Assembly: GCA_021324635.1 (NCBI GenBank)
Contig: JAJPIS010000077.1
Span: 1 to 64,000 of the forward strand
Length of the DNA: 64,000 nucleotides
Reading direction: 5' to 3'
Origin: Gemmatimonadota bacterium
Lineage (GTDB): Bacteria > Gemmatimonadota > Gemmatimonadetes > Gemmatimonadales > Gemmatimonadaceae
Both the position numbers and the translations under genes were made by a program. Shown piece after piece: positions 1 to 64,000 of this stretch (its first letter is position 1; the number at the start of each line of letters is the position of its first letter). The notes under the pieces were generated by a model that had not been told where the DNA came from, made no database searches, and saw only the letters and a program-made list of their open reading frames with translations.

Positions 1-1032
1 CCCGCCGGCGGCGGACACGACCTGGTTGGTCAAGAACTGGCTAGAACTCAGCGTCACTGCGTGGGGTGCCGTGTGAGTTTTCGAGGACGGGATTTGGTAC
101 GAGACGGCGCCCCCCCAGGCACTCCCCCCCTGCCCGCCGGTCCCCCCGGCGCCGCCTGTGCCGGTGGCGGCGTTGCCGGCCCCGCCGGCCCCGCCCGCCC
201 CGCCCGGCCCCCCCGCCCCGCGGCCCCCCGGGCCGCCGGCCGTCCCCCCGCCCGGGCCGGCGGGGCGGCGCGCCGGGTCGTCGAAGTGGTGCTTGATCTG
301 CTTCCCCTCGGCGAGAAAGACGGCGTCCTCCCCGATGTTGGTCGCGAGATCCGCCACCCGCTCGAGGTTCCGCCCGACGAGGATCAGCTCCAGCGAGGCC
401 GTGATGTTCCGCGCGTCGGCCATCATGTGGGTGAGGAGGATACGGAAGAGCGAGTTGAGGAGCGCGTCGACGGCATCGTCCGAGCGGCACACCTCGCGGC
501 CGAGCGCCCCGTCGGCGCGGATGAACGCGTCGAGCGCGTCGCCGAGCATGCTGCGCGCGCGGCGGGCCATGTCCTCGATCTCGGGCTCGGGCGTGATCGT
601 GGAGCGGATCGCGATCAGCCGCTGCGCGCACTGCGCGATGTTGACGGCGTGGTCCCCGACCCGCTCGAGGTCGCTCGAAATCTTGATCGCGCTGACAATG
701 AAACGAAGGTCGCGCGCCATCGGTTGCTGGAGCGCGAGCAGCTCGACCGCGAGCCCCTCGACTTCGACCTCCAGCGCATCGAGCTCGCGATCGCCGGTGA
801 TCACCGCCTCGGCGCGGTCCTGATCCCGCTTCAGCAGCGCGTCGACGGCGAGGTCGACCAGCCCTTCGGCGCGGTCCGACATCGTCAGCAGCCGCTCCTT
901 GAGCGTCGCCAACTGGTCGTGGAAGTGGCGGAACCCCGACGGCGTGTCGGCCGTCGGAGTACCCACAGCGGGCATCGACGGTGGCGCCGACGCGAGCGGG
1001 GAGGGCGAGGGAGAAGACGGTGGCGACATCAT
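1..1032 (-). CDS. phoU: Phosphate transport regulator PhoU, partial (C-terminus runs off window start), with long Gly-rich tail
   Basis: My own minus-strand translation (frame open to base 1, so absent from the ORF track): ...[38 protein letters not shown]...[28 protein letters not shown]...; ATGA overlap with pstB stop. Confidence 0.85.
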
Positions 1033-1874
1033 CCGAACCTGCCTGTAATGTACGAGTTCGTCCGCTCTTCGCGCGGGGCCGTGAACATGCGCTCCGTCGA
1101 CCCCACCTCGATCAGGCGACCCAGATAGAAGAAGGCCGTGTAGTCCGATGCCCGCGCCGCCTGCTGGAGATTGTGGGTCACGATCACGATCGTCAACTCG
1201 CGCTTGAGCTCGAAGATCAGCTCCTCGATCTTCTGCGTCGCGATCGGGTCGAGCGCGCTCGCCGGCTCATCGAGCAGCAGCACCTCGGGATCGTTGGCGA
1301 GGGTCCGCGCGATGCAGAGCCGCTGCTGCTGACCCCCGGAGAGGGACAGGGCGCTCTGACGGAGCCGGTCCTTGACCTCATCCCACAGCGCCGCCCGACG
1401 GAGCGACGCCTCGACGATCTGGTCGAGCTGAGCACGCGGCAGCGAGGTGTTGATCCGCGGGCCGTAGGCGACGTTGTCGTAGATCGATTTGGGGAAGCAG
1501 TTCCAGCGCTGAAAGACCATCCCCACGCGGCGGCGAAGGGTGGTCGGGTCGACCGACGGGTCGTACACGTCCCGCCCGTCGAGCAGGATCTTCCCCTCGT
1601 GGCGCGTGCCGGGGACGAGGTCGTGCATGCGGTTGACCGCGCGCAGGAACGTCGACTTGCCGCACCCCGAGGGGCCGATGAGGGCGGTGATCGTCCGGGG
1701 CGCGATGTCGAGGTCGATCTCGGTGAGCGCCTGCTTCGCCCCGTACCAGAACGAGAACCGCCGCGCGGCGACGCTCCCGCGCGCGGCCTCGCTCCCCGGC
1801 GGCCGGAGCATGCCACCGCTGGCCGCGACGCCCGCCGCGCCCGCCGCGCCCGCCGCCGGTGCCGGCGCGGTCAC
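1029..1874 (-). CDS. pstB: Phosphate ABC transporter ATP-binding protein PstB (copy 2)
   Basis: Walker [26 protein letters not shown] signature, [21 protein letters not shown]; lies within ORF 1029..2159, start approximate. Confidence 0.93.
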
Positions 1875-2821
1875 CCGAACCGCCCGGTGATGTACGCCTC
1901 GGTCCGCTCGTCGCGCGGGGTCGTGAAGAGTTCCTTGGTGGGGGCGATCTCGACCAGGTTGCCGTGCAGCATGAACGCGGTGCGATCCGAGACGCGGGCC
2001 GCCTGCTGCATGTTGTGCGTGACGATCACGACGGTCATGTCCCGTCGGAGCTCGTAGACCAGCTCCTCGACCTTCTGCGCGCTGATCGGGTCGAGCGACG
2101 CGGTCGGCTCGTCGAGCAGCAGAACCTGCGGCTCGACGGCGAGGGCGCGGGCGATGCACAGCCGCTGCTGCTGGCCCCCCGAGAGCCCGGTCGCCGCGTC
2201 GCGCAGCCGGTCCTTGACCTCATCCCAGAGCGCCGCCCGGTGCAGGGCGTGCTCGACAATGGCATCGATCTCGGTCCGCGACGGCCGCGGGCTCACGGTC
2301 GAGAGCCCGGCCGCGACGTTGTCGTGGATCGACATGGTCGGGAATGGCGTCGGCCGCTGGAACACCATCCCGATGTGCTGTCGGACAGCCGTCACGTTGA
2401 CATCACGCCCGTAAATGTCCTGCCCGTCGAACAGGACGCGGCCAGCGACGCGGGCACCCGGCACCGTCTCGTGCATGCGATTCAGGCAGCGGAGCAGGGT
2501 CGACTTGCCGCACCCCGACGGGCCGATGATCGCGGTCACGAAGCGGTCCGGCAGAGCGAGCGTCGCGTCCTTGACCGCGTGCAGGGCGCCGAAATACGCG
2601 TCGAGGGACTCGGCGGCGAGCCGGGGCGCCGGAGCCGCATCCGGCGTCGCGCGCGCAACGCCGGCCGCGGGTGCCGGTGGCGTCACGGCGCGCGACACCG
2701 CGAGCGCGCCGGTGACGGCACCCGGGCCCCGGCGCTCGCGCAGCGGCCGCCCGGACGGCAGCTCGCCGCCGGTCTCCCGGCTAGTCGCCGCCCGGTCCGG
2801 CAAACCGATGTCGGGTCGCAA
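1871..2821 (-). CDS. pstB: Phosphate ABC transporter ATP-binding protein PstB (copy 1)
   Basis: [55 protein letters not shown]. Confidence 0.93.
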
Positions 2822-3740
2822 GGCGCGCGATCAGGCTGATGAGAAGGATGAGGCCAATGAGGACGAGGGCGCCGGCCCAGGCCTGGGCGTGCCAGTCGTC
2901 GTACGGGCTGACCGCATAGGTGAAAATCTGCAACGGGAGTGCGGCGATCGGCTGGTTCAACGACGTCGACCAGAACTGGTTTCCAAAGGCGGTGAAGAGG
3001 AGGGGCGCGGTCTCACCGGCGATCCGGGCAATCGCGACCAGCGCTCCGGTGACGATCCCCGCGCTCGCCGTCCGGAGGACGATCGAGAGCGATGTCCGCC
3101 ATCGGGCGTAGCCGAGCGCCAGCGCCGCCTCACGCAGCGAGACCGGTACCGTCCGGACGATCTCCTCGGTCGTGCGCGCCACCTGCGGGATCATCATCGC
3201 CGCCAGCGCCACGCTCCCGGCCCAGGTCGAGAAGTGCCCGAGCGGGCGCACGAGGAACTGCCAGGCGAAGATGCCCATCACGATCGAGGGCAGGCCATTG
3301 AGAACGTCGGACAGGAACCGCGTCACGGTGGCGAGCCAGGTCCCCGCGTGCTCCGCGAGGTACAGACCGGCGCCGATCCCGACCGGCAGCCCGATGGCGC
3401 TGGCCAGGCCGACGAGGATCAGCGTGCCGACGATCGCGTTGGCCATCCCGCCGCCCACCTCGCCGACCGGCCTGGGCAGGCTGGTGAAGAAGTGCCATTG
3501 CACCGAGCGGCCACCGAGGGCGACGAGATGCCCGAGGATCACGATCAGGGGCAGGACGGCGAGCAGGGCGGCGAGGGTCACGAGCCCCACCATGAGGCCA
3601 TTCACGAGGCGCCGGCGATGGCGCTTGCTCCGCATCGCGACGGTGACGTGCGCGTCGGTCCAGCGCGGCGGGCGCGGCGCGGACGGGTGCGCCGGTGCGG
3701 CGGCGGGGATGCTTGCGGGGCGCGCCGGGGCCATCGTCAT
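2781..3740 (-). CDS. pstA: Phosphate ABC transporter permease PstA
   Basis: [36 protein letters not shown]...; in operon with pstC/pstB; start chosen at [10 protein letters not shown]. Confidence 0.92.
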
Positions 3741-4768
3741 CCGGCCCTGCCGCCGGCGCTCCGCGACACCTGCCAGACGAGCCACCGGGCGATGCCGTTG
3801 ACGATCAGCGTGATGACGAACAGCGTGAACCCGACCGCCATGAGGGCCGAGAGGTGAAGATCGCCCGACGCCTCGGAGAACTCGTTGGCGATGAGGGAGG
3901 CCATCGTGTACCCCGGCGCGAAGAGGGAGGCCGAGATCTGCGGGCGGTTGCCGATCAGCATCGTCACGGCCATCGTCTCGCCGAGCGCGCGGCCGAGGCC
4001 GAGGATGATGCCGCCGATGATGCCGGACTTGGCGAACGGGATGACCGCGCCGGAGATCGTCTCCCATCGTGTCGCGCCCAGCGCGAGCGCCGCCTCGCGC
4101 TGCGAGCGCGGGACGGCGAGGAGTACCTCGCGCGACACCGACGAGATGTATGGCAGGATCATGATGGCGAGGATGACGCCGGCGGCGAGCATGCTCGGGC
4201 CGTAGGCGGGTCCCGAGAACAGCGGGATGCCGCCCAGGTGCAGCGTGTCCCGAAGGAACGGCATGACCGGGCTCCGGAGCACCGGGACGAGCACGAAGAT
4301 GCCCCAGAGGCCGTACACCACGCTCGGGATCGCGGCCAGCAGATCGACGAGGAACGCCACCGGCTGCCGGATCGCCCGAGGGGCGAACTCGGACAGGAAG
4401 ACCGCGACGCCGAGCGCCAGCGGCGTGGCCAGCAGCAGTGCCAGGAGGGACGAGACGAGCGTGCCATAGATCGCGGGCGCGGCACCGAATGTCCCCTTGA
4501 CGGGGTCCCACGCGCTCGAGGTCAGGAAGGAGAAGCCGAACCGACGGAAGGCGGGCCAGCCGGCGCTGGCGATCTCGATCGCGATCAGAAGCAGCAGTAG
4601 CGGGACGCAGATGGCGAAGGCGGTCACCGCGGCGCCATAGACGCGGTCGCCGATCGCCGAGCCCGTGATGCGGACGCGGAATCGCCCGCGCCGCGCCGAG
4701 GTGCTCGCCGGCGGCCCCGTTCCCGGACCGCCGGTCCGCCCCGGCCGCTCGATTGTCGTGCTGGTCAC
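3737..4768 (-). CDS. pstC: Phosphate ABC transporter permease PstC
   Basis: FLSEFAPRAIRQPVAFLVDLLAAIPSVVYGLWGIFVLVP...; between pstS and pstA. Confidence 0.93.
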   Translation of the reverse strand: MTSTTIERPGRTGGPGTGPPASTSARRGRFRVRITGSAIGDRVYGAAVTAFAICVPLLLLLIAIEIASAGWPAFRRFGFSFLTSSAWDPVKGTFGAAPAIYGTLVSSLLALLLATPLALGVAVFLSEFAPRAIRQPVAFLVDLLAAIPSVVYGLWGIFVLVPVLRSPVMPFLRDTLHLGGIPLFSGPAYGPSMLAAGVILAIMILPYISSVSREVLLAVPRSQREAALALGATRWETISGAVIPFAKSGIIGGIILGLGRALGETMAVTMLIGNRPQISASLFAPGYTMASLIANEFSEASGDLHLSALMAVGFTLFVITLIVNGIARWLVWQVSRSAGGRAG

Positions 4769-5907
4769 GCGTGCGCGGGCGTCTGAAGCGAGTCGAGTCG
4801 TGCGATCAGCATCGCCTGAATCGCCGTCGGCAGGGGCGCGTAGTCGAGCGCCGCGGCCTCTTTCTCACCGTCGGTGAGCGCCCACCTGAGGAACGCGATC
4901 AGCTCCTGCTGCCGGTTGGCGTTCCGCGCCGTCCGGTCCATCAGGATGTAGGTGAACGAGGAGATCGGATATGCCCGGGCGCCGGGCGCGTTGACGATCG
5001 AGACCCGGAAGTCGGTGTTCGGCGGGAGCTTGGCCGCGACGCCGGCAGCGGCCGCGGTGACCGCGTCGATCGACGGGGTGACGAAGTTGCCGTCGGCGTT
5101 CTTCACGGTCCCGATCGGCAGCCCGTTCTGGCGGGCGTAGGCCAGCTCCACGTAGCCGATCGCACCCGGGGTCTGCTTCACCTGCCCGGCCACACCCTCG
5201 TTCCCCTTGCCGCCGATCCCGACCGGCCACTGGAGCTCCTTCCCCTTCCCGGGCGACGCGGCCCACGTCCGGCTGACGGCGCTCAGATAGTCGCTGAAGA
5301 TATACGTGGTCCCGCTGCCATCGGACCGGTGCACGACGAGGATGTCCTGGGGGGGCAAGGCGACGCCGGGGTTGAGCGCCGCGAGGCGCTGGTCGTTCCA
5401 TCTGGTGATCTTGCCGGCGAAGATGTCGGCGACGACGTCGCCGGTCAGGGCCAGGGGTTGGGTGACACCCGGCACGTTGTAGGTCACGACGACGGCGCCC
5501 AGCACCGTGGGGATGTGCAGGATCGGCCGCTTGGCGCGCGCGAGCTCCTCGTCGCTCATCGGCGCGTCCGAGGCGCCGAAATCCACCGTGCCGTCGATGA
5601 GCTGGCGGATCCCGCCGCCCGATCCGATGGACTGGTAGTTGATCTTCACCCCCGTGCGGGTCGCGTACTCGGCGAACCACCTGGAGTAGATCGGGTACGG
5701 GAAGGTCGCGCCAGCGCCGGTGAGCTGCGCACCGGCAGTGCTTCCGCCTCCGGCACTCGCCGCAGCGTTCGGGGTCTTCGTGGCGTTGATCGTGCTGCTG
5801 GTCGAGCCGCCGGCGGATCCGCTTCCACCCGCGCCGCCGCATGCTCCGGCGACGCCAGCGAGTGATCCAACGAGGCTTGCGGCAACCAGGCGCGACAGCG
5901 ATGGCAT
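4765..5907 (-). CDS. pstS: Phosphate ABC transporter substrate-binding protein PstS
   Basis: GAGATFPYPIYSRWFAEY...QSIGSGGGIRQLIDGTVDFGASDAPMS; signal-peptide-like N-terminus. Confidence 0.93.
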   Translation of the reverse strand: MPSLSRLVAASLVGSLAGVAGACGGAGGSGSAGGSTSSTINATKTPNAAASAGGGSTAGAQLTGAGATFPYPIYSRWFAEYATRTGVKINYQSIGSGGGIRQLIDGTVDFGASDAPMSDEELARAKRPILHIPTVLGAVVVTYNVPGVTQPLALTGDVVADIFAGKITRWNDQRLAALNPGVALPPQDILVVHRSDGSGTTYIFSDYLSAVSRTWAASPGKGKELQWPVGIGGKGNEGVAGQVKQTPGAIGYVELAYARQNGLPIGTVKNADGNFVTPSIDAVTAAAAGVAAKLPPNTDFRVSIVNAPGARAYPISSFTYILMDRTARNANRQQELIAFLRWALTDGEKEAAALDYAPLPTAIQAMLIARLDSLQTPAHA

Positions 5908-6138
5908 CCGGCACTCCAGGCGGGCGATGGGCCCGGTCCGAGCCCGGGCGCGGGACGCGCAGCGGGTCACGGCCGGGAGAACTCCGGCGACTGCGCTAAC
6001 CTAGGGCGCCTCTGCCAAGAGTTTGCCGCGGGCCGCGTAACGAACATGTCACAGGCGACCGCGCGGCATCGCATGCCGGCAGGCCCGCGCCGGACGCCCC
6101 ACGCGCGTTCGCGTTCGGCACCCTCGGGCGGGAGGTGC

Positions 6139-6285
6139 CTAGCCGCCGAAGAGCGCGAGCGACCGCCCGACGACCTGCTCGACACCCCAGGCGAGGGGAA
6201 CGAGGACGACGAGCCACGCGAGCGCGAGCGCAGTGGCTGACGAGGCGTCGGCGCCGGGCCCGGCGCGGGGCGGGCTCCCGGTCAT
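6139..6285 (-). CDS. 48-aa single-TM protein, MFS transporter small-subunit-like
   Basis: MTGSPPRAGPGADASSATALALAWLVVLVPLAWGVEQVVGRSLALFGG; ATGA overlap with the MFS stop codon; below the ORF-track length cutoff. Confidence 0.7.
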   Translation of the reverse strand: MTGSPPRAGPGADASSATALALAWLVVLVPLAWGVEQVVGRSLALFGG

Positions 6286-7697
6286 CCTGTGGCTCCGGTC
6301 GGGGCGCCGGCGGCGTACGGGGCCGCGGCCGTGCCGGACCCCTCGGTCTCACCGCGGAAGTGGTAGCGCTCATCGACCGGGCGGACGAGCACGTTCGCGA
6401 CGAAGCCGATCACGAGCAGCAGGGTCATGAGATGCATGCTCGGGCGGTACGCGTCGGGTCCGTGGATGCCCCCCTGGATCTGCGCCTCGCGGATGTAGTT
6501 CACGAGCAGCGGGCCGAAGATGCCGGCCGCGGACCAGGCGGTGAGCAGTCGCCCATGGATCGCACCGACCTGCATCGTGCCGAACAGGTCTCGGAGATAC
6601 GCCGGAATGGTGGCGAATCCGCCCCCGTACATCGAGATCACGACGACGGCCACGAGCACGAACAGCCACACGCGCCCACCCTCGCCGATGCCGGGGATGA
6701 GCCAGTAGAGCACCGCGCCAAGGGCGAAGAAGGTCGCGTAAGTGGCCGGGCGGCCGATGTAGTCGGAGAGCGACGACCAGAGGAAGCGCCCGGCCATGTT
6801 GGCGATGCTGAGCAACCCGACGAACCCGGCGGCGGCGGCCGCGGTCACCCGACCGTTGAACATCTCCTGGATCATCGGCGAGGCTTGCTCGAGGATGCCG
6901 ATCCCGGCGGTGACGTTGAAGCACAGCATGACCCAGAGCAGCCAGAATTGGGTCGTCCGGACGGCAGCGCTCACCGCGACGTTCGCGGTCGTGATCATCC
7001 GGTGGCTCGCGGCCGGCGGCACGTAGCCGGGCGGCGCCCAGCCGGCGGCGGGCAGCCGGACGGTGAAGACGCCGAACAACATGTACACGAAGTAGGCGAC
7101 GCCGAGTGTCACGAATGTCGGTGCCACACCGGTCGACGCCGCCGTGCGATAGTGCGTCATCAGGGTGGCCGAGAGCGGGGAAGCGATCATGGCGCCGCCA
7201 CCGAAGCCCATGATCGCGAGCCCGGTCGCCATCCCGGGGCGGTCCGGAAACCACTTGATCAGGGTCGAGACGGGCGAGATGTAGCCGATGCCGAGCCCGC
7301 ACCCGCCGAGCACGCCGTAGCCGAGCACGACGAGCGGGAACAGGTGGAGGTGGACCCCGACGGCAGCGACCAGGAAGCCGCCGCCGAAGCAGACAGCGGC
7401 CGCGAACATTGCCCGCCGCGGACCGACCCGTTCGAGCCAGGCGCCGAAGACGGCGGCCGAGAGGCCGAGGAAGACGATCGCGACGCTGAAGACCCACGCG
7501 ATCGTGCTCTGCTTCCAGTCCCCCGGGGCGGAGCTCGTGATGCCGAGGAGCCTCGACATCGGAATCTTGAAGACGCTGAACGCGTACACCTGGCCGATCG
7601 ACAGATGGATCGCGAGCGCGGCCGGCGGAACGAGCCAGCGGCTGTAGCCGGGTGGGGCGATCGAGTGTTCGCGGTCCAGGAACGACAGGACGGCCAT
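6282..7697 (-). CDS. OFA-family (oxalate/formate antiporter-like) MFS transporter
   Basis: 12-TM MFS; YSRWLVPPAALAIHLSIGQVYAFSVFKIPMSRLLG, GLGIGYISPVSTLIKWFPDRPGMATGLAIMGFGGGA. Confidence 0.88.
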   Translation of the reverse strand: MAVLSFLDREHSIAPPGYSRWLVPPAALAIHLSIGQVYAFSVFKIPMSRLLGITSSAPGDWKQSTIAWVFSVAIVFLGLSAAVFGAWLERVGPRRAMFAAAVCFGGGFLVAAVGVHLHLFPLVVLGYGVLGGCGLGIGYISPVSTLIKWFPDRPGMATGLAIMGFGGGAMIASPLSATLMTHYRTAASTGVAPTFVTLGVAYFVYMLFGVFTVRLPAAGWAPPGYVPPAASHRMITTANVAVSAAVRTTQFWLLWVMLCFNVTAGIGILEQASPMIQEMFNGRVTAAAAAGFVGLLSIANMAGRFLWSSLSDYIGRPATYATFFALGAVLYWLIPGIGEGGRVWLFVLVAVVVISMYGGGFATIPAYLRDLFGTMQVGAIHGRLLTAWSAAGIFGPLLVNYIREAQIQGGIHGPDAYRPSMHLMTLLLVIGFVANVLVRPVDERYHFRGETEGSGTAAAPYAAGAPTGATG

Positions 7698-7836
7698 GCG
7701 TTCCTCCGCTCAGGGTGGCGCGGTCAGGGGCGTCGGCTCCGCGGTCACAACTTATCGCGGGCCGCCGGCTTTGGGGATGACGACACGCCCCCGCGCGATC
7801 GGGCTGGGCGTGTCGCGTCCGACCCTCGGCGATTCC

Positions 7837-9350
7837 TCAGGGCAGCACGTAGCGAACCGATGCGAAGAGCATGTTATCGAGGGCCTGGGGTTGGAGGCCC
7901 GCCGCGCCGGACCAGGTGTTGCGGCTCGTGTAGGAATACTGGAGCCCCCACTGGAACGCTCCGGCTGGCCCCTGATAGACGCGGTACCAGAAGCCGGCCG
8001 CGGCCTGCCAGAGGGCGCGCGTGTCGGCGTTGCAGGGCGGATTGGCCCCTCCCGGCGCGCCGGGCGCGAACGCGCCGGTCGGCGCCAGCTCGACCGTGCA
8101 GCCGGCGTTGTTGAAGAGCGCCGAGCCGTAGCCTTCGCCCGCCGCGCCCCGCAGGAAGCTCGTGCGATACTCGTACTCGGCGCCCCCGTACCCGTAAATG
8201 TCGAGCCGGCGGGTCGGGTGCATCTCGAGCGACACGAGGCCCTGGGCGGCCCGGATCGGCACGACCTCGCCGTTGGGTCGCACCGTCATGTCGGGGAGCT
8301 GGGATGTGCCGTAGCGACCGATACCCCGCCCCCAGAGGGCGGAGATCCCGACGTCGGCGCCATCGCGTGTCTTCCCGTGCTCCGTCGGCACATCGACCGA
8401 CCAGACGGCCGCCACGCCGATGCCACCACCGTAGGTCTGGAAATTGTGCGTCCCGCCGGCGGCGCCGCTCGGGTCGTATACCCGGTCGCGGAAGACGCGA
8501 CCCAGGGCCTTGATCTCGTAGTGGCCGAACCCCGGCTCGAAGACCAGCTTCGCGACGATGTCCGGCGATGGATCGGTGGAATAGTTGGCGGTGGCGTTGA
8601 GGAGCGAGCCGCCCGTGCTGCCGATGAGAAAGTTGGTGGCGTTGCCGTGCGCGCTGAACGTCTGCTGTGCACCCTCGATCGCCCCGACGATCCAGGCGCG
8701 GTTGGCGAATCCCTTCCAGGCGCGGATCTGCCACTGGCGCGCCCAGTCGAAGCCCGCGACGTACTGGGCATCGATCACCTGCGGGGCGAACTCGTTGCGT
8801 GCGGCGACGCCCTTCTTCTCGGTCGTCAACGTGCTCCACGCCTGACCCGCCATGACGCCGGAGCCGTCCGACCAGGCGGCCTGCCCCCAGAACTGGCGGA
8901 GGCGTAGTGTGTAGCTGTTGCTCTCGTTGGAGTTGGAGGTTACCCCCGCCGAGAGGAAGTCGGACTCCCAGTACCCGGACAGCCGTGTCGCGCCCGCCCT
9001 GCCGGACACGCCGACCGTGAGGCGTGACTGTCGGGCGGAGCCCCGAAACTCGGAGAGAGCGGCGTTACTCGTCCCGGGGAAGGGGATGGCGTTGAAGCTG
9101 GACCCGATGTCCGCCGTCTCGTTCCGTTGGCGCCAGACAGCTTCGGCGGCGAAGTATCCGCCGGGCGTGATCGTCAGGCCCCGGAACTGGATGGATGCCG
9201 AATCCGCCGGCCTCTCCTGGGCAGCCGCCGATCGCGCTGCCGGCGGGGCGCCGATCGACAGCGCGGCGAGCGTCGCTACACAGGTCCGCGCACGCCACCT
9301 GCGGCATGCGGCGAGTCGAGCAGGCAGGACACGGTCAGCCGACAACACGA
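7837..9350 (-). CDS. Outer-membrane porin-like beta-barrel protein
   Basis: Signal peptide region plus ITPGGYFAAEAVWRQRNETADIGSSFNAIPFPG...; alternating hydrophobic strands; 5' end uncertain within ORF 7837..9576. Confidence 0.6.
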
Positions 9351-9442
9351 TGAGCGCTCCGGGGAGTGAGTGATCCAGGTACCACCCCTCGGAACTCTGC
9401 CCGCTCGTGTAAAGCCGAGCCCGACCTCGCGTATCGGGATCG

Positions 9443-10417
9443 TCACGATTCCCGACTCCGGTGTCCCGGGCTCCGCCGCTCCCGTCCGGCCCGGGTCGGG
9501 CCGACCGGGCCAGCCCGCGTCGTCGCCGGGCGCGGTGCCGCATCGAGCACGGTGCCGAACGCGCGGGCCGCCGCACTCTCCCCGCCCGCGGCGAGCGAGA
9601 GGCGCACGAGGGGCCGGCGCACGGTCAGGCCCGGCACGTCCAGGACGACGAGCCGCCCGAGCGCGAGCGCATTGGCTGCCGCACAGCGCGAGATGATCGC
9701 GACGCCGACGCCGGCCGCGACGAGCTGCACGATCGCCTCGGCGGTGTCGACCTCCAGCCGCCGCTGCGGCGCCACCCCGTGCGCACGAAGGGCCCGCATG
9801 ATCGTGTCGAATGTGCCGGACCCCGGCTCCCGGATGACCAGCAGCTCGTGCGCCAGGCTGGCCGGCGCGGGCCGAGGTCTCGCGGCCAGGGGGTGCTCGG
9901 GCGCCGCGACGAGCACCATCTCATCCTCGGCCCACGTCACGGCCCGGAGCCGTGGGTGCTCGATCGGCGTCTCCACGAGCGCGACGTCGACGTCACGCTC
10001 GGCGAGCATCCGGGCGACCACGCGTGACGGCGCACTCGTCACCCGTAGCTCGACACCCGGGTAGCGGGCGTGAAATGCCGCCAGCAGCGGCGGCAGGACG
10101 TAGGTGACGATTGTCGGGCTTCCGCCGACGCGGAGCGTCCCCTGCGCGAGGCCGGCCAGGGCGTCGAGGTCCTCCTCGGCCGCGCGTGCCTCGGCGAAGA
10201 TCACCCGCGCGTGGGCCAGGAGAGCGTGACCGGCCTCGGTGAGGCGGACGCCGGAAGGGGTTCGCTCGAGCAGCGTCGCCCGCGTCTGGTGCTCCAGGTC
10301 GCGGATCGCCCGGGACACGGCCGGTTGGGTGAGCCCGAGATCGGCGGCGGCGCGCGTGATGGTGCCCTGGCGAGCGACGGCGAGGAAGACGCGGAGGAGC
10401 CGGAGGTTGAACGGCAT
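9443..10417 (-). CDS. LysR-family transcriptional regulator
   Basis: N-terminal HTH NLRLLRVFLAVARQGTITRAAADLGLTQPAVSRAIRDLE plus LysR substrate domain. Confidence 0.92.
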   Translation of the reverse strand: MPFNLRLLRVFLAVARQGTITRAAADLGLTQPAVSRAIRDLEHQTRATLLERTPSGVRLTEAGHALLAHARVIFAEARAAEEDLDALAGLAQGTLRVGGSPTIVTYVLPPLLAAFHARYPGVELRVTSAPSRVVARMLAERDVDVALVETPIEHPRLRAVTWAEDEMVLVAAPEHPLAARPRPAPASLAHELLVIREPGSGTFDTIMRALRAHGVAPQRRLEVDTAEAIVQLVAAGVGVAIISRCAAANALALGRLVVLDVPGLTVRRPLVRLSLAAGGESAAARAFGTVLDAAPRPATTRAGPVGPTRAGRERRSPGHRSRES

Positions 10418-10451
10418 GCAATAGGGGAATGATGCCATGGCCATAACAACA

Positions 10452-10479
10452 TTGGTCGTGCGCGGCGTCGGAGTATAAT
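10452..10479 (+). promoter_or_regulatory. Putative sigma70-type promoter for the RND operon
   Basis: TTGGTC-16 bp-TATAAT, 37 bp upstream of the RND start codon, in the LysR/RND divergent intergenic region. Confidence 0.55.
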
Positions 10480-10515
10480 ATTTTCTGCTCACCGCCGCTG
10501 CCGCGTCGCCCGCCT

Positions 10516-13500
10516 ATGTGGATCGTCCGCCTCGCCCTGCGCCAGCCGTACACCGTCGCCGTGCTGTCCTTCGTGCTGCTCCTCATGGGGTGGCTGGCGA
10601 CGCGCAGCATGCCGGTCGACATCTTCCCGGTGATCGACATCCCGGTTGTCGCCGTCGTCTGGAACTACAACGGCTTTTCGGCGCAGGACATGGAGAGCCG
10701 GATCGTTCTCCTGAGTGAGCGGAACCTGTCGTCGACGGTGAACGGGATCTCGCGCATCGAGTCGGAGTCGATTCCCGGCCTGGGGTTGATCAAGGTGTTC
10801 TTCCAGCCCGGCGTCGACATCGGGAACGCGATCGCCCAGATCACCTCGTCGTCGCAGACGGCGCTCCGCGCGATGCCGCCCGGCGTCACGCCTCCGTACG
10901 TGATCCAATCCAACGCGTCGAGCGTGCCGGTTGCCCAGCTCACGCTGTCCTCGCCCACGATGCCGGAGCAGCAGATCTCCGACTACGGGCAGAACTTCAT
11001 CCGGCTGCGGCTGTTCACGATCCCCGGGCTCGCCACACCGTCGCCATACGGCGGGAAGATCCGCGAGATCACGGTCGACGTCGACCCGAACGCGCTCGCC
11101 GGGAAGGGGCTCTCCTCAGAGGACGTGCTGACCGCGCTGCTGTCGTCCAATCTGCTCATCCCGGCCGGCACGGCCCGGATCGGGACACGCGACTACAACG
11201 TCGCGATGAACTCGAGCCCGGCCAATGTCGCCGACTTCACCCGGATCCCGGTGAAGATCGTGAACGGCGCTCCGGTGCTGATCGGCGACGTCGCGACGGT
11301 TCGCGATGGCTTCGCCGAGCAGCAGAACATCGTTCGGATCGACGGCCACCGTGCGGCGTACCTCACGATTCTCAAGAAGGCCGACGCGTCGACGCTGGCC
11401 GTCGTCGATGCGGCCAAGGCGATGATCCCGAGGATCAAGGCCGTCGCGCCGGCCGGGCTCGAGGTGCGGCTCGACTTCGACCAGTCGATCTTCGTCCGCG
11501 CCGCCGTGGCGAGCGTGATCCGCGAGGCGCTCATCGCGGCCCTGCTCGTCTCGCTCATGATCCTCCTGTTCGTCGGGAGCTGGCGGAGCGTGCTGATCGC
11601 CGTGACGTCGATCCCGCTCTCGATCGCGGCCGCCGTGATCGTCCTCCACGCGACGGGCAACAGCTTCAACGTCATGACTCTGGGCGGCCTGTCGCTCTCG
11701 ATCGGTCTCCTGGTCGACAACGCGATCGTCACGGTCGAGAACGTGCACCGCAACCTGAGCCTGGGGAAGCCGCTCACCGTCGCCATCCTCGACGCCGCCG
11801 GGCAGATCTCGACGCCCCTGATCGTGGCCACGCTCGCCATCTGCATCGTCTTCTTCCCGGTCGTGCTGCTGGTCGGGCCGGCGCGGTTCCTGTTCATCCC
11901 GATGGCGGTCGCGGTCGTGAGCGCGGTCGCCGCCTCCTGGCTGCTCTCGCGGACGCTCGTCAAGACGCTCTCCCGGATGCTGCTCGGCGCCGAGGTCCAC
12001 CACCACATGGCACGGGCGGCATCGGGTGCCGAGACTGGCGCGGACACGCTCGCGGCGGGGTCGCGCCCGGGGCCCGGCGAGGGGCGCACCACCGGCCTCG
12101 CGCGCCGGTTCAACCAGGGGCGCGACCGCTGGTTCGAGGCGTTCCAGGCAGCGTACGGCCGCTTCGTCGAGCTCCTGATCGTCCACCGGCGGTTCACGCT
12201 CACCGCGAGCGCGGCGGTGATCGGCATCACGCTCGTCCTGCCGTCCATCATCGGGACCGACTTCTTCCCGTCGACGGACGCGGGCATGATGAAGATCCAT
12301 TTCCGGGCCCCCTCGGGCACCCGGATCGAGCAGACGGAGCGGCTGGTGGCCCGGGCCGAGGGGACGATCCGGCGGATCGTCCCGGCGACGGAGCTGGAAA
12401 CGATCAACTCGACGATCGGCGTGCCACAGCCGCTCAACATGGCCTTCGTGCCGACCGACAACACGAGCGGGATGGATGCGGAGATCCTCGTCGCCCTCAC
12501 CCAGTCCCACCACCCGACCGAGAGGTACGTCCAGCGCATCCGTCGGGCCCTCCAGGCGGAGTTCCCGGGATCGGCGATCTACTTCCAGACCGCCGACATC
12601 GTCGGCCAGGTGCTCAATTTCGGCCTCTCGGCCCCGATCGATGTCCAGATCATGTATCCGGACCTGGCCCGGGCCTACGTGACCGCGCGCACGCTGCGCG
12701 ACGCGATCGAGGAGGTGCCGGGGGCGACGGATGTCACGATCAAGCAGACGCTCGACTATCCGACGCTGTTCGTGAACGTGGACCGCGAGCGGGCGGCCGA
12801 GCTGGGGCTCAGTCAGCGCGACGTGGCGAACAGCATGCTGGTCTCGCTCGCCTCGAGCGCAGTCGTCTCGCCCACCTATTACATCAACCCCCAGAACCAC
12901 GTGAACTACCTGGTCGCCGTCGAGGTGCCGCTCCCCCGAATGACCTCGGCTCGCGATCTGTTGAACACGCCCGTGACGCGCTTCGGCGGCGCGCTCGACC
13001 AGCACGTCACCCCGGCGCGGCGCACGATCGACCCGGTTCCGCGCGCCCCCGTCCAGACGCTCGACAACATGGCGCAGGTCACGGCTGGGGCGGTACCCGA
13101 CGTGATCGATCATTACACGGTGGCCCGGGTGCTCGACGTGACCGCCAGCGTGACCGGTCGCGACCTCGGCTCGGTCGTGGCCGGCATCGACCGCGCGGTC
13201 GCCGCCCTCGGCACCCTGCCCGCCGGGATGACGATCACGGTCCGCGGGCAGGGACAGGTGATGAACGAGGCGTTCTCCAGCCTCGCGCTCGGATTCGTGG
13301 TGGCGATCCTGCTGGTCTATTTCCTCATGGTCGTCCTGTTTCAGTCGTGGGTCGACCCGCTCATCATCATGGCCGCGATTCCCGGCGCGCTGGTCGGCAT
13401 TCTCTGGATCCTGGTGCTCACACACACGACGATCAATGTCGTGTCGTTGATGGGATCGATCATGGCGGTGGGGATCGGGGTCTCCAACTCGATTCTCGTC

Positions 13501-13836
13501 GTCACGTTTGCCCACGACCTGCGGGTCGAGCGTCGCATGTCGGCGGCGGCCGCGGCGATCGAGGCGGGCAAGACGCGCCTCCGGCCGGTCCTCATGACGG
13601 CGCTGGCGATGATCCTCGGCATGCTCCCGACGGCGATCGGTCTGGGCGAAGGGAGCAGCCAGAACGCGCCGCTGGGCCGGGCGGTCATCGGCGGCCTGAT
13701 CATGGCCACGGTGTTCACGCTCTGTCTCGTCCCGGTCGTCTACTCGCTCGTCCGCCGTCCGCTGCCGGAGCGCTACTCTCTCGAGGAGCGCTTCAAGACG
13801 GAGGAACAGGGGCAGCTGTACGATGAAGGGTATTGA
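10516..13836 (+). CDS. RND-family efflux transporter permease (AcrB/HAE-like)
   Basis: Full-length RND architecture: FPVIDIPVV, GLLVDNAIVTVENVHRNL, second TM bundle with VGIGVSNSILVV. Confidence 0.93.
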   Translation: MWIVRLALRQPYTVAVLSFVLLLMGWLATRSMPVDIFPVIDIPVVAVVWNYNGFSAQDMESRIVLLSERNLSSTVNGISRIESESIPGLGLIKVFFQPGVDIGNAIAQITSSSQTALRAMPPGVTPPYVIQSNASSVPVAQLTLSSPTMPEQQISDYGQNFIRLRLFTIPGLATPSPYGGKIREITVDVDPNALAGKGLSSEDVLTALLSSNLLIPAGTARIGTRDYNVAMNSSPANVADFTRIPVKIVNGAPVLIGDVATVRDGFAEQQNIVRIDGHRAAYLTILKKADASTLAVVDAAKAMIPRIKAVAPAGLEVRLDFDQSIFVRAAVASVIREALIAALLVSLMILLFVGSWRSVLIAVTSIPLSIAAAVIVLHATGNSFNVMTLGGLSLSIGLLVDNAIVTVENVHRNLSLGKPLTVAILDAAGQISTPLIVATLAICIVFFPVVLLVGPARFLFIPMAVAVVSAVAASWLLSRTLVKTLSRMLLGAEVHHHMARAASGAETGADTLAAGSRPGPGEGRTTGLARRFNQGRDRWFEAFQAAYGRFVELLIVHRRFTLTASAAVIGITLVLPSIIGTDFFPSTDAGMMKIHFRAPSGTRIEQTERLVARAEGTIRRIVPATELETINSTIGVPQPLNMAFVPTDNTSGMDAEILVALTQSHHPTERYVQRIRRALQAEFPGSAIYFQTADIVGQVLNFGLSAPIDVQIMYPDLARAYVTARTLRDAIEEVPGATDVTIKQTLDYPTLFVNVDRERAAELGLSQRDVANSMLVSLASSAVVSPTYYINPQNHVNYLVAVEVPLPRMTSARDLLNTPVTRFGGALDQHVTPARRTIDPVPRAPVQTLDNMAQVTAGAVPDVIDHYTVARVLDVTASVTGRDLGSVVAGIDRAVAALGTLPAGMTITVRGQGQVMNEAFSSLALGFVVAILLVYFLMVVLFQSWVDPLIIMAAIPGALVGILWILVLTHTTINVVSLMGSIMAVGIGVSNSILVVTFAHDLRVERRMSAAAAAIEAGKTRLRPVLMTALAMILGMLPTAIGLGEGSSQNAPLGRAVIGGLIMATVFTLCLVPVVYSLVRRPLPERYSLEERFKTEEQGQLYDEGY

Positions 13837-13896
13837 GCGGCGCCCCGTGCAGTCCCCCCCACCAGACCTCCGACCGGCTGTCAGAGTCGCCAGATC

Positions 13897-15105
13897 ATGA
13901 TGAGCGCCACGCCGCCCGCGGGACTCCCCCCGACCGGCCCACGTCGAGCGACGCCGGCCTGGACCCCGACCCGACCGCCCAGCCGCCGCGCGGGGATCCT
14001 CCTGTACATCGGCGGCGGCCTCACCGTCCTCGTGGCGCTCGCGCTCGTCGTCGGCCTGTCGGCGGCCCGGCGAGTGTCCGTGGCGCGCGAACGGCGCGCC
14101 CGCGTGGCTGTGGTGGCGGACGGCCCGACCGTCCGGGTGGCGGCGGTCGAGCGATCGCCCGGCGCGCACACGCTCACCCTCACGGGCGAGACCCGGCCGT
14201 TTCTCTCGGTCGCGCTCTACGCCAAGGTCAGCGGGTACCTCAAGGATGTGCGCGTCGACAAGGGCGACCACGTCCGCGCCGGTCAGATCCTGGCGGTGAT
14301 CCAATCACCGGAGACCGACCAGCAGTTCGCGGCGGCGACGGCCGACGCCCGCAACAGGCGGGCGATCGCCGACCGGGACGGCCAGCTCATCGCGCAGAGG
14401 CTGATCGCGCCGGAAGAGGCCGAGCAGGCGGAGACGGAGGCGCGGATGGCCGCGGCGGCCGCCGCGCGGTTCAAGGCGATCGAGGACTACGAGACGATCC
14501 GAGCGCCGTTCAGCGGGACGGTCACGGCGCGGTACGCCGACCCTGGGGCGCTCGTGCAGAACGCCGAGGGGTCGCAGACGAGCGCGCTGCCTGTCGTCGA
14601 GGTCGGGACGACCGACAGCCTGCGAACCTTCGTCTACATCGACCAGCGGGATGCGGCGGCGGTGCGGCGCGGCGCGCCGGTGACGATCGTCGACCCCTCG
14701 CGCCCGTCGGTGCAGATCGCGGGGGCCGTGACGCGCTACACCGGCCAGCTCGACCCGAGTACCCGGACGCTGCTGGCCGAGATCGACCTGAGCAATCGGC
14801 GGCACGAGATCGTGCCGGGCAGCGTGGTTCAGGTGACGATCGCCGTGCCGGGTGAACGGTATCTGGAAGTGCCGGCGGAGGCGCTCGTGGTCCGCGGCGA
14901 CACGGACTACGTCGCGGTCGTCGGACCCGACGATCGTGTGGCCTTCCGCGCGGTCCACGTCCTCGACACCGACGGGGTGACGGTGCGGCTGCGCGACGGC
15001 GTGCGCGAGGGAGAACAGGTGGCGCTCGACCTGGGCGACAGTGTCCCGGAAGGACAGCACGTTCAGCCGGTGCGCGACACGAAGCAGGGACGCAGCGTCT
15101 CATGA
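13897..15105 (+). CDS. RND efflux periplasmic adaptor (MFP/HlyD-like)
   Basis: VALYAKVSGYLKDVRVDKGDHVRAGQILAVIQSPETDQQ; hairpin and barrel domains; follows the RND gene. Confidence 0.92.
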   Translation: MMSATPPAGLPPTGPRRATPAWTPTRPPSRRAGILLYIGGGLTVLVALALVVGLSAARRVSVARERRARVAVVADGPTVRVAAVERSPGAHTLTLTGETRPFLSVALYAKVSGYLKDVRVDKGDHVRAGQILAVIQSPETDQQFAAATADARNRRAIADRDGQLIAQRLIAPEEAEQAETEARMAAAAAARFKAIEDYETIRAPFSGTVTARYADPGALVQNAEGSQTSALPVVEVGTTDSLRTFVYIDQRDAAAVRRGAPVTIVDPSRPSVQIAGAVTRYTGQLDPSTRTLLAEIDLSNRRHEIVPGSVVQVTIAVPGERYLEVPAEALVVRGDTDYVAVVGPDDRVAFRAVHVLDTDGVTVRLRDGVREGEQVALDLGDSVPEGQHVQPVRDTKQGRSVS

Positions 15106-16589
15106 CCCGTCGGGCGGCCGCGGTCGCGAGTGCGGCCGTCATCGCGGCGCTGGCCGGGACGCGGAGCGCCGGAGCACAGCGGCCGACGGTGCCGCCGCCC
15201 GACACGACCCGGGGCAGCGTGCGCGCCGCGCCGCCGGCAGCGCGCGCGGCGCCCGTGGCGTCGGCCATGGACACGCCGGTACCGCCCGCGCTGACGCTCG
15301 ACACGGCGATCGCGCTCGCGCTCCGGGTGGCGACGCCGGTACAGCAGGCGCGCTTCGCGACCGAGCTCGCGCGCACGGCCGTGACACGCACGTACGGTGG
15401 GATCCTGCCGTTCGTCGGCGTGTCGGGCGCACGGACGGTGACGAGCGGGACGCTGCTCGTCGGGTCCCGAGCGACGGTGCCATGGGACACGCGGGTCGAG
15501 ACGATGGGCTTTCAGCTCCAGACGTCGCTCAACCTGCTCTCGCCGCTCACTGCCTATCCGGCGATCCGGTCGGCCGAGTTCACGCGACATGCCGTCGACC
15601 TGACGCTCGAGCGCACTCGCCAGTCGGTTGCGCTCGACGTCTCGCAGGCGTTTCTCCAGACGGTGCTCGACAGCGAGCTGGTGGTGATCGCCAACCAGAA
15701 CGTGCGGGTCTCGCAGCAGCAGGTGGTCCAGCTTCAGGAGCTGGTCCGGGTCGGCAAGCGACCGCCCGCGGATGTGTATCAGGCGCAGGCGCAGTTGGCC
15801 GCGAATCAGTCGGCGTCGCTCGATGCGCAGAATCGCCAGTACGCGGACCGGGTGGCGCTGCTCCAACGCATCCACATCGATCCGCAGCGCCCGCTCGTGC
15901 CGATCACGCCCCCGCTCGACACGACGCCGCTGCCGGCGCGCTATCTGGACACGACGCAGGTGGCCGATGGCGCGCTGCGGCGGCGAACCGACCTTCAGTC
16001 GGCGAAGACATCGATCGACGCCGCCCGCTGGGGACTCCGGCGTGCGGCGAGCGAGAACATGCCGTCGCTGTCGGCGGGGATCTCGTTCTTCGGTGCCGGG
16101 CGGTACTACGACCGGGCGCTCCAGGACGGCGTCAACCAGGTCACGACGCCGCAATCGCCCTTGCTCGGGCAGGTCGGCAACCAGACGGCGACGCAGTTCT
16201 GGGTCGGCGTGGGGTACAACCTGCTCGACCTCTTCCGCTCACACCTCGACTACCAGGAGGCGCAGGTCACCTACCAATCGGCACAGGTGGCCGAGGGCGA
16301 CGTCCGACGCCAGGTCACGGGCGACGTCGCGCGCGCGATCGGGGAGTATACAGTCGCGGCGCAGCGCCTGACATCGACCGCCGCCGGACTCGCGTCTGCG
16401 CAGGCGGCATATCAACTGGTCTCGGGCCGTTACAATGTCGGTTTCGCATCGGTCGTCGAGCTGCTGAGCGCGCAGGCGGCGCTCGCACGGGCGCAGAGTC
16501 TGCGCGCCGAGGCCGTGGTGCAGTTGTCGCTGTCGAAGCGGGCGGTGGCGTACGCGATGGGCCTTCAGCCGACCGATCGGCTGCCGTAG
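15102..16589 (+). CDS. TolC-family outer-membrane efflux protein
   Basis: TolC-like repeats (VNQVTTPQSPLLGQVGNQTATQFWVGVGYNLLDLF; LVSGRYNVGFASVVELLSAQAALARAQSL); ATGA overlap with the adaptor gene. Confidence 0.9.
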   Translation: MTRRAAAVASAAVIAALAGTRSAGAQRPTVPPPDTTRGSVRAAPPAARAAPVASAMDTPVPPALTLDTAIALALRVATPVQQARFATELARTAVTRTYGGILPFVGVSGARTVTSGTLLVGSRATVPWDTRVETMGFQLQTSLNLLSPLTAYPAIRSAEFTRHAVDLTLERTRQSVALDVSQAFLQTVLDSELVVIANQNVRVSQQQVVQLQELVRVGKRPPADVYQAQAQLAANQSASLDAQNRQYADRVALLQRIHIDPQRPLVPITPPLDTTPLPARYLDTTQVADGALRRRTDLQSAKTSIDAARWGLRRAASENMPSLSAGISFFGAGRYYDRALQDGVNQVTTPQSPLLGQVGNQTATQFWVGVGYNLLDLFRSHLDYQEAQVTYQSAQVAEGDVRRQVTGDVARAIGEYTVAAQRLTSTAAGLASAQAAYQLVSGRYNVGFASVVELLSAQAALARAQSLRAEAVVQLSLSKRAVAYAMGLQPTDRLP

Positions 16590-16649
16590 CCGGAGGGCCG
16601 GGCTCCGGTCGACCGGACTACGGGCGGTCATCATCGCACAGTCGCATCG

Positions 16650-19600
16650 TCAGAACGCGTATCGAGCGGCCAACTGAAGCTGCCATCGCGAGGCGTTGAC
16701 GTTGAGCACGCGCTGCGGGGGCAGGGAGAGCTGGTAGAGGTTGCGGCCCAGGGCGCGGTCGGTGCCGCGGAGGGTGAGCACCGGAACGTTCTCCGTGCCG
16801 GCCCCGGTGAGCGTGCCGGTCTCACGGACCAGACCCCAGTGCCGGTCGATCAGATTCAGGACATTGAAGACATCGACCATGAGCTCGACCCCCTGATCGC
16901 GAAGTCCCGGGACGTGCACCCGCTCGGCGATCCGCGCGTTGAGGATGTTCTGCCACGGGTTCCGACAGGCGTTGCGGGGGAGTAGCTGGCCCTCGTGCTC
17001 GCGAAGGCAGGCCTGGGCCGCGATGAACGCGGCGAGGCTGTCGTGGGCCGCCGCGGACGCCGGAACGAGTCCGCCCGGTCCGTCCTGCACGAGCGAGATG
17101 TCCTTCGCGTCTCTGGGAACGTAGATCGGATCGTTCTGCTGGGTCGGGAAGAACCCCACACGATCCCCGACGCCGTCGCCGTTGGCGTCACCGTTGACGA
17201 TGTACGTGAATGGGTAACCCGAGCGGCCCAGGTAGATGAGCGACAGTCGGCTGCCGAACGGGCCGTTGGCGGTCCCGCTGACGGTGACCACATGGGGCAC
17301 ATCGTACGTGGACGTCGCCAGCCGTCGATCGGTGAAGGAGCCGTCGAGCGGCGTGAAGCCGAAGTTGGAGACGGTCTGGGCGTCGCGGAGCGACATCCGC
17401 TCGAGCGCGTCCGTGTAGGTGTAGGCCACATCGAGCTCGACGCCGTTCGCAAACCGCTTCGCCGCCTGGAGCGTGGCGACCCACGAGCGGTCCCCGCTCG
17501 CGTTCCCGTTGATCAGCACGGGGCCGAACGCCGGGTCCACCACGGTCGGCGACGTCGTGGCGACCGTCCCCTTGCCCGACGTCGCGGCGACCGTGCCGTA
17601 CATCGTCCGCCCACCCTCGCCGGCGAGCCGGCCGATCGGACCGCGCAGGTTCGCGTTGACGATCGTCAGGTTCTCGAGCGCGTACTGGAAGGTCGCATCG
17701 GCCGAGGCGACCACTCCCCAGCCGAGCGCGCGATCGGCGCCGATCGACGCCTTGAGCTCCTCCGGCATCGTGAAGCCCGGATCGAAGGCGACCACCTCCG
17801 CTCCGGCCGGGGCGGGCGCCGCACCGGTGCACGCCGTCGGCTGCCCGGTGGGCCCGGGAACGAAGTGCGGGACGTTGGCTCCCTTGCAGCTCACGACCGA
17901 TTGGCGCAGGCCGGTGAATGCGTACGCCCAGGAGAGCCAGTTGTATGGCATGACGCCCGCGAAGACGCCGGCTCCGCCACGCACCGCCGTCCGGTCATCG
18001 ACCTGCCAGTTGACGCCGACACGCGGTGAGAGGTGCGGGGTCGCGCCGATGAACCGGTGGGTGTCGATCCCGAGTGGGCTCGCCGCGAGGGCCGGATTGT
18101 GGTCCGGCGCATTGACGTAGAGGGGAAGGTCCATCCGGAGCCCGCCGGTGAGGCTCACCCCGTGCGGGAGGGTCCAGCGATCCTCGACGTACGCGCTGGG
18201 CAGCACGCTCGCGAAGTCGGTCGCCCCGCCGTTCGGGACCAGCGGCACGGTGCGCGTGAAGCCCGAGGGCGTCCCGGCGGCGAAGCTGGAGAGGCTCGCG
18301 AACTGATACTGGCCGACACTGTTGACGAGGGAGGCGAAGCGGAACTGGAGAAACGTGGCGTGCACCCCGACGGTGACGGCGTGCGCCCCCACCGGAACGG
18401 TGAGATTGTCGCCCAGCTCCTCCGACCGCTGGCGGAGCGCGAGAAGCTGCGAGCCGGGATCGCCCCCGGCGATGAGCCGCGCGCCGGCCGCGCCGACGCC
18501 GCTCACGAAGATGCCGGCGGTGGTGCTCGCCGGCGTGCGGGGCTCGTCGGCCTGGAGCTCGTCGGCGACGAGCTCGTTGGCGAACCGGCCGCCGAACACG
18601 CTCGTCCAGCGCCCCCGGATGGCGCGGGTGATACCGGTCTGGGCGAACGCAGCTGCGGTCGAGCGAAAGTCACCGGGGTCGACGCGCCCCGGCGCCAGCG
18701 TGTCCGACGTCTCCCCGTCGGCATAGTTCACCGACAGATCGATCGCGCCGTGCTCTCCGGTCGGTGCCGAGACCTTGGCGAACAGGTTGCGCGCCAGTCC
18801 GTGCGTGGTGTACGGACCGAAGCTACCGGGGTTGATCCCGTAGCCCTGAAGGAGCCGTGCGAATCGCGCCGCGCTGTCGGCCGGGATCGGCGTCCCTGGG
18901 CCGAGCAGCGGGCCGGCGTAGGGGACGCTCCGTTGCTTCTCCTCGGCGGCGACAAAGAGGTGCAGCCGATCGGGCACGACCGGGCCGCCGACAGTGATGC
19001 CGTAGTCGTACGTCCGAAAGTCCGGCGCGGGCCGACCCGCCGGATCGGTCCCGAGGAGCGCCTGGTCCTGATAGAATGCGAACGCCGAGCCGTGCGGGGT
19101 GTTGGTGCCGGAGCGGGTGATGGCGTCGATCTCCCCACCCGTGAAGCCTCCGCGGCGCACATCGTATGGCGCGAGCGCGACCCGGAACTCCTGAACCGCA
19201 TCGAGCGGGAGCGACCGTGTTCCCTCCTGACCGCCCGGGGTGCCGGTGCCGCGGCTCAGGCCGAAGTAGTCGGTGTTGGCGGCGCCGTCGACGAGAATGG
19301 TGTTGTAGCGGTTGTTGAGTCCGCCGATCGAGGTCACGACGACACCGGGCGCCGTCTGGATCAGATCGACGAAGTCGCGGGACAGCACGGGCAGCCGCTG
19401 TACGGCGCTGTCGGAGACGGTGTGCGATGGGCCGGTCCGGTCGACATCGTGGACGATGCTCCGGACGGCGCCCACCCGGACGGTCGGCAGTGTCGGCGCC
19501 GCGGCCGCGCCGAGGACCAGCACGAGGGATTGCCGTTCACCGACGGTGAGCAGGATGCCGCCACGGGCCGCGGCGGCGGCGCCGACGGCGCGCGCCTCGA

Positions 19601-19902
19601 CCTGATAGGGCCCGCCGGGCGGGAGGTTCTCGGCGTCGAAGCGTCCATCGGACGCCGTCGTGAGCAGGGTGCGGGCGCCGGTCGCGCGGTCGAGGATGGT
19701 CACCGCCGCCCCGGCAGCGGGCGCGCCCCCCGCGCTGTCGCGCGTGACTCGGCCGTTGATGGCCGCGGTCGAGACGCCCTGCCCGGCCGCGCGCCGTCCG
19801 TCCGCCGCCAGCGCGAGCCCGCACACGGCCATCCCGTACAGCCATCGCGGGGTGGTCACGGGCGGCCGGTGTCCCTGGACGATGTGCATGTTGCTGCGCA
19901 TT
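16650..19902 (-). CDS. TonB-dependent receptor, Oar-like with N-terminal carboxypeptidase-regulatory-like domain
   Basis: INGRVTRDSAGGAPAAGAAVTILDRATGARTLLTTASDGRF, plug motifs (DFVDLIQTAPGV, ILVDGAANTDYFGLSRG), C-terminal ...WQLQLAARYAF; start approximate. Confidence 0.85.
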
Positions 19903-20032
19903 CGCTCGGCACCGCTGACGGGGGGGGGAGGCGGCGCAAGGTACGAAGCCCCGTGCCGATGTGCAACACGCTGCACATCGGCCCGGTCGGCCCCACGTGC
20001 CGCGCCGGGCATCCGTGCGGGATATGGGTCGC

Positions 20033-20184
20033 GGGCGGCATGAATGCCGCCCCGGCATGGGTGCGGGATGCGGGTCGCGGGCGGCATGAATGCCGCCCCC
20101 AACGATGGCCCGGGGGACGCGGGCGACATGCCGGGCCAGGCATCCGTGCGGGATGCGATCAGCGGGCGGCATGAATGCCGCCCC
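20033..20184. repeat. Three copies of palindromic intergenic repeat GGGCGGCATGAATGCCGCCC
   Basis: Identical 20-nt core at 20033, 20079 and 20164; degenerate hairpin GCGGCG-N8-CGCCGC near 20225. Confidence 0.9.
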
Positions 20185-20327
20185 TACGCGCGGGGCACCG
20201 GCCGGCGTCCCGCGCCGATGCCGGGGCGGCGTGTTTGTTCGCCGCGACGCGGGTGGACGCGGGTTATCGTAAATGTCGGACGGCGGCGCGGGTGCCGCCC
20301 GATCGTCGCTCACCACCGGGATGCCGG

Positions 20328-20750
20328 ATGACTCGAGGTCGCCTGGCGCCGGGACGGGCTCGCGCACGCGGGACGCGGCGCGGGCCGCTCGCGCCGCAGG
20401 TCAAGGGATGGCTCACCTGGAAGGGCGACTTCCTGCTGGGCCCGCGGTACGTGCGGCTCCTCGAGGGAATCGAGGAGCTGGGGACGATCAGGGCCGCAGC
20501 GTCACGGGTGGGACTCAGCTATCGCACGTGTCTGACACGGATCCGCCGGGTGGAGGACACGCGCGGCCAGACGATCGTCGAGACGGCGCGCGGCGGCGCG
20601 GCGCGTGGCGGGGCGCGGTTGACCGCGCCCGGGCGCGAGCTGGTGCGGGTCTATCATGCGTGGCGCGCCGCGCTGGCGGCGGCGAGCGATGCGGCATTCG
20701 CGCGCGCGGTCGGCGATCGCGCGACCCGTGGGCCGTCCCGGCGGCGGTGA
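20328..20750 (+). CDS. ModE-N-like winged-helix transcriptional regulator
   Basis: FLLGPRYVRLLEGIEELGTIRAAASRVGLSYRTCLTRIRRVEDTRGQTIVETARGG...ARLTAPGRELVRVY; start is one of several possible. Confidence 0.7.
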   Translation: MTRGRLAPGRARARGTRRGPLAPQVKGWLTWKGDFLLGPRYVRLLEGIEELGTIRAAASRVGLSYRTCLTRIRRVEDTRGQTIVETARGGAARGGARLTAPGRELVRVYHAWRAALAAASDAAFARAVGDRATRGPSRRR

Positions 20751-20887
20751 GAGCGGGAGCTCGGCGACGGTGAGAGTGAGCGCCGGACGCCGGCGCGGGT
20801 GGTGCACCGGCGCCGCGAGGGAAGGAGCGCCGGCGCCGCGAGGGAGGGAGCGTCGCCGGCGGCGAGAAGGAAGGAGCGCCAGCGCGG

Positions 20888-22411
20888 CTAGGGAGGGAGC
20901 GCCGCCGGCGCCGCCGCGGCCGCGCGTGACGGCAGCGCCGACGCCGCGTGGTCGGGGAAGAACAGGTCGACGGTCGTGCCGCGACCGGGTTGGCTGTCCG
21001 CCCGCACGCGACCGCCGTGAGCCTCGACGAGGTGCCGCACGATGGCGAGGCCCAGACCGGTGCCCCCGCCGCCCGCGTCGCGGGCGCGCGCCCGGTCGAC
21101 CCGGTAGAACCGCTCGAAGATGCGGGGCAGGTGCTCGCGCGCGATGCCGACGCCGGTGTCGCGGACCGAGATCCACACGCCCGGCCCGGCCGCCGACCCG
21201 GGAGCGCCGGCCGGCGGCGGACCGGCCGACGGGTCGGAGCCGCTCGCCCCGCCCGAGGGGGTGACGGGCCGGGCCGGCTCACGCCGCGCCGCGACGGTCA
21301 CCGTGCCCTCGGCCGTGTGGCGAACGGCATTCTCGATCAAGTTCGCGAGCACCTGGCGCAGCGCCGTCGGATCGACGGTGGCCGTCCGCGCGTCGTCGGA
21401 GACGCACACCTCGATCGCGACGCCCTTCGCGTCCGCCACCGGCCGCGACGGCGCCGCCGCGTCGGCGGCGACCGCGCGCACATCGGTCGCGACGGGTTGC
21501 GGCACCCACCCGCCCGACTCGATCCGACTCAGGTCGAGGAGATCGTCCACGATCCGCTGCATACGCCGCGTGTTCGCGAGAATGGTCTCGGCGAACTGGC
21601 GCCGGCGGTCCGCCGGGAGCGCGTCATCGGTCAGGGTCTCGGCGAACCCGCCGACGACGGTGAGCGGTGTCTTGAGCTCGTGCGAGACGTTGGCGACGAA
21701 GTCCTGCCGCACGGCCTCGAGCCGTCGGGTGGCGGTCAGATCGAGCAGCGCGACGACGGCGCCGCCGCCCGCGAGCGGCCGGGCGGTCAGGGCCAGCGTC
21801 CGTCCATCGATGTGCACCTCGGCCCCGTCGGTCACCTGGCCGGCGAGCGCGCCGGCGACCGACTCGCGGAATATGCGCTCACGCGAGAGCTGATCGAGCG
21901 GGAACGGTACCGGCAGACGGGCGCGCAGCAACTGCCGGCCGGTCGCGTTGATCCGCACCACCCGCTGGCGCACGTCGACCGCGAGCACACCTTCGTTCAG
22001 GGATTCGAACAGGGCCGAGAGCAAGGAGTCTTCCTCCTCGAGCGCGAGCAGGCGGGAGCCGAGTTGCTCGGCGAGGCGGTGGAGCGCGATCGCGAGGTCG
22101 CCGACCTCGCCCGGCGCCGTGAGTGAGGGGCGTCGCGTCAGGTCGCCCGCGGCGAGCGCCCGGGCGACGTCGCGCAGCTCCACGATGGGGCGGGAGACGG
22201 CGCGGGCGAACAGGAAGGCGACAACGGACGAGAGCCCGAGCGCGATGCCACCGGCCACGTAGACGTCGTGCTTGGCGAGCCGGGCGAGGTCCGGGCTCGC
22301 AGCGCCGACCGCGGCCGTGTCGAGTCGGTGGTCGATGACGACGACGACGCAAACGACGAGCACGCTCACGACCAGGAGTGAGCCGAGGAGGAGCCGCTCG
22401 GTGAGCTTCAC
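20888..22411 (-). CDS. phoR: PhoR-like sensor histidine kinase (HAMP-PAS-HisKA-HATPase)
   Basis: FVANVSHELKTPLTVVGGFAETL, NLIENAVRH, GGGGTGLGLAIVRHLVEAHGG; adjacent to phoB-like gene. Confidence 0.85.
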   Translation of the reverse strand: MKLTERLLLGSLLVVSVLVVCVVVVIDHRLDTAAVGAASPDLARLAKHDVYVAGGIALGLSSVVAFLFARAVSRPIVELRDVARALAAGDLTRRPSLTAPGEVGDLAIALHRLAEQLGSRLLALEEEDSLLSALFESLNEGVLAVDVRQRVVRINATGRQLLRARLPVPFPLDQLSRERIFRESVAGALAGQVTDGAEVHIDGRTLALTARPLAGGGAVVALLDLTATRRLEAVRQDFVANVSHELKTPLTVVGGFAETLTDDALPADRRRQFAETILANTRRMQRIVDDLLDLSRIESGGWVPQPVATDVRAVAADAAAPSRPVADAKGVAIEVCVSDDARTATVDPTALRQVLANLIENAVRHTAEGTVTVAARREPARPVTPSGGASGSDPSAGPPPAGAPGSAAGPGVWISVRDTGVGIAREHLPRIFERFYRVDRARARDAGGGGTGLGLAIVRHLVEAHGGRVRADSQPGRGTTVDLFFPDHAASALPSRAAAAAPAALPP

Positions 22412-22457
22412 GCGTCGGGTCCAGCCGCCGGTGCGTCAGCCGGTCGGCGGTCGACGC

Positions 22458-23172
22458 TCAGGGGTGGCGCGGGTGTCCGGCGCGCAGGCGGTATCCGAAT
22501 CCGCGGACGGTCTCGATGAGATCCCCCGCGGGCCCCAGCTTGGTGCGGAGCCGCTGGATGTGCATGTCGACGGTGCGGGTCTGAATGTCCGGTGCGGCTT
22601 CCCATACCGTTTCCAGCAGGTGGCCTCGTGCCTGCACCCGGCCCCGGCGCTCGGCGAGCGTGAGGAGCAGCTTGAATTCCGTCGGCGTGAGCTCGACGGC
22701 CGTGTCGTCGACGCTCACCCGGTGCGCCCCCCGCTCGATCCGGATCGGGCCGATCGTGAGCGAGTCGTGCGAAGTGTGCCCTGCGGCCCCGACCCGTCGC
22801 AAGATGGCACCGACCCGCAGGACCAGCTCCTGCGGGCTGAAAGGCTTGGTCAGGTAGTCGTCGGCGCCGAGGGACAGCCCGCGAATGCGATCGGGCTCGT
22901 CGCGGCGAGCCGTGAGCATCAGCACGGCGACATCGCGCGTCTGCTCGTCGGCCCGCAACTGCTCGAGGACGTCGAACCCCGACAGGCCCGGCAACATCAG
23001 GTCGAGCACGACCAGCGAGGGGCGGTCCTGTCGGGCCAGCCCCAGCGCGTCGTGTCCCGACGCGGCAGTCGACACCCGATAGCCCGCCTTGGCCAGGTGG
23101 TACGCGACCAGGGCGACGATGTCGGGCTCGTCGTCGACGACCAGCACACGCTCCGAGCTGACCGGCAGTGTC
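22458..23172 (-). CDS. phoB: PhoB-like OmpR-family response regulator
   Basis: RVLVVDDEPDIVALVAYHLAKAGY..., LGADDYLTKPFSPQELVLRV, C-terminal winged helix ELTPTEFKLLLTLAERRGRV. Confidence 0.85.
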
Positions 23173-23334
23173 ATTGGCCCGACGGCGGGTGCCCGGGGGG
23201 CAGGGGCGGTCGTGAAGGTCCCAGCGGCCACGCGGACAATATGCGCCGCCGGGCGCGCGTGAGGAAAGCGGCTCCCGGGGTGAGCCGGTCACGATTTGGT
23301 ATCGGCGCGACGCGCGGCGGCTGTAGTTTCCCGC

Positions 23335-24396
23335 ATGGTCGATGATGCCCTGATCCGTCGGCTGCCGAAGGCCGAGCTGCACTGCCACCTCGACGGGTCA
23401 CTCCGCCCCGAGACGCTGCTCGAGCTGGCGCAGGCGGCCGGCCAACCGCTTCCGGCGGGCGACGTGCCCGGCCTCCTGCGCGCCATGCGCGTCCCCGACA
23501 ACTGCTCGCTCGAGACGTACCTCTCCTGCTTCGCGATCACCCTCGGCGTCCTCCAATCGGCGGACGCGCTGGAGCGGGCGGCATTCGAGTTGGCGGAAGA
23601 TATGGCCGCCGAGGGGGCGTGGTACCTGGAGGTGCGCTTCGCCCCGATCCTCAGCACGCAGGGCGGCCTCTCGCCCGATGACGCGATCGTGGCCGTGCGC
23701 GCCGGACTGGCGCGCGCCGAGGGGGCCCACGGCATCGCGACCGGCATCATCGTCTGCGCGCTGCGGCATCTGAGCCCCGAGGCGTCGCTCGCGGCGGCGC
23801 GGCTCGCCGTCGCCCACCGGGCCGACGGCGTCGTGGGCTTCGACCTCGCGGGGCCCGAGGCCGGCCACCCACCGCAGACGCACGCGTCGGCGTTCCTGTT
23901 CGCGCGCGAGCACGACCTGGCGTGCACGTGCCACGCGGGGGAGGGCGACGGCGCCGACTCCGTGCGGGCGGCGATCCACCGGTGCGGGGCGGACCGGATC
24001 GGACATGGCACGCGGCTCCTCCTCGATCCCGCACTCACCGCGTACGCAGTCGATCGGCGGATCCCAATCGAGATCTGCCTCACGAGCAACGTCCAGACGT
24101 CGGCCACGCCCGACTACGCGAGCCACCCGCTCCGGGCATACTTCGACCGCGGCCTGCCCGTCGTGCTGTGCACCGACAATCGCCTCATGAGCGGCACGAC
24201 GCTCGTCGCCGAATACGCACACGCGGCACGCGCACTCCATTTCTCCTTCGAGGAGCTGGCGGCGATCGCGCGCACCGGACTGGCGTCGGCCTTTCAGCCG
24301 TGGGCCGAGCGCCAGGCGTGGCTCCGGCGCTTCGACGCCGCGCTCGCGGCCATACGTTCGGCGGCGCCGATCCCGCCGGTCACCGCCCGGGCCTGA
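23335..24396 (+). CDS. add: Adenosine deaminase
   Basis: LPKAELHCHLDGSLRPETLLEL, CHAGEGDGADSVRAAI, RIGHGTRL, CTDNRLMSGTTL. Confidence 0.92.
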   Translation: MVDDALIRRLPKAELHCHLDGSLRPETLLELAQAAGQPLPAGDVPGLLRAMRVPDNCSLETYLSCFAITLGVLQSADALERAAFELAEDMAAEGAWYLEVRFAPILSTQGGLSPDDAIVAVRAGLARAEGAHGIATGIIVCALRHLSPEASLAAARLAVAHRADGVVGFDLAGPEAGHPPQTHASAFLFAREHDLACTCHAGEGDGADSVRAAIHRCGADRIGHGTRLLLDPALTAYAVDRRIPIEICLTSNVQTSATPDYASHPLRAYFDRGLPVVLCTDNRLMSGTTLVAEYAHAARALHFSFEELAAIARTGLASAFQPWAERQAWLRRFDAALAAIRSAAPIPPVTARA

Positions 24397-24409
24397 CGGC
24401 GGCGCCCGC

Positions 24410-25273
24410 GTGGACACTGCTCGGAGCGGGACGCCGGAGACCGTGGCTCCGGCGATCGCGGCGGCGCTGGCGGCGCGCGGGGACGGCTGGCCCGGCTCCG
24501 AATCGGCCGGCGCGCGCCCGGCGATCGGCGTCGTGCTCGGCTCGGGGCTCCATGGGTTCACGCGGCACATCGACCGGGCCCGGCGGATCCCGTTCACGGC
24601 GCTCCCGGGCCTCGCGGCCGCGACCGCGCCCGGGCACGCGGGCGAGCTTCTCCTCGGCACGGTCGCGGATCGCGATGTCATCGTGCAGGTGGGGCGGCTG
24701 CACCTGTACGAGGGGCTCTCCGCCGAGCGGGTGGCGCTTCCCATCCGTGTGCTCCACGCGCTGGGCGTCCGGTCGGTGCTCATCTCCAACGCAGCCGGCG
24801 GGATCCGGGCCGGCCTCGTCGCCGGGACGCTGATGGTGGTTCGCGACCACATCAACCTGACCTGGCGCAACCCGCTCCTCGGGCCGGTACACCCGGGCGA
24901 GCCGCGGTTCCCGGACATGTCGGCGCCGTACGATGCGGCCTGCGCCGCATCCTTCCGCCGCGCGGCGTCGGCGGAAGGACTGACGGTCGCGGAAGGCGTG
25001 TACGCGGGCGTGCTCGGTCCGTCGTACGAGACGCCGGCGGAGATCCGCATGCTCGCGTCACTCGGCGCCGACGCCGTCGGGATGTCGACCGTCCCCGAGG
25101 TGCTGGTCGCGCGTGCGCTCGGCATGCGCGTGCTCGCCGTCAGTTGCATCACGAACCGCGCCGCCGGGCTCACCGCCGACCGGCTCGATCACGCCGACGT
25201 GCTGGCCACCGGCGCCCGCATCGGTCCGGCGTTCGACCGCGCCGTCCGCGCGTGGGTGGCGGGCGAGCCGTGA
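24410..25273 (+). CDS. Purine-nucleoside phosphorylase
   Basis: IGVVLGSGLHGF, RLHLYEGLSAERV, SNAAGGIR, DHINLTWRNPLLG, EIRMLASLGADAVGMSTVPEVLVAR. Confidence 0.92.
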   Translation: MDTARSGTPETVAPAIAAALAARGDGWPGSESAGARPAIGVVLGSGLHGFTRHIDRARRIPFTALPGLAAATAPGHAGELLLGTVADRDVIVQVGRLHLYEGLSAERVALPIRVLHALGVRSVLISNAAGGIRAGLVAGTLMVVRDHINLTWRNPLLGPVHPGEPRFPDMSAPYDAACAASFRRAASAEGLTVAEGVYAGVLGPSYETPAEIRMLASLGADAVGMSTVPEVLVARALGMRVLAVSCITNRAAGLTADRLDHADVLATGARIGPAFDRAVRAWVAGEP

Positions 25274-25274
25274 G

Positions 25275-26063
25275 TCAGCCGACCGGCCCGTGGCCGGCGC
25301 CGACACCCGGGGGCCGGCGCAGCCCTCGGTGGACATACGCGGCGGCCGCGCGCACGGCGGCCAGGAGCGGCGCACCGCGCGCGAGGTGGGCCGCGATCGC
25401 CGCCGACAACGTGCAACCCGTGCCGTGCGTGTGCCGCGTCACCACGCGCCGGTGACGGAGCCGGCGGGGAGGCGCCGAGCCGTCGTAGAACACATCGACC
25501 GCGGTCGGGCCGTCCAGGTGCCCGCCGGTCACGAGCGCGGCCCGTGACCCTGCCCGATCGACGAGGAGACGGGCGGCCCGCTCCATCCCGGCGAGGTCGC
25601 CCACCGGCTCGCCGGTCAGCGCGGCCGCCTCGGCGATGTTGGGGGTCACGATCGCCGCCCCGGGCAGCAGCTCGCGCCGGAGCGCGGCCGCACCCTCCGC
25701 GTCGAGCAACGGAGTGCCGGTACTCGAGAAGAGCACCGGGTCGACGACGTACGGCGCCAGCGCGTGCTCGCCGAGGGCGACCACGACCGCACGCACGATC
25801 GCGCCGGTCGCCAACATGCCGGTCTTGACCGCTGCGGGACGGAGATCGGCTGCGACGGCGTCGATCTGGGCGCGCACGAGCGCCGGGGTCAGCGGGGCCG
25901 ATGCCAGGATGGCGAGCGTGTTCTGGGCCGTGATGGCGGTGATCGCGGACGTCCCGAAGACGCCCAGGCGGGCGAAGACCCGAAGGTCCGCCTGAATGCC
26001 GGCGCCCCCGCCGGAGTCGGAGCCGGCGATCGTGAGCGCGATCGGAAGTCGGGCATCTTGCAT
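25275..26063 (-). CDS. thiD: Hydroxymethylpyrimidine/phosphomethylpyrimidine kinase
   Basis: ALTIAGSDSGGGAGIQADLRVFARLGVFGTSAITAITAQNT; KTGMLA; GTGCTLSAAIAAHLARG. Confidence 0.93.
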   Translation of the reverse strand: MQDARLPIALTIAGSDSGGGAGIQADLRVFARLGVFGTSAITAITAQNTLAILASAPLTPALVRAQIDAVAADLRPAAVKTGMLATGAIVRAVVVALGEHALAPYVVDPVLFSSTGTPLLDAEGAAALRRELLPGAAIVTPNIAEAAALTGEPVGDLAGMERAARLLVDRAGSRAALVTGGHLDGPTAVDVFYDGSAPPRRLRHRRVVTRHTHGTGCTLSAAIAAHLARGAPLLAAVRAAAAYVHRGLRRPPGVGAGHGPVG

Positions 26064-26092
26064 CCGCCGGCATCCCTCGACAGAGTGACAGC

Positions 26093-26854
26093 TTGAGATT
26101 ACTCACCTTAGCCCGGGACCTGCGACGCCGAAAGGCGCGGGAGCGCGCCCACCATTTCGTGGCCGAAGGAGTGCGGGCGGTCGACGCGCTGCTCCAGTCC
26201 CCGATCGTCGTGCGCGGGGCGCTCGTCGCGCCGCAGTTGGCGGGAACGGCACGCGGCGAGGCGTTGCGGGCGGCGCTCGCCGGCCGCGGTGTGGAGGTCC
26301 AGGAGGTGGGGGCGCGGGAGTTCGCGAGCGCCGCCGAGACCGACTCGCCGCAGGGCGTGCTGGCGATCGCCGAAGTGCCGCAGCACGGGTGGGACGAGGT
26401 CGTGGCCGGGTCCGGCACCCGCGTGCTCGCGCTCGACGCCGTGCAGGATCCCGGGAACGCCGGGACCATGGTGCGAACAGGCGCGGCGTTCGGTGCGGCG
26501 GCGGTGGTCGCCCTGCCCGGTACGGTTGACCTGTGGAACGCGAAAGTCGTCCGTAGCGCAATGGGCGCTCAGTTCACCCGCGCGGTCTTCGCGACGACCT
26601 GGGATGCACTCGACCGCTGGCGGTCGGCGAACGGGGTGACGCTCTGGGGCGCGGACGCGCAGGGTGTCCCGCTGCCGGCGCTCCGGTCCGAGATCCCGGG
26701 CCGGCTCGCGCTGGCGGTCGGAAACGAGGGCGCCGGTCTCACGGCCGAGGCCCGGCGTCGGGCCGACCGGCTCGTGAGCCTGCCGATCGAGGGTGTCGAG
26801 TCGTTGAACGTCGCCGTCGCCGCGGGGATCCTCCTGTACGAGCTGCGTGCATGA
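26093..26854 (+). CDS. TrmH/SpoU-family RNA 2'-O-methyltransferase
   Basis: FVAEGVRAVDALLQS, DAVQDPGNAGTMVRTGAAFGA, LALAVGNEGAGLTAEARRRADRLVSLPIEGVESLNVAVAAGILLYE. Confidence 0.93.
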   Translation: MRLLTLARDLRRRKARERAHHFVAEGVRAVDALLQSPIVVRGALVAPQLAGTARGEALRAALAGRGVEVQEVGAREFASAAETDSPQGVLAIAEVPQHGWDEVVAGSGTRVLALDAVQDPGNAGTMVRTGAAFGAAAVVALPGTVDLWNAKVVRSAMGAQFTRAVFATTWDALDRWRSANGVTLWGADAQGVPLPALRSEIPGRLALAVGNEGAGLTAEARRRADRLVSLPIEGVESLNVAVAAGILLYELRA

Positions 26855-27747
26855 TCGGCGATGGCGGCGCCATGGCGCGCGATCTCGGGCTCGTCCTCGT
26901 CGGGTCGGCGCCGGCGGGAGTGCCGGGCTGGTTCTGGTGGACGAGCGTCTCGGTCTGGGGCGCGCTCATCGGGTCGTTCCTCAATGTCTGCATCGCGCGC
27001 TGGCCGATGGAGCTGTCGGTCGTCGCCCCCCGCTCACACTGCCCCCGCTGCCAGCGTCCGATCACCTGGTACGAGAACGTGCCCGTCCTGAGCTGGGTCG
27101 CGCTGGGCGGCCGCTGCCGCGGGTGCCGACTCCGCATCTCGGTGCAGTATCCGGCGGTCGAGGTCGCGATCGCGCTCACCTGGTTGGCCGCGTTCGCGCT
27201 CAGCGACTCGCCGTTCACCGGGCTTCGCGTCGCCGTCTTCGTGACCATCCTGGCCGGTGTGGCGATCACCGACGCGCGCTACTACCTGATCCCGGACGGC
27301 TTCACCGTCTTCGGCCTGACGTGGGTCTGCGCGCTGTCGTTCATCGGGGTCTTCGTCGGTGAGTCGAGCGGGTTCGCGCTGCCGTACGACGCCCTGATCG
27401 GCGCCTGCGTCGGCGCGGGCGCGATCTCGATCGTCGGGTGGCTTGGCGAGGTGGTGCTCAAGAAGGAGGCGATGGGGTTCGGCGATGTCACGCTCATGGC
27501 CGTGGTCGGCGCAGCCCTCGGCCCGGCCCGGACGCTCCTGACGATCTTCCTGGGCGCGGCGGTCGGCGCGGTCCTGTTCGCGGTCGTCGTCCTGCCCGCG
27601 ACCTGGGTCCGCGCCCGCCGGGCCGGCGTCGAGTTCGAGCCGCCGCTCGTCCCCTTCGGGGTCTTCCTTGCGCCCGCCGCGGTCGGGGCCTTGCTTTGGG
27701 GTAACCGCCTGATCGCGTGGTACTTGGCGCGTATCGGGCCGACCTGA
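26851..27747 (+). CDS. Prepilin peptidase (A24, PilD-like)
   Basis: GSFLNVCIARWP, CPRCQRPITWYENVPVLSWVALGGRCRGCRLRIS, ITDARYYLIPD, MGFGDVTLMA. Confidence 0.93.
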   Translation: MIGDGGAMARDLGLVLVGSAPAGVPGWFWWTSVSVWGALIGSFLNVCIARWPMELSVVAPRSHCPRCQRPITWYENVPVLSWVALGGRCRGCRLRISVQYPAVEVAIALTWLAAFALSDSPFTGLRVAVFVTILAGVAITDARYYLIPDGFTVFGLTWVCALSFIGVFVGESSGFALPYDALIGACVGAGAISIVGWLGEVVLKKEAMGFGDVTLMAVVGAALGPARTLLTIFLGAAVGAVLFAVVVLPATWVRARRAGVEFEPPLVPFGVFLAPAAVGALLWGNRLIAWYLARIGPT

Positions 27748-27767
27748 CCCCAACCCGACGGGATGGC

Positions 27768-29027
27768 GTGCTCCGCGACTCGGCCCTGCATCGATTCACG
27801 CGCGATCTGACCGATGACGCCCGGGCCGGCCGCCTCGACCCGGTGCGCTGCCGGGACGCCGAGATCGACCGGGTGATCGACATTCTCCTCCGGTACGGCA
27901 AGAACAACCCGGCCCTGGTCGGCGCCGCCGGGGTCGGCAAGACGGCGATCGTCGAGGGGCTCGCACAACGGGTGGTTGCGGGGGACGTGCCCCTCGTCCT
28001 GCGGGATGTCCGGATCCTGTCGCTCGATCACGTCGCACTGCTCGGCGGCACGACCTACCGCGGCCAGTACGAATCGCGGATCACCGCCCTGATCGATGAG
28101 GTGACGGCGGCGACCGATGTCATTCTCTTCGTCGACGAGCTGCACAATCTCATCGGACAGGGAAGCGCGATGGGCGCGGCGATGGATGCCGGCAACATGC
28201 TCAAGCCGGCGCTCGTGCGCGGGGAGTTCCGGGTGATCGGGGCGACGACGAGCGAGGAATATGACCGCTGGGTCTGTGGCGATCCGGCGCTCGAGCGACG
28301 GTTTCAGCGGGTGGATGTGCGCGAGCTGTCGGCAGCCGATACGCTCGACATCCTGCGCGCCCGGACACTCCGGCTGGAGCGGCACCACGGCGTGGTGATC
28401 GCTGACGATGCGATCGAGGCGGCCGTGCGGCTGACGGATGAGTACGTGCCGGAGCGCGCCCGCCCGGATCGCGCCATCGATGCGCTCGATGAGGCGTGTG
28501 CGCACACCCAGGCGCTCGCTCGCTACACTGGGCCGGCGGCGGCGTTGCTCGACGACCGGCGCGCGCTGCTGCGGGGCCGCGCCCCGCGAGCCGCCGCCGA
28601 GCCGGCCGCGGCGCCGGCGGATGCCGATGCCCTGGAGCGCTTCGCGCGCACGGGCTTCGACGCCCTCGAGCGGTTCGGGGCCGAGATCGAGGCGGTGTTC
28701 GCCGGACGCTTCGGTGACGGGACGGGAGGTGCGGCGCGCGGCGCGACGGAAAGCCGCGCCGGCGACCGGCGCGACGTGCCCACCAGCGGCGCGACCGCGG
28801 GGGCCGGCGGATCGCCGGCGACGCCGCCGGCATCGGGCGCGGCACCGGGCGCGGCACCGGGCGCGGCATCGGGCGCGGCATCGGGCCCGCGGGCGCGGTC
28901 GCTCGGCGAGCTGGACGAGCTGCTGCGGATCCGGCTGGCGGAGGACGGTGTGGTCGTCCGGGCGCACGACGTCGCACGCGCGGTGGCGGTGGCGACCGGG
29001 CGCTCGGTCGTGTGGCACTCCCCGTGA
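27768..29027 (+). CDS. ClpA/ClpB-like AAA+ ATPase with a single (D1) module
   Basis: NNPALVGAAGVGKTAIVEGLAQRV, LLGGTTYRGQYESRITALIDE, ILFVDELHNLIG, GATTSEEYDRW; no second AAA module; alternative GTG start at 27717. Confidence 0.82.
   Translation: MLRDSALHRFTRDLTDDARAGRLDPVRCRDAEIDRVIDILLRYGKNNPALVGAAGVGKTAIVEGLAQRVVAGDVPLVLRDVRILSLDHVALLGGTTYRGQYESRITALIDEVTAATDVILFVDELHNLIGQGSAMGAAMDAGNMLKPALVRGEFRVIGATTSEEYDRWVCGDPALERRFQRVDVRELSAADTLDILRARTLRLERHHGVVIADDAIEAAVRLTDEYVPERARPDRAIDALDEACAHTQALARYTGPAAALLDDRRALLRGRAPRAAAEPAAAPADADALERFARTGFDALERFGAEIEAVFAGRFGDGTGGAARGATESRAGDRRDVPTSGATAGAGGSPATPPASGAAPGAAPGAASGAASGPRARSLGELDELLRIRLAEDGVVVRAHDVARAVAVATGRSVVWHSP
28829..28888 (+). repeat. 12-bp tandem repeat (GGCAYCGGGCGC x5) inside the AAA+ CDS
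   Basis: ggcatcgggcgc ggcaccgggcgc ggcaccgggcgc ggcatcgggcgc ggcatcgggccc. Confidence 0.92.
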
Positions 29028-30289
29028 GCGGACCCACGCACGTCGCACGGGGCGTTGCATGGGGGGTGGCGGGCGTCGCGGGCGTGATGATCGGCCTGTC
29101 CGCCTGTGGCCGAGACACGCCGGCGGTGCAGGGTGGGGGCCGGTACGCCCAGGATGTGGCGCAGGCGATCCCGCGCGTCGAGCGCGCCGTCGGAATACGC
29201 TTCAAGCGGCCGCCCCGAGTCGAGTCGCGCTCCAAGGCCGACGTCCGGGCCTTTCTCGAGCGGCAGTTCGCGACCAGCCACGCGGTGCGCGACCTCGCGG
29301 GCGAGGAGGCCGTGTACAAGCTGCTCGGCATGATCCCGGACACGATGCACCTGCGCCCCGAGCTGGAGAATCTGCTGACGGAGCAGATCGCGGCGTACTA
29401 CGATCCCAAGACCAAGGTGCTCTACGTGGTCGATGGCGCCCCGCAGGTGGAGCTGAGCGTGATCATCATGCACGAGCTGGTGCATGCCCTCCAGGACCAG
29501 TACATCAACCTCGACTCGATCCAGTCCGCCGAGGGTGACAACGACCGCGCCTCGGCGGCCGACGCGATCATCGAAGGTCAGGCGGTCTTCGATCAGTTGG
29601 TGGCAATGGCCGGGAACCGGAACTTCGTCGCCATGATCCCGGGCGGCTGGGATGCCATGCGCCAGCAGATCCGGCAGAACCAGGCGTCGATGCCCGCGCT
29701 CGCAGGAGCGCCGATGGCGCTCCAGGAGACGCTCATCTTCCCGTACCTGAGCGGGACGGAGTTCATGCGCGATTTCGACGCGCGCGAGCCTGGGACGCAG
29801 CCGTATGGACCGAATATGCCGACGTCGACCCGCCAGGTGCTGCATCCCGTCGACGACTTCCTCACGCGTCGGCAGGAACCACTGCGGGTGACGCTGCCGG
29901 CGCTGCCCCGTGGGCTTCAGCCGGCCTACGTCAACGATCTCGGCGAGTTCGAGACGCGGCTCTTCCTCTACCAGCATCTCGACGACCAGGCCGCCGCGAT
30001 CCGCGGTGCGACGGGGTGGGAGGGGGACCGCTACGAGGTGGTCCAACTGCCGCAGGGACCGGCCCTGGGATGGGTGACGGTCTGGGAGTCCGCCGTGAGC
30101 GCGGCGCAGTTCCGCGACCTGCTCCAGCAGGCGATCGCGCGCCGCTACGGCGCGCATCCCGTCCGCAGCGTCTCGATCGTCGCCGCGGAGATCGGCGGCC
30201 GTCCGGCGGTCGTGTACGAGGACAAGCCGGCGGGCGCCCGTACCCTGCGGATGATCGATCCGGCGCAGGTACGCATCGAGCCGGAATAG
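29012..30289 (+). CDS. Putative zinc metallopeptidase lipoprotein (HEXXH)
   Basis: Lipobox-like GLSAC, IIMHELVHALQDQYINLDSI. Confidence 0.7.
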   Translation: MALPVSGPTHVARGVAWGVAGVAGVMIGLSACGRDTPAVQGGGRYAQDVAQAIPRVERAVGIRFKRPPRVESRSKADVRAFLERQFATSHAVRDLAGEEAVYKLLGMIPDTMHLRPELENLLTEQIAAYYDPKTKVLYVVDGAPQVELSVIIMHELVHALQDQYINLDSIQSAEGDNDRASAADAIIEGQAVFDQLVAMAGNRNFVAMIPGGWDAMRQQIRQNQASMPALAGAPMALQETLIFPYLSGTEFMRDFDAREPGTQPYGPNMPTSTRQVLHPVDDFLTRRQEPLRVTLPALPRGLQPAYVNDLGEFETRLFLYQHLDDQAAAIRGATGWEGDRYEVVQLPQGPALGWVTVWESAVSAAQFRDLLQQAIARRYGAHPVRSVSIVAAEIGGRPAVVYEDKPAGARTLRMIDPAQVRIEPE

Positions 30290-30413
30290 AGGGCGCGCCG
30301 CCCGTCCCGCTCGGCGACTCGGCGCGCGGCGAGACCCCGCCGAGCCCGTCGTGGCCAGGCCCCGACCACCCGTGACCCGAGCCCGCGCGGAGCCCGAACC
30401 GGCTCGGGCGACC

Positions 30414-31175
30414 TCAGATGCCGATCAGCTTCGAGAGGCCGAAGAGGACGACGGCGATCAGGCCGCCCAGGACGTAGCCGGTGCGGATGATGAGGCGGAG
30501 CTCGCGGTCGATCACGCCGCGGATGAGCTCCTCGATCCGCTCCTGGCTGAAGGCCAGCACCTTGCGCTCGACCATCTCCTGCACGCGGAAGCGCTCGACC
30601 AGGGCGGGGATCTTCTGCTCGATCCAGGACCAGATCGCCGGCGACAGCGCTCGGGCGAGCCGTTCGGCGGTGTCGGGCGGCAGCCAGCGGCCGGGACGTC
30701 CGATCGGGCGCTCGAGCGCCTCGACGATCTTGTCGACAGTGCGGTCGGTGAGAACGAGCCGCGCGACCATCCGCTCACGAAAGGGGAGGTCGTTCACGAA
30801 CCGGGTCAGGAACTCCTGAATCGCCTGCTCCACCGCGGGGAGCAGCTCGGTCGGGAGGATCGCGGCCAACGAGCCGTGCTCGGAATCGAGTGTATTGGTG
30901 AGCACGGCGGCGAGCTGCCGCTCGAGCGCGTCCCGCAGCCCGGAGTGCGCGATCTCCTCCATGAGATCGTGCGGGGTGAGCAGTCGCTCGCCGACGGTAC
31001 GCCCGATGCTCTTCGCGAGGCGCGGCTGGTTCTTCGGGATCGCCCCCTGAAAGCCGAACCGCCGCTGGCGTGGGCGGAAGAGCATCCACACGGCGACCGT
31101 GTCGGAGAACCCGCCGGCGATGGTCCCGATCGCGACCTGCACCGCGAACTCCAACCAGGGGTTACGGAGCGCCAC
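30414..31175 (-). CDS. DUF445 family membrane protein
   Basis: FAVQVAIGTIAGGFSDTVAVWMLFRP...GAIPKNQPRLAKSIGRTVGERLLTP. Confidence 0.8.
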   Translation of the reverse strand: MALRNPWLEFAVQVAIGTIAGGFSDTVAVWMLFRPRQRRFGFQGAIPKNQPRLAKSIGRTVGERLLTPHDLMEEIAHSGLRDALERQLAAVLTNTLDSEHGSLAAILPTELLPAVEQAIQEFLTRFVNDLPFRERMVARLVLTDRTVDKIVEALERPIGRPGRWLPPDTAERLARALSPAIWSWIEQKIPALVERFRVQEMVERKVLAFSQERIEELIRGVIDRELRLIIRTGYVLGGLIAVVLFGLSKLIGI

Positions 31176-31274
31176 GACGGAGTGACGGGAGACGCCGCGC
31201 GCGTGAGGCGGTGGCGACCGAGGCCGGCGCGGGACGACAGCGGATCACGAGCGTGAGACCCGGGGTCGCCGCGG

Positions 31275-33875
31275 TCAGTGGAGCGTGTCGACGGGCACCG
31301 GCGCGGACGGAACGGGCGCGACGGGATGCACCGGGGCGAAGGGAGAGGGGGAGGGGGAGGGGGGGGAGGGGGAGGAGACGGACGGCGCCGGGGCGGGCGA
31401 GCCGGGCATTGGGCGGCCACCACCGTTGGGGCTCGGCGGGCCGAGTGGGGCCGACTCGACCAGGTCCTCCTGCGGCGGGTGGTCGGCGAGGACCGCGCTC
31501 GTCGCGACGCCGGTGCTCGGCAACAGCGCGACGCGGAACACGTCGTCCATCGTGCCGACGAACGTGAAAGTCATGTTCGCCCGCACCTCGTCGGGCACGT
31601 CACGGAGGTCCTTCTCGTTCGAGCGCGGCAGAACGACCTCGCGCAGCCCGGCGCGATAGGCGGCGAGCACTTTCTCCTTGACCCCACCGATCTCGAGCGC
31701 CTTCCCGCGCAGCGTGACTTCTCCGGTCATCGCGACGTCGCGCCGCACGGCCCGCCGCGACAATACGCTGCCGATCGCCAGTGTGACGGCGATCCCCGCG
31801 CTCGGTCCGTCCTTGGGGACGGCGCCGGCCGGGAAGTGGATGTGGAGGTCCGTCTCCTTGAACTCGCGGTCGTCGATGCCCAGCATCGCCGCGCGTGACC
31901 GGATGTAGGAGTAGGCCGCGTCGACCGATTCGCGCATCACGTCGCCGAGCTGGCCGGTGACCGTGAGCCGACCCGTGCCCGGCATGCGCAGCGCCTCGAT
32001 GACCATGAGGTCGCCGCCGGTCGAGGTCCACGCGAGCCCGGTCACGGCGCCGATCTCGGGCTCCTTCTCCGCTTCCTCGAACGGGTAGCGGGGGACGCCC
32101 AGGATCTCCTCGACCCGCGCCAGGTCGATGACCCAGGCCCCTTCCTCACCTTCGGCCTTGCGGCGCGCGCGCTTACGCATGATGGCGGCGAGGTTGCGCT
32201 CGAAGTTGCGGAGCCCTGCCTCGCGCGAGTAGCGGCTCGAGATGAAGCCCAGCACCTCGTCCGTGAACTGGAGATCCTTGTCCGTGATGCCGTGCTCCTC
32301 GAACAGGCGCGGCAACAGGTAGCGCCACGCGATCTCGACCTTCTCCTCCACCGTGTATCCGGCGATCCGGATGACCTCCATGCGGTCACGCAGCGGTGCC
32401 GGGATGTCGAAGAGGTTGTTCGCCGTGCAGATGAACAGGCAGGACGAGAGGTCGAAGGGCAGGTTGAGGTAGTGATCGACGAACGCGTTGTTCTGTGACG
32501 GGTCGAGCACCTCGAGCATGGCCGCCGTCGGATCGCCCGAGGGCCCGCCGCCGGTCATCTTGTCGATCTCGTCGATCATGAGCACCGGGTCCTTCACCTG
32601 CACGCGCCGCAGCGCCTGGAGGATGAGACCCGGCATCGAGCCGACGTAGGTCCGGCGGTGCCCACGGATCTCGGCTTCGTCCCGCACGCCGCCGACCGAG
32701 ATCCGGTAGAACTCGCGGCCGATCGCGCTCGCGATCGCTTCGCCCAGTGACGTCTTGCCCGTGCCCGGCGGCCCGACGAAGCAGAGGATCGGGCCGTGCG
32801 GATCGCCACCGCGAAGCTTGCGGACGGCGAGGAACTCGAGGATCCGCTCCTTGGCCTCGCGCAACCCGTAGTGGCGGCTGTCGAGCGCGCCCTCGACCTT
32901 GCTGAGCGCGATCTCCTCGTCGCCCGAGCGCTTGTGCCAGGGGAGCGAGAGGATCCAGTCGAGGTACGTGCGGATCACCTGGTACTCACTCGACGCCGGC
33001 GAGAGCATGCGCATGCGCTCCGTCTCGCGCCGCGCCTCCTGCGCCACCTTCTCGGGCAGGTTGGCGTCGTCGATCTTCTTGAGCGTGTCGATCGTCTCCT
33101 TCTCCCCCGGATCGGCTTCCCCGAGCTCCGTCTGGATCGCACGCAACTGCTGCCGCAGGTAGAACTCGCGCTGGTGCTGCTCGATCTTGATCTCCGTCTG
33201 CCGCTTGACGTCCTCCATGACGCGGGCGCGCGCGACCTCGCGCTCCAGGCGGGTCAGGATGAAGCGCAGCCGCTGCCCGACGTCGAGCCGCTGGAGGACC
33301 TCGTCCTTGTCGGAGATGCGGAAGTTCATGTTCGTCGACGCCAGGTCGGCGAAGCGGCCCGGGTCGGAGACGTTCATCTTGAGGATCGCCGGCACTTCGT
33401 CCGGGATCCGGTCGATCAGGTCGGCCAGCGTCTCGGCGGCGGCGGCGACGCGGGCGACGAGATCCTCGATCTCCTTGGCGTCGGCGATCGTCTCCTTGGC
33501 CGGCCGGACCGCCGCGACCACGAACGGCTGCGTCTGGCGGATCTCCTCGATCACGATGCGGCGCAATCCCTGAAGCGTGATCTGGACCGTGTCGCCGGGA
33601 AGATTGATGCGCTCGTGGACCCGCGCGGCGACACCCACCCGGCCAATGAACTGCTTCGAGTCGATCGGCTCGTCGTGATCGCCGCTGGCGACCACGAGGG
33701 CGACGATCAGCCCCGGCTCCTCATTCGCGCGGAGGAGCGCGAGATTCTCCGGCGCGCCCATCTGGACCGCGATCGTGCCCAGCGGGTAGACGATCGTCGA
33801 CCGGAGCGCCATGAGGGGCAGCGCCGGGGGCAACTCCGACTTGAGAATGTCGTCCTTACGCTGTGGCTTGGCCAT
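31275..33875 (-). CDS. lon: ATP-dependent endopeptidase Lon
   Basis: [32 protein letters not shown], catalytic [45 protein letters not shown]. Confidence 0.96.
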
Positions 33876-34040
33876 ACGGGCGGCGGGTGAAGGGTGAGCG
33901 CGGAGGAGGCGGAGCGACAGGGGACGGGCCCGGTGCGCGGATGCCGCCCGCGCATCGGGCCCGTCCGACCTCCCCCGGCCGCCGTGATCCGTCTCGGGTC
34001 GGCTTGTCGTAAATCATAATCTGGTCTACGTTTCTGGGCT

Positions 34041-35390
34041 ATGTTCGATGAGCTGAGCGAGAAGCTCGAGGCGACGTTCGCCCGCCTCCGCGGGCACGGC
34101 GTGCTCACACCCGCCGACATCAAGGAGGGACTGCGCGAGGTGCGGCGCGTCCTCCTCGAGGCGGACGTCAACTTCCAATTGACGCGCGAGTTCCTGGAGC
34201 GTGTCGAGAAAGCGGCGGCCGGAGTCACCGCCCTCAAGTCGGTCGCTCCCGCCCAGCAACTGGTCAAGATCGTCTACGACGAGCTCGTCGCGATGCTCGG
34301 CGAGCGCCGCGAGGGGCTCAAGCTCAGCTCTGTCCCCCCGACGGTGGTGATGCTGGTCGGCCTCCAGGGGTCCGGGAAGACGACGACCGCCGCCAAGCTG
34401 GCGCGGAAGCTGACCGCCGAGGGCCGCCCGACACGGCTGGTCGCCGCCGACGTATACCGCCCCGCCGCAATCGACCAGTTGGAGACGCTCGGCGCCCAGC
34501 TCGGAGTCCCGGTCCACGCCGACCGCACGACGGACGACGTCGCGCGGATCGCCAGGCAGGGGATCGAGCAGTCGCGCCGGGCGCGCGAGCGGGTCACGGT
34601 CATCGACACGGCCGGCCGGCTCCAGATCGACGACGAGATGATGCACGAGCTGGTGCACCTCAAGGAGGCGATCCACCCCGACGAGATCCTGCTCGTGGCT
34701 GACGGGATGACGGGGCAGGATGCGGTGCGCATTGCCCAGGGGTTCGATCAGGCGCTCGGCGTGACCGGGGTCATTCTCACGAAGATGGACGGCGACGCCC
34801 GTGGGGGCGCGGCGCTGTCGATCTACGGTGTCCTCAAGAAGCCGATCAAGTACATCGGCGTCGGCGAGAAGCCGGATGCGCTCGAGGACTTCCATCCCGA
34901 TCGCATGGCCGGGCGCATTCTCCAGATGGGCGACGTCCTGACGCTGGTCGAGAAAGCACAGTCTGCGCTGGACGAGGCCGAGGCGCGGAAGCTCGAGAAG
35001 AAGGTGCGCAAGGAGGGGCTCGACCTCCAGGACTTCCTGTCGGCGATGCGGCAGATGCAGAAGCTCGGCCCGCTCGAGGGCATCCTGAAGATGCTCCCGG
35101 GCGTGAACGCGAAGATGCTGCGACAGGCCAACCTCGACCCCAAGCGCCTCAAGCACATCGAGGCGATCGTGCTGTCGATGACCCCCGCGGAACGACAGAA
35201 TCCGGGCCTCCTCAACGGATCCCGCCGCGCCCGTGTGGCCAAGGGGTCGGGGCGGCCGATCAGTGAGGTGAATCGGCTGCTCGAGCAGTTCCGGGACATG
35301 CAGAAGATGATGAAAAAGGTGGGGAGCGGCGGCGCGGGCGGGTTGCGCGGCATGCGCGGCCTCCCACCCGGCATGATGGGTATGCGGTAG
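34041..35390 (+). CDS. ffh: Signal recognition particle protein Ffh
   Basis: GLQGSGKTTTAAKLARKL, DTAGRLQIDDEMMHEL, TKMDGDARGGAALS, C-terminal M domain ending PPGMMGMR. Confidence 0.96.
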   Translation: MFDELSEKLEATFARLRGHGVLTPADIKEGLREVRRVLLEADVNFQLTREFLERVEKAAAGVTALKSVAPAQQLVKIVYDELVAMLGERREGLKLSSVPPTVVMLVGLQGSGKTTTAAKLARKLTAEGRPTRLVAADVYRPAAIDQLETLGAQLGVPVHADRTTDDVARIARQGIEQSRRARERVTVIDTAGRLQIDDEMMHELVHLKEAIHPDEILLVADGMTGQDAVRIAQGFDQALGVTGVILTKMDGDARGGAALSIYGVLKKPIKYIGVGEKPDALEDFHPDRMAGRILQMGDVLTLVEKAQSALDEAEARKLEKKVRKEGLDLQDFLSAMRQMQKLGPLEGILKMLPGVNAKMLRQANLDPKRLKHIEAIVLSMTPAERQNPGLLNGSRRARVAKGSGRPISEVNRLLEQFRDMQKMMKKVGSGGAGGLRGMRGLPPGMMGMR

Positions 35391-35431
35391 CATGCGGTAG
35401 CATGCGGTAACACGGGGCACCATGCGGTAGC
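35382..35431. repeat. ATGCGGTAGC 10-bp repeats, three tandem plus one offset
   Basis: Copies at 35382, 35392, 35402 (one mismatch) and 35422; the ffh stop codon TAG lies in the first copy. Confidence 0.9.
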
Positions 35432-35535
35432 ACACGCCGCTGCACGAGGCCCGGGTGCGGCTCGGAGCGACCGAGTCCGCGAAGAGCCCGGGATGACACC
35501 GCGCGCACGAGCGCGCATCAGACAGGGAGCGATCA

Positions 35536-35871
35536 GTGGTTCGCATTCGACTGCGCCGCGTGGGGCGCAAGAACGCGCCGGTGTTCCGGATCGTCGTCGC
35601 CGACTCGGAGAGCCCGCGCGACGGGCGATTCATCGAGGTGATCGGCCAGTACGCGCCGCGCGAGAAGGCGGCGGATGGCAGCGACAAGGGACGGCTCACG
35701 ATTGAGACCGAGCGGGCGGAGCACTGGCTCGACCGGGGCGCGCAGCCGAGCGACACCGTGCGGTCGCTCCTCCGGCGGGCGGGTCTCCTCAAGGCGCGGC
35801 ACGAGCTGCGCGTGGCGAAGCGGCGGCAGGCGTCGGCCGTGCCGCTGCGCGAGGAGCAGGCCGGGGCGTGA
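35536..35871 (+). CDS. rpsP: 30S ribosomal protein S16
   Basis: MVRIRLRRVGRKNAPVFRIVVADSESPRDGRFIEVIGQYAP. Confidence 0.96.
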   Translation: MVRIRLRRVGRKNAPVFRIVVADSESPRDGRFIEVIGQYAPREKAADGSDKGRLTIETERAEHWLDRGAQPSDTVRSLLRRAGLLKARHELRVAKRRQASAVPLREEQAGA

Positions 35872-36428
35872 CCGTGGCGGCGCCCGAGTACGTGATCGTC
35901 GGGCGCGTTCGACGAGCACACGGCATCCGCGGTGAGGTGGTCGTCGAGGCGCTGACGGACGACCCGGAGCGGCTGTTGGCGGTCGGTGCTCGGCTCCTCG
36001 CCGGCACGGTCGAGGGCCTGGTGGAGACCGGGGCGGGCGGCGAACCGCGCGAGCTGACGATCCGCCGCTCGACCCCGTTCAAGGGCGGACGGATCCTCCG
36101 CTTCCAGGAGATCCCGGACCGAACCGCCGCCGAGCTGTGGCGCGAGCGCTATCTGCTGGTGCCCCGGACGGACGTCGCGCCGCCGGCCCAGGACGAAGTG
36201 TACCTGCACGACCTCGTGGGGCTGCAGGTGGAGAGTACCGGTGGCGTCGACCTGGGGCGGGTCGAAGGTTTGTATGAGGTGCCGCAGGGTGTCCTCGTCG
36301 AGGTGCGCACGCCGCGGGGGTCGCTGGTCCTCGTGCCCTATCAGCCGCCCATGATCGCTCGGACAGACCTCGCGCGCGGGACGATCGTCGTCGACCCGCC
36401 GCCGGGACTGTTCGAGGAGCCGCACTGA
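35868..36428 (+). CDS. rimM: Ribosome maturation factor RimM
   Basis: YVIVGRVRRAHGIRGEVVVEALTDDPERL; PRC-like C-terminus; rpsP-rimM-trmD-rplS order. Confidence 0.95.
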   Translation: MTVAAPEYVIVGRVRRAHGIRGEVVVEALTDDPERLLAVGARLLAGTVEGLVETGAGGEPRELTIRRSTPFKGGRILRFQEIPDRTAAELWRERYLLVPRTDVAPPAQDEVYLHDLVGLQVESTGGVDLGRVEGLYEVPQGVLVEVRTPRGSLVLVPYQPPMIARTDLARGTIVVDPPPGLFEEPH

Positions 36429-36537
36429 GGCGCCACGCACGGCCGTTCGCCGCCGACCCCGAAACCGACCGCGCCCACCCCTCGGCTCCCACAGCGCTCA
36501 CGCGCCTCGCGCGACATCCCACCCCGGATGGTTCGGC

Positions 36538-37257
36538 ATGCTGCGCATCGCCGTTGTCACGATCTTCCCGGACTTCTTCCATGGACCGCTCGCGCTCAGC
36601 ATCCCGGCGCGAGCCGCGGCCTGCGGCGCCGTGAGCTACCGGATCGTGGACCTGCGCGAGTTCACACACGATCGGCACCGGACGGTCGATGACTACCCAT
36701 ACGGCGGCGGGTCCGGCATGGTGATGAAGCCCGAGCCGTTCTTCGAGGCGGCGGAGTCGATCGGCGCGCGTGCGCCGATCGTGCTGCTCTCCGCGCGCGG
36801 GCGGCACCTCGCGCATGCCGACGTCGCACGCTACGCGGCCGGGGAGGAGCTGACGCTGCTTTGCGGCCACTACAAGGATGTGGATCAGCGCGTCGCGGAC
36901 CATCTCGCGACCGAGGAACGATCCCTTGGCGATTTCGTCCTCAGCGGCGGCGAGTCGGCCGCGCTGGCCGTGATCGATGCCACGGTGCGGCTGCTGCCGG
37001 GGGCCATGTCCGATCCGGACAGCGCCCGTGGGGACTCCTTCTTCGACCGCGGCGTGAGTGCACCCAGCTACACCCGCCCGCCGGAGTATCGCGGGATGGC
37101 CGTCCCTGACGTGCTCCTGTCGGGCGATCACCGCCGGATCGCCGAGTGGCGCCGCACCGAGTCGGAGCGCCGCACCCGCGAGCGCGCCGACCGTGAGTGC
37201 TTGGAGCGAAACCGCGCCGAGGAGGAGCGCGGCGGCGCGGGCGAGGCCGACTCCTAG
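36538..37257 (+). CDS. trmD: tRNA (guanine-N1)-methyltransferase
   Basis: [70 protein letters not shown]. Confidence 0.96.
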
Positions 37258-37316
37258 CGTCTGCCGCCCGCCGGCGCTACTTTCAGCAGTCTGCCGTCCA
37301 ATACCGAGAGCGTCCT

Positions 37317-37694
37317 ATGCACGAGTTCAGCGAAACCGAGAAGACGTGGCTCCGCGCCGACATCCCGGCATTCCGGGCCGGTGATACGCTGCGGGTCAAC
37401 GTGCGTGTCGTCGAGGGAGAGAAGGAGCGCCTTCAGGCATTCGAGGGCGTGTGCATTGCGCGCCGGGGCGCGGGTGTGAGCGAGACCTTCACCGTCCGCA
37501 AAGTGTCCAACGGTGTCGGGGTCGAGCGGATCTTCCCCGTCCACAGCCCGATGATCAGCGACATCACCGTCGTCCGGCGCGGGCGGGTCCGGCGGGCGAA
37601 GCTCTACTACCTCCGCCACCTGACGGGTAAGGCGACGCGGATCCGCGAGAAGAAGGTCAAGGTCGCCGTGCCGACGACCGGCTCGGCCGACTGA
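37317..37694 (+). CDS. rplS: 50S ribosomal protein L19
   Basis: [60 protein letters not shown]. Confidence 0.96.
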
Positions 37695-37751
37695 CGCGGC
37701 GCGCGGGCGGCCAGCGGCGGGCGCACGGGGAGCGGGGCTGAGGCCGCGAGG

Positions 37752-38504
37752 ATGCCCTCGGGGGTCAGCCGGTCCGGGCGCGGTCGCGGGCGCGCGGTGC
37801 CTCAGCGCTGGAGCGGGATCGAACGGGCGCTGCGCCAGGAGTTCGGGCCGCTGCTCGCCGGTGTCGATGAGGTTGGGCGGGGCCCCCTGGCGGGCCCCGT
37901 TGTCGCGTGTGCCGTCGTCATGCCGCCCGAGGCGCGGGCGATCCGAGGGGTGGACGACTCCAAGCAACTCACGCGCGAGGAGCGCGAGCGGCTCGCCGCG
38001 CTGATCCGCTCGCGGGCGCTCGCCGTCGCGCTCGGCGCGGCCTCGGCGCGCGAGATCGACCGGCTCAACATCTACCATGCGACCGTGCTCGCGATGCGCC
38101 GAGCGCTCCGGCGGCTGCCGATCACGCCGCACCACGTCGTCGTCGATGGCAACGCCGTCCGCACCCTCGGGGTGCCGCACCGGGCCGTGGTCGGCGGCGA
38201 CGCCCGGTGCTACTCCGTCGCCTGCGCCTCGATCGTCGCCAAGGTGACCCGCGACCGGTTGATGCGTGCGCTCGCCCCCCGGTACCCGGCCTACGGCTGG
38301 GGCCAGAATGTCGGCTACGCGACCGAGACGCACCTCCTCGGGATCGAGCGACACGGTATCTCCCCGCATCACCGTCGGCGCTTCTGGAGTGTCGCCCAGA
38401 CGCTGCTCGACCTGGGGTCGCCCGAGGAGCGCGTTCCGCCCGTGCATCTGGCCGAGTGCGCGCTCGGGCGCGCACTTGCCGGGGACGCCGCGCACGGTGC
38501 CTGA
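37752..38504 (+). CDS. rnhB: Ribonuclease HII
   Basis: LLAGVDEVGRGPLAGPVVACAVV, DDSKQLTREERERL, ASIVAKVTRDRLM. Confidence 0.94.
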   Translation: MPSGVSRSGRGRGRAVPQRWSGIERALRQEFGPLLAGVDEVGRGPLAGPVVACAVVMPPEARAIRGVDDSKQLTREERERLAALIRSRALAVALGAASAREIDRLNIYHATVLAMRRALRRLPITPHHVVVDGNAVRTLGVPHRAVVGGDARCYSVACASIVAKVTRDRLMRALAPRYPAYGWGQNVGYATETHLLGIERHGISPHHRRRFWSVAQTLLDLGSPEERVPPVHLAECALGRALAGDAAHGA

Positions 38505-38506
38505 CC

Positions 38507-39463
38507 ATGACGCCTGATCAGGTGTCTGGCGCCGCCGGCAGCGAGGGCGAGGCCGTCTTCCGGCCGGGGCTCCTCGACGGCCAGGTGGTGATCGTGACGG
38601 GCGGGGGCTCCGGGATCGGGCTCGGGATCGCCGAGCTGCTCGGCCACCTTGGCGCACACGTCGTATTGGCGAGCCGGAAGGCCGAGCGCCTGGCGGCGGC
38701 GGCGACGCACCTGGGCTCGGCCGGCATCGCGGCGAGCACGACGGCCGTGGATGTGCGGGATCCGGAGGCGGTGCGGGCGATGGTCGACCAGGTGGCGCAG
38801 CGCCACGGCCGGCTCGACGCGCTCGTCAACAACGCGGCCGGCAACTTCTACGCGCCATCGGCGACGCTCAGCGCCAACGGGTGGCGCGCGGTGCTCGAGA
38901 TCGATCTCTTCGGCACATTCTACTGCTCACAGGCCGTCGCGCCGATCATGCGCGAACGGGGCGGTGGGCGCATCGTCAACATCTCGATGACCCTGCACTA
39001 CCGCGGGTGGCCGCAGATGGCGCACGCGACCGCGGCCAAGGCCGGGGTCGACGCCCTGACGCGCACCCTGGCCATGGAATGGGCGCCGTGGAAGATCCGC
39101 GTCAACGCCGTCGCGCCCGGGCCGGTACCGACCGACGGTGTTCGGAAGGCGTTCTCGGCGCCGCGGGCCGGACCTCCGGACGCGGCATCGGCAGGAGCGG
39201 ATGCGGGTGGGACGGGGCAGAGGGGCGTGAGGGGTGCGGCTGCCGCCGCCGGGACCGACGCAGCCGCGGCACCCGTCGACCTCTTCGCCCAGGAGCGCGC
39301 GCTGGCGGCCTATGCGGCGCGCGCGATTCCGCTCGGCCGGTGGGGGACCCCGCGAGACGTCGCGAACGGCGTCGCCTTTCTCCTCTCGCCGGCCGGTGAT
39401 TGGATCACGGGCGCAATTTTTGTTATCGATGGGGGCGAGTGGCTCCAGCGTCCGACGTCCTGA
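38507..39463 (+). CDS. SDR-family oxidoreductase (2,4-dienoyl-CoA reductase-like)
   Basis: VVIVTGGGSGIGLGIAELLGHLGAHVVLASRK, NNAAGNFYAPSATLSANGW, ATAAKAGVDALTRTLAMEWAPWKIRVNAVAPGPV. Confidence 0.87.
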   Translation: MTPDQVSGAAGSEGEAVFRPGLLDGQVVIVTGGGSGIGLGIAELLGHLGAHVVLASRKAERLAAAATHLGSAGIAASTTAVDVRDPEAVRAMVDQVAQRHGRLDALVNNAAGNFYAPSATLSANGWRAVLEIDLFGTFYCSQAVAPIMRERGGGRIVNISMTLHYRGWPQMAHATAAKAGVDALTRTLAMEWAPWKIRVNAVAPGPVPTDGVRKAFSAPRAGPPDAASAGADAGGTGQRGVRGAAAAAGTDAAAAPVDLFAQERALAAYAARAIPLGRWGTPRDVANGVAFLLSPAGDWITGAIFVIDGGEWLQRPTS

Positions 39464-39529
39464 GCCGTGCGAGCCCTGTCGACATCGTGGCAGCCTCCGC
39501 TCGGCGCAGCGATCCTGGCGCGCGAGCCC

Positions 39530-39583
39530 TGTGACCGGGATCACACGAAAGAGACGGCAACGCGTAATGTGATATCCGTCACA
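39530..39583. promoter_or_regulatory. Two perfect CRP/FNR-type palindromes (TGTGA-N6-TCACA)
   Basis: TGTGACCGGGATCACA at 39530-39545 and TGTGATATCCGTCACA at 39568-39583, upstream of the OmpA-family gene. Confidence 0.65.
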
Positions 39584-39699
39584 CTGTTAGCTCGCGATTA
39601 CCTGTACATTTTTTTCTGTCGTGACCGGTTAGAATTTCGCGGCGGCCGTCACGAGGCGCGGCCGTATCGTCACTGTGTGTCACACGGGGGAGCTCTGTC

Positions 39700-40377
39700 A
39701 TGAAGATCTCGGTCAAGCAGGTTGTCACACTCGGAGTCGTCGCGCCACTGATGGCGGCGTGTGTCAAGGCGAGTAGCTATCACCGCGAGCTGGCGCAGAC
39801 GCGCGCGCAGATCTCGCAGGAGAAGCAGGAGCGTCTCGCCGCGGACAGCGCGCAGAACGCGGACATCGCCGGCGTCAAGACGGACGTGCAGGGATTGCGG
39901 AACGATCTCCAGAATCTGCGCACCGAGTTCGGTGCGAAGATCACCGCTCTCGAGTCCGGGATCCAGTTCGACATCCCGGTGAACTTCGCGTTCGACGACG
40001 CGTCGGTGCGCGATCAGGATCACGCGTCGCTCGACCGGTTTGCGAGCGTGGTGGAGAAGTACTATCCGGGCGCGAAGATCACGATCGAAGGGTTCGCCGA
40101 CCCGTCGGGCAGCAACCGCTACAATGTCGCCCTGTCGCAGCGTCGCGCCGACGCCGTCCGGGACTATCTCGTGGGCAAGGGCGTCGCCACGACCGATCTG
40201 CGTACGATCGGCTACGGCAAGACGCGGCTGCTCGTTCCCAACGCGTCGCACGATGACCCGGGCGCCGAGCAGAACCGCCGGGTGACATTCGTGATCGAGA
40301 CCAAGAGCGAGAACGCGCCCACCCCCGGCAAGACGACCGCCAGCGCGGCGAACGGCAGCACGATCGCCGGCCAGTAG
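39700..40377 (+). CDS. OmpA-family lipoprotein (Pal-like)
   Basis: MKISVKQVVTLGVVAPLMAACVK lipobox; OmpA domain ITIEGFADPSGSNRYNVALSQRRADAVRDYLVGKGV; NRRVTFVIE. Confidence 0.88.
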   Translation: MKISVKQVVTLGVVAPLMAACVKASSYHRELAQTRAQISQEKQERLAADSAQNADIAGVKTDVQGLRNDLQNLRTEFGAKITALESGIQFDIPVNFAFDDASVRDQDHASLDRFASVVEKYYPGAKITIEGFADPSGSNRYNVALSQRRADAVRDYLVGKGVATTDLRTIGYGKTRLLVPNASHDDPGAEQNRRVTFVIETKSENAPTPGKTTASAANGSTIAGQ

Positions 40378-40443
40378 TCGTCGCGACCGAGTTCCCCGGG
40401 CAGACCCGGGCGTCCCCCGTCGGGGCGCCAGGGTGCGGAGCGA

Positions 40444-40479
40444 ACGCAGGCCGGGTGCATGGACGCACCCGGCCTGCGT
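40444..40479 (+). terminator. Strong hairpin downstream of the OmpA-family gene, possible terminator
   Basis: Perfect 15-bp inverted repeat ACGCAGGCCGGGTGC-ATGGAC-GCACCCGGCCTGCGT; no U-tract. Confidence 0.55.
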
Positions 40480-40537
40480 GCATCCGGGGCGGCGATCATG
40501 GTGATGGGCGACGGGACCCGATACCTTTGAGACCGAG

Positions 40538-40861
40538 GGGCCGGTAGCTCAACGGGTAGAGCAACGGACTTCGTGAAACCATGGAGCACCGCATCGGAAA
40601 CGGTGCGCGTGAATGCGCTCAACATCGGCGAACGGTGTGAGATCCCAACGCCGAGCCAAGCCGTGCTCCTCGGGGCGCGGAAGGTGTAGAGACTCGACGG
40701 GCGCCACCTGACCGCCGCGGGGAGCCGGCACGATCCGCGGGCGCAGGTGAAGACAGAGTCCAGACCACGAACGTGTGGCGCGCAGGTGGCGCGGCGCGGC
40801 GGCGAAAGCCGAAGTGGGAGAGTTAATCCGTAGGTAGTGGGTTCGAGCCCCACCCGGCCTG
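40538..40861 (+). tRNA. tRNA-Lys(UUU) interrupted by a group I intron; exons 40538-40571 and 40823-40861
   Basis: Joined exons GGGCCGGTAGCTCAACGGGTAGAGCAACGGACTT|TTAATCCGTAGGTAGTGGGTTCGAGCCCCACCCGGCCTG (73 nt) fold as a cloverleaf with loop CUUUUAA; CCA not encoded; G1-U72 wobble. Confidence 0.92.
40572..40822 (+). ncRNA. Group I intron (IC3-like), 251 nt, in the tRNA-Lys anticodon loop
   Basis: R element GGTGTAGAGACTCGACGGGCGCCACC (40683-40708), S element AAGACAGAGTCC (40750-40761), P7 GACTC/GAGTC, Q-like CGCCGAGCCAAGC, P4 CGGCG/CGCCG; 5' exon ends in U, intron ends in G, P1 CUU/GAG. Confidence 0.93.
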
Positions 40862-41254
40862 TTCCGACGTGCCACCCCCGGGCGTGCGACCATCGCGCGC
40901 CTGATGCTACGGGAGCGATGCAGCCGCGGCCCAGCTGCCCCGCACGTGCCGCGTGCGTACCCTGCGCGCAGCCCACTTGCATCGCGACTCGCGCCGCACT
41001 CGCTGACCCGTGGCGCCACCGTCGCGTTGCATCGCGCGCACACGCCGCCGACGCCCGTGCGCCGGCCGAAACATTGGGGCTGGCGCACTCAGCCGCACCG
41101 CTGTACGTTGCCCGCCGTCAGCGTGACGGGCTCGACCATCCTCGCGTCATCACGACGTCGTGTGGTGTGCGACCGACGCGCACTGACGATCGATTCCGGC
41201 GCGGTCCACACGAAGGTGGATCGCCGTGAGTAACCCGGCGCGATCGCTCCCCTG

Positions 41255-41356
41255 CTGAGGGGCTGCGACAAAGGCAAACCCGGCGAAAGCCGGCGACGCA
41301 AAGCTTCGAGGCTACGGTCTGCGCGCGAGCTGCGCGGGCTACGCCAGTCGGGCCGC
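41255..41356 (+). promoter_or_regulatory. c-di-GMP-I (GEMM-I) riboswitch aptamer
   Basis: AAAGGCAAACCCGGCGAAAGCCGGCGACGCAAAGCTTCGAGGCTACGG...CTACGCCAGTCGGGCCGCC, matching the GEMM-I core (GCAAACC, GAAA loop, GACGCAAAGC); about 20 nt before the ATG at 41378; boundaries approximate. Confidence 0.9.
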
Positions 41357-41377
41357 CGAACAGACGCAGGAGGAGTC

Positions 41378-43099
41378 ATGTCGCGGTCCCATCGTGGTCC
41401 CGCGCAGGGCTGGACGCGCCACGTCCAGTGCTGCGGAATCATCCTCACGCTCCTGTCGGTAGCGTGCTCGGATCCCACCGCGCCGCCCGCCGGCGCCCGC
41501 CCGGCGCCCGGCGCCGGTGCCAACACGACGATCATCGTTGCCCCGACCGGCATCGCGTCGGCCCCGGGGACCATGCGCGCGCCGACGTCGCTCGAGCGCG
41601 CCGTCGCCACCGCCCCCGAGGGCGCCACGATCCGGCTCCAGCCCGGTGAGTACGCGACCGGCGGGCTCGTCGTCACCCGGCCGATGACGATCATCGGACC
41701 GGCGAGCGGCGGCGTCATCCTCCGTGGGAGCGCGACGATGGCCGCGACCCGGTGGGAGGCGGTCGGTACGCGCTGGCGCACACCGTTCATCGCCCCGGAG
41801 CCGCTGCCGGTCCGTGCGGCGGCACTTTCGCTGCACCCCGCGGCACTCACCGCGGCGGCGCTCGCCGACGGCGATCTCACGCCGGCCGCGGGTGGCGCGA
41901 CCCACGCCGAGGCCGTCGTGGCGCCGGTCGACGCCGGGCACCTGGTCGCCGTCGATGGTCGGTCGCTCACGCCGGCGGCGAGCCTCGAGGATGTGCACGC
42001 CGGGACGTACTTCATCGATCCGGTCGGGAAGTGGCTCTACGTCGGCGAGAACCCGGCCGTGCACACCGTCACCTCGTCGGCCATGTCGACCGGGATGTCG
42101 ATCTACTCGTCGGGAGTGCGGGTCAGCGGTCTCCGCTTCGACCACTTCTCCTACATCGGGCTCTTCGTCTCGGGCTCGAACGTCATGATCGACCACAACG
42201 ACATCTCATACAACGGCCTGATCGGGCTGGACATCAACGGCAACTCGAACGTGACCGTCAGCAACAACACCATCCAGGGCAACGCCCAGGTGGGCATCGA
42301 GGGGAGTCACACGAGTCACGTCACGATCGCCAACAACAACATCAGCAACAACAACACCGGGAACTTCGATGTGAGCGCCGCGGCGGGCGGGCTCAAGTTC
42401 ACCGACGCCTCGTACATCACGGTGTCCCAGAACTGGGTCTCTGGGAACCAGTCCAACGCGGTGTGGTTCGACGTCAACTCGTCCAACATCACGGTCGTGC
42501 GCAACACGGTACTCCACAACAAGTGCTACGGGATCTACTTCGAGCTCGCCAACTCGGAGATCATCGCCGGGAATGTGGTTCACGACAACGCCTCGGGCAT
42601 CGGCGTGCATTTCTCCGCGAACGCCAAGGTGTACAACAACACCGTCGTCAATAACGGCACCAATCTCGACATCAGCGCGTCGTACAACCGCTCGCCGTGG
42701 GACACGTACCACGCGGTGATCGTGAACAACATTCTCTGGAACGCGAACCGCGTGCTGTCGAACCTGTACCGCTACAACGGGTGCAACAGCTGGGTGTACA
42801 GCGAGGTCGATTACAACGCGTACTACTGGCCGTCCGGCAGCCCGGCGCGCTACATGGTGAACTGGTGCAACTCCTGGTACAGCTGGATCGGCAGCTTCCA
42901 CAGCGGCACCGGGAACGAGGTCCACGGGCTCCAGTACTCGGGCGGAAGCGACCCGTTCTTCGTGAACGTCTGGGGCGGCGACTACCGTCTCCACTCGGGC
43001 AGTCCGGCGATCCGCCGCGGGCAGCCGCTGCCCTCCGACGTGGCCGCGGCGCTCGGCTGGTCGGCGTGGACCCCGGTGAGCATGGGGGCGATGCAGTAG
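41378..43099 (+). CDS. Lipoprotein with right-handed parallel beta-helix repeats (pectate-lyase/NosD-like)
   Basis: Lipobox-like LLSVAC; N-rich beta-helix rungs (GLDINGNSNVTVSNNTIQGNAQVGIEGSHTSHVTIANNNISNNNTG). Confidence 0.87.
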   Translation: MSRSHRGPAQGWTRHVQCCGIILTLLSVACSDPTAPPAGARPAPGAGANTTIIVAPTGIASAPGTMRAPTSLERAVATAPEGATIRLQPGEYATGGLVVTRPMTIIGPASGGVILRGSATMAATRWEAVGTRWRTPFIAPEPLPVRAAALSLHPAALTAAALADGDLTPAAGGATHAEAVVAPVDAGHLVAVDGRSLTPAASLEDVHAGTYFIDPVGKWLYVGENPAVHTVTSSAMSTGMSIYSSGVRVSGLRFDHFSYIGLFVSGSNVMIDHNDISYNGLIGLDINGNSNVTVSNNTIQGNAQVGIEGSHTSHVTIANNNISNNNTGNFDVSAAAGGLKFTDASYITVSQNWVSGNQSNAVWFDVNSSNITVVRNTVLHNKCYGIYFELANSEIIAGNVVHDNASGIGVHFSANAKVYNNTVVNNGTNLDISASYNRSPWDTYHAVIVNNILWNANRVLSNLYRYNGCNSWVYSEVDYNAYYWPSGSPARYMVNWCNSWYSWIGSFHSGTGNEVHGLQYSGGSDPFFVNVWGGDYRLHSGSPAIRRGQPLPSDVAAALGWSAWTPVSMGAMQ

Positions 43100-43101
43100 C
43101 A

Positions 43102-43149
43102 TCGCAGGAGCCCTCGCAGGAGCCCTCGCAGGAGCTTTCGCAGGGGCCC
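43102..43149. repeat. 12-bp tandem repeat TCGCAGGAGCCC x4
   Basis: Direct reading; begins 3 nt after the stop of the beta-helix gene. Confidence 0.92.
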
Positions 43150-43184
43150 TCCGGCACCATCGCACCGGCTCCGACGGCCACGGT

Positions 43185-43221
43185 GACCACCGCCCACGCG
43201 CGTCGCGCGTGGGCGGTGGTC
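43185..43221. terminator. Long inverted repeat, probable bidirectional terminator between convergent genes
   Basis: GACCACCGCCCACGCGC-GTC-GCGCGTGGGCGGTGGTC, 17-bp perfect stem. Confidence 0.7.
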
Positions 43222-43269
43222 ATCGCTCGAGGTCAGGCCGGAGCGCTACGGCTTGCCATACGGCGCGCG

Positions 43270-45570
43270 CTACGACGTGGCGGTGGCGCGCGGTGTCCGG
43301 CGGTCGACGAAGGGCGCGGGGTCGGTCGAGAGCAGGGGATGGTCCACCTCGGTGGCCTGGGCGGCGCGGAGGGGAAGCCAGACGGTGAAGGTCGTGCCGA
43401 CCCCGAACTCGCTCTCGACGTCGATGCGACCGCCGAGCTGGTCGACGAGGCGCCGCGTGATGCTGAGGCCCAGGCCCGTGCCGCCGAACTCGCGCGTGCG
43501 CGACTGGTCGAGCTGGCGGAAATCCTCCCAGATGGACCCGAGGTCCTGCGGGCGGATGCCGATCCCGGTGTCGGCCACCCGGAACGAGACGCCGTCGGCG
43601 GTCGCCGCCGTCGTGAGCGTGATCCTGCCCGCCGGTGTGAACTTGACGGCGTTGGAGAGGAGGTTGAGGAGCACCTGGCGGACTTTGGTCCTGTCCGTGT
43701 ACATGATCGGTTCGATGCCGAGCATGACAGTCTCGAACACGAGCCCCTTGCGGCGGACCATCGGCTCGATCTGGCGCGCCACCTCCCCCACGACGTCGCT
43801 CGCCGACAGCTCGCCCAGGTGGATCGGCATCTTCCCGGCCTCGATCCGGGCCAGGTCGAGGATATCGCTGATGAGATCCAGCAGGTGTCGAGCCGAGGCG
43901 CGAATGCGGTTGAGGCCATCCTCCTGCTCGGGGGTCAGCTCGCCGTAGATGCGGTCGAGCATGAGCGAGGTGTAGCCGATGAGGGCGTTGATCGGCGTCC
44001 GAAGCTCGTGCGACATGCTGGCGAGGAAGTCCGACTTGAGCTTGTTGGCCTTCTCCAGCTCCTGCGACTGCCACTGGAGCCGGGCGTTCTGCGCCGCCAG
44101 GTCCGCGGTGGCGGCCGCCACACGCTGCTCCAGCTCACTGTTGAGCTGCTTGAGCGCGTCGTACAGCCGCTCATTCTCCGCCTGCTTCGTCAGATCATGG
44201 AGCACGGAGACGATCGCCAACGACTCGCCACGCTCGTTGAGAATCTTCCCGGACACGACCTCCATCGGGACTTCGACGCCGGTCTCCGGATGCAGAAGGC
44301 GCATCTGCGCCCGCAGTGACCGGGCGGGGTCGATCGTGAAGTCGGAGATGAAGGTGGTGAACTTGGTGTCGTTCTCGCGCACGGCGAGCCGGTCGGCACT
44401 GTCGAGCGGGGCCCGATCGTCGATCGCGAACAACTTCTCGGCCTGATCGTTCATCAGAATGATGTTCGACTGGTCGTCGGTCACCAGAATCGGATCGGCG
44501 ACGTTCTCCAGGATCAGGTTCAGCCGGTCCCGCTCCCCCGTCGCGTCGATCTCCGCGAGCCGCACGCGCTGCATCTGCCGCTCCAGCTCGTGGGCCGCGC
44601 GCCGCAGGTCGGTCACGTTTCGGAGCACGGAGAGCACGCGGCCGCTGTTGACGCCGACGTCAGGCAGCGGGTGCGCGAGCACCTCGAACAGCAGGTCGGT
44701 CCCCTCGTCGGGATCGACCAGGTTGAGCTCACGGGCGGTCGCCGAGACGCCGCCGGCCATCACGGAGCGGGCGAGAAACGAGGTGAAGAGCAGGTTGTTG
44801 ATCTCCACCGCCCGCCGCCGGCCGCCCGAGTCGGAGTCCCGCGCCAACAGCAGATGCTCGGCCTGGTGGTTCTGCACGACGATGTCGTTGGCCGGGTCGG
44901 TGATGGCGATCGGGTCCGGCAACGAGTCGACGATCGTCTCGAGCAACTGCATGCGCGTGTCGAGCCGCTCGGCCACCGATCGATACGCCTGCTCGGAGGC
45001 GAGCCGGGCGAGCACGGTTCCCGAGAGCATCACCACGCGATCGAGCACCTCGATCGCCTCGGCTGCGGGTCGCATCGCCTCGACCACGACCACACCCCCC
45101 GGCGCCCGGCCGAGTCGCCGCGCCCGATCGCCGTCGGGGATGTGCACGCCGCACCCGGGCGGCAGCTCCCGGCTCATGTGCTCGGGGAGGAACGCCACAC
45201 CCCCGCGACGTTGCACCTGCGCATAGGGGATGGCGACCCAGGTGTCGAACGGCAGCCCGAGATCGGTCGGGCACTGCCCGTCGCAGCTGACCGGGCGGAG
45301 CGACATGGCGCACATGACGATCGGATGCCCGATGTCGTCGAGTCCCAGGGAGAACGTGGACCCGGCGGGCCGCTCGAAGCCGATACGCGCCACTTCCACG
45401 AGCTGGTCGCCCTCGATCGCGAGCAGGGCCGCCCGGTCGGTGTGCGCCGAATGTACCAACTGCTCCAGGAGAAACCCGGCCCCGCTCGCGAGATCGGGTG
45501 CCTCCGCGAGCGATGACAGCAGCTCCGGCAGCGTCTCGGTTGCTGTCAGCCCGTCCGAAGAAGAGGGCAC
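43270..45570 (-). CDS. Hybrid-sensor-type histidine kinase with GAF-like and PAS domains
   Basis: LKSDFLASMSHELRTPINALIGYTSLML, NLLSNAVKFTPAG, FGGTGLGLSITRRLVDQLGGRI; two PAS-like segments; N-terminal GAF-like region. Confidence 0.88.
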   Translation of the reverse strand: MPSSSDGLTATETLPELLSSLAEAPDLASGAGFLLEQLVHSAHTDRAALLAIEGDQLVEVARIGFERPAGSTFSLGLDDIGHPIVMCAMSLRPVSCDGQCPTDLGLPFDTWVAIPYAQVQRRGGVAFLPEHMSRELPPGCGVHIPDGDRARRLGRAPGGVVVVEAMRPAAEAIEVLDRVVMLSGTVLARLASEQAYRSVAERLDTRMQLLETIVDSLPDPIAITDPANDIVVQNHQAEHLLLARDSDSGGRRRAVEINNLLFTSFLARSVMAGGVSATARELNLVDPDEGTDLLFEVLAHPLPDVGVNSGRVLSVLRNVTDLRRAAHELERQMQRVRLAEIDATGERDRLNLILENVADPILVTDDQSNIILMNDQAEKLFAIDDRAPLDSADRLAVRENDTKFTTFISDFTIDPARSLRAQMRLLHPETGVEVPMEVVSGKILNERGESLAIVSVLHDLTKQAENERLYDALKQLNSELEQRVAAATADLAAQNARLQWQSQELEKANKLKSDFLASMSHELRTPINALIGYTSLMLDRIYGELTPEQEDGLNRIRASARHLLDLISDILDLARIEAGKMPIHLGELSASDVVGEVARQIEPMVRRKGLVFETVMLGIEPIMYTDRTKVRQVLLNLLSNAVKFTPAGRITLTTAATADGVSFRVADTGIGIRPQDLGSIWEDFRQLDQSRTREFGGTGLGLSITRRLVDQLGGRIDVESEFGVGTTFTVWLPLRAAQATEVDHPLLSTDPAPFVDRRTPRATATS

Positions 45571-45597
45571 GCTCGCCGGCTCCGGAGGCTCGCCTGC

Positions 45598-45897
45598 CTA
45601 GGTCGCCATCTGCTCGATCCGGCGGCGCAACTCGTAGTTCTCGCGCTGCACACGCTCGAGCTCCGTCTCTCCCACGCCCAGCTCCCGTGGCCGCGCCGAG
45701 GGCGCCGTGATGCCGACGGCCTCGGAGTACTTGAGGTACGTGTCGATGGAGGCCACGACGACCCGCGCCTCCACGGTGACCAGGTCAATGCCCACGAGCG
45801 AGACCCGCACCCAGGCGTCGATCACGATCCCTTTGTCGAGGACTCGGTCGAGGACGTCGATGAGCGAACTGCCGCTCGGCGTACGTTCTACCGCCAT
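45598..45897 (-). CDS. gvpA: Gas vesicle structural protein GvpA with C-terminal extension
   Basis: [55 protein letters not shown]. Confidence 0.93.
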
Positions 45898-45920
45898 TGC
45901 TCGTTCTCCGCGAAAGGCGC

Positions 45921-46343
45921 CTAGGGACGCCGGTGAGAGTGGGGGGCAGGGGTCGATCCCGACGGTGGTGACGGCGACGATGCCGCTGGCGCGGTCGCGG
46001 CGGCGCTGCCCGAGCGGGCGATGAGTTGCTCGAGCTGCCGCTCGATCCGCGCCAGTCGACCTTCGACGTCGACATCCGCGCTCGGCAACGTGCCGGCGCG
46101 TGACGCACCCACCGAACCAGGTCCGATCGTGAGCCGCGGATCGGTGCGCCACCAGTTGAGGCCGATCTGTTCGGCCTTGTCGATCGAACACACGAGGAGC
46201 CGTACCTGCACGGTCAACAGCTCCACGTTGGCGAGGTTGATCTTGATGTCGCCGGCGATCACGAGGCCCTTGTCGAGGACCCGATCGAGCACGTCGACCA
46301 GACCATGCGTTCGCGTCGGTGAAACGAGTTCTGGCACGCTCAC
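45921..46343 (-). CDS. gvpJ: Gas vesicle protein GvpJ (GvpA paralogue)
   Basis: [56 protein letters not shown] start chosen. Confidence 0.88.
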
Positions 46344-46473
46344 GACCCCCGGGTGAATGGGCCGGCGGGCGCCCGACGCCCGTGTCCGATGTGAACCGGC
46401 GTGCGCAGTCGCGGGCGAGCCGGCGACGGGCCCGCGACGACGAGGGTCTGGCCGCGGCGACGACAACCGCGAT

Positions 46474-46815
46474 TCATGCGAGGCGGCCCAGCGGGCCCAA
46501 GTCGATGTCGAGGTCGTCGTCGCTGAGCCCGAACAATTGCTTCATCTCGCCCATCTTATCATTCAGCCTCAGCAGCGCCAGCCCCAGTCGCTCGACTTCG
46601 GCGTCAGTGAGCTGGCCCCCGTCCATCCGGCGGATCGCCTGGTGCTCGAGTACCTTGCGGATCACATCGATCAACGCCAACACCAGCTTGGCCAGCCCCT
46701 GCTCCACCCGCTCCGGGTCGGCATTGACGCGCTCCGGGAGCACGCGCGACAGCGCCTGCACGGCCCCGTCGAGCGACTCGATCTCCGTCCCTGGTCCGGC
46801 ACGCTCGCCACTCAC
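46474..46815 (-). CDS. gvpK: Gas vesicle protein GvpK
   Basis: RVNADPERVEQGLAKLVLALIDVIRKVLEHQAIRRMDGGQLTDAEVERLGLALLRLNDKM. Confidence 0.93.
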   Translation of the reverse strand: MSGERAGPGTEIESLDGAVQALSRVLPERVNADPERVEQGLAKLVLALIDVIRKVLEHQAIRRMDGGQLTDAEVERLGLALLRLNDKMGEMKQLFGLSDDDLDIDLGPLGRLA

Positions 46816-47666
46816 GACCGCGTTGCCACGTCGCAGCCCGAGCGCGCGGTCGCCGCGCCCGTCGCGGCCGCAGCCGGCGGCCCCTCTGACGGTGCCGGCG
46901 CCGCGAGCGGCGTCGCGACAAAGGAATACGGCGCGTGCGGTCCGGAGACAAGCGCCCGACGCGCGAGGCCCTGATCGGGCAACCGCGCGACGCCCGCCAC
47001 GTAGTCGCGCACGGCCGCCCGGTCCACGAGGTGCGCGAACGAAACGCTCCGGGCCTCCACCTGCGTTCGCACCAACTCCTCCCGAATGGCATCGCCCAGG
47101 AGCGTCCGAAGCGCCCTGCGCACGGGCTCGGCGAGGCTCAGCAAACGCTGCTGGGCCCGAACGGGCTCGGCGATCCGTTCCAGATACGCACGTCCCGTGC
47201 CGGCAGAGGCCGCTACGGTTCGGTTCGGCGACTTGTCTCCAACGGCAGGCGCGTGCGCAAACTGGATGATGACTTCCATCTCGACCGCGCCCCCGATGCG
47301 ATGCCAGAGGGGGGCGAGGTCGTGGCCCCGGCGCCCGAGGTCGATCCGGAGGGCGTCGTCGTCGACGAATGTCTGACCGAACCGCGCGGGCAGGACGTCC
47401 CAGCCGCCACGGACGGCCGCGTCACAGACGCGGTCGTGTTGCACGGCTCGCTCGACGGTGACCCCAGGACCTCCGGCCACCGACCCGACCCACGCCGCTG
47501 CTGACCCCAGGGCGGGGCCGGCCCCGGACACGGTCAGGCATCGGACGGGGCTGCCGTCGATCCCCAGGAGGCGGCCCGCGAGATCCGGGGCCGCGTCCTC
47601 CCCTGGCGTGCCGGGAGGACCCGCGGCGAGGCAGTACAGGTAGCCGAGACCGGACGGGGCCCGCAC
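46812..47666 (-). CDS. GvpL/GvpF-family gas vesicle protein
   Basis: GYLYCLA N-terminus, VLPARFGQTFVDDDALR, EMEVIIQF; between gvpK and a gvpA-like gene. Confidence 0.82.
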   Translation of the reverse strand: MRAPSGLGYLYCLAAGPPGTPGEDAAPDLAGRLLGIDGSPVRCLTVSGAGPALGSAAAWVGSVAGGPGVTVERAVQHDRVCDAAVRGGWDVLPARFGQTFVDDDALRIDLGRRGHDLAPLWHRIGGAVEMEVIIQFAHAPAVGDKSPNRTVAASAGTGRAYLERIAEPVRAQQRLLSLAEPVRRALRTLLGDAIREELVRTQVEARSVSFAHLVDRAAVRDYVAGVARLPDQGLARRALVSGPHAPYSFVATPLAAPAPSEGPPAAAATGAATARSGCDVATRS

Positions 47667-47667
47667 G

Positions 47668-47883
47668 TCAGGTCGCCCCGCGGCCAGCCGCTCCCCGCGC
47701 CGAGCGCTCCACGGCGGTGAGCACGAGGTTGAGGTCGAGTCGGACGAGATCGATGTCCGCGACGGCGATCGTCACCGACCCGGTCACGACGAGGCCGCGA
47801 TCGAGGACACGGTTCAGCAGGTCGCTGAGCACCAGCCTCTGACCGGCGGCATCGGTCGGCTCACCCACTGCGGGCAGACTCAC
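47668..47883 (-). CDS. Short GvpA-like accessory protein (GvpM/GvpS type)
   Basis: LVLSDLLNRVLDRGLVVTGSVTIAVADIDLVRLDLNLVLTAVE. Confidence 0.85.
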   Translation of the reverse strand: MSLPAVGEPTDAAGQRLVLSDLLNRVLDRGLVVTGSVTIAVADIDLVRLDLNLVLTAVERSARGAAGRGAT

Positions 47884-48806
47884 GGCCGCGCCCGCGCTCC
47901 CGCCGCCGTCCCCTCCGGAGCCGGAGACGGCCCGGGCGGCTCGACGGTGCCGGCCGACCCGCGAACGAAATGATAGGGCGGCCAGGGGCCCGTGAACTCG
48001 AAGCGAAATCCGCCTCCCCGCCCGGCCGACCCGCTGTCCGCGGTCCCCGCACCGTGCCGTTGACGCGCCTGGGTCAGTACCGCGCGAAAGGCGTCGGTGG
48101 CACGGGTGTCGACCAGGAACGAGGCGTTGAGCACGGCGCGCCCCTGCGCCTCCCCGCCCGCCGACCCGGTGGCCACCCCCGCATCCCCCGGTCCGCCGAT
48201 CGGATCGCGCTCGGCCCGGCGCGCCAGCGCGGACAGTTTCTCGAAGACCGTCGACGCCACTTCGTCGGCCACCCGGTCGATCTCGGTCCGCCGGACCTGC
48301 TCCAGCTTGCGGTCGAGCAAATAGCGCTGTCCTGGTGTCGCGGCCGCGACCCGACGGGCGAGCTCAGCCAGTTCCGGGCTGTGTGCCGCGACGACCGCGG
48401 CGAGCTCCGCATCGATCCGATAGACGCGGACGGTGTACTCGTGCGCGCCGGCGACCGCGTCCAGCATTCGCTGGAGCTCCGCGCCGCGCCGCTCGAGCAT
48501 CGCGCGCACCCCGGCCGCGTCCCGAAAGAGGGAGAAGAGGGGAAGCGGAACCACGGCCCCCCGATCGCTCGCCCAGGTGATCACACGATCGTGTTCGGCC
48601 GCGCGCGCGCCGAGCCATTCCACATCTCGGCTCCGCTCATCGATCGCGGACGGGTCACAGTCGGTCCCGTCGAGCGGCGAGACGAGTGCCGCCAGGGGCC
48701 CCCCACGCTCCACCGTGACGCGCGCGCCGGCGACGCCCGGCGGGGGGTGAGCCTCCGAGGCGTCCAGCGTCCCCGGGGCGACCGCGTAGACGTAGAGGGC
48801 GCTCAC
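47880..48806 (-). CDS. GvpL/GvpF-family gas vesicle protein
   Basis: VSALYVYAVAPGTL..., VVPLPLFSLFRDAAGVRAML, HEYTVRVYRID, RFEFTGPWPPYHFV; GTG start chosen. Confidence 0.87.
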   Translation of the reverse strand: MSALYVYAVAPGTLDASEAHPPPGVAGARVTVERGGPLAALVSPLDGTDCDPSAIDERSRDVEWLGARAAEHDRVITWASDRGAVVPLPLFSLFRDAAGVRAMLERRGAELQRMLDAVAGAHEYTVRVYRIDAELAAVVAAHSPELAELARRVAAATPGQRYLLDRKLEQVRRTEIDRVADEVASTVFEKLSALARRAERDPIGGPGDAGVATGSAGGEAQGRAVLNASFLVDTRATDAFRAVLTQARQRHGAGTADSGSAGRGGGFRFEFTGPWPPYHFVRGSAGTVEPPGPSPAPEGTAAGARARP

Positions 48807-49183
48807 TCCGCGCCGCTCGGCCCGCGCCCCGATCGGTCGGTCGTGTGCTCCGCGGGCGGTGGCGCGACCCCATCTGCCACCGAGACCTCGGCCTCGGGCG
48901 CGGCGACCCGAACCGGACCCGCGGTCGAGCCCCGGCCGAGCCGCTCGCGCCACTCGCGGACGGCGCGGAGTCGGTCCATGAGATCGCGCTCGCGCTCCAC
49001 GTACTCGGCGTCGTCGATGTCGCCCATCTCGAGCCGCATCTGGAGCTGCATGAGCTCCTCCTTGATCGGCGTGTCGTCGGTCAGCTCTTCGTCGACCACG
49101 CGCTGGACCTGACGCAGCGACCACCGGATCCCCGCGACGGGACCGGAGACCGGGAAGGTCAGGAGAGAGGAGAGGAGGCCCAC
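48803..49183 (-). CDS. gvpG: Gas vesicle protein GvpG
   Basis: FPVSGPVAGIRWSLRQVQRVVDEELTDDTPIKEELMQLQMRLEMGDIDDAEYVERERDLMDRLR. Confidence 0.88.
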   Translation of the reverse strand: MGLLSSLLTFPVSGPVAGIRWSLRQVQRVVDEELTDDTPIKEELMQLQMRLEMGDIDDAEYVERERDLMDRLRAVREWRERLGRGSTAGPVRVAAPEAEVSVADGVAPPPAEHTTDRSGRGPSGAE

Positions 49184-49238
49184 GAAAGGGGTGGCAGCCG
49201 GTCACCACACGGGGCGCCGCACGGCGCCCCGTGCCGAC

Positions 49239-50042
49239 TCAGTTTGCCCGCTCGAGCTTCAGTTTGATGTTCACGAAGTTGTAGGGCGGCCAGGGGCCGG
49301 TGTACTTGAAGGTCAGCAGGTTCTCGTAGCGGTGGCTGACCTCGCGGACCCGGTCGTCGAAATCCTTCTCCCGGTCACGCTCGACGAGAAAGGCGGCGTT
49401 CATGATCATACGGTCGCCGATCGGCTTGTTGCTCCGGCTCGCGACGCAGAGCGGCTTGAGGGCGTCGTGCACGTCGGCCAGGTAGCGGTTCCCCATCTCC
49501 TCGAGCGCCGCCTCGAGCAGGCGGCCGAGCTGCATCCGGGCGAAGTAGGTCGACGACGCGGCGTTGCGGGTGATCTCATCCTTGAGCCGCCGGATCTCGT
49601 CGTTCTCACGCTCGATCGTCGCCACCACCTTGTCCCGCTCCCAGAGCACCTTGAGGCCGAACTCGATCTTGTCCTGCATCTTGTCGAGCACGTCGCTGAA
49701 TGCCTGGTAGGTCGAGCGAAGCAGCTCGGTGACGTCGCTCTCGGACCGAAAGACCGTGCCGAAGGACATCGGGATGACCGTGAACTCCCGCATCACCGTC
49801 TCGTTCACGAACTCGTGCGCCAGGACGTTGTCGCGCGTCGGGTCATAGATGACGATCGGCGTGTCGCTGACGACGGCCGACAGATCCCCGTGGTGGACCG
49901 TGTACACGCGCATCCCGCCGCCGATGCCGATCTGGCCGAACTCCTTCGGGCGCTCGTGCCGGATGATGCAGTAGACGTACTTGCCTTCCTCGGTCGCGGT
50001 CGCGGGGACAGCCGGAAGGGGTTCCGCAGCCGGCATGGTCAT
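49239..50042 (-). CDS. gvpF: GvpF/GvpL-family gas vesicle protein
   Basis: KYVYCIIRHERPKEFG, VIPMSFGTVFRSESDVTELL, NAAFLVERDREKDFDDRV, LLTFKYTGPWPPYNFVNIKLKLE. Confidence 0.92.
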   Translation of the reverse strand: MTMPAAEPLPAVPATATEEGKYVYCIIRHERPKEFGQIGIGGGMRVYTVHHGDLSAVVSDTPIVIYDPTRDNVLAHEFVNETVMREFTVIPMSFGTVFRSESDVTELLRSTYQAFSDVLDKMQDKIEFGLKVLWERDKVVATIERENDEIRRLKDEITRNAASSTYFARMQLGRLLEAALEEMGNRYLADVHDALKPLCVASRSNKPIGDRMIMNAAFLVERDREKDFDDRVREVSHRYENLLTFKYTGPWPPYNFVNIKLKLERAN

Positions 50043-50074
50043 GCTGGGAGATCCTCGAAATGGGCCATGTGCCG

Positions 50075-52048
50075 CTAGCGCGTCGGGGTGCTGGCCGGCG
50101 CGGTTTCCTGATATTCGGGTCCGCTCCGGGATGCCGCAAGTCCCGGTCCAGTCTGCTCCTCCTCGATCTGCTCATCATGGTCGAGGAGATCCCGAATACG
50201 GTGGGCGGCGCCCAGGTGGAAGGGCACGCTCGTGACGACGATCCGGGGGCGGAAGAGAAACGCGGTTCGGATGTACAACGCCGTCTTGTTGTGGAGCAGA
50301 TGTTCCCACCAGTGCTTGGGCACGATCTCCGGCACGACCACGGTCACCAGGTCCCCCGGCCCGGCGCGCTCCAACTGGGCGACGTAGTCGACGAGGGGCC
50401 GGATCAGCGACCGGTAGGGGGAGGGAAGCACGAAGAGGTCCACGCCCGTGTCCCAGTCATTCCACTCGCGCCTCAGGGCGGCCGTCTTGTCAGGCTCGAC
50501 CTCGACGTAGAGGGCGCGGACGTCGTCCGAGATGGCGGTCGCGTAAATCAGGGCGTTCGCGACCGCTTTGTGCACACCCGAGACCGGGACGACGACGAGG
50601 TGCCGCAGCGGGACCATCTCCGTCCGCCCGTCCAGTTGGATCTCGGAGGCGAAGTGGAGGTAGTGGCGCTTGATCGCCCGCAGCAGGAGGATGAACAACG
50701 GGATGATGACGACGACGATCCACGCGCCGTGCGTGAACTTGGTCCAGACCTGGATCACGGCGACGACGCCGGTCGCCACCGCCCCGACGCCGTTGAGGAG
50801 CGCCTTCCACCGCCACCCCTCGGCCCGTGAGCGAACCCACCGCCGCACCATGCCGGCCTGGGAGAGCGTGAAGCAGACGAAGACCCCGATCGCGTAGAGC
50901 GGGATCAGCGAGGTCGTGTCACCGTGAAAGAGCCAGACGAGGAGGATGGCGACCAGCGCGAGCGCGACGATCCCATTGGAGAACGCCAGGCGGTCGCCGC
51001 GCGCGGAGAGCTGGCGCGGGAGATAGCGCTGGTTGGCGAGGATGCTCCCGAGCCGCGGGAAGTCGGCGAACGAGGTGTTCGCGGCGAGCACGAGGACGGC
51101 AAAGGTCGAGTACTGCAACGCGTAGTACAGGACGCCGCTCCCGAACACGTGGTGCCCCAACTGCGAGAGCACGGTCTGGTCGGTGCTCGGGACGACGTGG
51201 AGGTGTTGGGCGAGAAAGCTGCTGCCGAGGAAGAAGACGCCGAGAATGGTCGCCATCCAGCCGAGGGTCACGGCGGCATTGCGGGAGGCCGGGTTCTTGA
51301 ACGCGCCCACGCCGTTGGAGATCGCCTCGGTGCCGGTCATGGCGACGCAGCCGCCCGAGAACGCGCGCAGCATGAGGAACGTGAAGGCGAAGCCGGTCGG
51401 GATGTCGACGTGCGTGGCGGGGAGTCGGGGAGGCGTCGCGGCGGCGGAGCCGTGGCCGAGCGCCAGCTGGACGAGGCCGGTCCCGATCAGCGCCAGCATC
51501 GCGGCGATGAAGGCGTAGGTCGGAAAACTGAACGCGGCACCCGATTCCCGGACGCCGCGCAGGTTGACGAGCATGAGGACGATGATCGCCCCGACACAGA
51601 GCGGGACCGCTTTCGGGGCCATCGAGGGGTAAGCCGACGTGATCGCGGCGACACCGCTCGAGATCGAGACCGAGACCGTCAGGATATAGTCGGTGAGCAG
51701 GGCGGCGGCGGCCACGAGTCCGGGGAGGACACCGAGATTCTCGTAGGCGACGGTGAAGGATCCACCGCCGTGCGGGTAGGCGAAGATCGTCTGGCGGTAC
51801 GAGAGGGCAACGAGCGCGAGCAGCGCGACGATGACCGCTGAGATCGGAAAGACGTACGACAGGGCGGCCGCGCCGAGTGGCGCGAGGACGTAGAGCACCT
51901 CGTCCGTGGCGTACGCGACCGAGGAGATCGCGTCCGAGGAGAGGACGGCAAGTGCCGTGGTTTTGGTGAGGCGCTCGGTCTCGAGCCGCTCGGTCGCCAA
52001 GGGTCGCCCGACGAGCAGGCGCTTGGCGCGAGAGAGGGGATTTGCCAT
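50075..52048 (-). CDS. APC-superfamily amino acid permease-like transporter
   Basis: TKTTALAVLSSDAISSVAYATDEVLYVLAP, YRQTIFAYPHGGGSFTVAYENLG, 12-TM pattern plus soluble C-terminal domain. Confidence 0.87.
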   Translation of the reverse strand: MANPLSRAKRLLVGRPLATERLETERLTKTTALAVLSSDAISSVAYATDEVLYVLAPLGAAALSYVFPISAVIVALLALVALSYRQTIFAYPHGGGSFTVAYENLGVLPGLVAAAALLTDYILTVSVSISSGVAAITSAYPSMAPKAVPLCVGAIIVLMLVNLRGVRESGAAFSFPTYAFIAAMLALIGTGLVQLALGHGSAAATPPRLPATHVDIPTGFAFTFLMLRAFSGGCVAMTGTEAISNGVGAFKNPASRNAAVTLGWMATILGVFFLGSSFLAQHLHVVPSTDQTVLSQLGHHVFGSGVLYYALQYSTFAVLVLAANTSFADFPRLGSILANQRYLPRQLSARGDRLAFSNGIVALALVAILLVWLFHGDTTSLIPLYAIGVFVCFTLSQAGMVRRWVRSRAEGWRWKALLNGVGAVATGVVAVIQVWTKFTHGAWIVVVIIPLFILLLRAIKRHYLHFASEIQLDGRTEMVPLRHLVVVPVSGVHKAVANALIYATAISDDVRALYVEVEPDKTAALRREWNDWDTGVDLFVLPSPYRSLIRPLVDYVAQLERAGPGDLVTVVVPEIVPKHWWEHLLHNKTALYIRTAFLFRPRIVVTSVPFHLGAAHRIRDLLDHDEQIEEEQTGPGLAASRSGPEYQETAPASTPTR

Positions 52049-52158
52049 CGAGTGTGGACGTAAGATGGCGGGTCGGCGGAGGTTAGGGGAGGCTGTCCTG
52101 CTCGGATCGAGGGCGGAGCGGGCCGCGGCGCTCTGCGCGGCGCTACATTAGTCGCGTC

Positions 52159-53232
52159 ATGCCTCGATCGCGTCTGCCCGGTCACGAGGCGGCCTCTGGG
52201 CCGGAAGCCACTCGCTCGCCAACCAGCCCCGCGCCGGCCCCCACCCCCACCCCCACCCCCACCCCCGGTCCCGCCCACGCCTCACCCTCCCCCGTGCGGG
52301 CGGCGGACGCGGCACGGCCGGCGCGGGCCGAGCCTCCGGAGACGCTCGAGGGGTGGTACGCGCTGCACCAGGCCTGGCGGGTGGATCGGCGGGCGGTGCG
52401 ACGCCTCTCCGAGGGCGAGCGCCATGCGGTGGCTCGGGAGGCGATCGAGACCCTCGAGGGGCTGTCGACGCCCCGGGCACTCCCGGGTGTCGACGACGGG
52501 ACCGACGGCCCAGGCTGGACCGCGGTGGCCGAGCTGACTGGCTCGGCGGCCGACGTCCTGGTTGTCCAGTTCCGGCCGACACTCGACCGGCTCGGCGCGG
52601 CTCAGCGAGCGCTCGGCGCTGCGCAGCTCGCGGAGTACCTCGTGCCCGTCCGCTCCTTCCTCAGCGTGACCGAGGCCGGGCTGTACCACATCACCGCCGC
52701 CGTGGCGGCCGCGCGCGAGGCGGCTGGTGGGGTCGTGGGCGACGCCGAGTACCGGTCCGCGATCGGCGAGCGCGCGGCGGCGGAACGGGGGAGCCCGCAC
52801 GTGCGGCGGCGCCTCTACCCGCCGCGGCCGGCGGACATGCCCTACATCTGCTTCTATCCCATGTCGAAGCGGCGCGCCCCGGGGCAGAACTGGTACGCGC
52901 TCACGCTTGGCGAGCGGAGTCGGTTGATGCAGGCCCACGGGGAGACGGGGCGCCGATACGCGGGGCGCGTCCAGCAGGTGATCACGGGCGCGATCGGACT
53001 GGACGCGTGGGAGTGGGGGGTCACCCTCTTCGCCCGGGAGCCGTTGGAGTTCAAACGGCTGGTGACCGACATGCGCTTCGACGAAGTGAGCGCGCAGTAC
53101 GCGGAGTTCGGCGAGTTCTACGTCGGGCGGATCATGGAGCCGGCCGACTGGGTGCGGCGGCTCCTGGGGCTCGATCAGGGACCCCAGGCGGGAGCGGAGG
53201 ACGGACGCGCCCCGCGGACCGCCCGGGGGTAA
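52159..53232 (+). CDS. hemQ: Coproheme decarboxylase HemQ-like (chlorite dismutase family) with Pro/Thr-rich N-terminal extension
   Basis: PYICFYPMSKRRAPGQNWYALTLGERSRLMQAHGETGRRYAGRVQQVITGAIGLDAWEWGVTLFAREPLEFKRLVTDMRFDEVSAQYAEFGEFYVGR. Confidence 0.9.
   Translation: MPRSRLPGHEAASGPEATRSPTSPAPAPTPTPTPTPGPAHASPSPVRAADAARPARAEPPETLEGWYALHQAWRVDRRAVRRLSEGERHAVAREAIETLEGLSTPRALPGVDDGTDGPGWTAVAELTGSAADVLVVQFRPTLDRLGAAQRALGAAQLAEYLVPVRSFLSVTEAGLYHITAAVAAAREAAGGVVGDAEYRSAIGERAAAERGSPHVRRRLYPPRPADMPYICFYPMSKRRAPGQNWYALTLGERSRLMQAHGETGRRYAGRVQQVITGAIGLDAWEWGVTLFAREPLEFKRLVTDMRFDEVSAQYAEFGEFYVGRIMEPADWVRRLLGLDQGPQAGAEDGRAPRTARG
52238..52266 (+). repeat. CCCCCA hexanucleotide microsatellite inside the hemQ-like CDS
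   Basis: (CCCCCA)4CCCCC, encoding PTPTPTPTP. Confidence 0.95.
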
Positions 53233-53241
53233 GCCGTCCGG

Positions 53242-54120
53242 TTGACGACGCCAGGGAGGGACTCGGACGACGCGGGGGCGAGCGCGAGCGCCGGGGACCG
53301 CACACCCGGGCGCATCGGCCGCGCGATCCTGACCCTGGGCATCATCGGGGCCCTGATCGTGGCGGGGGTGACGCTGTTCACGCACTGGCTCGCGCCGCGG
53401 CTCTTCACCCACTACGAGCACAACCCTGCCCTGGCGGGCGTGCCCAAGCGGACGCAGACGCGATCGGGGGTCGCGGGGGACCCGGTCAACGTCGCGCTCG
53501 TCGGCACGGCGGCCGAAGTCGACACGGCCTTCGCGCGGGCCGGGTGGGCGCGCGCGGACTCGTTGAGCCGGACGAGCGATCTCGCGATCGCGCGGAGCGT
53601 GCTGCTCCGCCGGCCGGACTCGACCGCGCCGGTGAGCTCTCTCTATCTGTACGGCCGGCGCCAGGACGTCGCGTTCGAGCACGAGGTCGGGCGCAGCGCG
53701 AGCCGGCGGCACCATGTCCGACTCTGGCTGGCGCCCGGGATCACGGACCACGGGCGTCCGGTGTGGGTCGGTGATGCGGCGTACGACCTGCGCGCGGGGC
53801 TCAGCCACCGCCGACTGGCGCCCACGCACCACATCGAGGCCGACGTGGACCGGGAGCGGGACACGGTGCTCGCCGACCTGGCGGCGGCCGGGCAGCTCAC
53901 CGAGCGGTACGACGTGACCGGTCTCGGCCCTCGCGTCGATGCCCACAACGCCGAGGGGGACCGGTTCGACACCGACGGCGAGCTCGCCGTCGGGGTCATC
54001 TCACCGACCAACGCGCGCCACGGGCCGCCCGCGGTGCTGCCGGACCCGGTGCTCGTGCAGTGGAAAGACCAGGTCTGGCGCCTCGTCCATCGGCTGCTCG
54101 CGCGGCGCGCGCGGCGCTGA
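53242..54120 (+). CDS. LssY C-terminal domain-containing membrane protein
   Basis: N-terminal TM, DPVNVALVGTAAEVDTAFARAGWARADSLSRTSDLAIARSVLL..., HHVRLWLAPG; TTG start. Confidence 0.72.
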   Translation: MTTPGRDSDDAGASASAGDRTPGRIGRAILTLGIIGALIVAGVTLFTHWLAPRLFTHYEHNPALAGVPKRTQTRSGVAGDPVNVALVGTAAEVDTAFARAGWARADSLSRTSDLAIARSVLLRRPDSTAPVSSLYLYGRRQDVAFEHEVGRSASRRHHVRLWLAPGITDHGRPVWVGDAAYDLRAGLSHRRLAPTHHIEADVDRERDTVLADLAAAGQLTERYDVTGLGPRVDAHNAEGDRFDTDGELAVGVISPTNARHGPPAVLPDPVLVQWKDQVWRLVHRLLARRARR

Positions 54121-54154
54121 GGCCCGCGACATCGTACCGCGCTACTTTATATCG

Positions 54155-54183
54155 CAGAGTACTTGACGGAGCGGTGTACTCTG
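54155..54183. promoter_or_regulatory. Inverted repeat CAGAGTAC-N13-GTACTCTG in an AT-richer leader
   Basis: 8-bp perfect arms, about 28 nt upstream of the ATG at 54211. Confidence 0.45.
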
Positions 54184-54210
54184 TGACATCCTGTCGCCTC
54201 CAGCGGAGGG

Positions 54211-55848
54211 ATGTTCGTGGGCGCACAACGGGCGTGGGAGACGGCGGGAGGACGGGTCGTGTGGGCGGGTGCGACAGTGCTCGCCGGGGTCGGGACGGCG
54301 ATCGCGTACGCCGCCGAGCCGGGGGCCAACTGGGGGATCTGGACGACGCTGGCCGCGGCCGGGCTCCTCGCGCTGGCGCGGCGCCGACGCGCGAGCCCCT
54401 GGCCGCCCGGCGAGCGGATCGACGGGGTGGCCGGCGCGGCGGCGGCGTTGGCGGTGATCGTCGCCTGGGGCGCGGCGCTCACGGCCGACGAGCTGTTCCA
54501 GCTCCTCGTCCTCGTCACGGTGGTGCTGGCGCTGGCGGTCGCGGCACGTGTGCTGGGTGGGCTCCCGGGCCGGTCGGTCGGCGCGGCGACGATGGCGGCG
54601 GCGCCCGTCACGGGGCTCGGGTACGCGCTGCTCGAGGCGGGGCGCCGCTCCGCGGAGGGCGCGACACGGCTCCACGGACAACGCACGGCGCCGGTCGTGC
54701 GCGGGCTGACACTCGCGCTCCCCATCGCGGGGGTCTTCGCGCTGGTGCTGGCCGGCGCCGACCCGACGCTCACGATCTGGCGGGACGCGACTCTGCACGC
54801 GATCGGACGGCTCGACGGCCTGCCACGCCTGGTGTTCTTCCTGAGCCTCGGCGCGCTCACGCTCGGCGCCTATGGGCTCGCCGACCGCGGGTCCGGGGCG
54901 GAAGGGGTCGACCGCGGCACGAGGCGCCCGCCGGCCATCCGACTCGGCGCCGTCGAGCAGCAGGTGATCACGTACGCCATCGTCGTGATCGTCGGAGTGT
55001 TCCTGGCGGTGCAGGCGTCGTATCTCTTCCGCGACGTCGGGACGCTCCGGCTGAGCGGGATGAGCTACGCCGAGTACGCGCATCGAGGGTTCACGGAGCT
55101 GACGATCGCCGCGACCATGACCGTCCTGCTCATCGTCGGGCTCGAGTACGCGCGGGCGCCCGGCCGGGAGACGGAGCGGCGGTCAGCCACGCCGACGCTG
55201 GTGCTCATCGGCGAGGTGCTGGTGGTCCTCGCGTCGGCCTTTCATCGTCTGACGCTGTACGAGGCGGCCCACGGCTACACGACGCTGCGGGTCCAGGTTC
55301 AGGCGTACATCGTCGGCGTCGGGCTCGCGCTGGTGCTGGTCGCGAGCGAGGTGGCGGGGCTGGGCGGGGCGCTCCGGCGGGACGTGCAGCGCGGGCGCTC
55401 ACCGTTCGACCCGCGGCGGCTGGCGCGGCGCACGGCGGCGGCGGCGGCGCTCCTCGTCGCCGGGTTTTCCTACGCCAACACCGAGGCGTGGGTGGTCAGC
55501 CAAAACATCGCACGGTATCGGGAGACCGGGTCCCTCGACGCGCGGTACCTGACGGACGCGCTGTCACTCGATGCGGCGCCGGCGACGGTCGCCGCCCTCG
55601 CCGAGCTGCCACCGCCGTGCGCCGCATGGATGCGGGAACGGCTCGACCGGCGGTACGGACGAGCGGTGCTCCGCCGGGCGGACCGCGTGCCGCGGTGGTT
55701 CGAGTGGAACCTGCGGCGCGAGCGCGGCCTCGCGGCGCTGCGCGGCGCGGGCATCGTCACCCGCGCCGGAGACCGGGGGGAAGGTCCCGATCCCTGTGAG
55801 GCCCCGCCGACGTCGTCGAACGCCGGACGCCGTTCGTCCGGGCGGTGA
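54211..55848 (+). CDS. DUF4153/DUF4173-like polytopic membrane protein
   Basis: YLFRDVGTLRLSGMSYAEYAHRGFTELTIAATMTVLLI..., VLVVLASAFHRLTLYEAAHGYTTLRV. Confidence 0.75.
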   Translation: MFVGAQRAWETAGGRVVWAGATVLAGVGTAIAYAAEPGANWGIWTTLAAAGLLALARRRRASPWPPGERIDGVAGAAAALAVIVAWGAALTADELFQLLVLVTVVLALAVAARVLGGLPGRSVGAATMAAAPVTGLGYALLEAGRRSAEGATRLHGQRTAPVVRGLTLALPIAGVFALVLAGADPTLTIWRDATLHAIGRLDGLPRLVFFLSLGALTLGAYGLADRGSGAEGVDRGTRRPPAIRLGAVEQQVITYAIVVIVGVFLAVQASYLFRDVGTLRLSGMSYAEYAHRGFTELTIAATMTVLLIVGLEYARAPGRETERRSATPTLVLIGEVLVVLASAFHRLTLYEAAHGYTTLRVQVQAYIVGVGLALVLVASEVAGLGGALRRDVQRGRSPFDPRRLARRTAAAAALLVAGFSYANTEAWVVSQNIARYRETGSLDARYLTDALSLDAAPATVAALAELPPPCAAWMRERLDRRYGRAVLRRADRVPRWFEWNLRRERGLAALRGAGIVTRAGDRGEGPDPCEAPPTSSNAGRRSSGR

Positions 55849-55935
55849 GACGGGCGCCCTCAGCGGCTGGCGACGGCGGTAACAGCCCTGGTCGCACGGT
55901 CCGGCGAGTCGTGGCGTGCACCCACTAGGCCGGGG

Positions 55936-55975
55936 TCGGCCCGGCTCGGCCCGGCTCGGCCCGGCTCGGCCCGGA
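55936..55975. repeat. 10-bp tandem repeat TCGGCCCGGC x4
   Basis: Direct reading; between the convergent DUF4173-like and TonB receptor genes. Confidence 0.92.
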
Positions 55976-55985
55976 CGGGCCGCAC

Positions 55986-58247
55986 CTAGAGCCGGGCGCG
56001 CAGGGTCACCGTGACGCGTCGCGGGAAGGAGGGGGTGTAGAAGGGGACGACCGGCGGGGTCGCGGGCGGAGTGCGGGCGCCGTACGGGCCGAGGGTGTTC
56101 ACCGCCTCCACGCCAAAGGTGTAATACCGCCGGTCGAGGAGATTCTCGACCTCGACCTCGACGCCGTAGCGCCTGTACTCCACGTGGCCGCGAAGGCCGA
56201 CGACCGCGTACCCCGGGATCGGCGGGCGTTGGTTCGACTCGTCACCCCGGAGATACTGCGACGAGTAGGCGTTCGCGCCGAGCTCGCCGTCGACCAGCAC
56301 CGGCCCAAGCAGGCGGCCGACGCCGACGCTCACGTGCGCACGATGGAGCGGCGAGGCCGGGAACAGGGCGCCGGGACGCGCGGGCCGCGGCGCGGTGTCG
56401 GCGGTCGCGATCTGGATCGTCGTCTGGTAGGTCGCCGCGACGTAACTGTACGATGCGGCGATCCGCAGCCCGGCAGGCAGCCCGACGGCGGCCGACGCTT
56501 CGACCCCGGCTCGCCGGGTCGCGGCGGCGTTCACGAAGTACACGCGCGTCAGACTCGGCGCCGCCAGCAGGATGTCGTCGGCGACGTCCGTCCAGAACGC
56601 GTCGATGTCCAGACTCGTTCGCGGTGTGGCGTCGACGTCGAGCCCAGCCTCGTAGTCGCGCGACGACACCGGGCGGAGCGTCGGATCGGCGCCGAGCGCG
56701 GACGGGAGCGCGCACGGCGCCCCGGGACTGGCGCAGGCCAGCTCGAGCGGCGCGGGGGCGCGGAAGCCGCTCTTGTAGGCGACGTATCCCTTGAGCGCGT
56801 CGGAGAACCGGTAGGTGAGGCCCACCTCGGGCGAGAGACGGTCGTAGCGGCTCGTGCCATTGTTGGCCGGGTCGAGATCGTCGCGGAACGGGATCCGGAT
56901 GTAGTCCCCACGCAGCCCGGCCGTCGCGTCGAGGCGCGAGGTGACGCTCACGATCGCCTGGCCGTAGAGCGCCGCGTTGGCCTGGCGCACATCGGCCAGC
57001 GTCCCGACCGCGCCGGGCGCCGCGGCGGCGCTGTCCTCGAGGAGTCGGAAATGCACGTTGTCGCGCTCGATCTCGCCGCCCACGGTGAGGCCGACCGGGA
57101 CGCCCCCGACCCGCACCGGCCGCGTCCACTCGAGCGTCACCCCTCCCGAGAGATTGCCGATGAACTCGTCCGTGTTCGGCGGAGGTACGTTGACATTGAA
57201 CTGCCGGTAATTGTTCCGCCGCTCCCACAGGATCCCGCGGAGCAGCCCGCCGCCGGCTGGCTGCGTGCCGCGCAGGGTGGCGTCGAAGGCCTCGGGGTAG
57301 AAGAAGTCGCCGGGGGTGTAGTTGATCCGCGGATCGATCCGCAGATAACTCGACGGCAGCGACCCGGCCTCGTGAATCCGGTCGTGCGCATAGAGGAGGT
57401 CGAGCGCGACATCGCCGCTGTCGTGCGACGGGCCCCACTGATGGCCGATGGTGGTGAAGATGCTGCGCGTGTTCGAGGGCGTGGCGGTGCGCCATCCACG
57501 CTCGTTGAGACCGGCGGCCGCCAGAAACGCATCGACGCCGTGAACCATCCCGCCCGCGGTGACCGTCGCCACCTGCTCACCGAACGACCCGGCGCCCACC
57601 TCGACGGTGGCCCGCGGCACCTCGCCGCCCCGCCGGGTCGTCAGGAGAAGCGTACCGCCCAGCGAGTTCCGCCCGAAGAGCACGTTCGAGCCGCGGACGA
57701 GCGACGCGTCGCTCACGGCCGCCATCGGGAGCAGGTCGAAGTTCACCTCCTGCGCGTCGGGCTCGTTCACCCGGACTCCATCGAGGAAGACGCTCACCCC
57801 CTGCGGAATGCCGACGATCGGTGACACGACGAACCCGCGCACCTGGAGCTCCGGCTGAAGCCAGGCGCCGACCTCATCGAAGCTGCTGATACCGGGCAGA
57901 CGTTCGAGCGCCCCCGGGATGGCGTCCGGTCCCGGGATGATCCGCGCGAGATCGACGTGCTCGACCTGCGCGGGTGTGCGCTCGTCGACAGCCGAGAGGC
58001 GGGTTCCCGTGATGACCACCGGTCGGAGCCTGGCCTCGGTGCGGCGGAGGGAGTCGGCGCGGACGCTGTCCGCGTGCGCGGCCGAATCCTGCGCGCCCCG
58101 GGTCGGCTCCTGCGCGCGGAGGGGGGTGGCGACAGCGGCGCCCACCGCTCCACCCAGGTACAGCGCGACCGACAGTCTCGTCAGTCGTCCGCGAGCTGAC
58201 GCCAGCGCGGACCGGAGTCGTGCGGCACGCGGCGATGCCACCGGCAT
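55986..58247 (-). CDS. TonB-dependent receptor
   Basis: Plug domain (ALERLPGISSFDEVGAWLQPELQVRGFV; SVFLDGVRVNEPDAQEVNFDLLPMAAV...VRGSNVLFGRNSLGGTLLL), C-terminal beta-strand RRVTVTLRARL. Confidence 0.92.
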   Translation of the reverse strand: MPVASPRAARLRSALASARGRLTRLSVALYLGGAVGAAVATPLRAQEPTRGAQDSAAHADSVRADSLRRTEARLRPVVITGTRLSAVDERTPAQVEHVDLARIIPGPDAIPGALERLPGISSFDEVGAWLQPELQVRGFVVSPIVGIPQGVSVFLDGVRVNEPDAQEVNFDLLPMAAVSDASLVRGSNVLFGRNSLGGTLLLTTRRGGEVPRATVEVGAGSFGEQVATVTAGGMVHGVDAFLAAAGLNERGWRTATPSNTRSIFTTIGHQWGPSHDSGDVALDLLYAHDRIHEAGSLPSSYLRIDPRINYTPGDFFYPEAFDATLRGTQPAGGGLLRGILWERRNNYRQFNVNVPPPNTDEFIGNLSGGVTLEWTRPVRVGGVPVGLTVGGEIERDNVHFRLLEDSAAAAPGAVGTLADVRQANAALYGQAIVSVTSRLDATAGLRGDYIRIPFRDDLDPANNGTSRYDRLSPEVGLTYRFSDALKGYVAYKSGFRAPAPLELACASPGAPCALPSALGADPTLRPVSSRDYEAGLDVDATPRTSLDIDAFWTDVADDILLAAPSLTRVYFVNAAATRRAGVEASAAVGLPAGLRIAASYSYVAATYQTTIQIATADTAPRPARPGALFPASPLHRAHVSVGVGRLLGPVLVDGELGANAYSSQYLRGDESNQRPPIPGYAVVGLRGHVEYRRYGVEVEVENLLDRRYYTFGVEAVNTLGPYGARTPPATPPVVPFYTPSFPRRVTVTLRARL

Positions 58248-58259
58248 GAGCTGCCGGCG

Positions 58260-58850
58260 CTACATCGGGGTGTAGCCATGGACCTTCAGTTGCTTCGCGG
58301 TCATCGGAATGACGTCGATGTGTAGCGTGATCGGCGTGAACGGCTTGTTGGTGGAATCCTTCGGCACGGAGACGATGCGCTCGACGACGTCCATCCCTTT
58401 GACGACCTGGCCGTACACGGTGTAGTGCCCGTCGAGGCGAGGCAGCCCCTGCTTGTTCGCCACGATGTAGAACTGGCAGCCCGCCGAGAGCTGGCCGGGA
58501 TTGTCGTCGCGGCCCGCTCCGACGGCTCCGTAGACGTGCTTGAGCCGATCGTTGAACTCGGGCGCCAGCAGGTAGGGCGACCCGCCGAAGCCTTCCGGCG
58601 TGTCGGGACACCCGCCCTGGGCCACGTAGTTCTTGATCACGCGGTTGAAGGTGAGCGAGTCCCAGTAGTGGCTCGCCGCGAGCTTGATGAAGCTCGCCTT
58701 GTGGCGCGGCGTCCGATCGTCCAGCACGAAGAGGATCTCACCGAGCGGCGTCCGGATGCGGCCCACCTGGTAGGTCTTCGCCGACTGAGCAGGCAGCGTG
58801 GCAGTCGAGAGCGGGAGGGCGACGAGCAAGGCGAGCAGGATGCGGCGCAT
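58260..58850 (-). CDS. Cyclophilin-type peptidyl-prolyl cis-trans isomerase, exported
   Basis: Signal peptide MRRILLALLVALPLS; RTPLGEILFVL...FNRVIKNYVAQGGCPDTPEGFGGSPYLLAPEF; CQFYIVANKQGLPRLDGHYTVYGQVVKGMDVVERI. Confidence 0.9.
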   Translation of the reverse strand: MRRILLALLVALPLSTATLPAQSAKTYQVGRIRTPLGEILFVLDDRTPRHKASFIKLAASHYWDSLTFNRVIKNYVAQGGCPDTPEGFGGSPYLLAPEFNDRLKHVYGAVGAGRDDNPGQLSAGCQFYIVANKQGLPRLDGHYTVYGQVVKGMDVVERIVSVPKDSTNKPFTPITLHIDVIPMTAKQLKVHGYTPM

Positions 58851-59076
58851 GGCGGAGGGCGCGGGGGGCGCGGGGGGCGCGGGGGGAATGGGGCGACGTC
58901 TGTCCGGAATAACGTGCAAGAGCCCAGGCCTCGCAAGCTCGCCGGCGTCTGCGCGGCCATCGGTGACAGTAGTCCGGCGGCGGTGGTCCGGCGGCGGCGA
59001 CGATCCGGAGCGCGAGGGTCGGAGCAGTGACGGAGGTGTCGGGCCTCCGGGTCCGATTCGGTGGGTACCAATACAT

Positions 59077-59148
59077 ATAACGTAGTAACGTAGTACCCCC
59101 GTAACGTAGTAACGTAGTACCCCCGTAACGTAGTAACGTAGTACCCCC
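59077..59148. repeat. 24-bp tandem repeat (GTAACGTAGTAACGTAGTACCCCC x3)
   Basis: Copies at 59077, 59101 and 59125; each contains an internal 8-bp duplication of CGTAGTAA. Confidence 0.95.
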
Positions 59149-59198
59149 GTCGGACCGTTGACGGATGAAATCGTCGCGCGCGGGCGGTGCGACCGGTA

Positions 59199-60065
59199 TC
59201 AGAAGGGCATGCGCGCGGACACTATCAAGGCGTGATCGTACTGGTGGTAAGTGGTGGCGGCGATCTGGACCCCGCCACCGACGGTCACGCCGAGGCGGTC
59301 GCGGATCGGAAAACGCCCGAAGACCACGCCCGGAGTGATGAACAGTTGGGTCCGGCCACGGTTCGTCCCATCGCGCCAGGAGGTCCCATTCGCCTCGACC
59401 TGGGGCCAGAGGAAGCGCGCGACGTGGTACTGGGCGGCGATGTTGTACAGGATCGGATGCCCCAGCCCGGCGGTGTTGCCGCTCGGGATGTTCACGCCGA
59501 CCGTCGTCTGCACATCGACGGCGCCCCACCCCTTGCCGCCGGCGAGCGCCGGCGTGAGGATCGCGTGGCGACTGCCATTGGCCTTCCCACCCGTGGGAAC
59601 CGTCAGCCCGAGGAATCCGGTGAGAATGTCGTTGCCGTGCGTCTCGTTGCCGGCGAGGAAGCGGTACTTGAGGAGGAGCGGCCAGTCGCCCCAGCCATCG
59701 GGCGAGCGTGGCGTACGGTGCACGGTATAGGACGGTACGCCCACGATCAGCTCCACGGGGGCGACCGGGATCAGCTCCAATCCCTTGCCATTCCCGATCA
59801 CAGTGGTCTCGGTCCCCGCCGGCACGGTGCGCCACACACCGTCGTAACGGAACTCCTGCTCGAGCCGCGGTGTCGTCGTCACGAGCGGCGTGATCCAGCG
59901 CGGCTGGTCGGCCTGCGCCGCCGATGCCCGACGCGCCCACTGAGCGCCGACGCCACCGCCGGCGACACCGACGCCGGAGGTGTCCTGCGCGCGGGCGCGC
60001 ACGGGCAGGGTTGCGCCGGCCAGTCCGGCGGCGAACAGGAACCAACCAACTGTCGAACGTCGCAC
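59199..60065 (-). CDS. Putative outer-membrane beta-barrel protein (transporter/phenol MetA-like)
   Basis: Signal peptide ending ARAQ; ELIVGVPSYTVHRTPRSPDGWGDWPLLLKYRFL...GFLGLTVPTG; C-terminal ...ALIVSARMPF. Confidence 0.6.
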   Translation of the reverse strand: MRRSTVGWFLFAAGLAGATLPVRARAQDTSGVGVAGGGVGAQWARRASAAQADQPRWITPLVTTTPRLEQEFRYDGVWRTVPAGTETTVIGNGKGLELIPVAPVELIVGVPSYTVHRTPRSPDGWGDWPLLLKYRFLAGNETHGNDILTGFLGLTVPTGGKANGSRHAILTPALAGGKGWGAVDVQTTVGVNIPSGNTAGLGHPILYNIAAQYHVARFLWPQVEANGTSWRDGTNRGRTQLFITPGVVFGRFPIRDRLGVTVGGGVQIAATTYHQYDHALIVSARMPF

Positions 60066-60289
60066 GTGTCGCGATATCCCGTCAGTATCGGGTGGACGGC
60101 CCGCCGAGGGGTCCGGCGGCGCGCACGGTCGAAGCTAGCGGGCGAGGAAATATGGGGCAAAGTGCCCCAACGTTGCCTCGGCAGGGGTACCGGGGGCGGG
60201 TGCCGCCGCCGGGTCCGTGGGATCAGCGGCGGCGGGCCCCGCTCCCGCTTCCGGCGCGAGCACGCCGGCGCCGTGAGCACGGTCCTGGA

Positions 60290-61384
60290 TCACTGGTCGC
60301 CGTAGTAGCGCTTCCCTTGCGCGGTCGCCGGAGAGGCCGGCGGGAGGGACCACGCCGGGAGGCTGTCGGGATCGATCTGCTTCCAGATGAGATCCTCCCA
60401 CTGCTTCATGATCGCGTCCCCGCCGGGCTGGTGGGTGACGACCCGGATCAGCAGCGGCAGCGGGTTCAACGCATGCCCGATGACGTCGGTCGCGATGGTG
60501 TAGCCATCGATGTAGGTCGGAGTGCCGAAGCGCACGCCCAGCGGACCATCCTCCGCCACACCGCGGGTGCCCGCCGCCATGCGCCCCTCCTCGGCGGTTC
60601 GGAACGAGAGCCGGAAATCGTACGGGCCGGGGAGGTAGTACGGCCGGAACTTCCCAGCCAGAAACTTCTGCATGGCGGTCCGCGCCGCTGTCTCGATCCG
60701 CTGATCGGCCTCGGGCCGGGGGACGGCATCGGCCGCGCTCACCCCCTTCGCCTCCTTCACGACCGCGTACTCCAACTCGGGGAAGTCGGCGGTCAACTGG
60801 TCCTTCAGCACGTTGTCTCCCGACACCATGATGACCGGAATCCCCCACCGGGCCGCCGAGAGGGCGACGATGTGGGTCTCGGTGAGATCGACGCCGTTGA
60901 CGTTCCATGCCACGTCGAACGTGAAGGTGTGCGCCATGAACCCGCGCGTCCGGGCGCGGGCGTGCATCCCGATGCACACGATGGCGTCGATCGAGCCGTC
61001 GATCCCGGTGGAGTATGGATCGTAGCGACGCGTGCGGAACTCGAAGCTCGCGTTCCGGTCCATTTTGTCGACGAGGATGTCGGGCTCGTTGCTGTTGCCG
61101 GACCCGTGTCCATCCTCGACCCAGATCGGCCCCGCGCCGCCCGCCTTGAGTCCGCGGATCGCCGCATTGACGTCGGCGGTCAGCGCCTCACGGCCCATCG
61201 GGTACTCGGGGGCTCCGTAGCGCTCGTACGGCGGACGGATGACGCCCGAGATGCCCTCCATGTCGTAGATGACGAGAACCTTGGGGTGCTGCGCCTCGAC
61301 GTGGGCGAACGGCGCGAGCGGCGCGAGCGGGGCCGCCAGCGCGGCCAGCGCGAGGATCTCGATCGGGCGTCGTGCCTTGCTCAC
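60290..61384 (-). CDS. M55 family D-aminopeptidase (DppA-like), exported
   Basis: KVLVIYDMEGISGV, YPMGREALTADVNAAIRGLKAGGA, VEDGHGSGN, IGMHARARTRGFMAHTF, VIMVSGDNVL; start approximate. Confidence 0.88.
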   Translation of the reverse strand: MSKARRPIEILALAALAAPLAPLAPFAHVEAQHPKVLVIYDMEGISGVIRPPYERYGAPEYPMGREALTADVNAAIRGLKAGGAGPIWVEDGHGSGNSNEPDILVDKMDRNASFEFRTRRYDPYSTGIDGSIDAIVCIGMHARARTRGFMAHTFTFDVAWNVNGVDLTETHIVALSAARWGIPVIMVSGDNVLKDQLTADFPELEYAVVKEAKGVSAADAVPRPEADQRIETAARTAMQKFLAGKFRPYYLPGPYDFRLSFRTAEEGRMAAGTRGVAEDGPLGVRFGTPTYIDGYTIATDVIGHALNPLPLLIRVVTHQPGGDAIMKQWEDLIWKQIDPDSLPAWSLPPASPATAQGKRYYGDQ

Positions 61385-61434
61385 CAGGCTCTCCTCGCGT
61401 CCCGCGGACGCCAAAGGAATAGGGGGTATTGGAT

Positions 61435-61548
61435 GGTGATCACGCCGGTCGCTTCGCGATCGGCGTGATCACCGGGAACGGCAATGGTAATGGGGCAGGA
61501 GCGTGATCACCGGCGGCAATGGCAATCGGGCAGGAGCGTGATCAACAG
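61435..61548. repeat. Hairpin (18-bp arms) plus two 34-nt direct repeats sharing GCGTGATCA
   Basis: GGTGATCACGCCGGTCGC-TTC-GCGATCGGCGTGATCACC at 61435-61473; GGCAATGGYAATSGGGCAGGAGCGTGATCAMC... at 61480 and 61515. Confidence 0.88.
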
Positions 61549-61568
61549 CAACACTCGGGCGGTCGCGC

Positions 61569-63461
61569 TCACTGGGTCGTCGGCCCGGTCTCGACGGGGA
61601 AGTCGAGGTAGGATGCGTACGGGCCGCTCCGATAGATCCGCTGGCGAGCGCTCCGGAAGTCGGCGTCGGTCGCGGCGAAGATGCTGGGCACGAACGTCTG
61701 CGGGTTCCGGTCGATGATGGGGAACCAGGTGCTCTGGACCTGCACCATGATCCGGTGCCCCGTCCGGAAGCGATAGTCCTGCGTGTGCAGGTCGATCCGG
61801 TACTCCTCGACCTGGTTGGGCGTGATCGGGTGGGGCGTCGTGAAACTCTGCCGAAAGCGGCCCCGAAAGACGTCGTTCGCGACCATGAGCTCGTATCCGC
61901 CGAACGACGCCGGCTGGCCGGTCGGCATCGTGTCGGGGTAGACGTCGATCAGCTTGACGACCCAGTCGGCATCGGATCCGGTCGTGGCGGCGAACAGGTG
62001 GGCGGTGATCGCGCCGGCGAGCGTCACATCGTGGTCGAGTGGTGCCGTCTCGTAGGTCAGGACGTCGGGCCGGCCGTCGACGAAGCGCTGGTCCTGCACC
62101 AGCCAGGTGGGCCAGCCGGAGCCGCCGGGATAGTACGTGGGCGGGATCGGGCGCCGGCGGTACGGCACCGGGTGCCGAGGATCCGAGACGTAGCTGTCGA
62201 ACCCACTGTCGTGTGCCGCCGTCGCCGCCGCGGGTCGCTCGAACGCCGCGCCCCCGCCCGGCTGAAAGTAGAGGCGCTCCTGCGTGACGCCCGCTCTGGG
62301 CGGCCAGCTATCGAAGTGCCGCCACGTGTTGCTCCCGGCCTCGAAGGTGACCGCCTCCGGGAAATGTCCCGGGCCGCGGTCCTTGAGGTAGTAGGCGAAG
62401 AAGGGGACCATGATGTCCTTCCGGAACTCGGCGGCGGTGGGCACGCCAAAGTCGATGTCCCCGAGCTTCGCTCCCTCGCGCTCGAACCCCCACCCGCCGT
62501 GGTACCATGGTCCGACGACGAGAAAGTTCTTGTGCGCGGTGTCGTACTTCTCGAGCGCCTCGTAGATGGTGATCGGGCCGTAGAAGTCCTCCTGGTCCCA
62601 CCAGCCGGCGACGTTCAGCGTCGGAACGTTCACGTGATCGAGGTACGGGAGCGCCGTCTGCCGCTGCCAGAACGCGTCGTAGTTCGGGTGCGCGACGAAG
62701 TCGTTCCAGGTCGGGATCGTGCCGTGGAGATACGTCCGATTGACGTTGCTGAGGGCACCCAGACGGAGGTACCAGTCGTAGGTGTCGTAGCGGTCGAACT
62801 CGAATGGCTTCTGTTGCTTGTTGGTCTCCATGCGCACCGCGTACTCGAAGCCGTAGCTGAGCCGGAACGCGCCGTTGTGATGGAAATCGTCGCCGAGGAA
62901 CATGTCGATGGGGGATGCCTGCGGCGAGACGGCCTTGAGCGCGGGATGCGGGTCCAGCATCGCCATCACCGTCGTCCAGCCGTCGTAGGAGATGCCGAGC
63001 ATCCCGACGCGCCCGTTGTTGTTGGGCACATGCTTGACCAGCCAGTCGATCGTATCGTAGGCGTCGGTGCTCTCGTCGATCGCGCCGGGGTCCTTGCGGT
63101 CGCGCGGCGCGCGCATCATGACGAACTGGCCTTCCGACTTGTAGCGGCCGCGGATGTCCTCGAAGACGAAGATGTATCTGTCATCGGCCAGCTCCCGAAG
63201 GTAGTTCGCGAACCATCGGGTGCCGCCGTCGGCACTGTATGGCGTGCGCAGGAACATGATCGGCAGGGGCGCCTGGGCGTCGCTCGGCGCATAGATCACG
63301 ATGTGGAGGCGGACGCCGTCCCGCATCGCGATCATCGAGTCCTGCCTGACGTACCCGGCCGGCGGGCCCGGCGGCTGCTGGGCACGGACCGCCGCGGGCG
63401 CGGCGAGGCTGGCCACGAGCGCCAGCCTCGCCACGCCGCGCGCCGCCGCGGTCACGGGCAC
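61569..63461 (-). CDS. CocE/NonD-family hydrolase (S15 X-Pro dipeptidyl-peptidase-like)
   Basis: MIAMRDGVRLHIVIYAPSDAQAPLPIMFLRTPYSADGG, FEDIRGRYKSEGQF, GRVGMLGISYDGWTTVMAML, VPTLNVAGWWDQED. Confidence 0.9.
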   Translation of the reverse strand: MPVTAAARGVARLALVASLAAPAAVRAQQPPGPPAGYVRQDSMIAMRDGVRLHIVIYAPSDAQAPLPIMFLRTPYSADGGTRWFANYLRELADDRYIFVFEDIRGRYKSEGQFVMMRAPRDRKDPGAIDESTDAYDTIDWLVKHVPNNNGRVGMLGISYDGWTTVMAMLDPHPALKAVSPQASPIDMFLGDDFHHNGAFRLSYGFEYAVRMETNKQQKPFEFDRYDTYDWYLRLGALSNVNRTYLHGTIPTWNDFVAHPNYDAFWQRQTALPYLDHVNVPTLNVAGWWDQEDFYGPITIYEALEKYDTAHKNFLVVGPWYHGGWGFEREGAKLGDIDFGVPTAAEFRKDIMVPFFAYYLKDRGPGHFPEAVTFEAGSNTWRHFDSWPPRAGVTQERLYFQPGGGAAFERPAAATAAHDSGFDSYVSDPRHPVPYRRRPIPPTYYPGGSGWPTWLVQDQRFVDGRPDVLTYETAPLDHDVTLAGAITAHLFAATTGSDADWVVKLIDVYPDTMPTGQPASFGGYELMVANDVFRGRFRQSFTTPHPITPNQVEEYRIDLHTQDYRFRTGHRIMVQVQSTWFPIIDRNPQTFVPSIFAATDADFRSARQRIYRSGPYASYLDFPVETGPTTQ

Positions 63462-64000
63462 TGCGGGACGTACGCGCCGCCCCGCGCGGTGTACTCGTTG
63501 ACGGGGATCGGTGACACCGTCGTGTGATAATCGGTCACGACGCTCGGACCACCCAACCCGGCCACGACCACCGCGTCCGGCCCCGACCGTGCCTGCCAGG
63601 TCGTGTCGGCGACCGCCTCCAGGTGGTACATCCGCAGGGCGATCATCCGGTCGCCGCTCGCCTCCTCGACCGTCGAGATCCGCTGCTCCTTGAGGAGCGA
63701 GTCACGGACGGCGGTGTACGTCTGTGGGATCGTGAGCGGGGTCGTGAACCCGCCGGCCTGCTGGTGCACCAGGTTGATGAGCGCCGTCGCCCCGGCCAGA
63801 TCACCCAGCCCGAGCCGGATCTGCGCCCGCACGAGCGCGAGCTCCTCGGCCCGGACGATCGGGATCGGGCTCGAGACGGTCGAGTAGGGGAGGTAGTTCC
63901 TGGCATCGGAGACGCCGGCGTACTGCGCGACCTGCACCGGGTTGAGATCGGGGACGAACTTGTTCTTCCACCGCAGATCGTTCAGCGTGTCGACATCGTT
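63452..64000 (-). CDS. RagB/SusD-like outer-membrane lipoprotein, partial (N-terminus beyond window)
   Basis: NDVDTLNDLRWKNKFVPDLNPVQVAQYAGVSDARNYLPYSTVSSPIPIVRAEELALVRAQIRLGLGDLAGATALINLVHQQAGG; frame open to window end. Confidence 0.6.
   Translation of the reverse strand, partial: NDVDTLNDLRWKNKFVPDLNPVQVAQYAGVSDARNYLPYSTVSSPIPIVRAEELALVRAQIRLGLGDLAGATALINLVHQQAGGFTTPLTIPQTYTAVRDSLLKEQRISTVEEASGDRMIALRMYHLEAVADTTWQARSGPDAVVVAGLGGPSVVTDYHTTVSPIPVNEYTARGGAYVPQCP

Follow-up and report, generated by a model that had tools for sequence, protein, structure and literature searches.

tRNA-Lys(UUU) of a Gemmatimonadota bacterium carries a small bacterial-type group I intron in its anticodon loop

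The window, a 64,000-nucleotide stretch on contig C102 of a bacterium of the family Gemmatimonadaceae, comes from a draft assembly of 4.09 Mb in 127 contigs with 96.8% completeness. It carries a tRNA-Lys(UUU) gene on the plus strand at positions 40538–40861, split after U34 by a 251-nt insert (40572–40822). Intron-permitting ARAGORN reported tRNA-Lys(ttt) of 73 bases with a 251-nt intron at 34-35 (gactt before and ttaat after the junction). As a control, the joined exons were given alone to ARAGORN and again returned tRNA-Lys(ttt) of the normal 73 nt with the loop CTTTTAA, while no tRNA was found across the window without the intron option. These calls, including the one on the spliced sequence that an earlier note on this DNA had proposed, agree with its description of a 251-nt insert after U34 and a 73-nt cloverleaf with the loop CUUUUAA. 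The stems and loops of the cloverleaf with anticodon UUU are intact, and CCA is absent from the encoded 3' exon.

The neighbours of the gene are ordinary: rimM, trmD, rplS, rnhB, a short-chain dehydrogenase gene, and an OmpA-family gene lie upstream, and a c-di-GMP riboswitch and a beta-helix protein gene lie downstream. The riboswitch (c-di-GMP-I-GGC, 59.1 bits, 41264–41361 on the plus strand) is located 17 nt ahead of the gene, whose product is a right-handed beta-helix protein of 573 aa. No sigma-70-like promoter or terminator match was found for the interrupted tRNA gene. The intron contains no ORF of at least 80 aa that could encode a homing endonuclease, in line with the lack of an intron ORF noted earlier. 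Two antisense ORFs (40212–40982 and 40549–41088) span the intron and look spurious.

Table 1. Features of the interrupted tRNA-Lys(UUU) gene and predicted helices of its intron (window positions)
Feature	Positions	Strand	Basis or remark
5' exon of tRNA-Lys(UUU), nucleotides 1-34, ending ...GGACUU (U34)	40538..40571	+	ARAGORN -i and spliced control
Group I intron, 251 nt, 69% G+C, terminal G at 40822	40572..40822	+	RF00028, ARAGORN, leave-one-out model, covariation
3' exon of tRNA-Lys(UUU), nucleotides 35-73	40823..40861	+	ARAGORN; 3'-exon comparison
P1: exon CUU (40569-40571) with guide GAG (40584-40586), U.G at 5' splice site	40569..40586	+	
P1 extension (CGUG/CAUG)	40572-40575 with 40580-40583	+	
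P2: 7 bp, GAAA tetraloop 40597-40600	40590..40607	+	
P3: GCGCUC (40615-40620) with GGGCGC (40699-40704)	40615..40704	+	4/6 pairs changed on both sides among relatives
P4: UCGGC (40625-40629) with GCCGA (40650-40654)	40625..40654	+	
P5: GG (40634-40635) with CC (40644-40645)	within 40625..40654	+	
P6: CCGUGC (40661-40666) with GCGCGG (40675-40680)	40661..40680	+	
P7 (pseudoknot with P3): GACUC (40691-40695) with GAGUC (40756-40760)	40691..40760	+	last pair varies: C-G, G-C, A-U, U-A
P8: CACC (40705-40708) with GGUG (40746-40749), extended distal arm	40705..40749	+	
P9.0: CCAC (40765-40768) with GUGG (40814-40817)	40765..40817	+	
Distal P9 hairpin, GAAA loop 40804-40807	within 40765..40817	+	

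The termini of the insert are those of a group I intron: the terminal U of the 5' exon (U34) pairs with the G of the guide GAG, with four extension pairs added, and the final intron nucleotide is G. Of the helices named in the earlier note, P7 (GACTC/GAGTC) is as described, together with the terminal G, and P1 (CUU/GAG) was found, lengthened by four intron pairs. P4 is also present, but its pairing is slightly shifted from the proposed CGGCG/CGCCG. Rfam model RF00028 matches 40562–40777 with 31.8 bits (E 1.1e-5), under its gathering score of 50, which is a curation cut-off and not a biological definition; clear relatives (e.g., L224 and L309, the phage-like and plasmid loci described below) likewise reach only 36–38 bits. 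A leave-one-out model built from relatives (R2), from which the window intron and the tRNA-Lys intron of family genome G063 were excluded to avoid circularity, scores 40613–40772 at 95.5 bits (E 1.9e-23), its sole match in the 64 kb.

Among 13 aligned cores with 28 pairs, including P7, 99.7% of the pair cells are standard, and changes on both sides occur in 58 cells of 14 pairs. None of 500 shuffles reached the covariation score of 0.469. Pairing fell to 26%–48% in controls with slid partners, a one-base slide giving 47%. The covariation result was repeated with 45 pairs in 18 full introns; the MAFFT alignment of the latter puts P1 wrongly in some rows, and this helix was checked by hand. The last pair of P7 is C-G in the window, G-C in Actinomycetota, A-U in tRNA-Leu introns, and U-A in G063, while P5 swaps GG/CC and CC/GG among relatives. 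The P3-P8 core, including the P3/P7 pseudoknot, is thus backed by covariation. The minimum-energy fold without pseudoknots departs from this core model and is merely 2.1 s.d. below shuffles. The traits of subgroup IC3, namely homology to bacterial tRNA introns, absence of P5abc, and GAAA loops on P2 and P9, were all found. Judged by its sequence, the insert is almost certainly a self-excising, IC3-like group I intron of the small kind that occupies bacterial tRNAs. The reading of a group I intron with a correct ribozyme core at U34/N35 of tRNA-Lys(UUU) is supported.

In a comparison that serves as a lead only, the intron resembles the IC3 introns of cyanobacterial and plastid tRNA-Leu(UAA), of which that of Anabaena is the type example, in the U34/N35 site, the CUU-GAG pairing, the small core without P5abc, the lack of an ORF, and the core motifs GAGCCAA and AAGGTG(T/C)AGAGACT...GACGG. 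In the same comparison, it differs from them in its tRNA-Lys(UUU) host, its occurrence in Gemmatimonadota, its high G+C content, and its long P8 and P9 arms. Proteobacterial IC3 introns in tRNA-Ile(CAU) (Azoarcus and Burkholderia/Acidovorax) and in tRNA-Arg(CCU) of Alphaproteobacteria share the core and a guide matched to a U-ended anticodon-loop exon, but they sit after U36 and in other hosts. Model R1, built from relatives, recovers these alphaproteobacterial tRNA-Arg(CCU) introns, as well as those in tRNA-Leu(UAA) and tRNA-Lys. The nearest relatives are introns of the same family in tRNA-Gln(CUG) (G113) and tRNA-Leu(UAA) (G119 and G011), with 77% core identity between the window and tRNA-Gln introns. 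They differ in host tRNA, and the one in tRNA-Gln also in its site (U35/N36) and guide (GGA). The tRNA-Lys(UUU) introns of Microbacterium, Nesterenkonia, Frankiales, Prauserella, Tsukamurella, and others have the same host, site, and guide GAG as the window intron. However, they form a separate clade (support 99/99), and their exons, unlike those of the window, retain A73 and a pyrimidine at position 48.

Accounts of bacterial tRNA introns usually name four hosts. In the searched papers, the hosts given for group I introns are tRNA-Leu, fMet, Ile2, and Arg (PMC8450103, PMC4033280, PMC3984707, PMC5733544). No ribozyme-length group I intron in a bacterial tRNA-Lys was reported in the searched literature, outside which most subscription journals lie, so priority is not established. 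The "group I intron" published for cyanobacterial tRNA-Lys(CTT) (PMC5733544) was rejected as a precedent, since at under 50 nt it is too short for a group I ribozyme. The earlier note had regarded tRNA-Lys(UUU) as a non-classic host; it is indeed unusual in the literature, but it is not unique. One pattern scan of 85,462 species genomes revealed 43 further tRNA-Lys(UUU) loci interrupted at the identical junction, and the host is therefore no lone oddity. Forty of these loci belong to Actinomycetota (mostly Microbacterium and Nesterenkonia), two to Alphaproteobacteria, and one to Gemmatimonadota. The scan pattern was fitted to the 3' exons of tRNA-Lys and is therefore uninformative on other hosts; introns of other lengths were missed. 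Because the splice junction is ambiguous, ARAGORN labelled some tRNA-Lys(UUU) loci as Asn(GUU), SeC, or Arg; their terminal G, the pairing of the guide, and A73 settled the identity of these loci. In even samples, model matches were found in 13 of 298 Actinomycetota genomes and 30 of 191 genomes of the alphaproteobacterial class. The strong matches lay in tRNA-Leu(UAA), Arg(CCU), Lys(UUU), Lys(CUU), Thr(GGU), Leu(CAA), and initiator Met; for several of them, the host was assigned from an ambiguous junction. Nesterenkonia alkaliphila F10 has two interrupted tRNA-Lys(UUU) loci (L099 and L107) on different contigs. In four alphaproteobacterial loci (L160, L175, L178, and L179), introns with the guide GGAG interrupt tRNA-Lys(CUU) or tRNA-Lys(UUU) after U35 rather than U34, which is a second insertion site within tRNA-Lys.

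Introns of this class were also observed on mobile elements. Of the 80 IMG/VR loci that carried the core motif (viral contigs including L224, L237, L246, L266, L223, and L206), 58 gave a tRNA call with an intron, often within tRNA arrays. Most of the hosts were tRNA-Leu(UAA); the others included Arg(UCU), Lys(UUU), Lys(CUU), and Met/Ile(CAU). L237 and L246 bear phage-type genes, and the phage-like contig L224 has an interrupted tRNA-Lys(UUU) at 1081–1337 on the minus strand. A 2014 review placed all phage group I introns within protein-coding genes (PMC3984707). Directly downstream of the interrupted tRNA-Lys(UUU) of L224 is an ORF of 122 aa (674–1042, minus strand) with CxxC and HH motifs, HNH-like by eye; a Pfam search of it yielded zero matches, and it is possibly a free-standing homing endonuclease. 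The conjugative plasmid pCTX-M3 (NC_004464.2, about 61.8–62.1 kb; L309:1087-1385, plus strand) carries an intron-bearing tRNA-Leu(UAA) scoring 140.3 bits with R2, which adjoins an AAA ATPase gene and aac(3)-IId. The similarity of this tRNA to tRNA-Leu of Alphaproteobacteria might point to where the aac(3)-IId resistance segment came from. The window intron was matched by 1254 plasmid records, mostly enterobacterial.

The intron class is present in 5 of 180 genomes of the family: in tRNA-Lys(UUU) of the window genome (G000) and G063, in tRNA-Leu(UAA) of G119 and G011, and in tRNA-Gln(CUG) of G113. At the orthologous locus of the congener G017, the OmpA gene is followed by an intron-free tRNA-Lys(UUU) whose two halves are directly contiguous and show 94%–97% identity to the window exons. 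Because the class is rare in the family, this favours gain in the window lineage rather than loss in G017. Short blastn matches in G112, G034, G095, and G015 were dismissed as chance, having neither a tRNA nor the core motif. The RF00028 matches over 399 genomes of the phylum, mostly other group I introns without an ARAGORN tRNA, were set aside. Two further arrangements were seen in the family. In the congener G044 (C108; L036:1498-1567, minus strand), the sole tRNA-Lys(UUU) anticodon without an interruption belongs to a 3' half with a replaced 5' half, like a remnant of an element integrated in tRNA-Lys. In G113 (L033), a second, truncated, uninterrupted copy of the 5' half precedes the interrupted tRNA-Gln(CUG), like an integration-site duplication.

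The 3' exon of the window tRNA has A48 (40836) and G73 (40861), two deviations that the earlier note overlooked. In the 70 tRNA-Lys(UUU) genes compared (43 interrupted loci and 27 intron-free genes of the family), position 73 is always A and position 48 always C or U; both features are expected of a functional bacterial tRNA-Lys(UUU), and both are missing here. For bacterial class II enzymes, A73 belongs to the lysine identity bases; in Escherichia coli it acts as a determinant for lysine, and G73 reduces the acceptance of lysine, a suppressor partly inserting glutamine (PMC9976931). The window genome encodes a class II lysyl-tRNA synthetase (G000:C84:7370-8824; TIGR00499, well above the cut-off), and no class I enzyme reached the cut-off. 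No other tRNA-Lys(UUU) was found in the assembly, as the earlier note had proposed to check, and the uninterrupted anticodon pattern was absent too; tRNA-Lys(CUU) is intact elsewhere in the genome. A Leu-like class II tRNA whose anticodon is UGG (Pro) and whose loop has C33 was also observed there (L068; G000:C17:87432-87517). In eight genes, 2 of the 45 lysine codons are AAA, and one AAA lies in the L19 gene; because this codon is rare, weak function of the tRNA might be tolerated. With G73 and A48, lysine charging is doubtful, and the tRNA after splicing may be weakly charged or in decay. Possible explanations of these two bases are relaxed selection, a sequencing error, and a second gene missing from the assembly.

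Taken together, the locus very probably holds a compact IC3-like group I intron of the bacterial tRNA class, which interrupts tRNA-Lys(UUU) between U34 and N35 of its anticodon loop and is spliced by its ribozyme core. In the predicted pathway, the precursor would fold so that exon CUU pairs in P1 with intron GAG, while helices P3-P8 make up the catalytic core. Guanosine would attack after U34, and the freed 5' exon would then attack after the terminal G at 40822, joining the exons into the UUU anticodon. Having no homing endonuclease, the intron is at present probably inherited along with its gene. We infer from the sequence both the splicing of the intron and the function of the spliced tRNA. 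A chance arrangement or an assembly artefact, for which only the fragmentation of the draft into 127 contigs would speak, is practically negligible: the locus lies in the middle of a 91-kb contig, the same arrangement recurs in independent genomes, and the E value of the leave-one-out model is 1.9e-23. Splicing looks intact. A more substantial, though still rather unlikely, alternative is that the intron splices or did so recently in a tRNA that is decaying or charged with another amino acid after losing A73 and the pyrimidine at 48, AAA being read by an unassembled second tRNA-Lys(UUU). The uniqueness of G73 and A48 among 71 genes points that way, as do the class II synthetase with no class I enzyme above the cut-off, the effect of G73 in E. 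coli (PMC9976931), the rarity of AAA, and the 96.8% completeness of the assembly. Yet AAA codons occur, including the one in the L19 gene, with zero other tRNA-Lys(UUU) found, the cloverleaf stems and loops are intact, and the ribozyme core is without decay.

As to how the intron reached this tRNA, guides track the host exon: GAG-CUU in Lys and Leu, GGA-UCU in Gln and Lys(CUU), GGG-CCU in Arg, and GCC-GGU in Thr, with U.G at the splice junction in every case examined. The core tree (145 columns, 26 of 46 inner branches open) is poorly resolved, and therefore only constrained tests were used. They rejected one clade of all tRNA-Lys(UUU) U34 introns (p-AU 0.009) and a grouping in which the window intron joined the Actinomycetota clade (0.016) or alphaproteobacterial introns (0.030), but not one with the G063 tRNA-Lys intron (0.22); these values are indicative only, because the groups were chosen with the tree in view. 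The nearest relative of the window intron in the tree is the tRNA-Gln intron of G113 (support 87/96, not starred). Vertical descent from one ancient tRNA-Lys(UUU) intron lost in most lineages would account for the host and site shared across Gemmatimonadota, Actinomycetota, and Alphaproteobacteria. It is nevertheless improbable given the first two rejections, the closeness to the tRNA-Gln intron of the same family, and the presence of the class in so few family genomes. Rejection of a single origin instead favours repeated colonisation of tRNA-Lys and movement via guide retargeting, by which the window intron would have come from the intron of another tRNA. Reverse splicing would fit as the route, with whole-gene delivery or recombination as the alternative and phage contigs carrying such tRNAs as another vehicle. 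That the window intron came along with an entire intron-bearing tRNA gene, through recombination or with a phage rather than by retargeting within the genome, is unlikely, if less so than vertical descent. Phage-like contigs do carry tRNAs with this intron class, including the tRNA-Lys(UUU) of L224, and the two 3'-exon changes leave room for a short-tract exchange. However, the locus is syntenic with that of G017 and its exons are 94%–97% identical to the G017 tRNA-Lys, so that a short tract at most was exchanged. The movement between tRNAs proposed in the earlier note is thus supported in part, by family relatives in tRNA-Leu and tRNA-Gln with host-matched guides and by the rejected single origin. 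A broader picture remains tentative, its chances somewhat short of even: IC3-like introns may roam the anticodon loops of bacterial and phage tRNAs (Leu, Lys, Gln, Arg, and Thr), reaching any loop U through a change of three to four guide letters. They would have colonised tRNA-Lys(UUU) at least twice, aided in crossing phyla by phage tRNA arrays, and would reside here in the only tRNA-Lys(UUU) of the genome, whose identity bases are eroding.

The intron itself is real and well supported; its kind is known, its host is under-reported, and it belongs to a wider pattern of host switching. With a lysine host in three phyla and host-matched guides, the site change of group I introns becomes testable in sequence data. 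For annotation, standard tRNA callers without an intron search miss such genes, as ARAGORN did in the window, and an essential tRNA can therefore look absent. The window copy also raises the question of whether such an intron can persist longer than its host tRNA.

Follow-up and report, generated by a model that had tools for sequence, protein, structure and literature searches.

A tRNA-Lys(UUU) gene on the forward strand of the window (the whole 64,000-nt stretch analysed) is split between U34 and U35 by a 251-nt intron (40572-40822). The 5' exon (40538-40571, +) ends in CUU (C32 U33 U34), and the 3' exon (40823-40861, +) begins with U35 U36 A37 A38. With introns allowed, ARAGORN delimits both exons and reports a tRNA-Lys(TTT) spanning 40538-40861 that is interrupted at 34|35 by 251 nt ('gactt-Intron-ttaat'); without introns, it reports no tRNA within the 64-kb window. 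The Rfam group I intron model (RF00028) matches 40562-40777 with 31.8 bits (E = 2.6e-6), which is under its gathering cut-off of 50 bits, so the intron would escape routine annotation. The default Rfam scan of the window lists a c-di-GMP riboswitch only (c-di-GMP-I-GGC, 41264-41361, +, 59.1 bits), located directly 5' of the open reading frame at 41378-43099, whose product is a right-handed beta-helix protein. A family model made from 16 related cores, the one described here included, gives the intron 100.4 bits and has no second match elsewhere in the 64 kb. No endonuclease gene was recognised inside the intron, in which the longest open frame has 83 codons.

The intron has the elements of a group I core, including the pseudoknotted P3/P7, the P4, P6 and P8 helices and the R and S segments. 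In P1 (40569-40586, +), the exon CUU (40569-40571) pairs with GAG (40584-40586), as the preliminary description had proposed, and the helix is extended by CGUG (40572-40575) with CAUG (40580-40583); it appears in the minimum free energy (MFE) fold as a 7-bp hairpin, whose U34.G wobble is the U.G pair that a 5' splice site of this kind needs. The 5' strand of P3, GCGCUC (40615-40620, +), pairs with GGGCGC (40699-40704) and is paired in 16/16 and 46/46 alignment rows, several pairs being compensated, and the 5' strand of P4, UCGGCG (40625-40630, +), pairs with CGCCGA (40649-40654) and is 100% paired in the 16-intron alignment (A1). A Q-like segment GCCGAGCCAAGC (40650-40661, +) is conserved in A1, and the R segment GGTGTAGAGACTCGACGGGCGCCACC (40683-40708, +) contains the P7 5' strand ACUC (40692-40695) as well as the P3 3' strand (40699-40704). 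P8 (40705-40749, +) is formed by CACC (40705-40708) and GGUG (40746-40749) and has a long GC-rich extension, while the S segment, with the P7 3' strand GAGU (40756-40759, +), lies within AAGACAGAGUCC. The P9 hairpin CGGC-GAAA-GCCG (40800-40811, +) is paired in 46/46 rows with compensated changes. The 3' tail GGCGAAAGCCGAAGTGGGAGAG (+) ends at 40822 with the omega-G directly before the 3' exon, as in group I introns. The MFE fold does not display the full core, which is expected, since the group I fold is pseudoknotted.

Covariation supports these helices. A1 comprises 16 introns from tRNA-Lys, tRNA-Leu and, apparently, one phage protein gene. Across these introns, the 25 named pairs are 99.5% formed (shuffle mean 82%), with 14 compensated pairs (shuffle mean 7.5) and 62 cells changed on both sides (shuffle mean 16.4); none of 500 shuffles reached the observed values for pairing, compensated pairs or both-side changes, and sliding the partners by 1-3 columns lowers pairing to 27-44%. 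The covariation spans P3, P4, P5, P6, P7 and P8, and the P7 pair at A1 columns 104-165 takes four forms (AU, UA, GC and CG). The core also aligns over its full length with Burkholderiales tRNA-Leu and tRNA-Ile introns, and its P, Q, R and S letters, compact size and tRNA host are those of the IC3 subclass of bacterial tRNA introns. The preliminary description of this DNA had recognised a group I intron of IC3 type outside tRNA-Leu, in another tRNA but at the 34|35 site known from tRNA-Leu(UAA), and had quoted its Q-like, R and 3' tail strings; the strings are all present in their places, and the assignment agrees with the structure found here.

In the 96.8% complete host genome, 46 distinct tRNA genes were typed, including an intact tRNA-Lys(CUU) and an intact, intronless tRNA-Leu(UAA), and no second tRNA-Lys(UUU) was found among them. 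As the split gene is the sole tRNA-Lys(UUU) found, splicing should be needed to decode AAA. This codon accounts for 2/40 lysine codons in six genes of the window and is used, for example, in rplS; slow splicing may be tolerable in a tRNA for so rare a codon. One further match of 22 bp, on contig 34 of the host genome, was discarded as GC-rich chance similarity. Host contig 17 has, near 87.4 kb (L280), an odd tRNA-like gene that combines a Leu-like body with the anticodon UGG and C33.

A same-genus genome (G002) keeps the gene order trmD-rplS-rnhB-SDR-OmpA-tRNA-Lys, and in its syntenic tRNA-Lys the two exon matches abut exactly. Because the exons are exactly joined there, the intron is a clean, footprint-free insertion in a resident tRNA gene, and it was either gained in the lineage of the window or lost in G002. 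Another genome of the genus (G001) contains two lone tRNA-Lys 3' halves (L037, L038), which resemble remnants as left by mobile-element integration at tRNA-Lys.

The observed sequence, fold, site, empty site and distribution of the intron are very probably those of a self-splicing IC3-type group I intron in tRNA-Lys(UUU), with phages as plausible carriers. Judging from its family, as regards both catalysis and mobility, P1 would form between the exon CUU and GAG as the precursor folds, a guanosine from outside, bound in P7, would attack after U34, and the freed U34 would then attack after the omega-G (40822), so that the anticodon is joined and the 251-nt intron set free. Because both the exons and the surrounding genes belong to the host lineage, the intron was probably gained alone, either through reverse splicing and subsequent recombination or through conversion from a different tRNA that bears an intron. 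Since CUU at 32-34 is common to tRNA-Lys(UUU) and tRNA-Leu(UAA), the Lys and Leu genes would be interchangeable targets, and phages with intron-bearing tRNA genes could have carried the intron between hosts.

Related introns are scarce in the phylum. RF00028 matches were found in 3/288 genomes of the order, the R motif in 2/395 genomes of the phylum, and family-model matches in 4/395, one of them weak and unplaced; every good match in the phylum falls in the family of the window (Gemmatimonadaceae). In this family, two genomes (G013 and G152) have tRNA-Leu(UAA) introns at U34|A35, and a third genome, G151, which shares its genus with G152, has a further tRNA-Lys(UUU) intron at U34|U35. The survey for introns at 34|35 that the preliminary description had suggested has thus located them in both Lys and Leu, co-occurring within one family and one genus. 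The accompanying idea, that a shared CUU-type 5' exon could let one intron family invade several tRNAs, gains support from the presence of IC3 introns at 34|35 in both tRNA-Lys(UUU) and tRNA-Leu(UAA).

Other phyla also have tRNA-Lys(UUU) introns. A search that took a single genome for each species, with a pattern in which an intron end is followed by the 3' exon of tRNA-Lys, returned 65 stretches. On the basis of the 5' exon, the CUU boundary and the final G, 53 of them were confirmed as introns of tRNA-Lys(UUU) at U34|U35, and a viral contig supplied one more; the count is a lower bound limited by the search pattern. Several pattern matches were dropped as intronless tRNAs or unrelated sequence. 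ARAGORN calls many of the Lys introns 'tRNA-Asn(GTT)', an identity that was rejected because its boundary is off by one and puts the final G of the intron in the exon. The 26 IC3 Lys introns are all from Actinomycetota (Microbacterium, Nesterenkonia, Actinomyces, Phytoactinopolyspora and Mycobacterium), and the 28 without the IC3 R motif include 23 from Planctomycetota, mostly Isosphaeraceae, and three from Microbacteriaceae (examples are L155, L157 and L162 in the former phylum and L184, L185 and L206 in the latter family). Lacking the IC3 R motif and scoring up to 70 bits with RF00028, the planctomycete introns belong to a subclass other than IC3. The presence of two subclasses at a single tRNA-Lys site is strong evidence that the distribution is explained by the site and not by common descent alone.

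The two hosts share CUU at 32-34, so P1 is unchanged between them, and the bases immediately 5' of GAG differ. These are UAG, complementary to UUA, in 25/26 of the actinobacterial IC3 Lys introns and in 10/28 of the Lys introns of the non-IC3 subclass, and UU, complementary to AA, in 13 of the 14 Leu introns fetched, counts that represent non-independent events because many of the introns are near-copies. The bases follow the host, and we infer that they would form P10 with the 3' exon. The copy in the window has AUG before GAG, giving a single G.U with the Lys exon and hence a weak P10, which may mark a recent arrival or may mean that the exons are kept together sufficiently by the anticodon stem. 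It is about an even call whether group I introns have a general but overlooked target in the CUU|UUAA anticodon loop of bacterial tRNA-Lys(UUU), which unrelated subclasses would have invaded independently in several phyla, with exchange between tRNA-Lys and tRNA-Leu by reverse splicing via CUU, subsequent re-tuning of P10 to the new host, and phages and plasmids as carriers.

Among mobile elements, an unannotated tRNA-Lys(UUU) adjoins the integrase gene of Daredevil, an isolated phage of Gordonia, and holds an IC3 intron (L293 656-967; NC_048021.1, about 41.8-42.1 kb). Phage introns seen up to 2014 were all in protein genes, according to a review (PMC3984707). In dozens of viral contigs, a tRNA-Leu(UAA) gene is interrupted by an IC3 intron (e.g. 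L042, L051 and L055), other contigs have an intron-bearing tRNA-Lys (L046, L085, L090 and L102), and a 735-kb uncultured phage (L296) has a tRNA-Leu intron. In viral contigs L086, L095, L096, L111 and L113, an intron of the same IC3 type lies elsewhere than in tRNA, seemingly within a protein gene of a phage. In viral contig L100, a tRNA intron of ~675 nt has an open reading frame between Q and R, which looks HNH-like by eye but gave no Pfam match. Scans of the viral contigs gave no matches for OmpA and no Anabaena-type R motif. The Klebsiella pneumoniae IncL/M conjugative plasmid p6Inc carries a tRNA-Leu(UAA) with an IC3 intron (L294 787-1087; NZ_CP139688.1), and an aac(3)-IId gene lies ~0.7 kb from it.

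Tentatively, and with low confidence, the source of the intron may be a tRNA-Lys intron of Actinomycetota or of a phage, seated at the same position, since the top global similarities are those of the tRNA-Lys introns L186, L171 and L161, and phage Daredevil demonstrates a carrier. By identity, the nearest are the Nesterenkonia tRNA-Lys intron L186 (72%), a viral tRNA-Lys intron (71%) and a Burkholderiales tRNA-Leu intron (68%). Identity of only ~72% and weak tree support speak against this origin, as does the lack of the UAG P10 signature in the copy of the window. In the trees, which rest on about 200 columns with L194 left out, the intron groups weakly with actinobacterial Lys and betaproteobacterial Leu introns (91/83), an alternative placement joins it to the Lys intron of G151 (85/85), and AU tests reject no alternative placement.

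A jump from a tRNA-Leu(UAA) intron to tRNA-Lys inside the family of the window is a slightly less probable source. Leu introns (G013, G152) and a Lys intron (G151) do occur in one family, and the G152 Leu intron gives the best local BLAST score for the intron of the window, by a small margin; however, the full-length scores point to the actinobacterial Lys introns, and the tRNA-Leu(UAA) of the host is intronless. Identity to the intron of the window is 58-60% for the same-family tRNA-Leu introns and 61-68% for Burkholderiales tRNA-Leu(UAA) introns. The tree does not join the intron to the same-family Leu introns, although rejection is not reached either (p-AU 0.11-0.26).

Lateral descent specifically from cyanobacterial tRNA-Leu(UAA) introns is very improbable. 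The site and P1 are the same, and the preliminary description had considered the core to be cyanobacterial tRNA-Leu-like; its likeness to IC3 introns holds, but a special closeness to Cyanobacteria is not supported, as the quoted motifs are common, with small variations, to the IC3 introns collected. The comparison used a provisional Anabaena sequence in place of a genuine cyanobacterial one, and ARAGORN reads this stand-in as a tRNA-Leu(UAA) with a 249-nt intron. In the R segment, 23/26 letters equal the provisional Anabaena motif, including CTCGACGG, but the actinobacterial R of L186 matches at 23/26 as well, and the Anabaena-like look is due to one freely covarying P7 pair carrying the distinguishing C of CTCGACGG. 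An AU test does not reject a clade of the intron with the provisional Anabaena sequence; whole-intron identity to that sequence is 58%, among the less similar, versus 72% for the actinobacterial Lys intron. The host of the cyanobacterial lineage is tRNA-Leu(UAA), and here it is tRNA-Lys(UUU). Judged on these sequences, the label 'cyanobacterial tRNA-Leu-like' is too specific. Least credible is a decayed, non-functional intron in a cell relying on another Lys tRNA, for which the weak P10 and the rarity of AAA in a GC-rich genome could be cited, as the core helices are all intact, no further tRNA-Lys(UUU) was found in the host genome, and tRNA-Lys(CUU) should be unable to read AAA.

The intron adds an essential and apparently undescribed host, tRNA-Lys(UUU), to those of the bacterial tRNA introns. 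Such genes seem missing because ARAGORN without introns and the Rfam cut-off both fail to report them. The two tRNAs agree in the exon at the 5' splice site and differ in the 3' exon, which makes them a natural test set for intron host change, of which the P10-side bases following the host are part. Practical uses are also conceivable for the IC3 ribozymes, which are GC-rich and small, at about 215 nt.

The hosts described in the literature for bacterial tRNA group I introns are tRNA-Leu(UAA), fMet, Ile(CAU) and Arg, and no description of genuine group I introns in bacterial tRNA-Lys was found in the openly accessible literature, although an earlier one elsewhere is possible; the intron is of a known kind in an apparently new host tRNA. 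Cyanobacterial and plastid tRNA-Leu(UAA) group I introns are IC3 (Paquin et al. 1997, as named in PMC8450103 and PMC4033280), and the intron described here has in common with them the 34|35 site, the CUU/GAG P1, the IC3 core, a length of about 200-290 nt and a P9 GAAA hairpin. Unlike the cyanobacterial introns, it is hosted by tRNA-Lys(UUU), and the bases beside its GAG misfit a Leu exon. Introns in tRNA-Ile2 are known in Acidovorax and Burkholderia (tRNAscan-SE 2.0 paper, PMC8450103), and the proteobacterial tRNA-Ile(CAU), Arg and Leu introns likewise have their IC3 core inserted in the anticodon loop of a bacterial tRNA, although the tRNA-Ile introns have another host and anticodon context and 50-55% identity to the one described here. 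A 'group I intron' of 37-49 nt has been claimed in the tRNA-Lys(CTT) of the cyanobacterium Gloeocapsa PCC 73106 (PMC5733544), which is also an insert in a tRNA-Lys anticodon loop; however, at 37-49 nt, compared with 251 nt here, it is too short for a group I core of a known kind. The actinobacterial (IC3) and planctomycete (other subclass) Lys introns share with the intron of the window the same tRNA, the same position and the same CUU/GAG P1.
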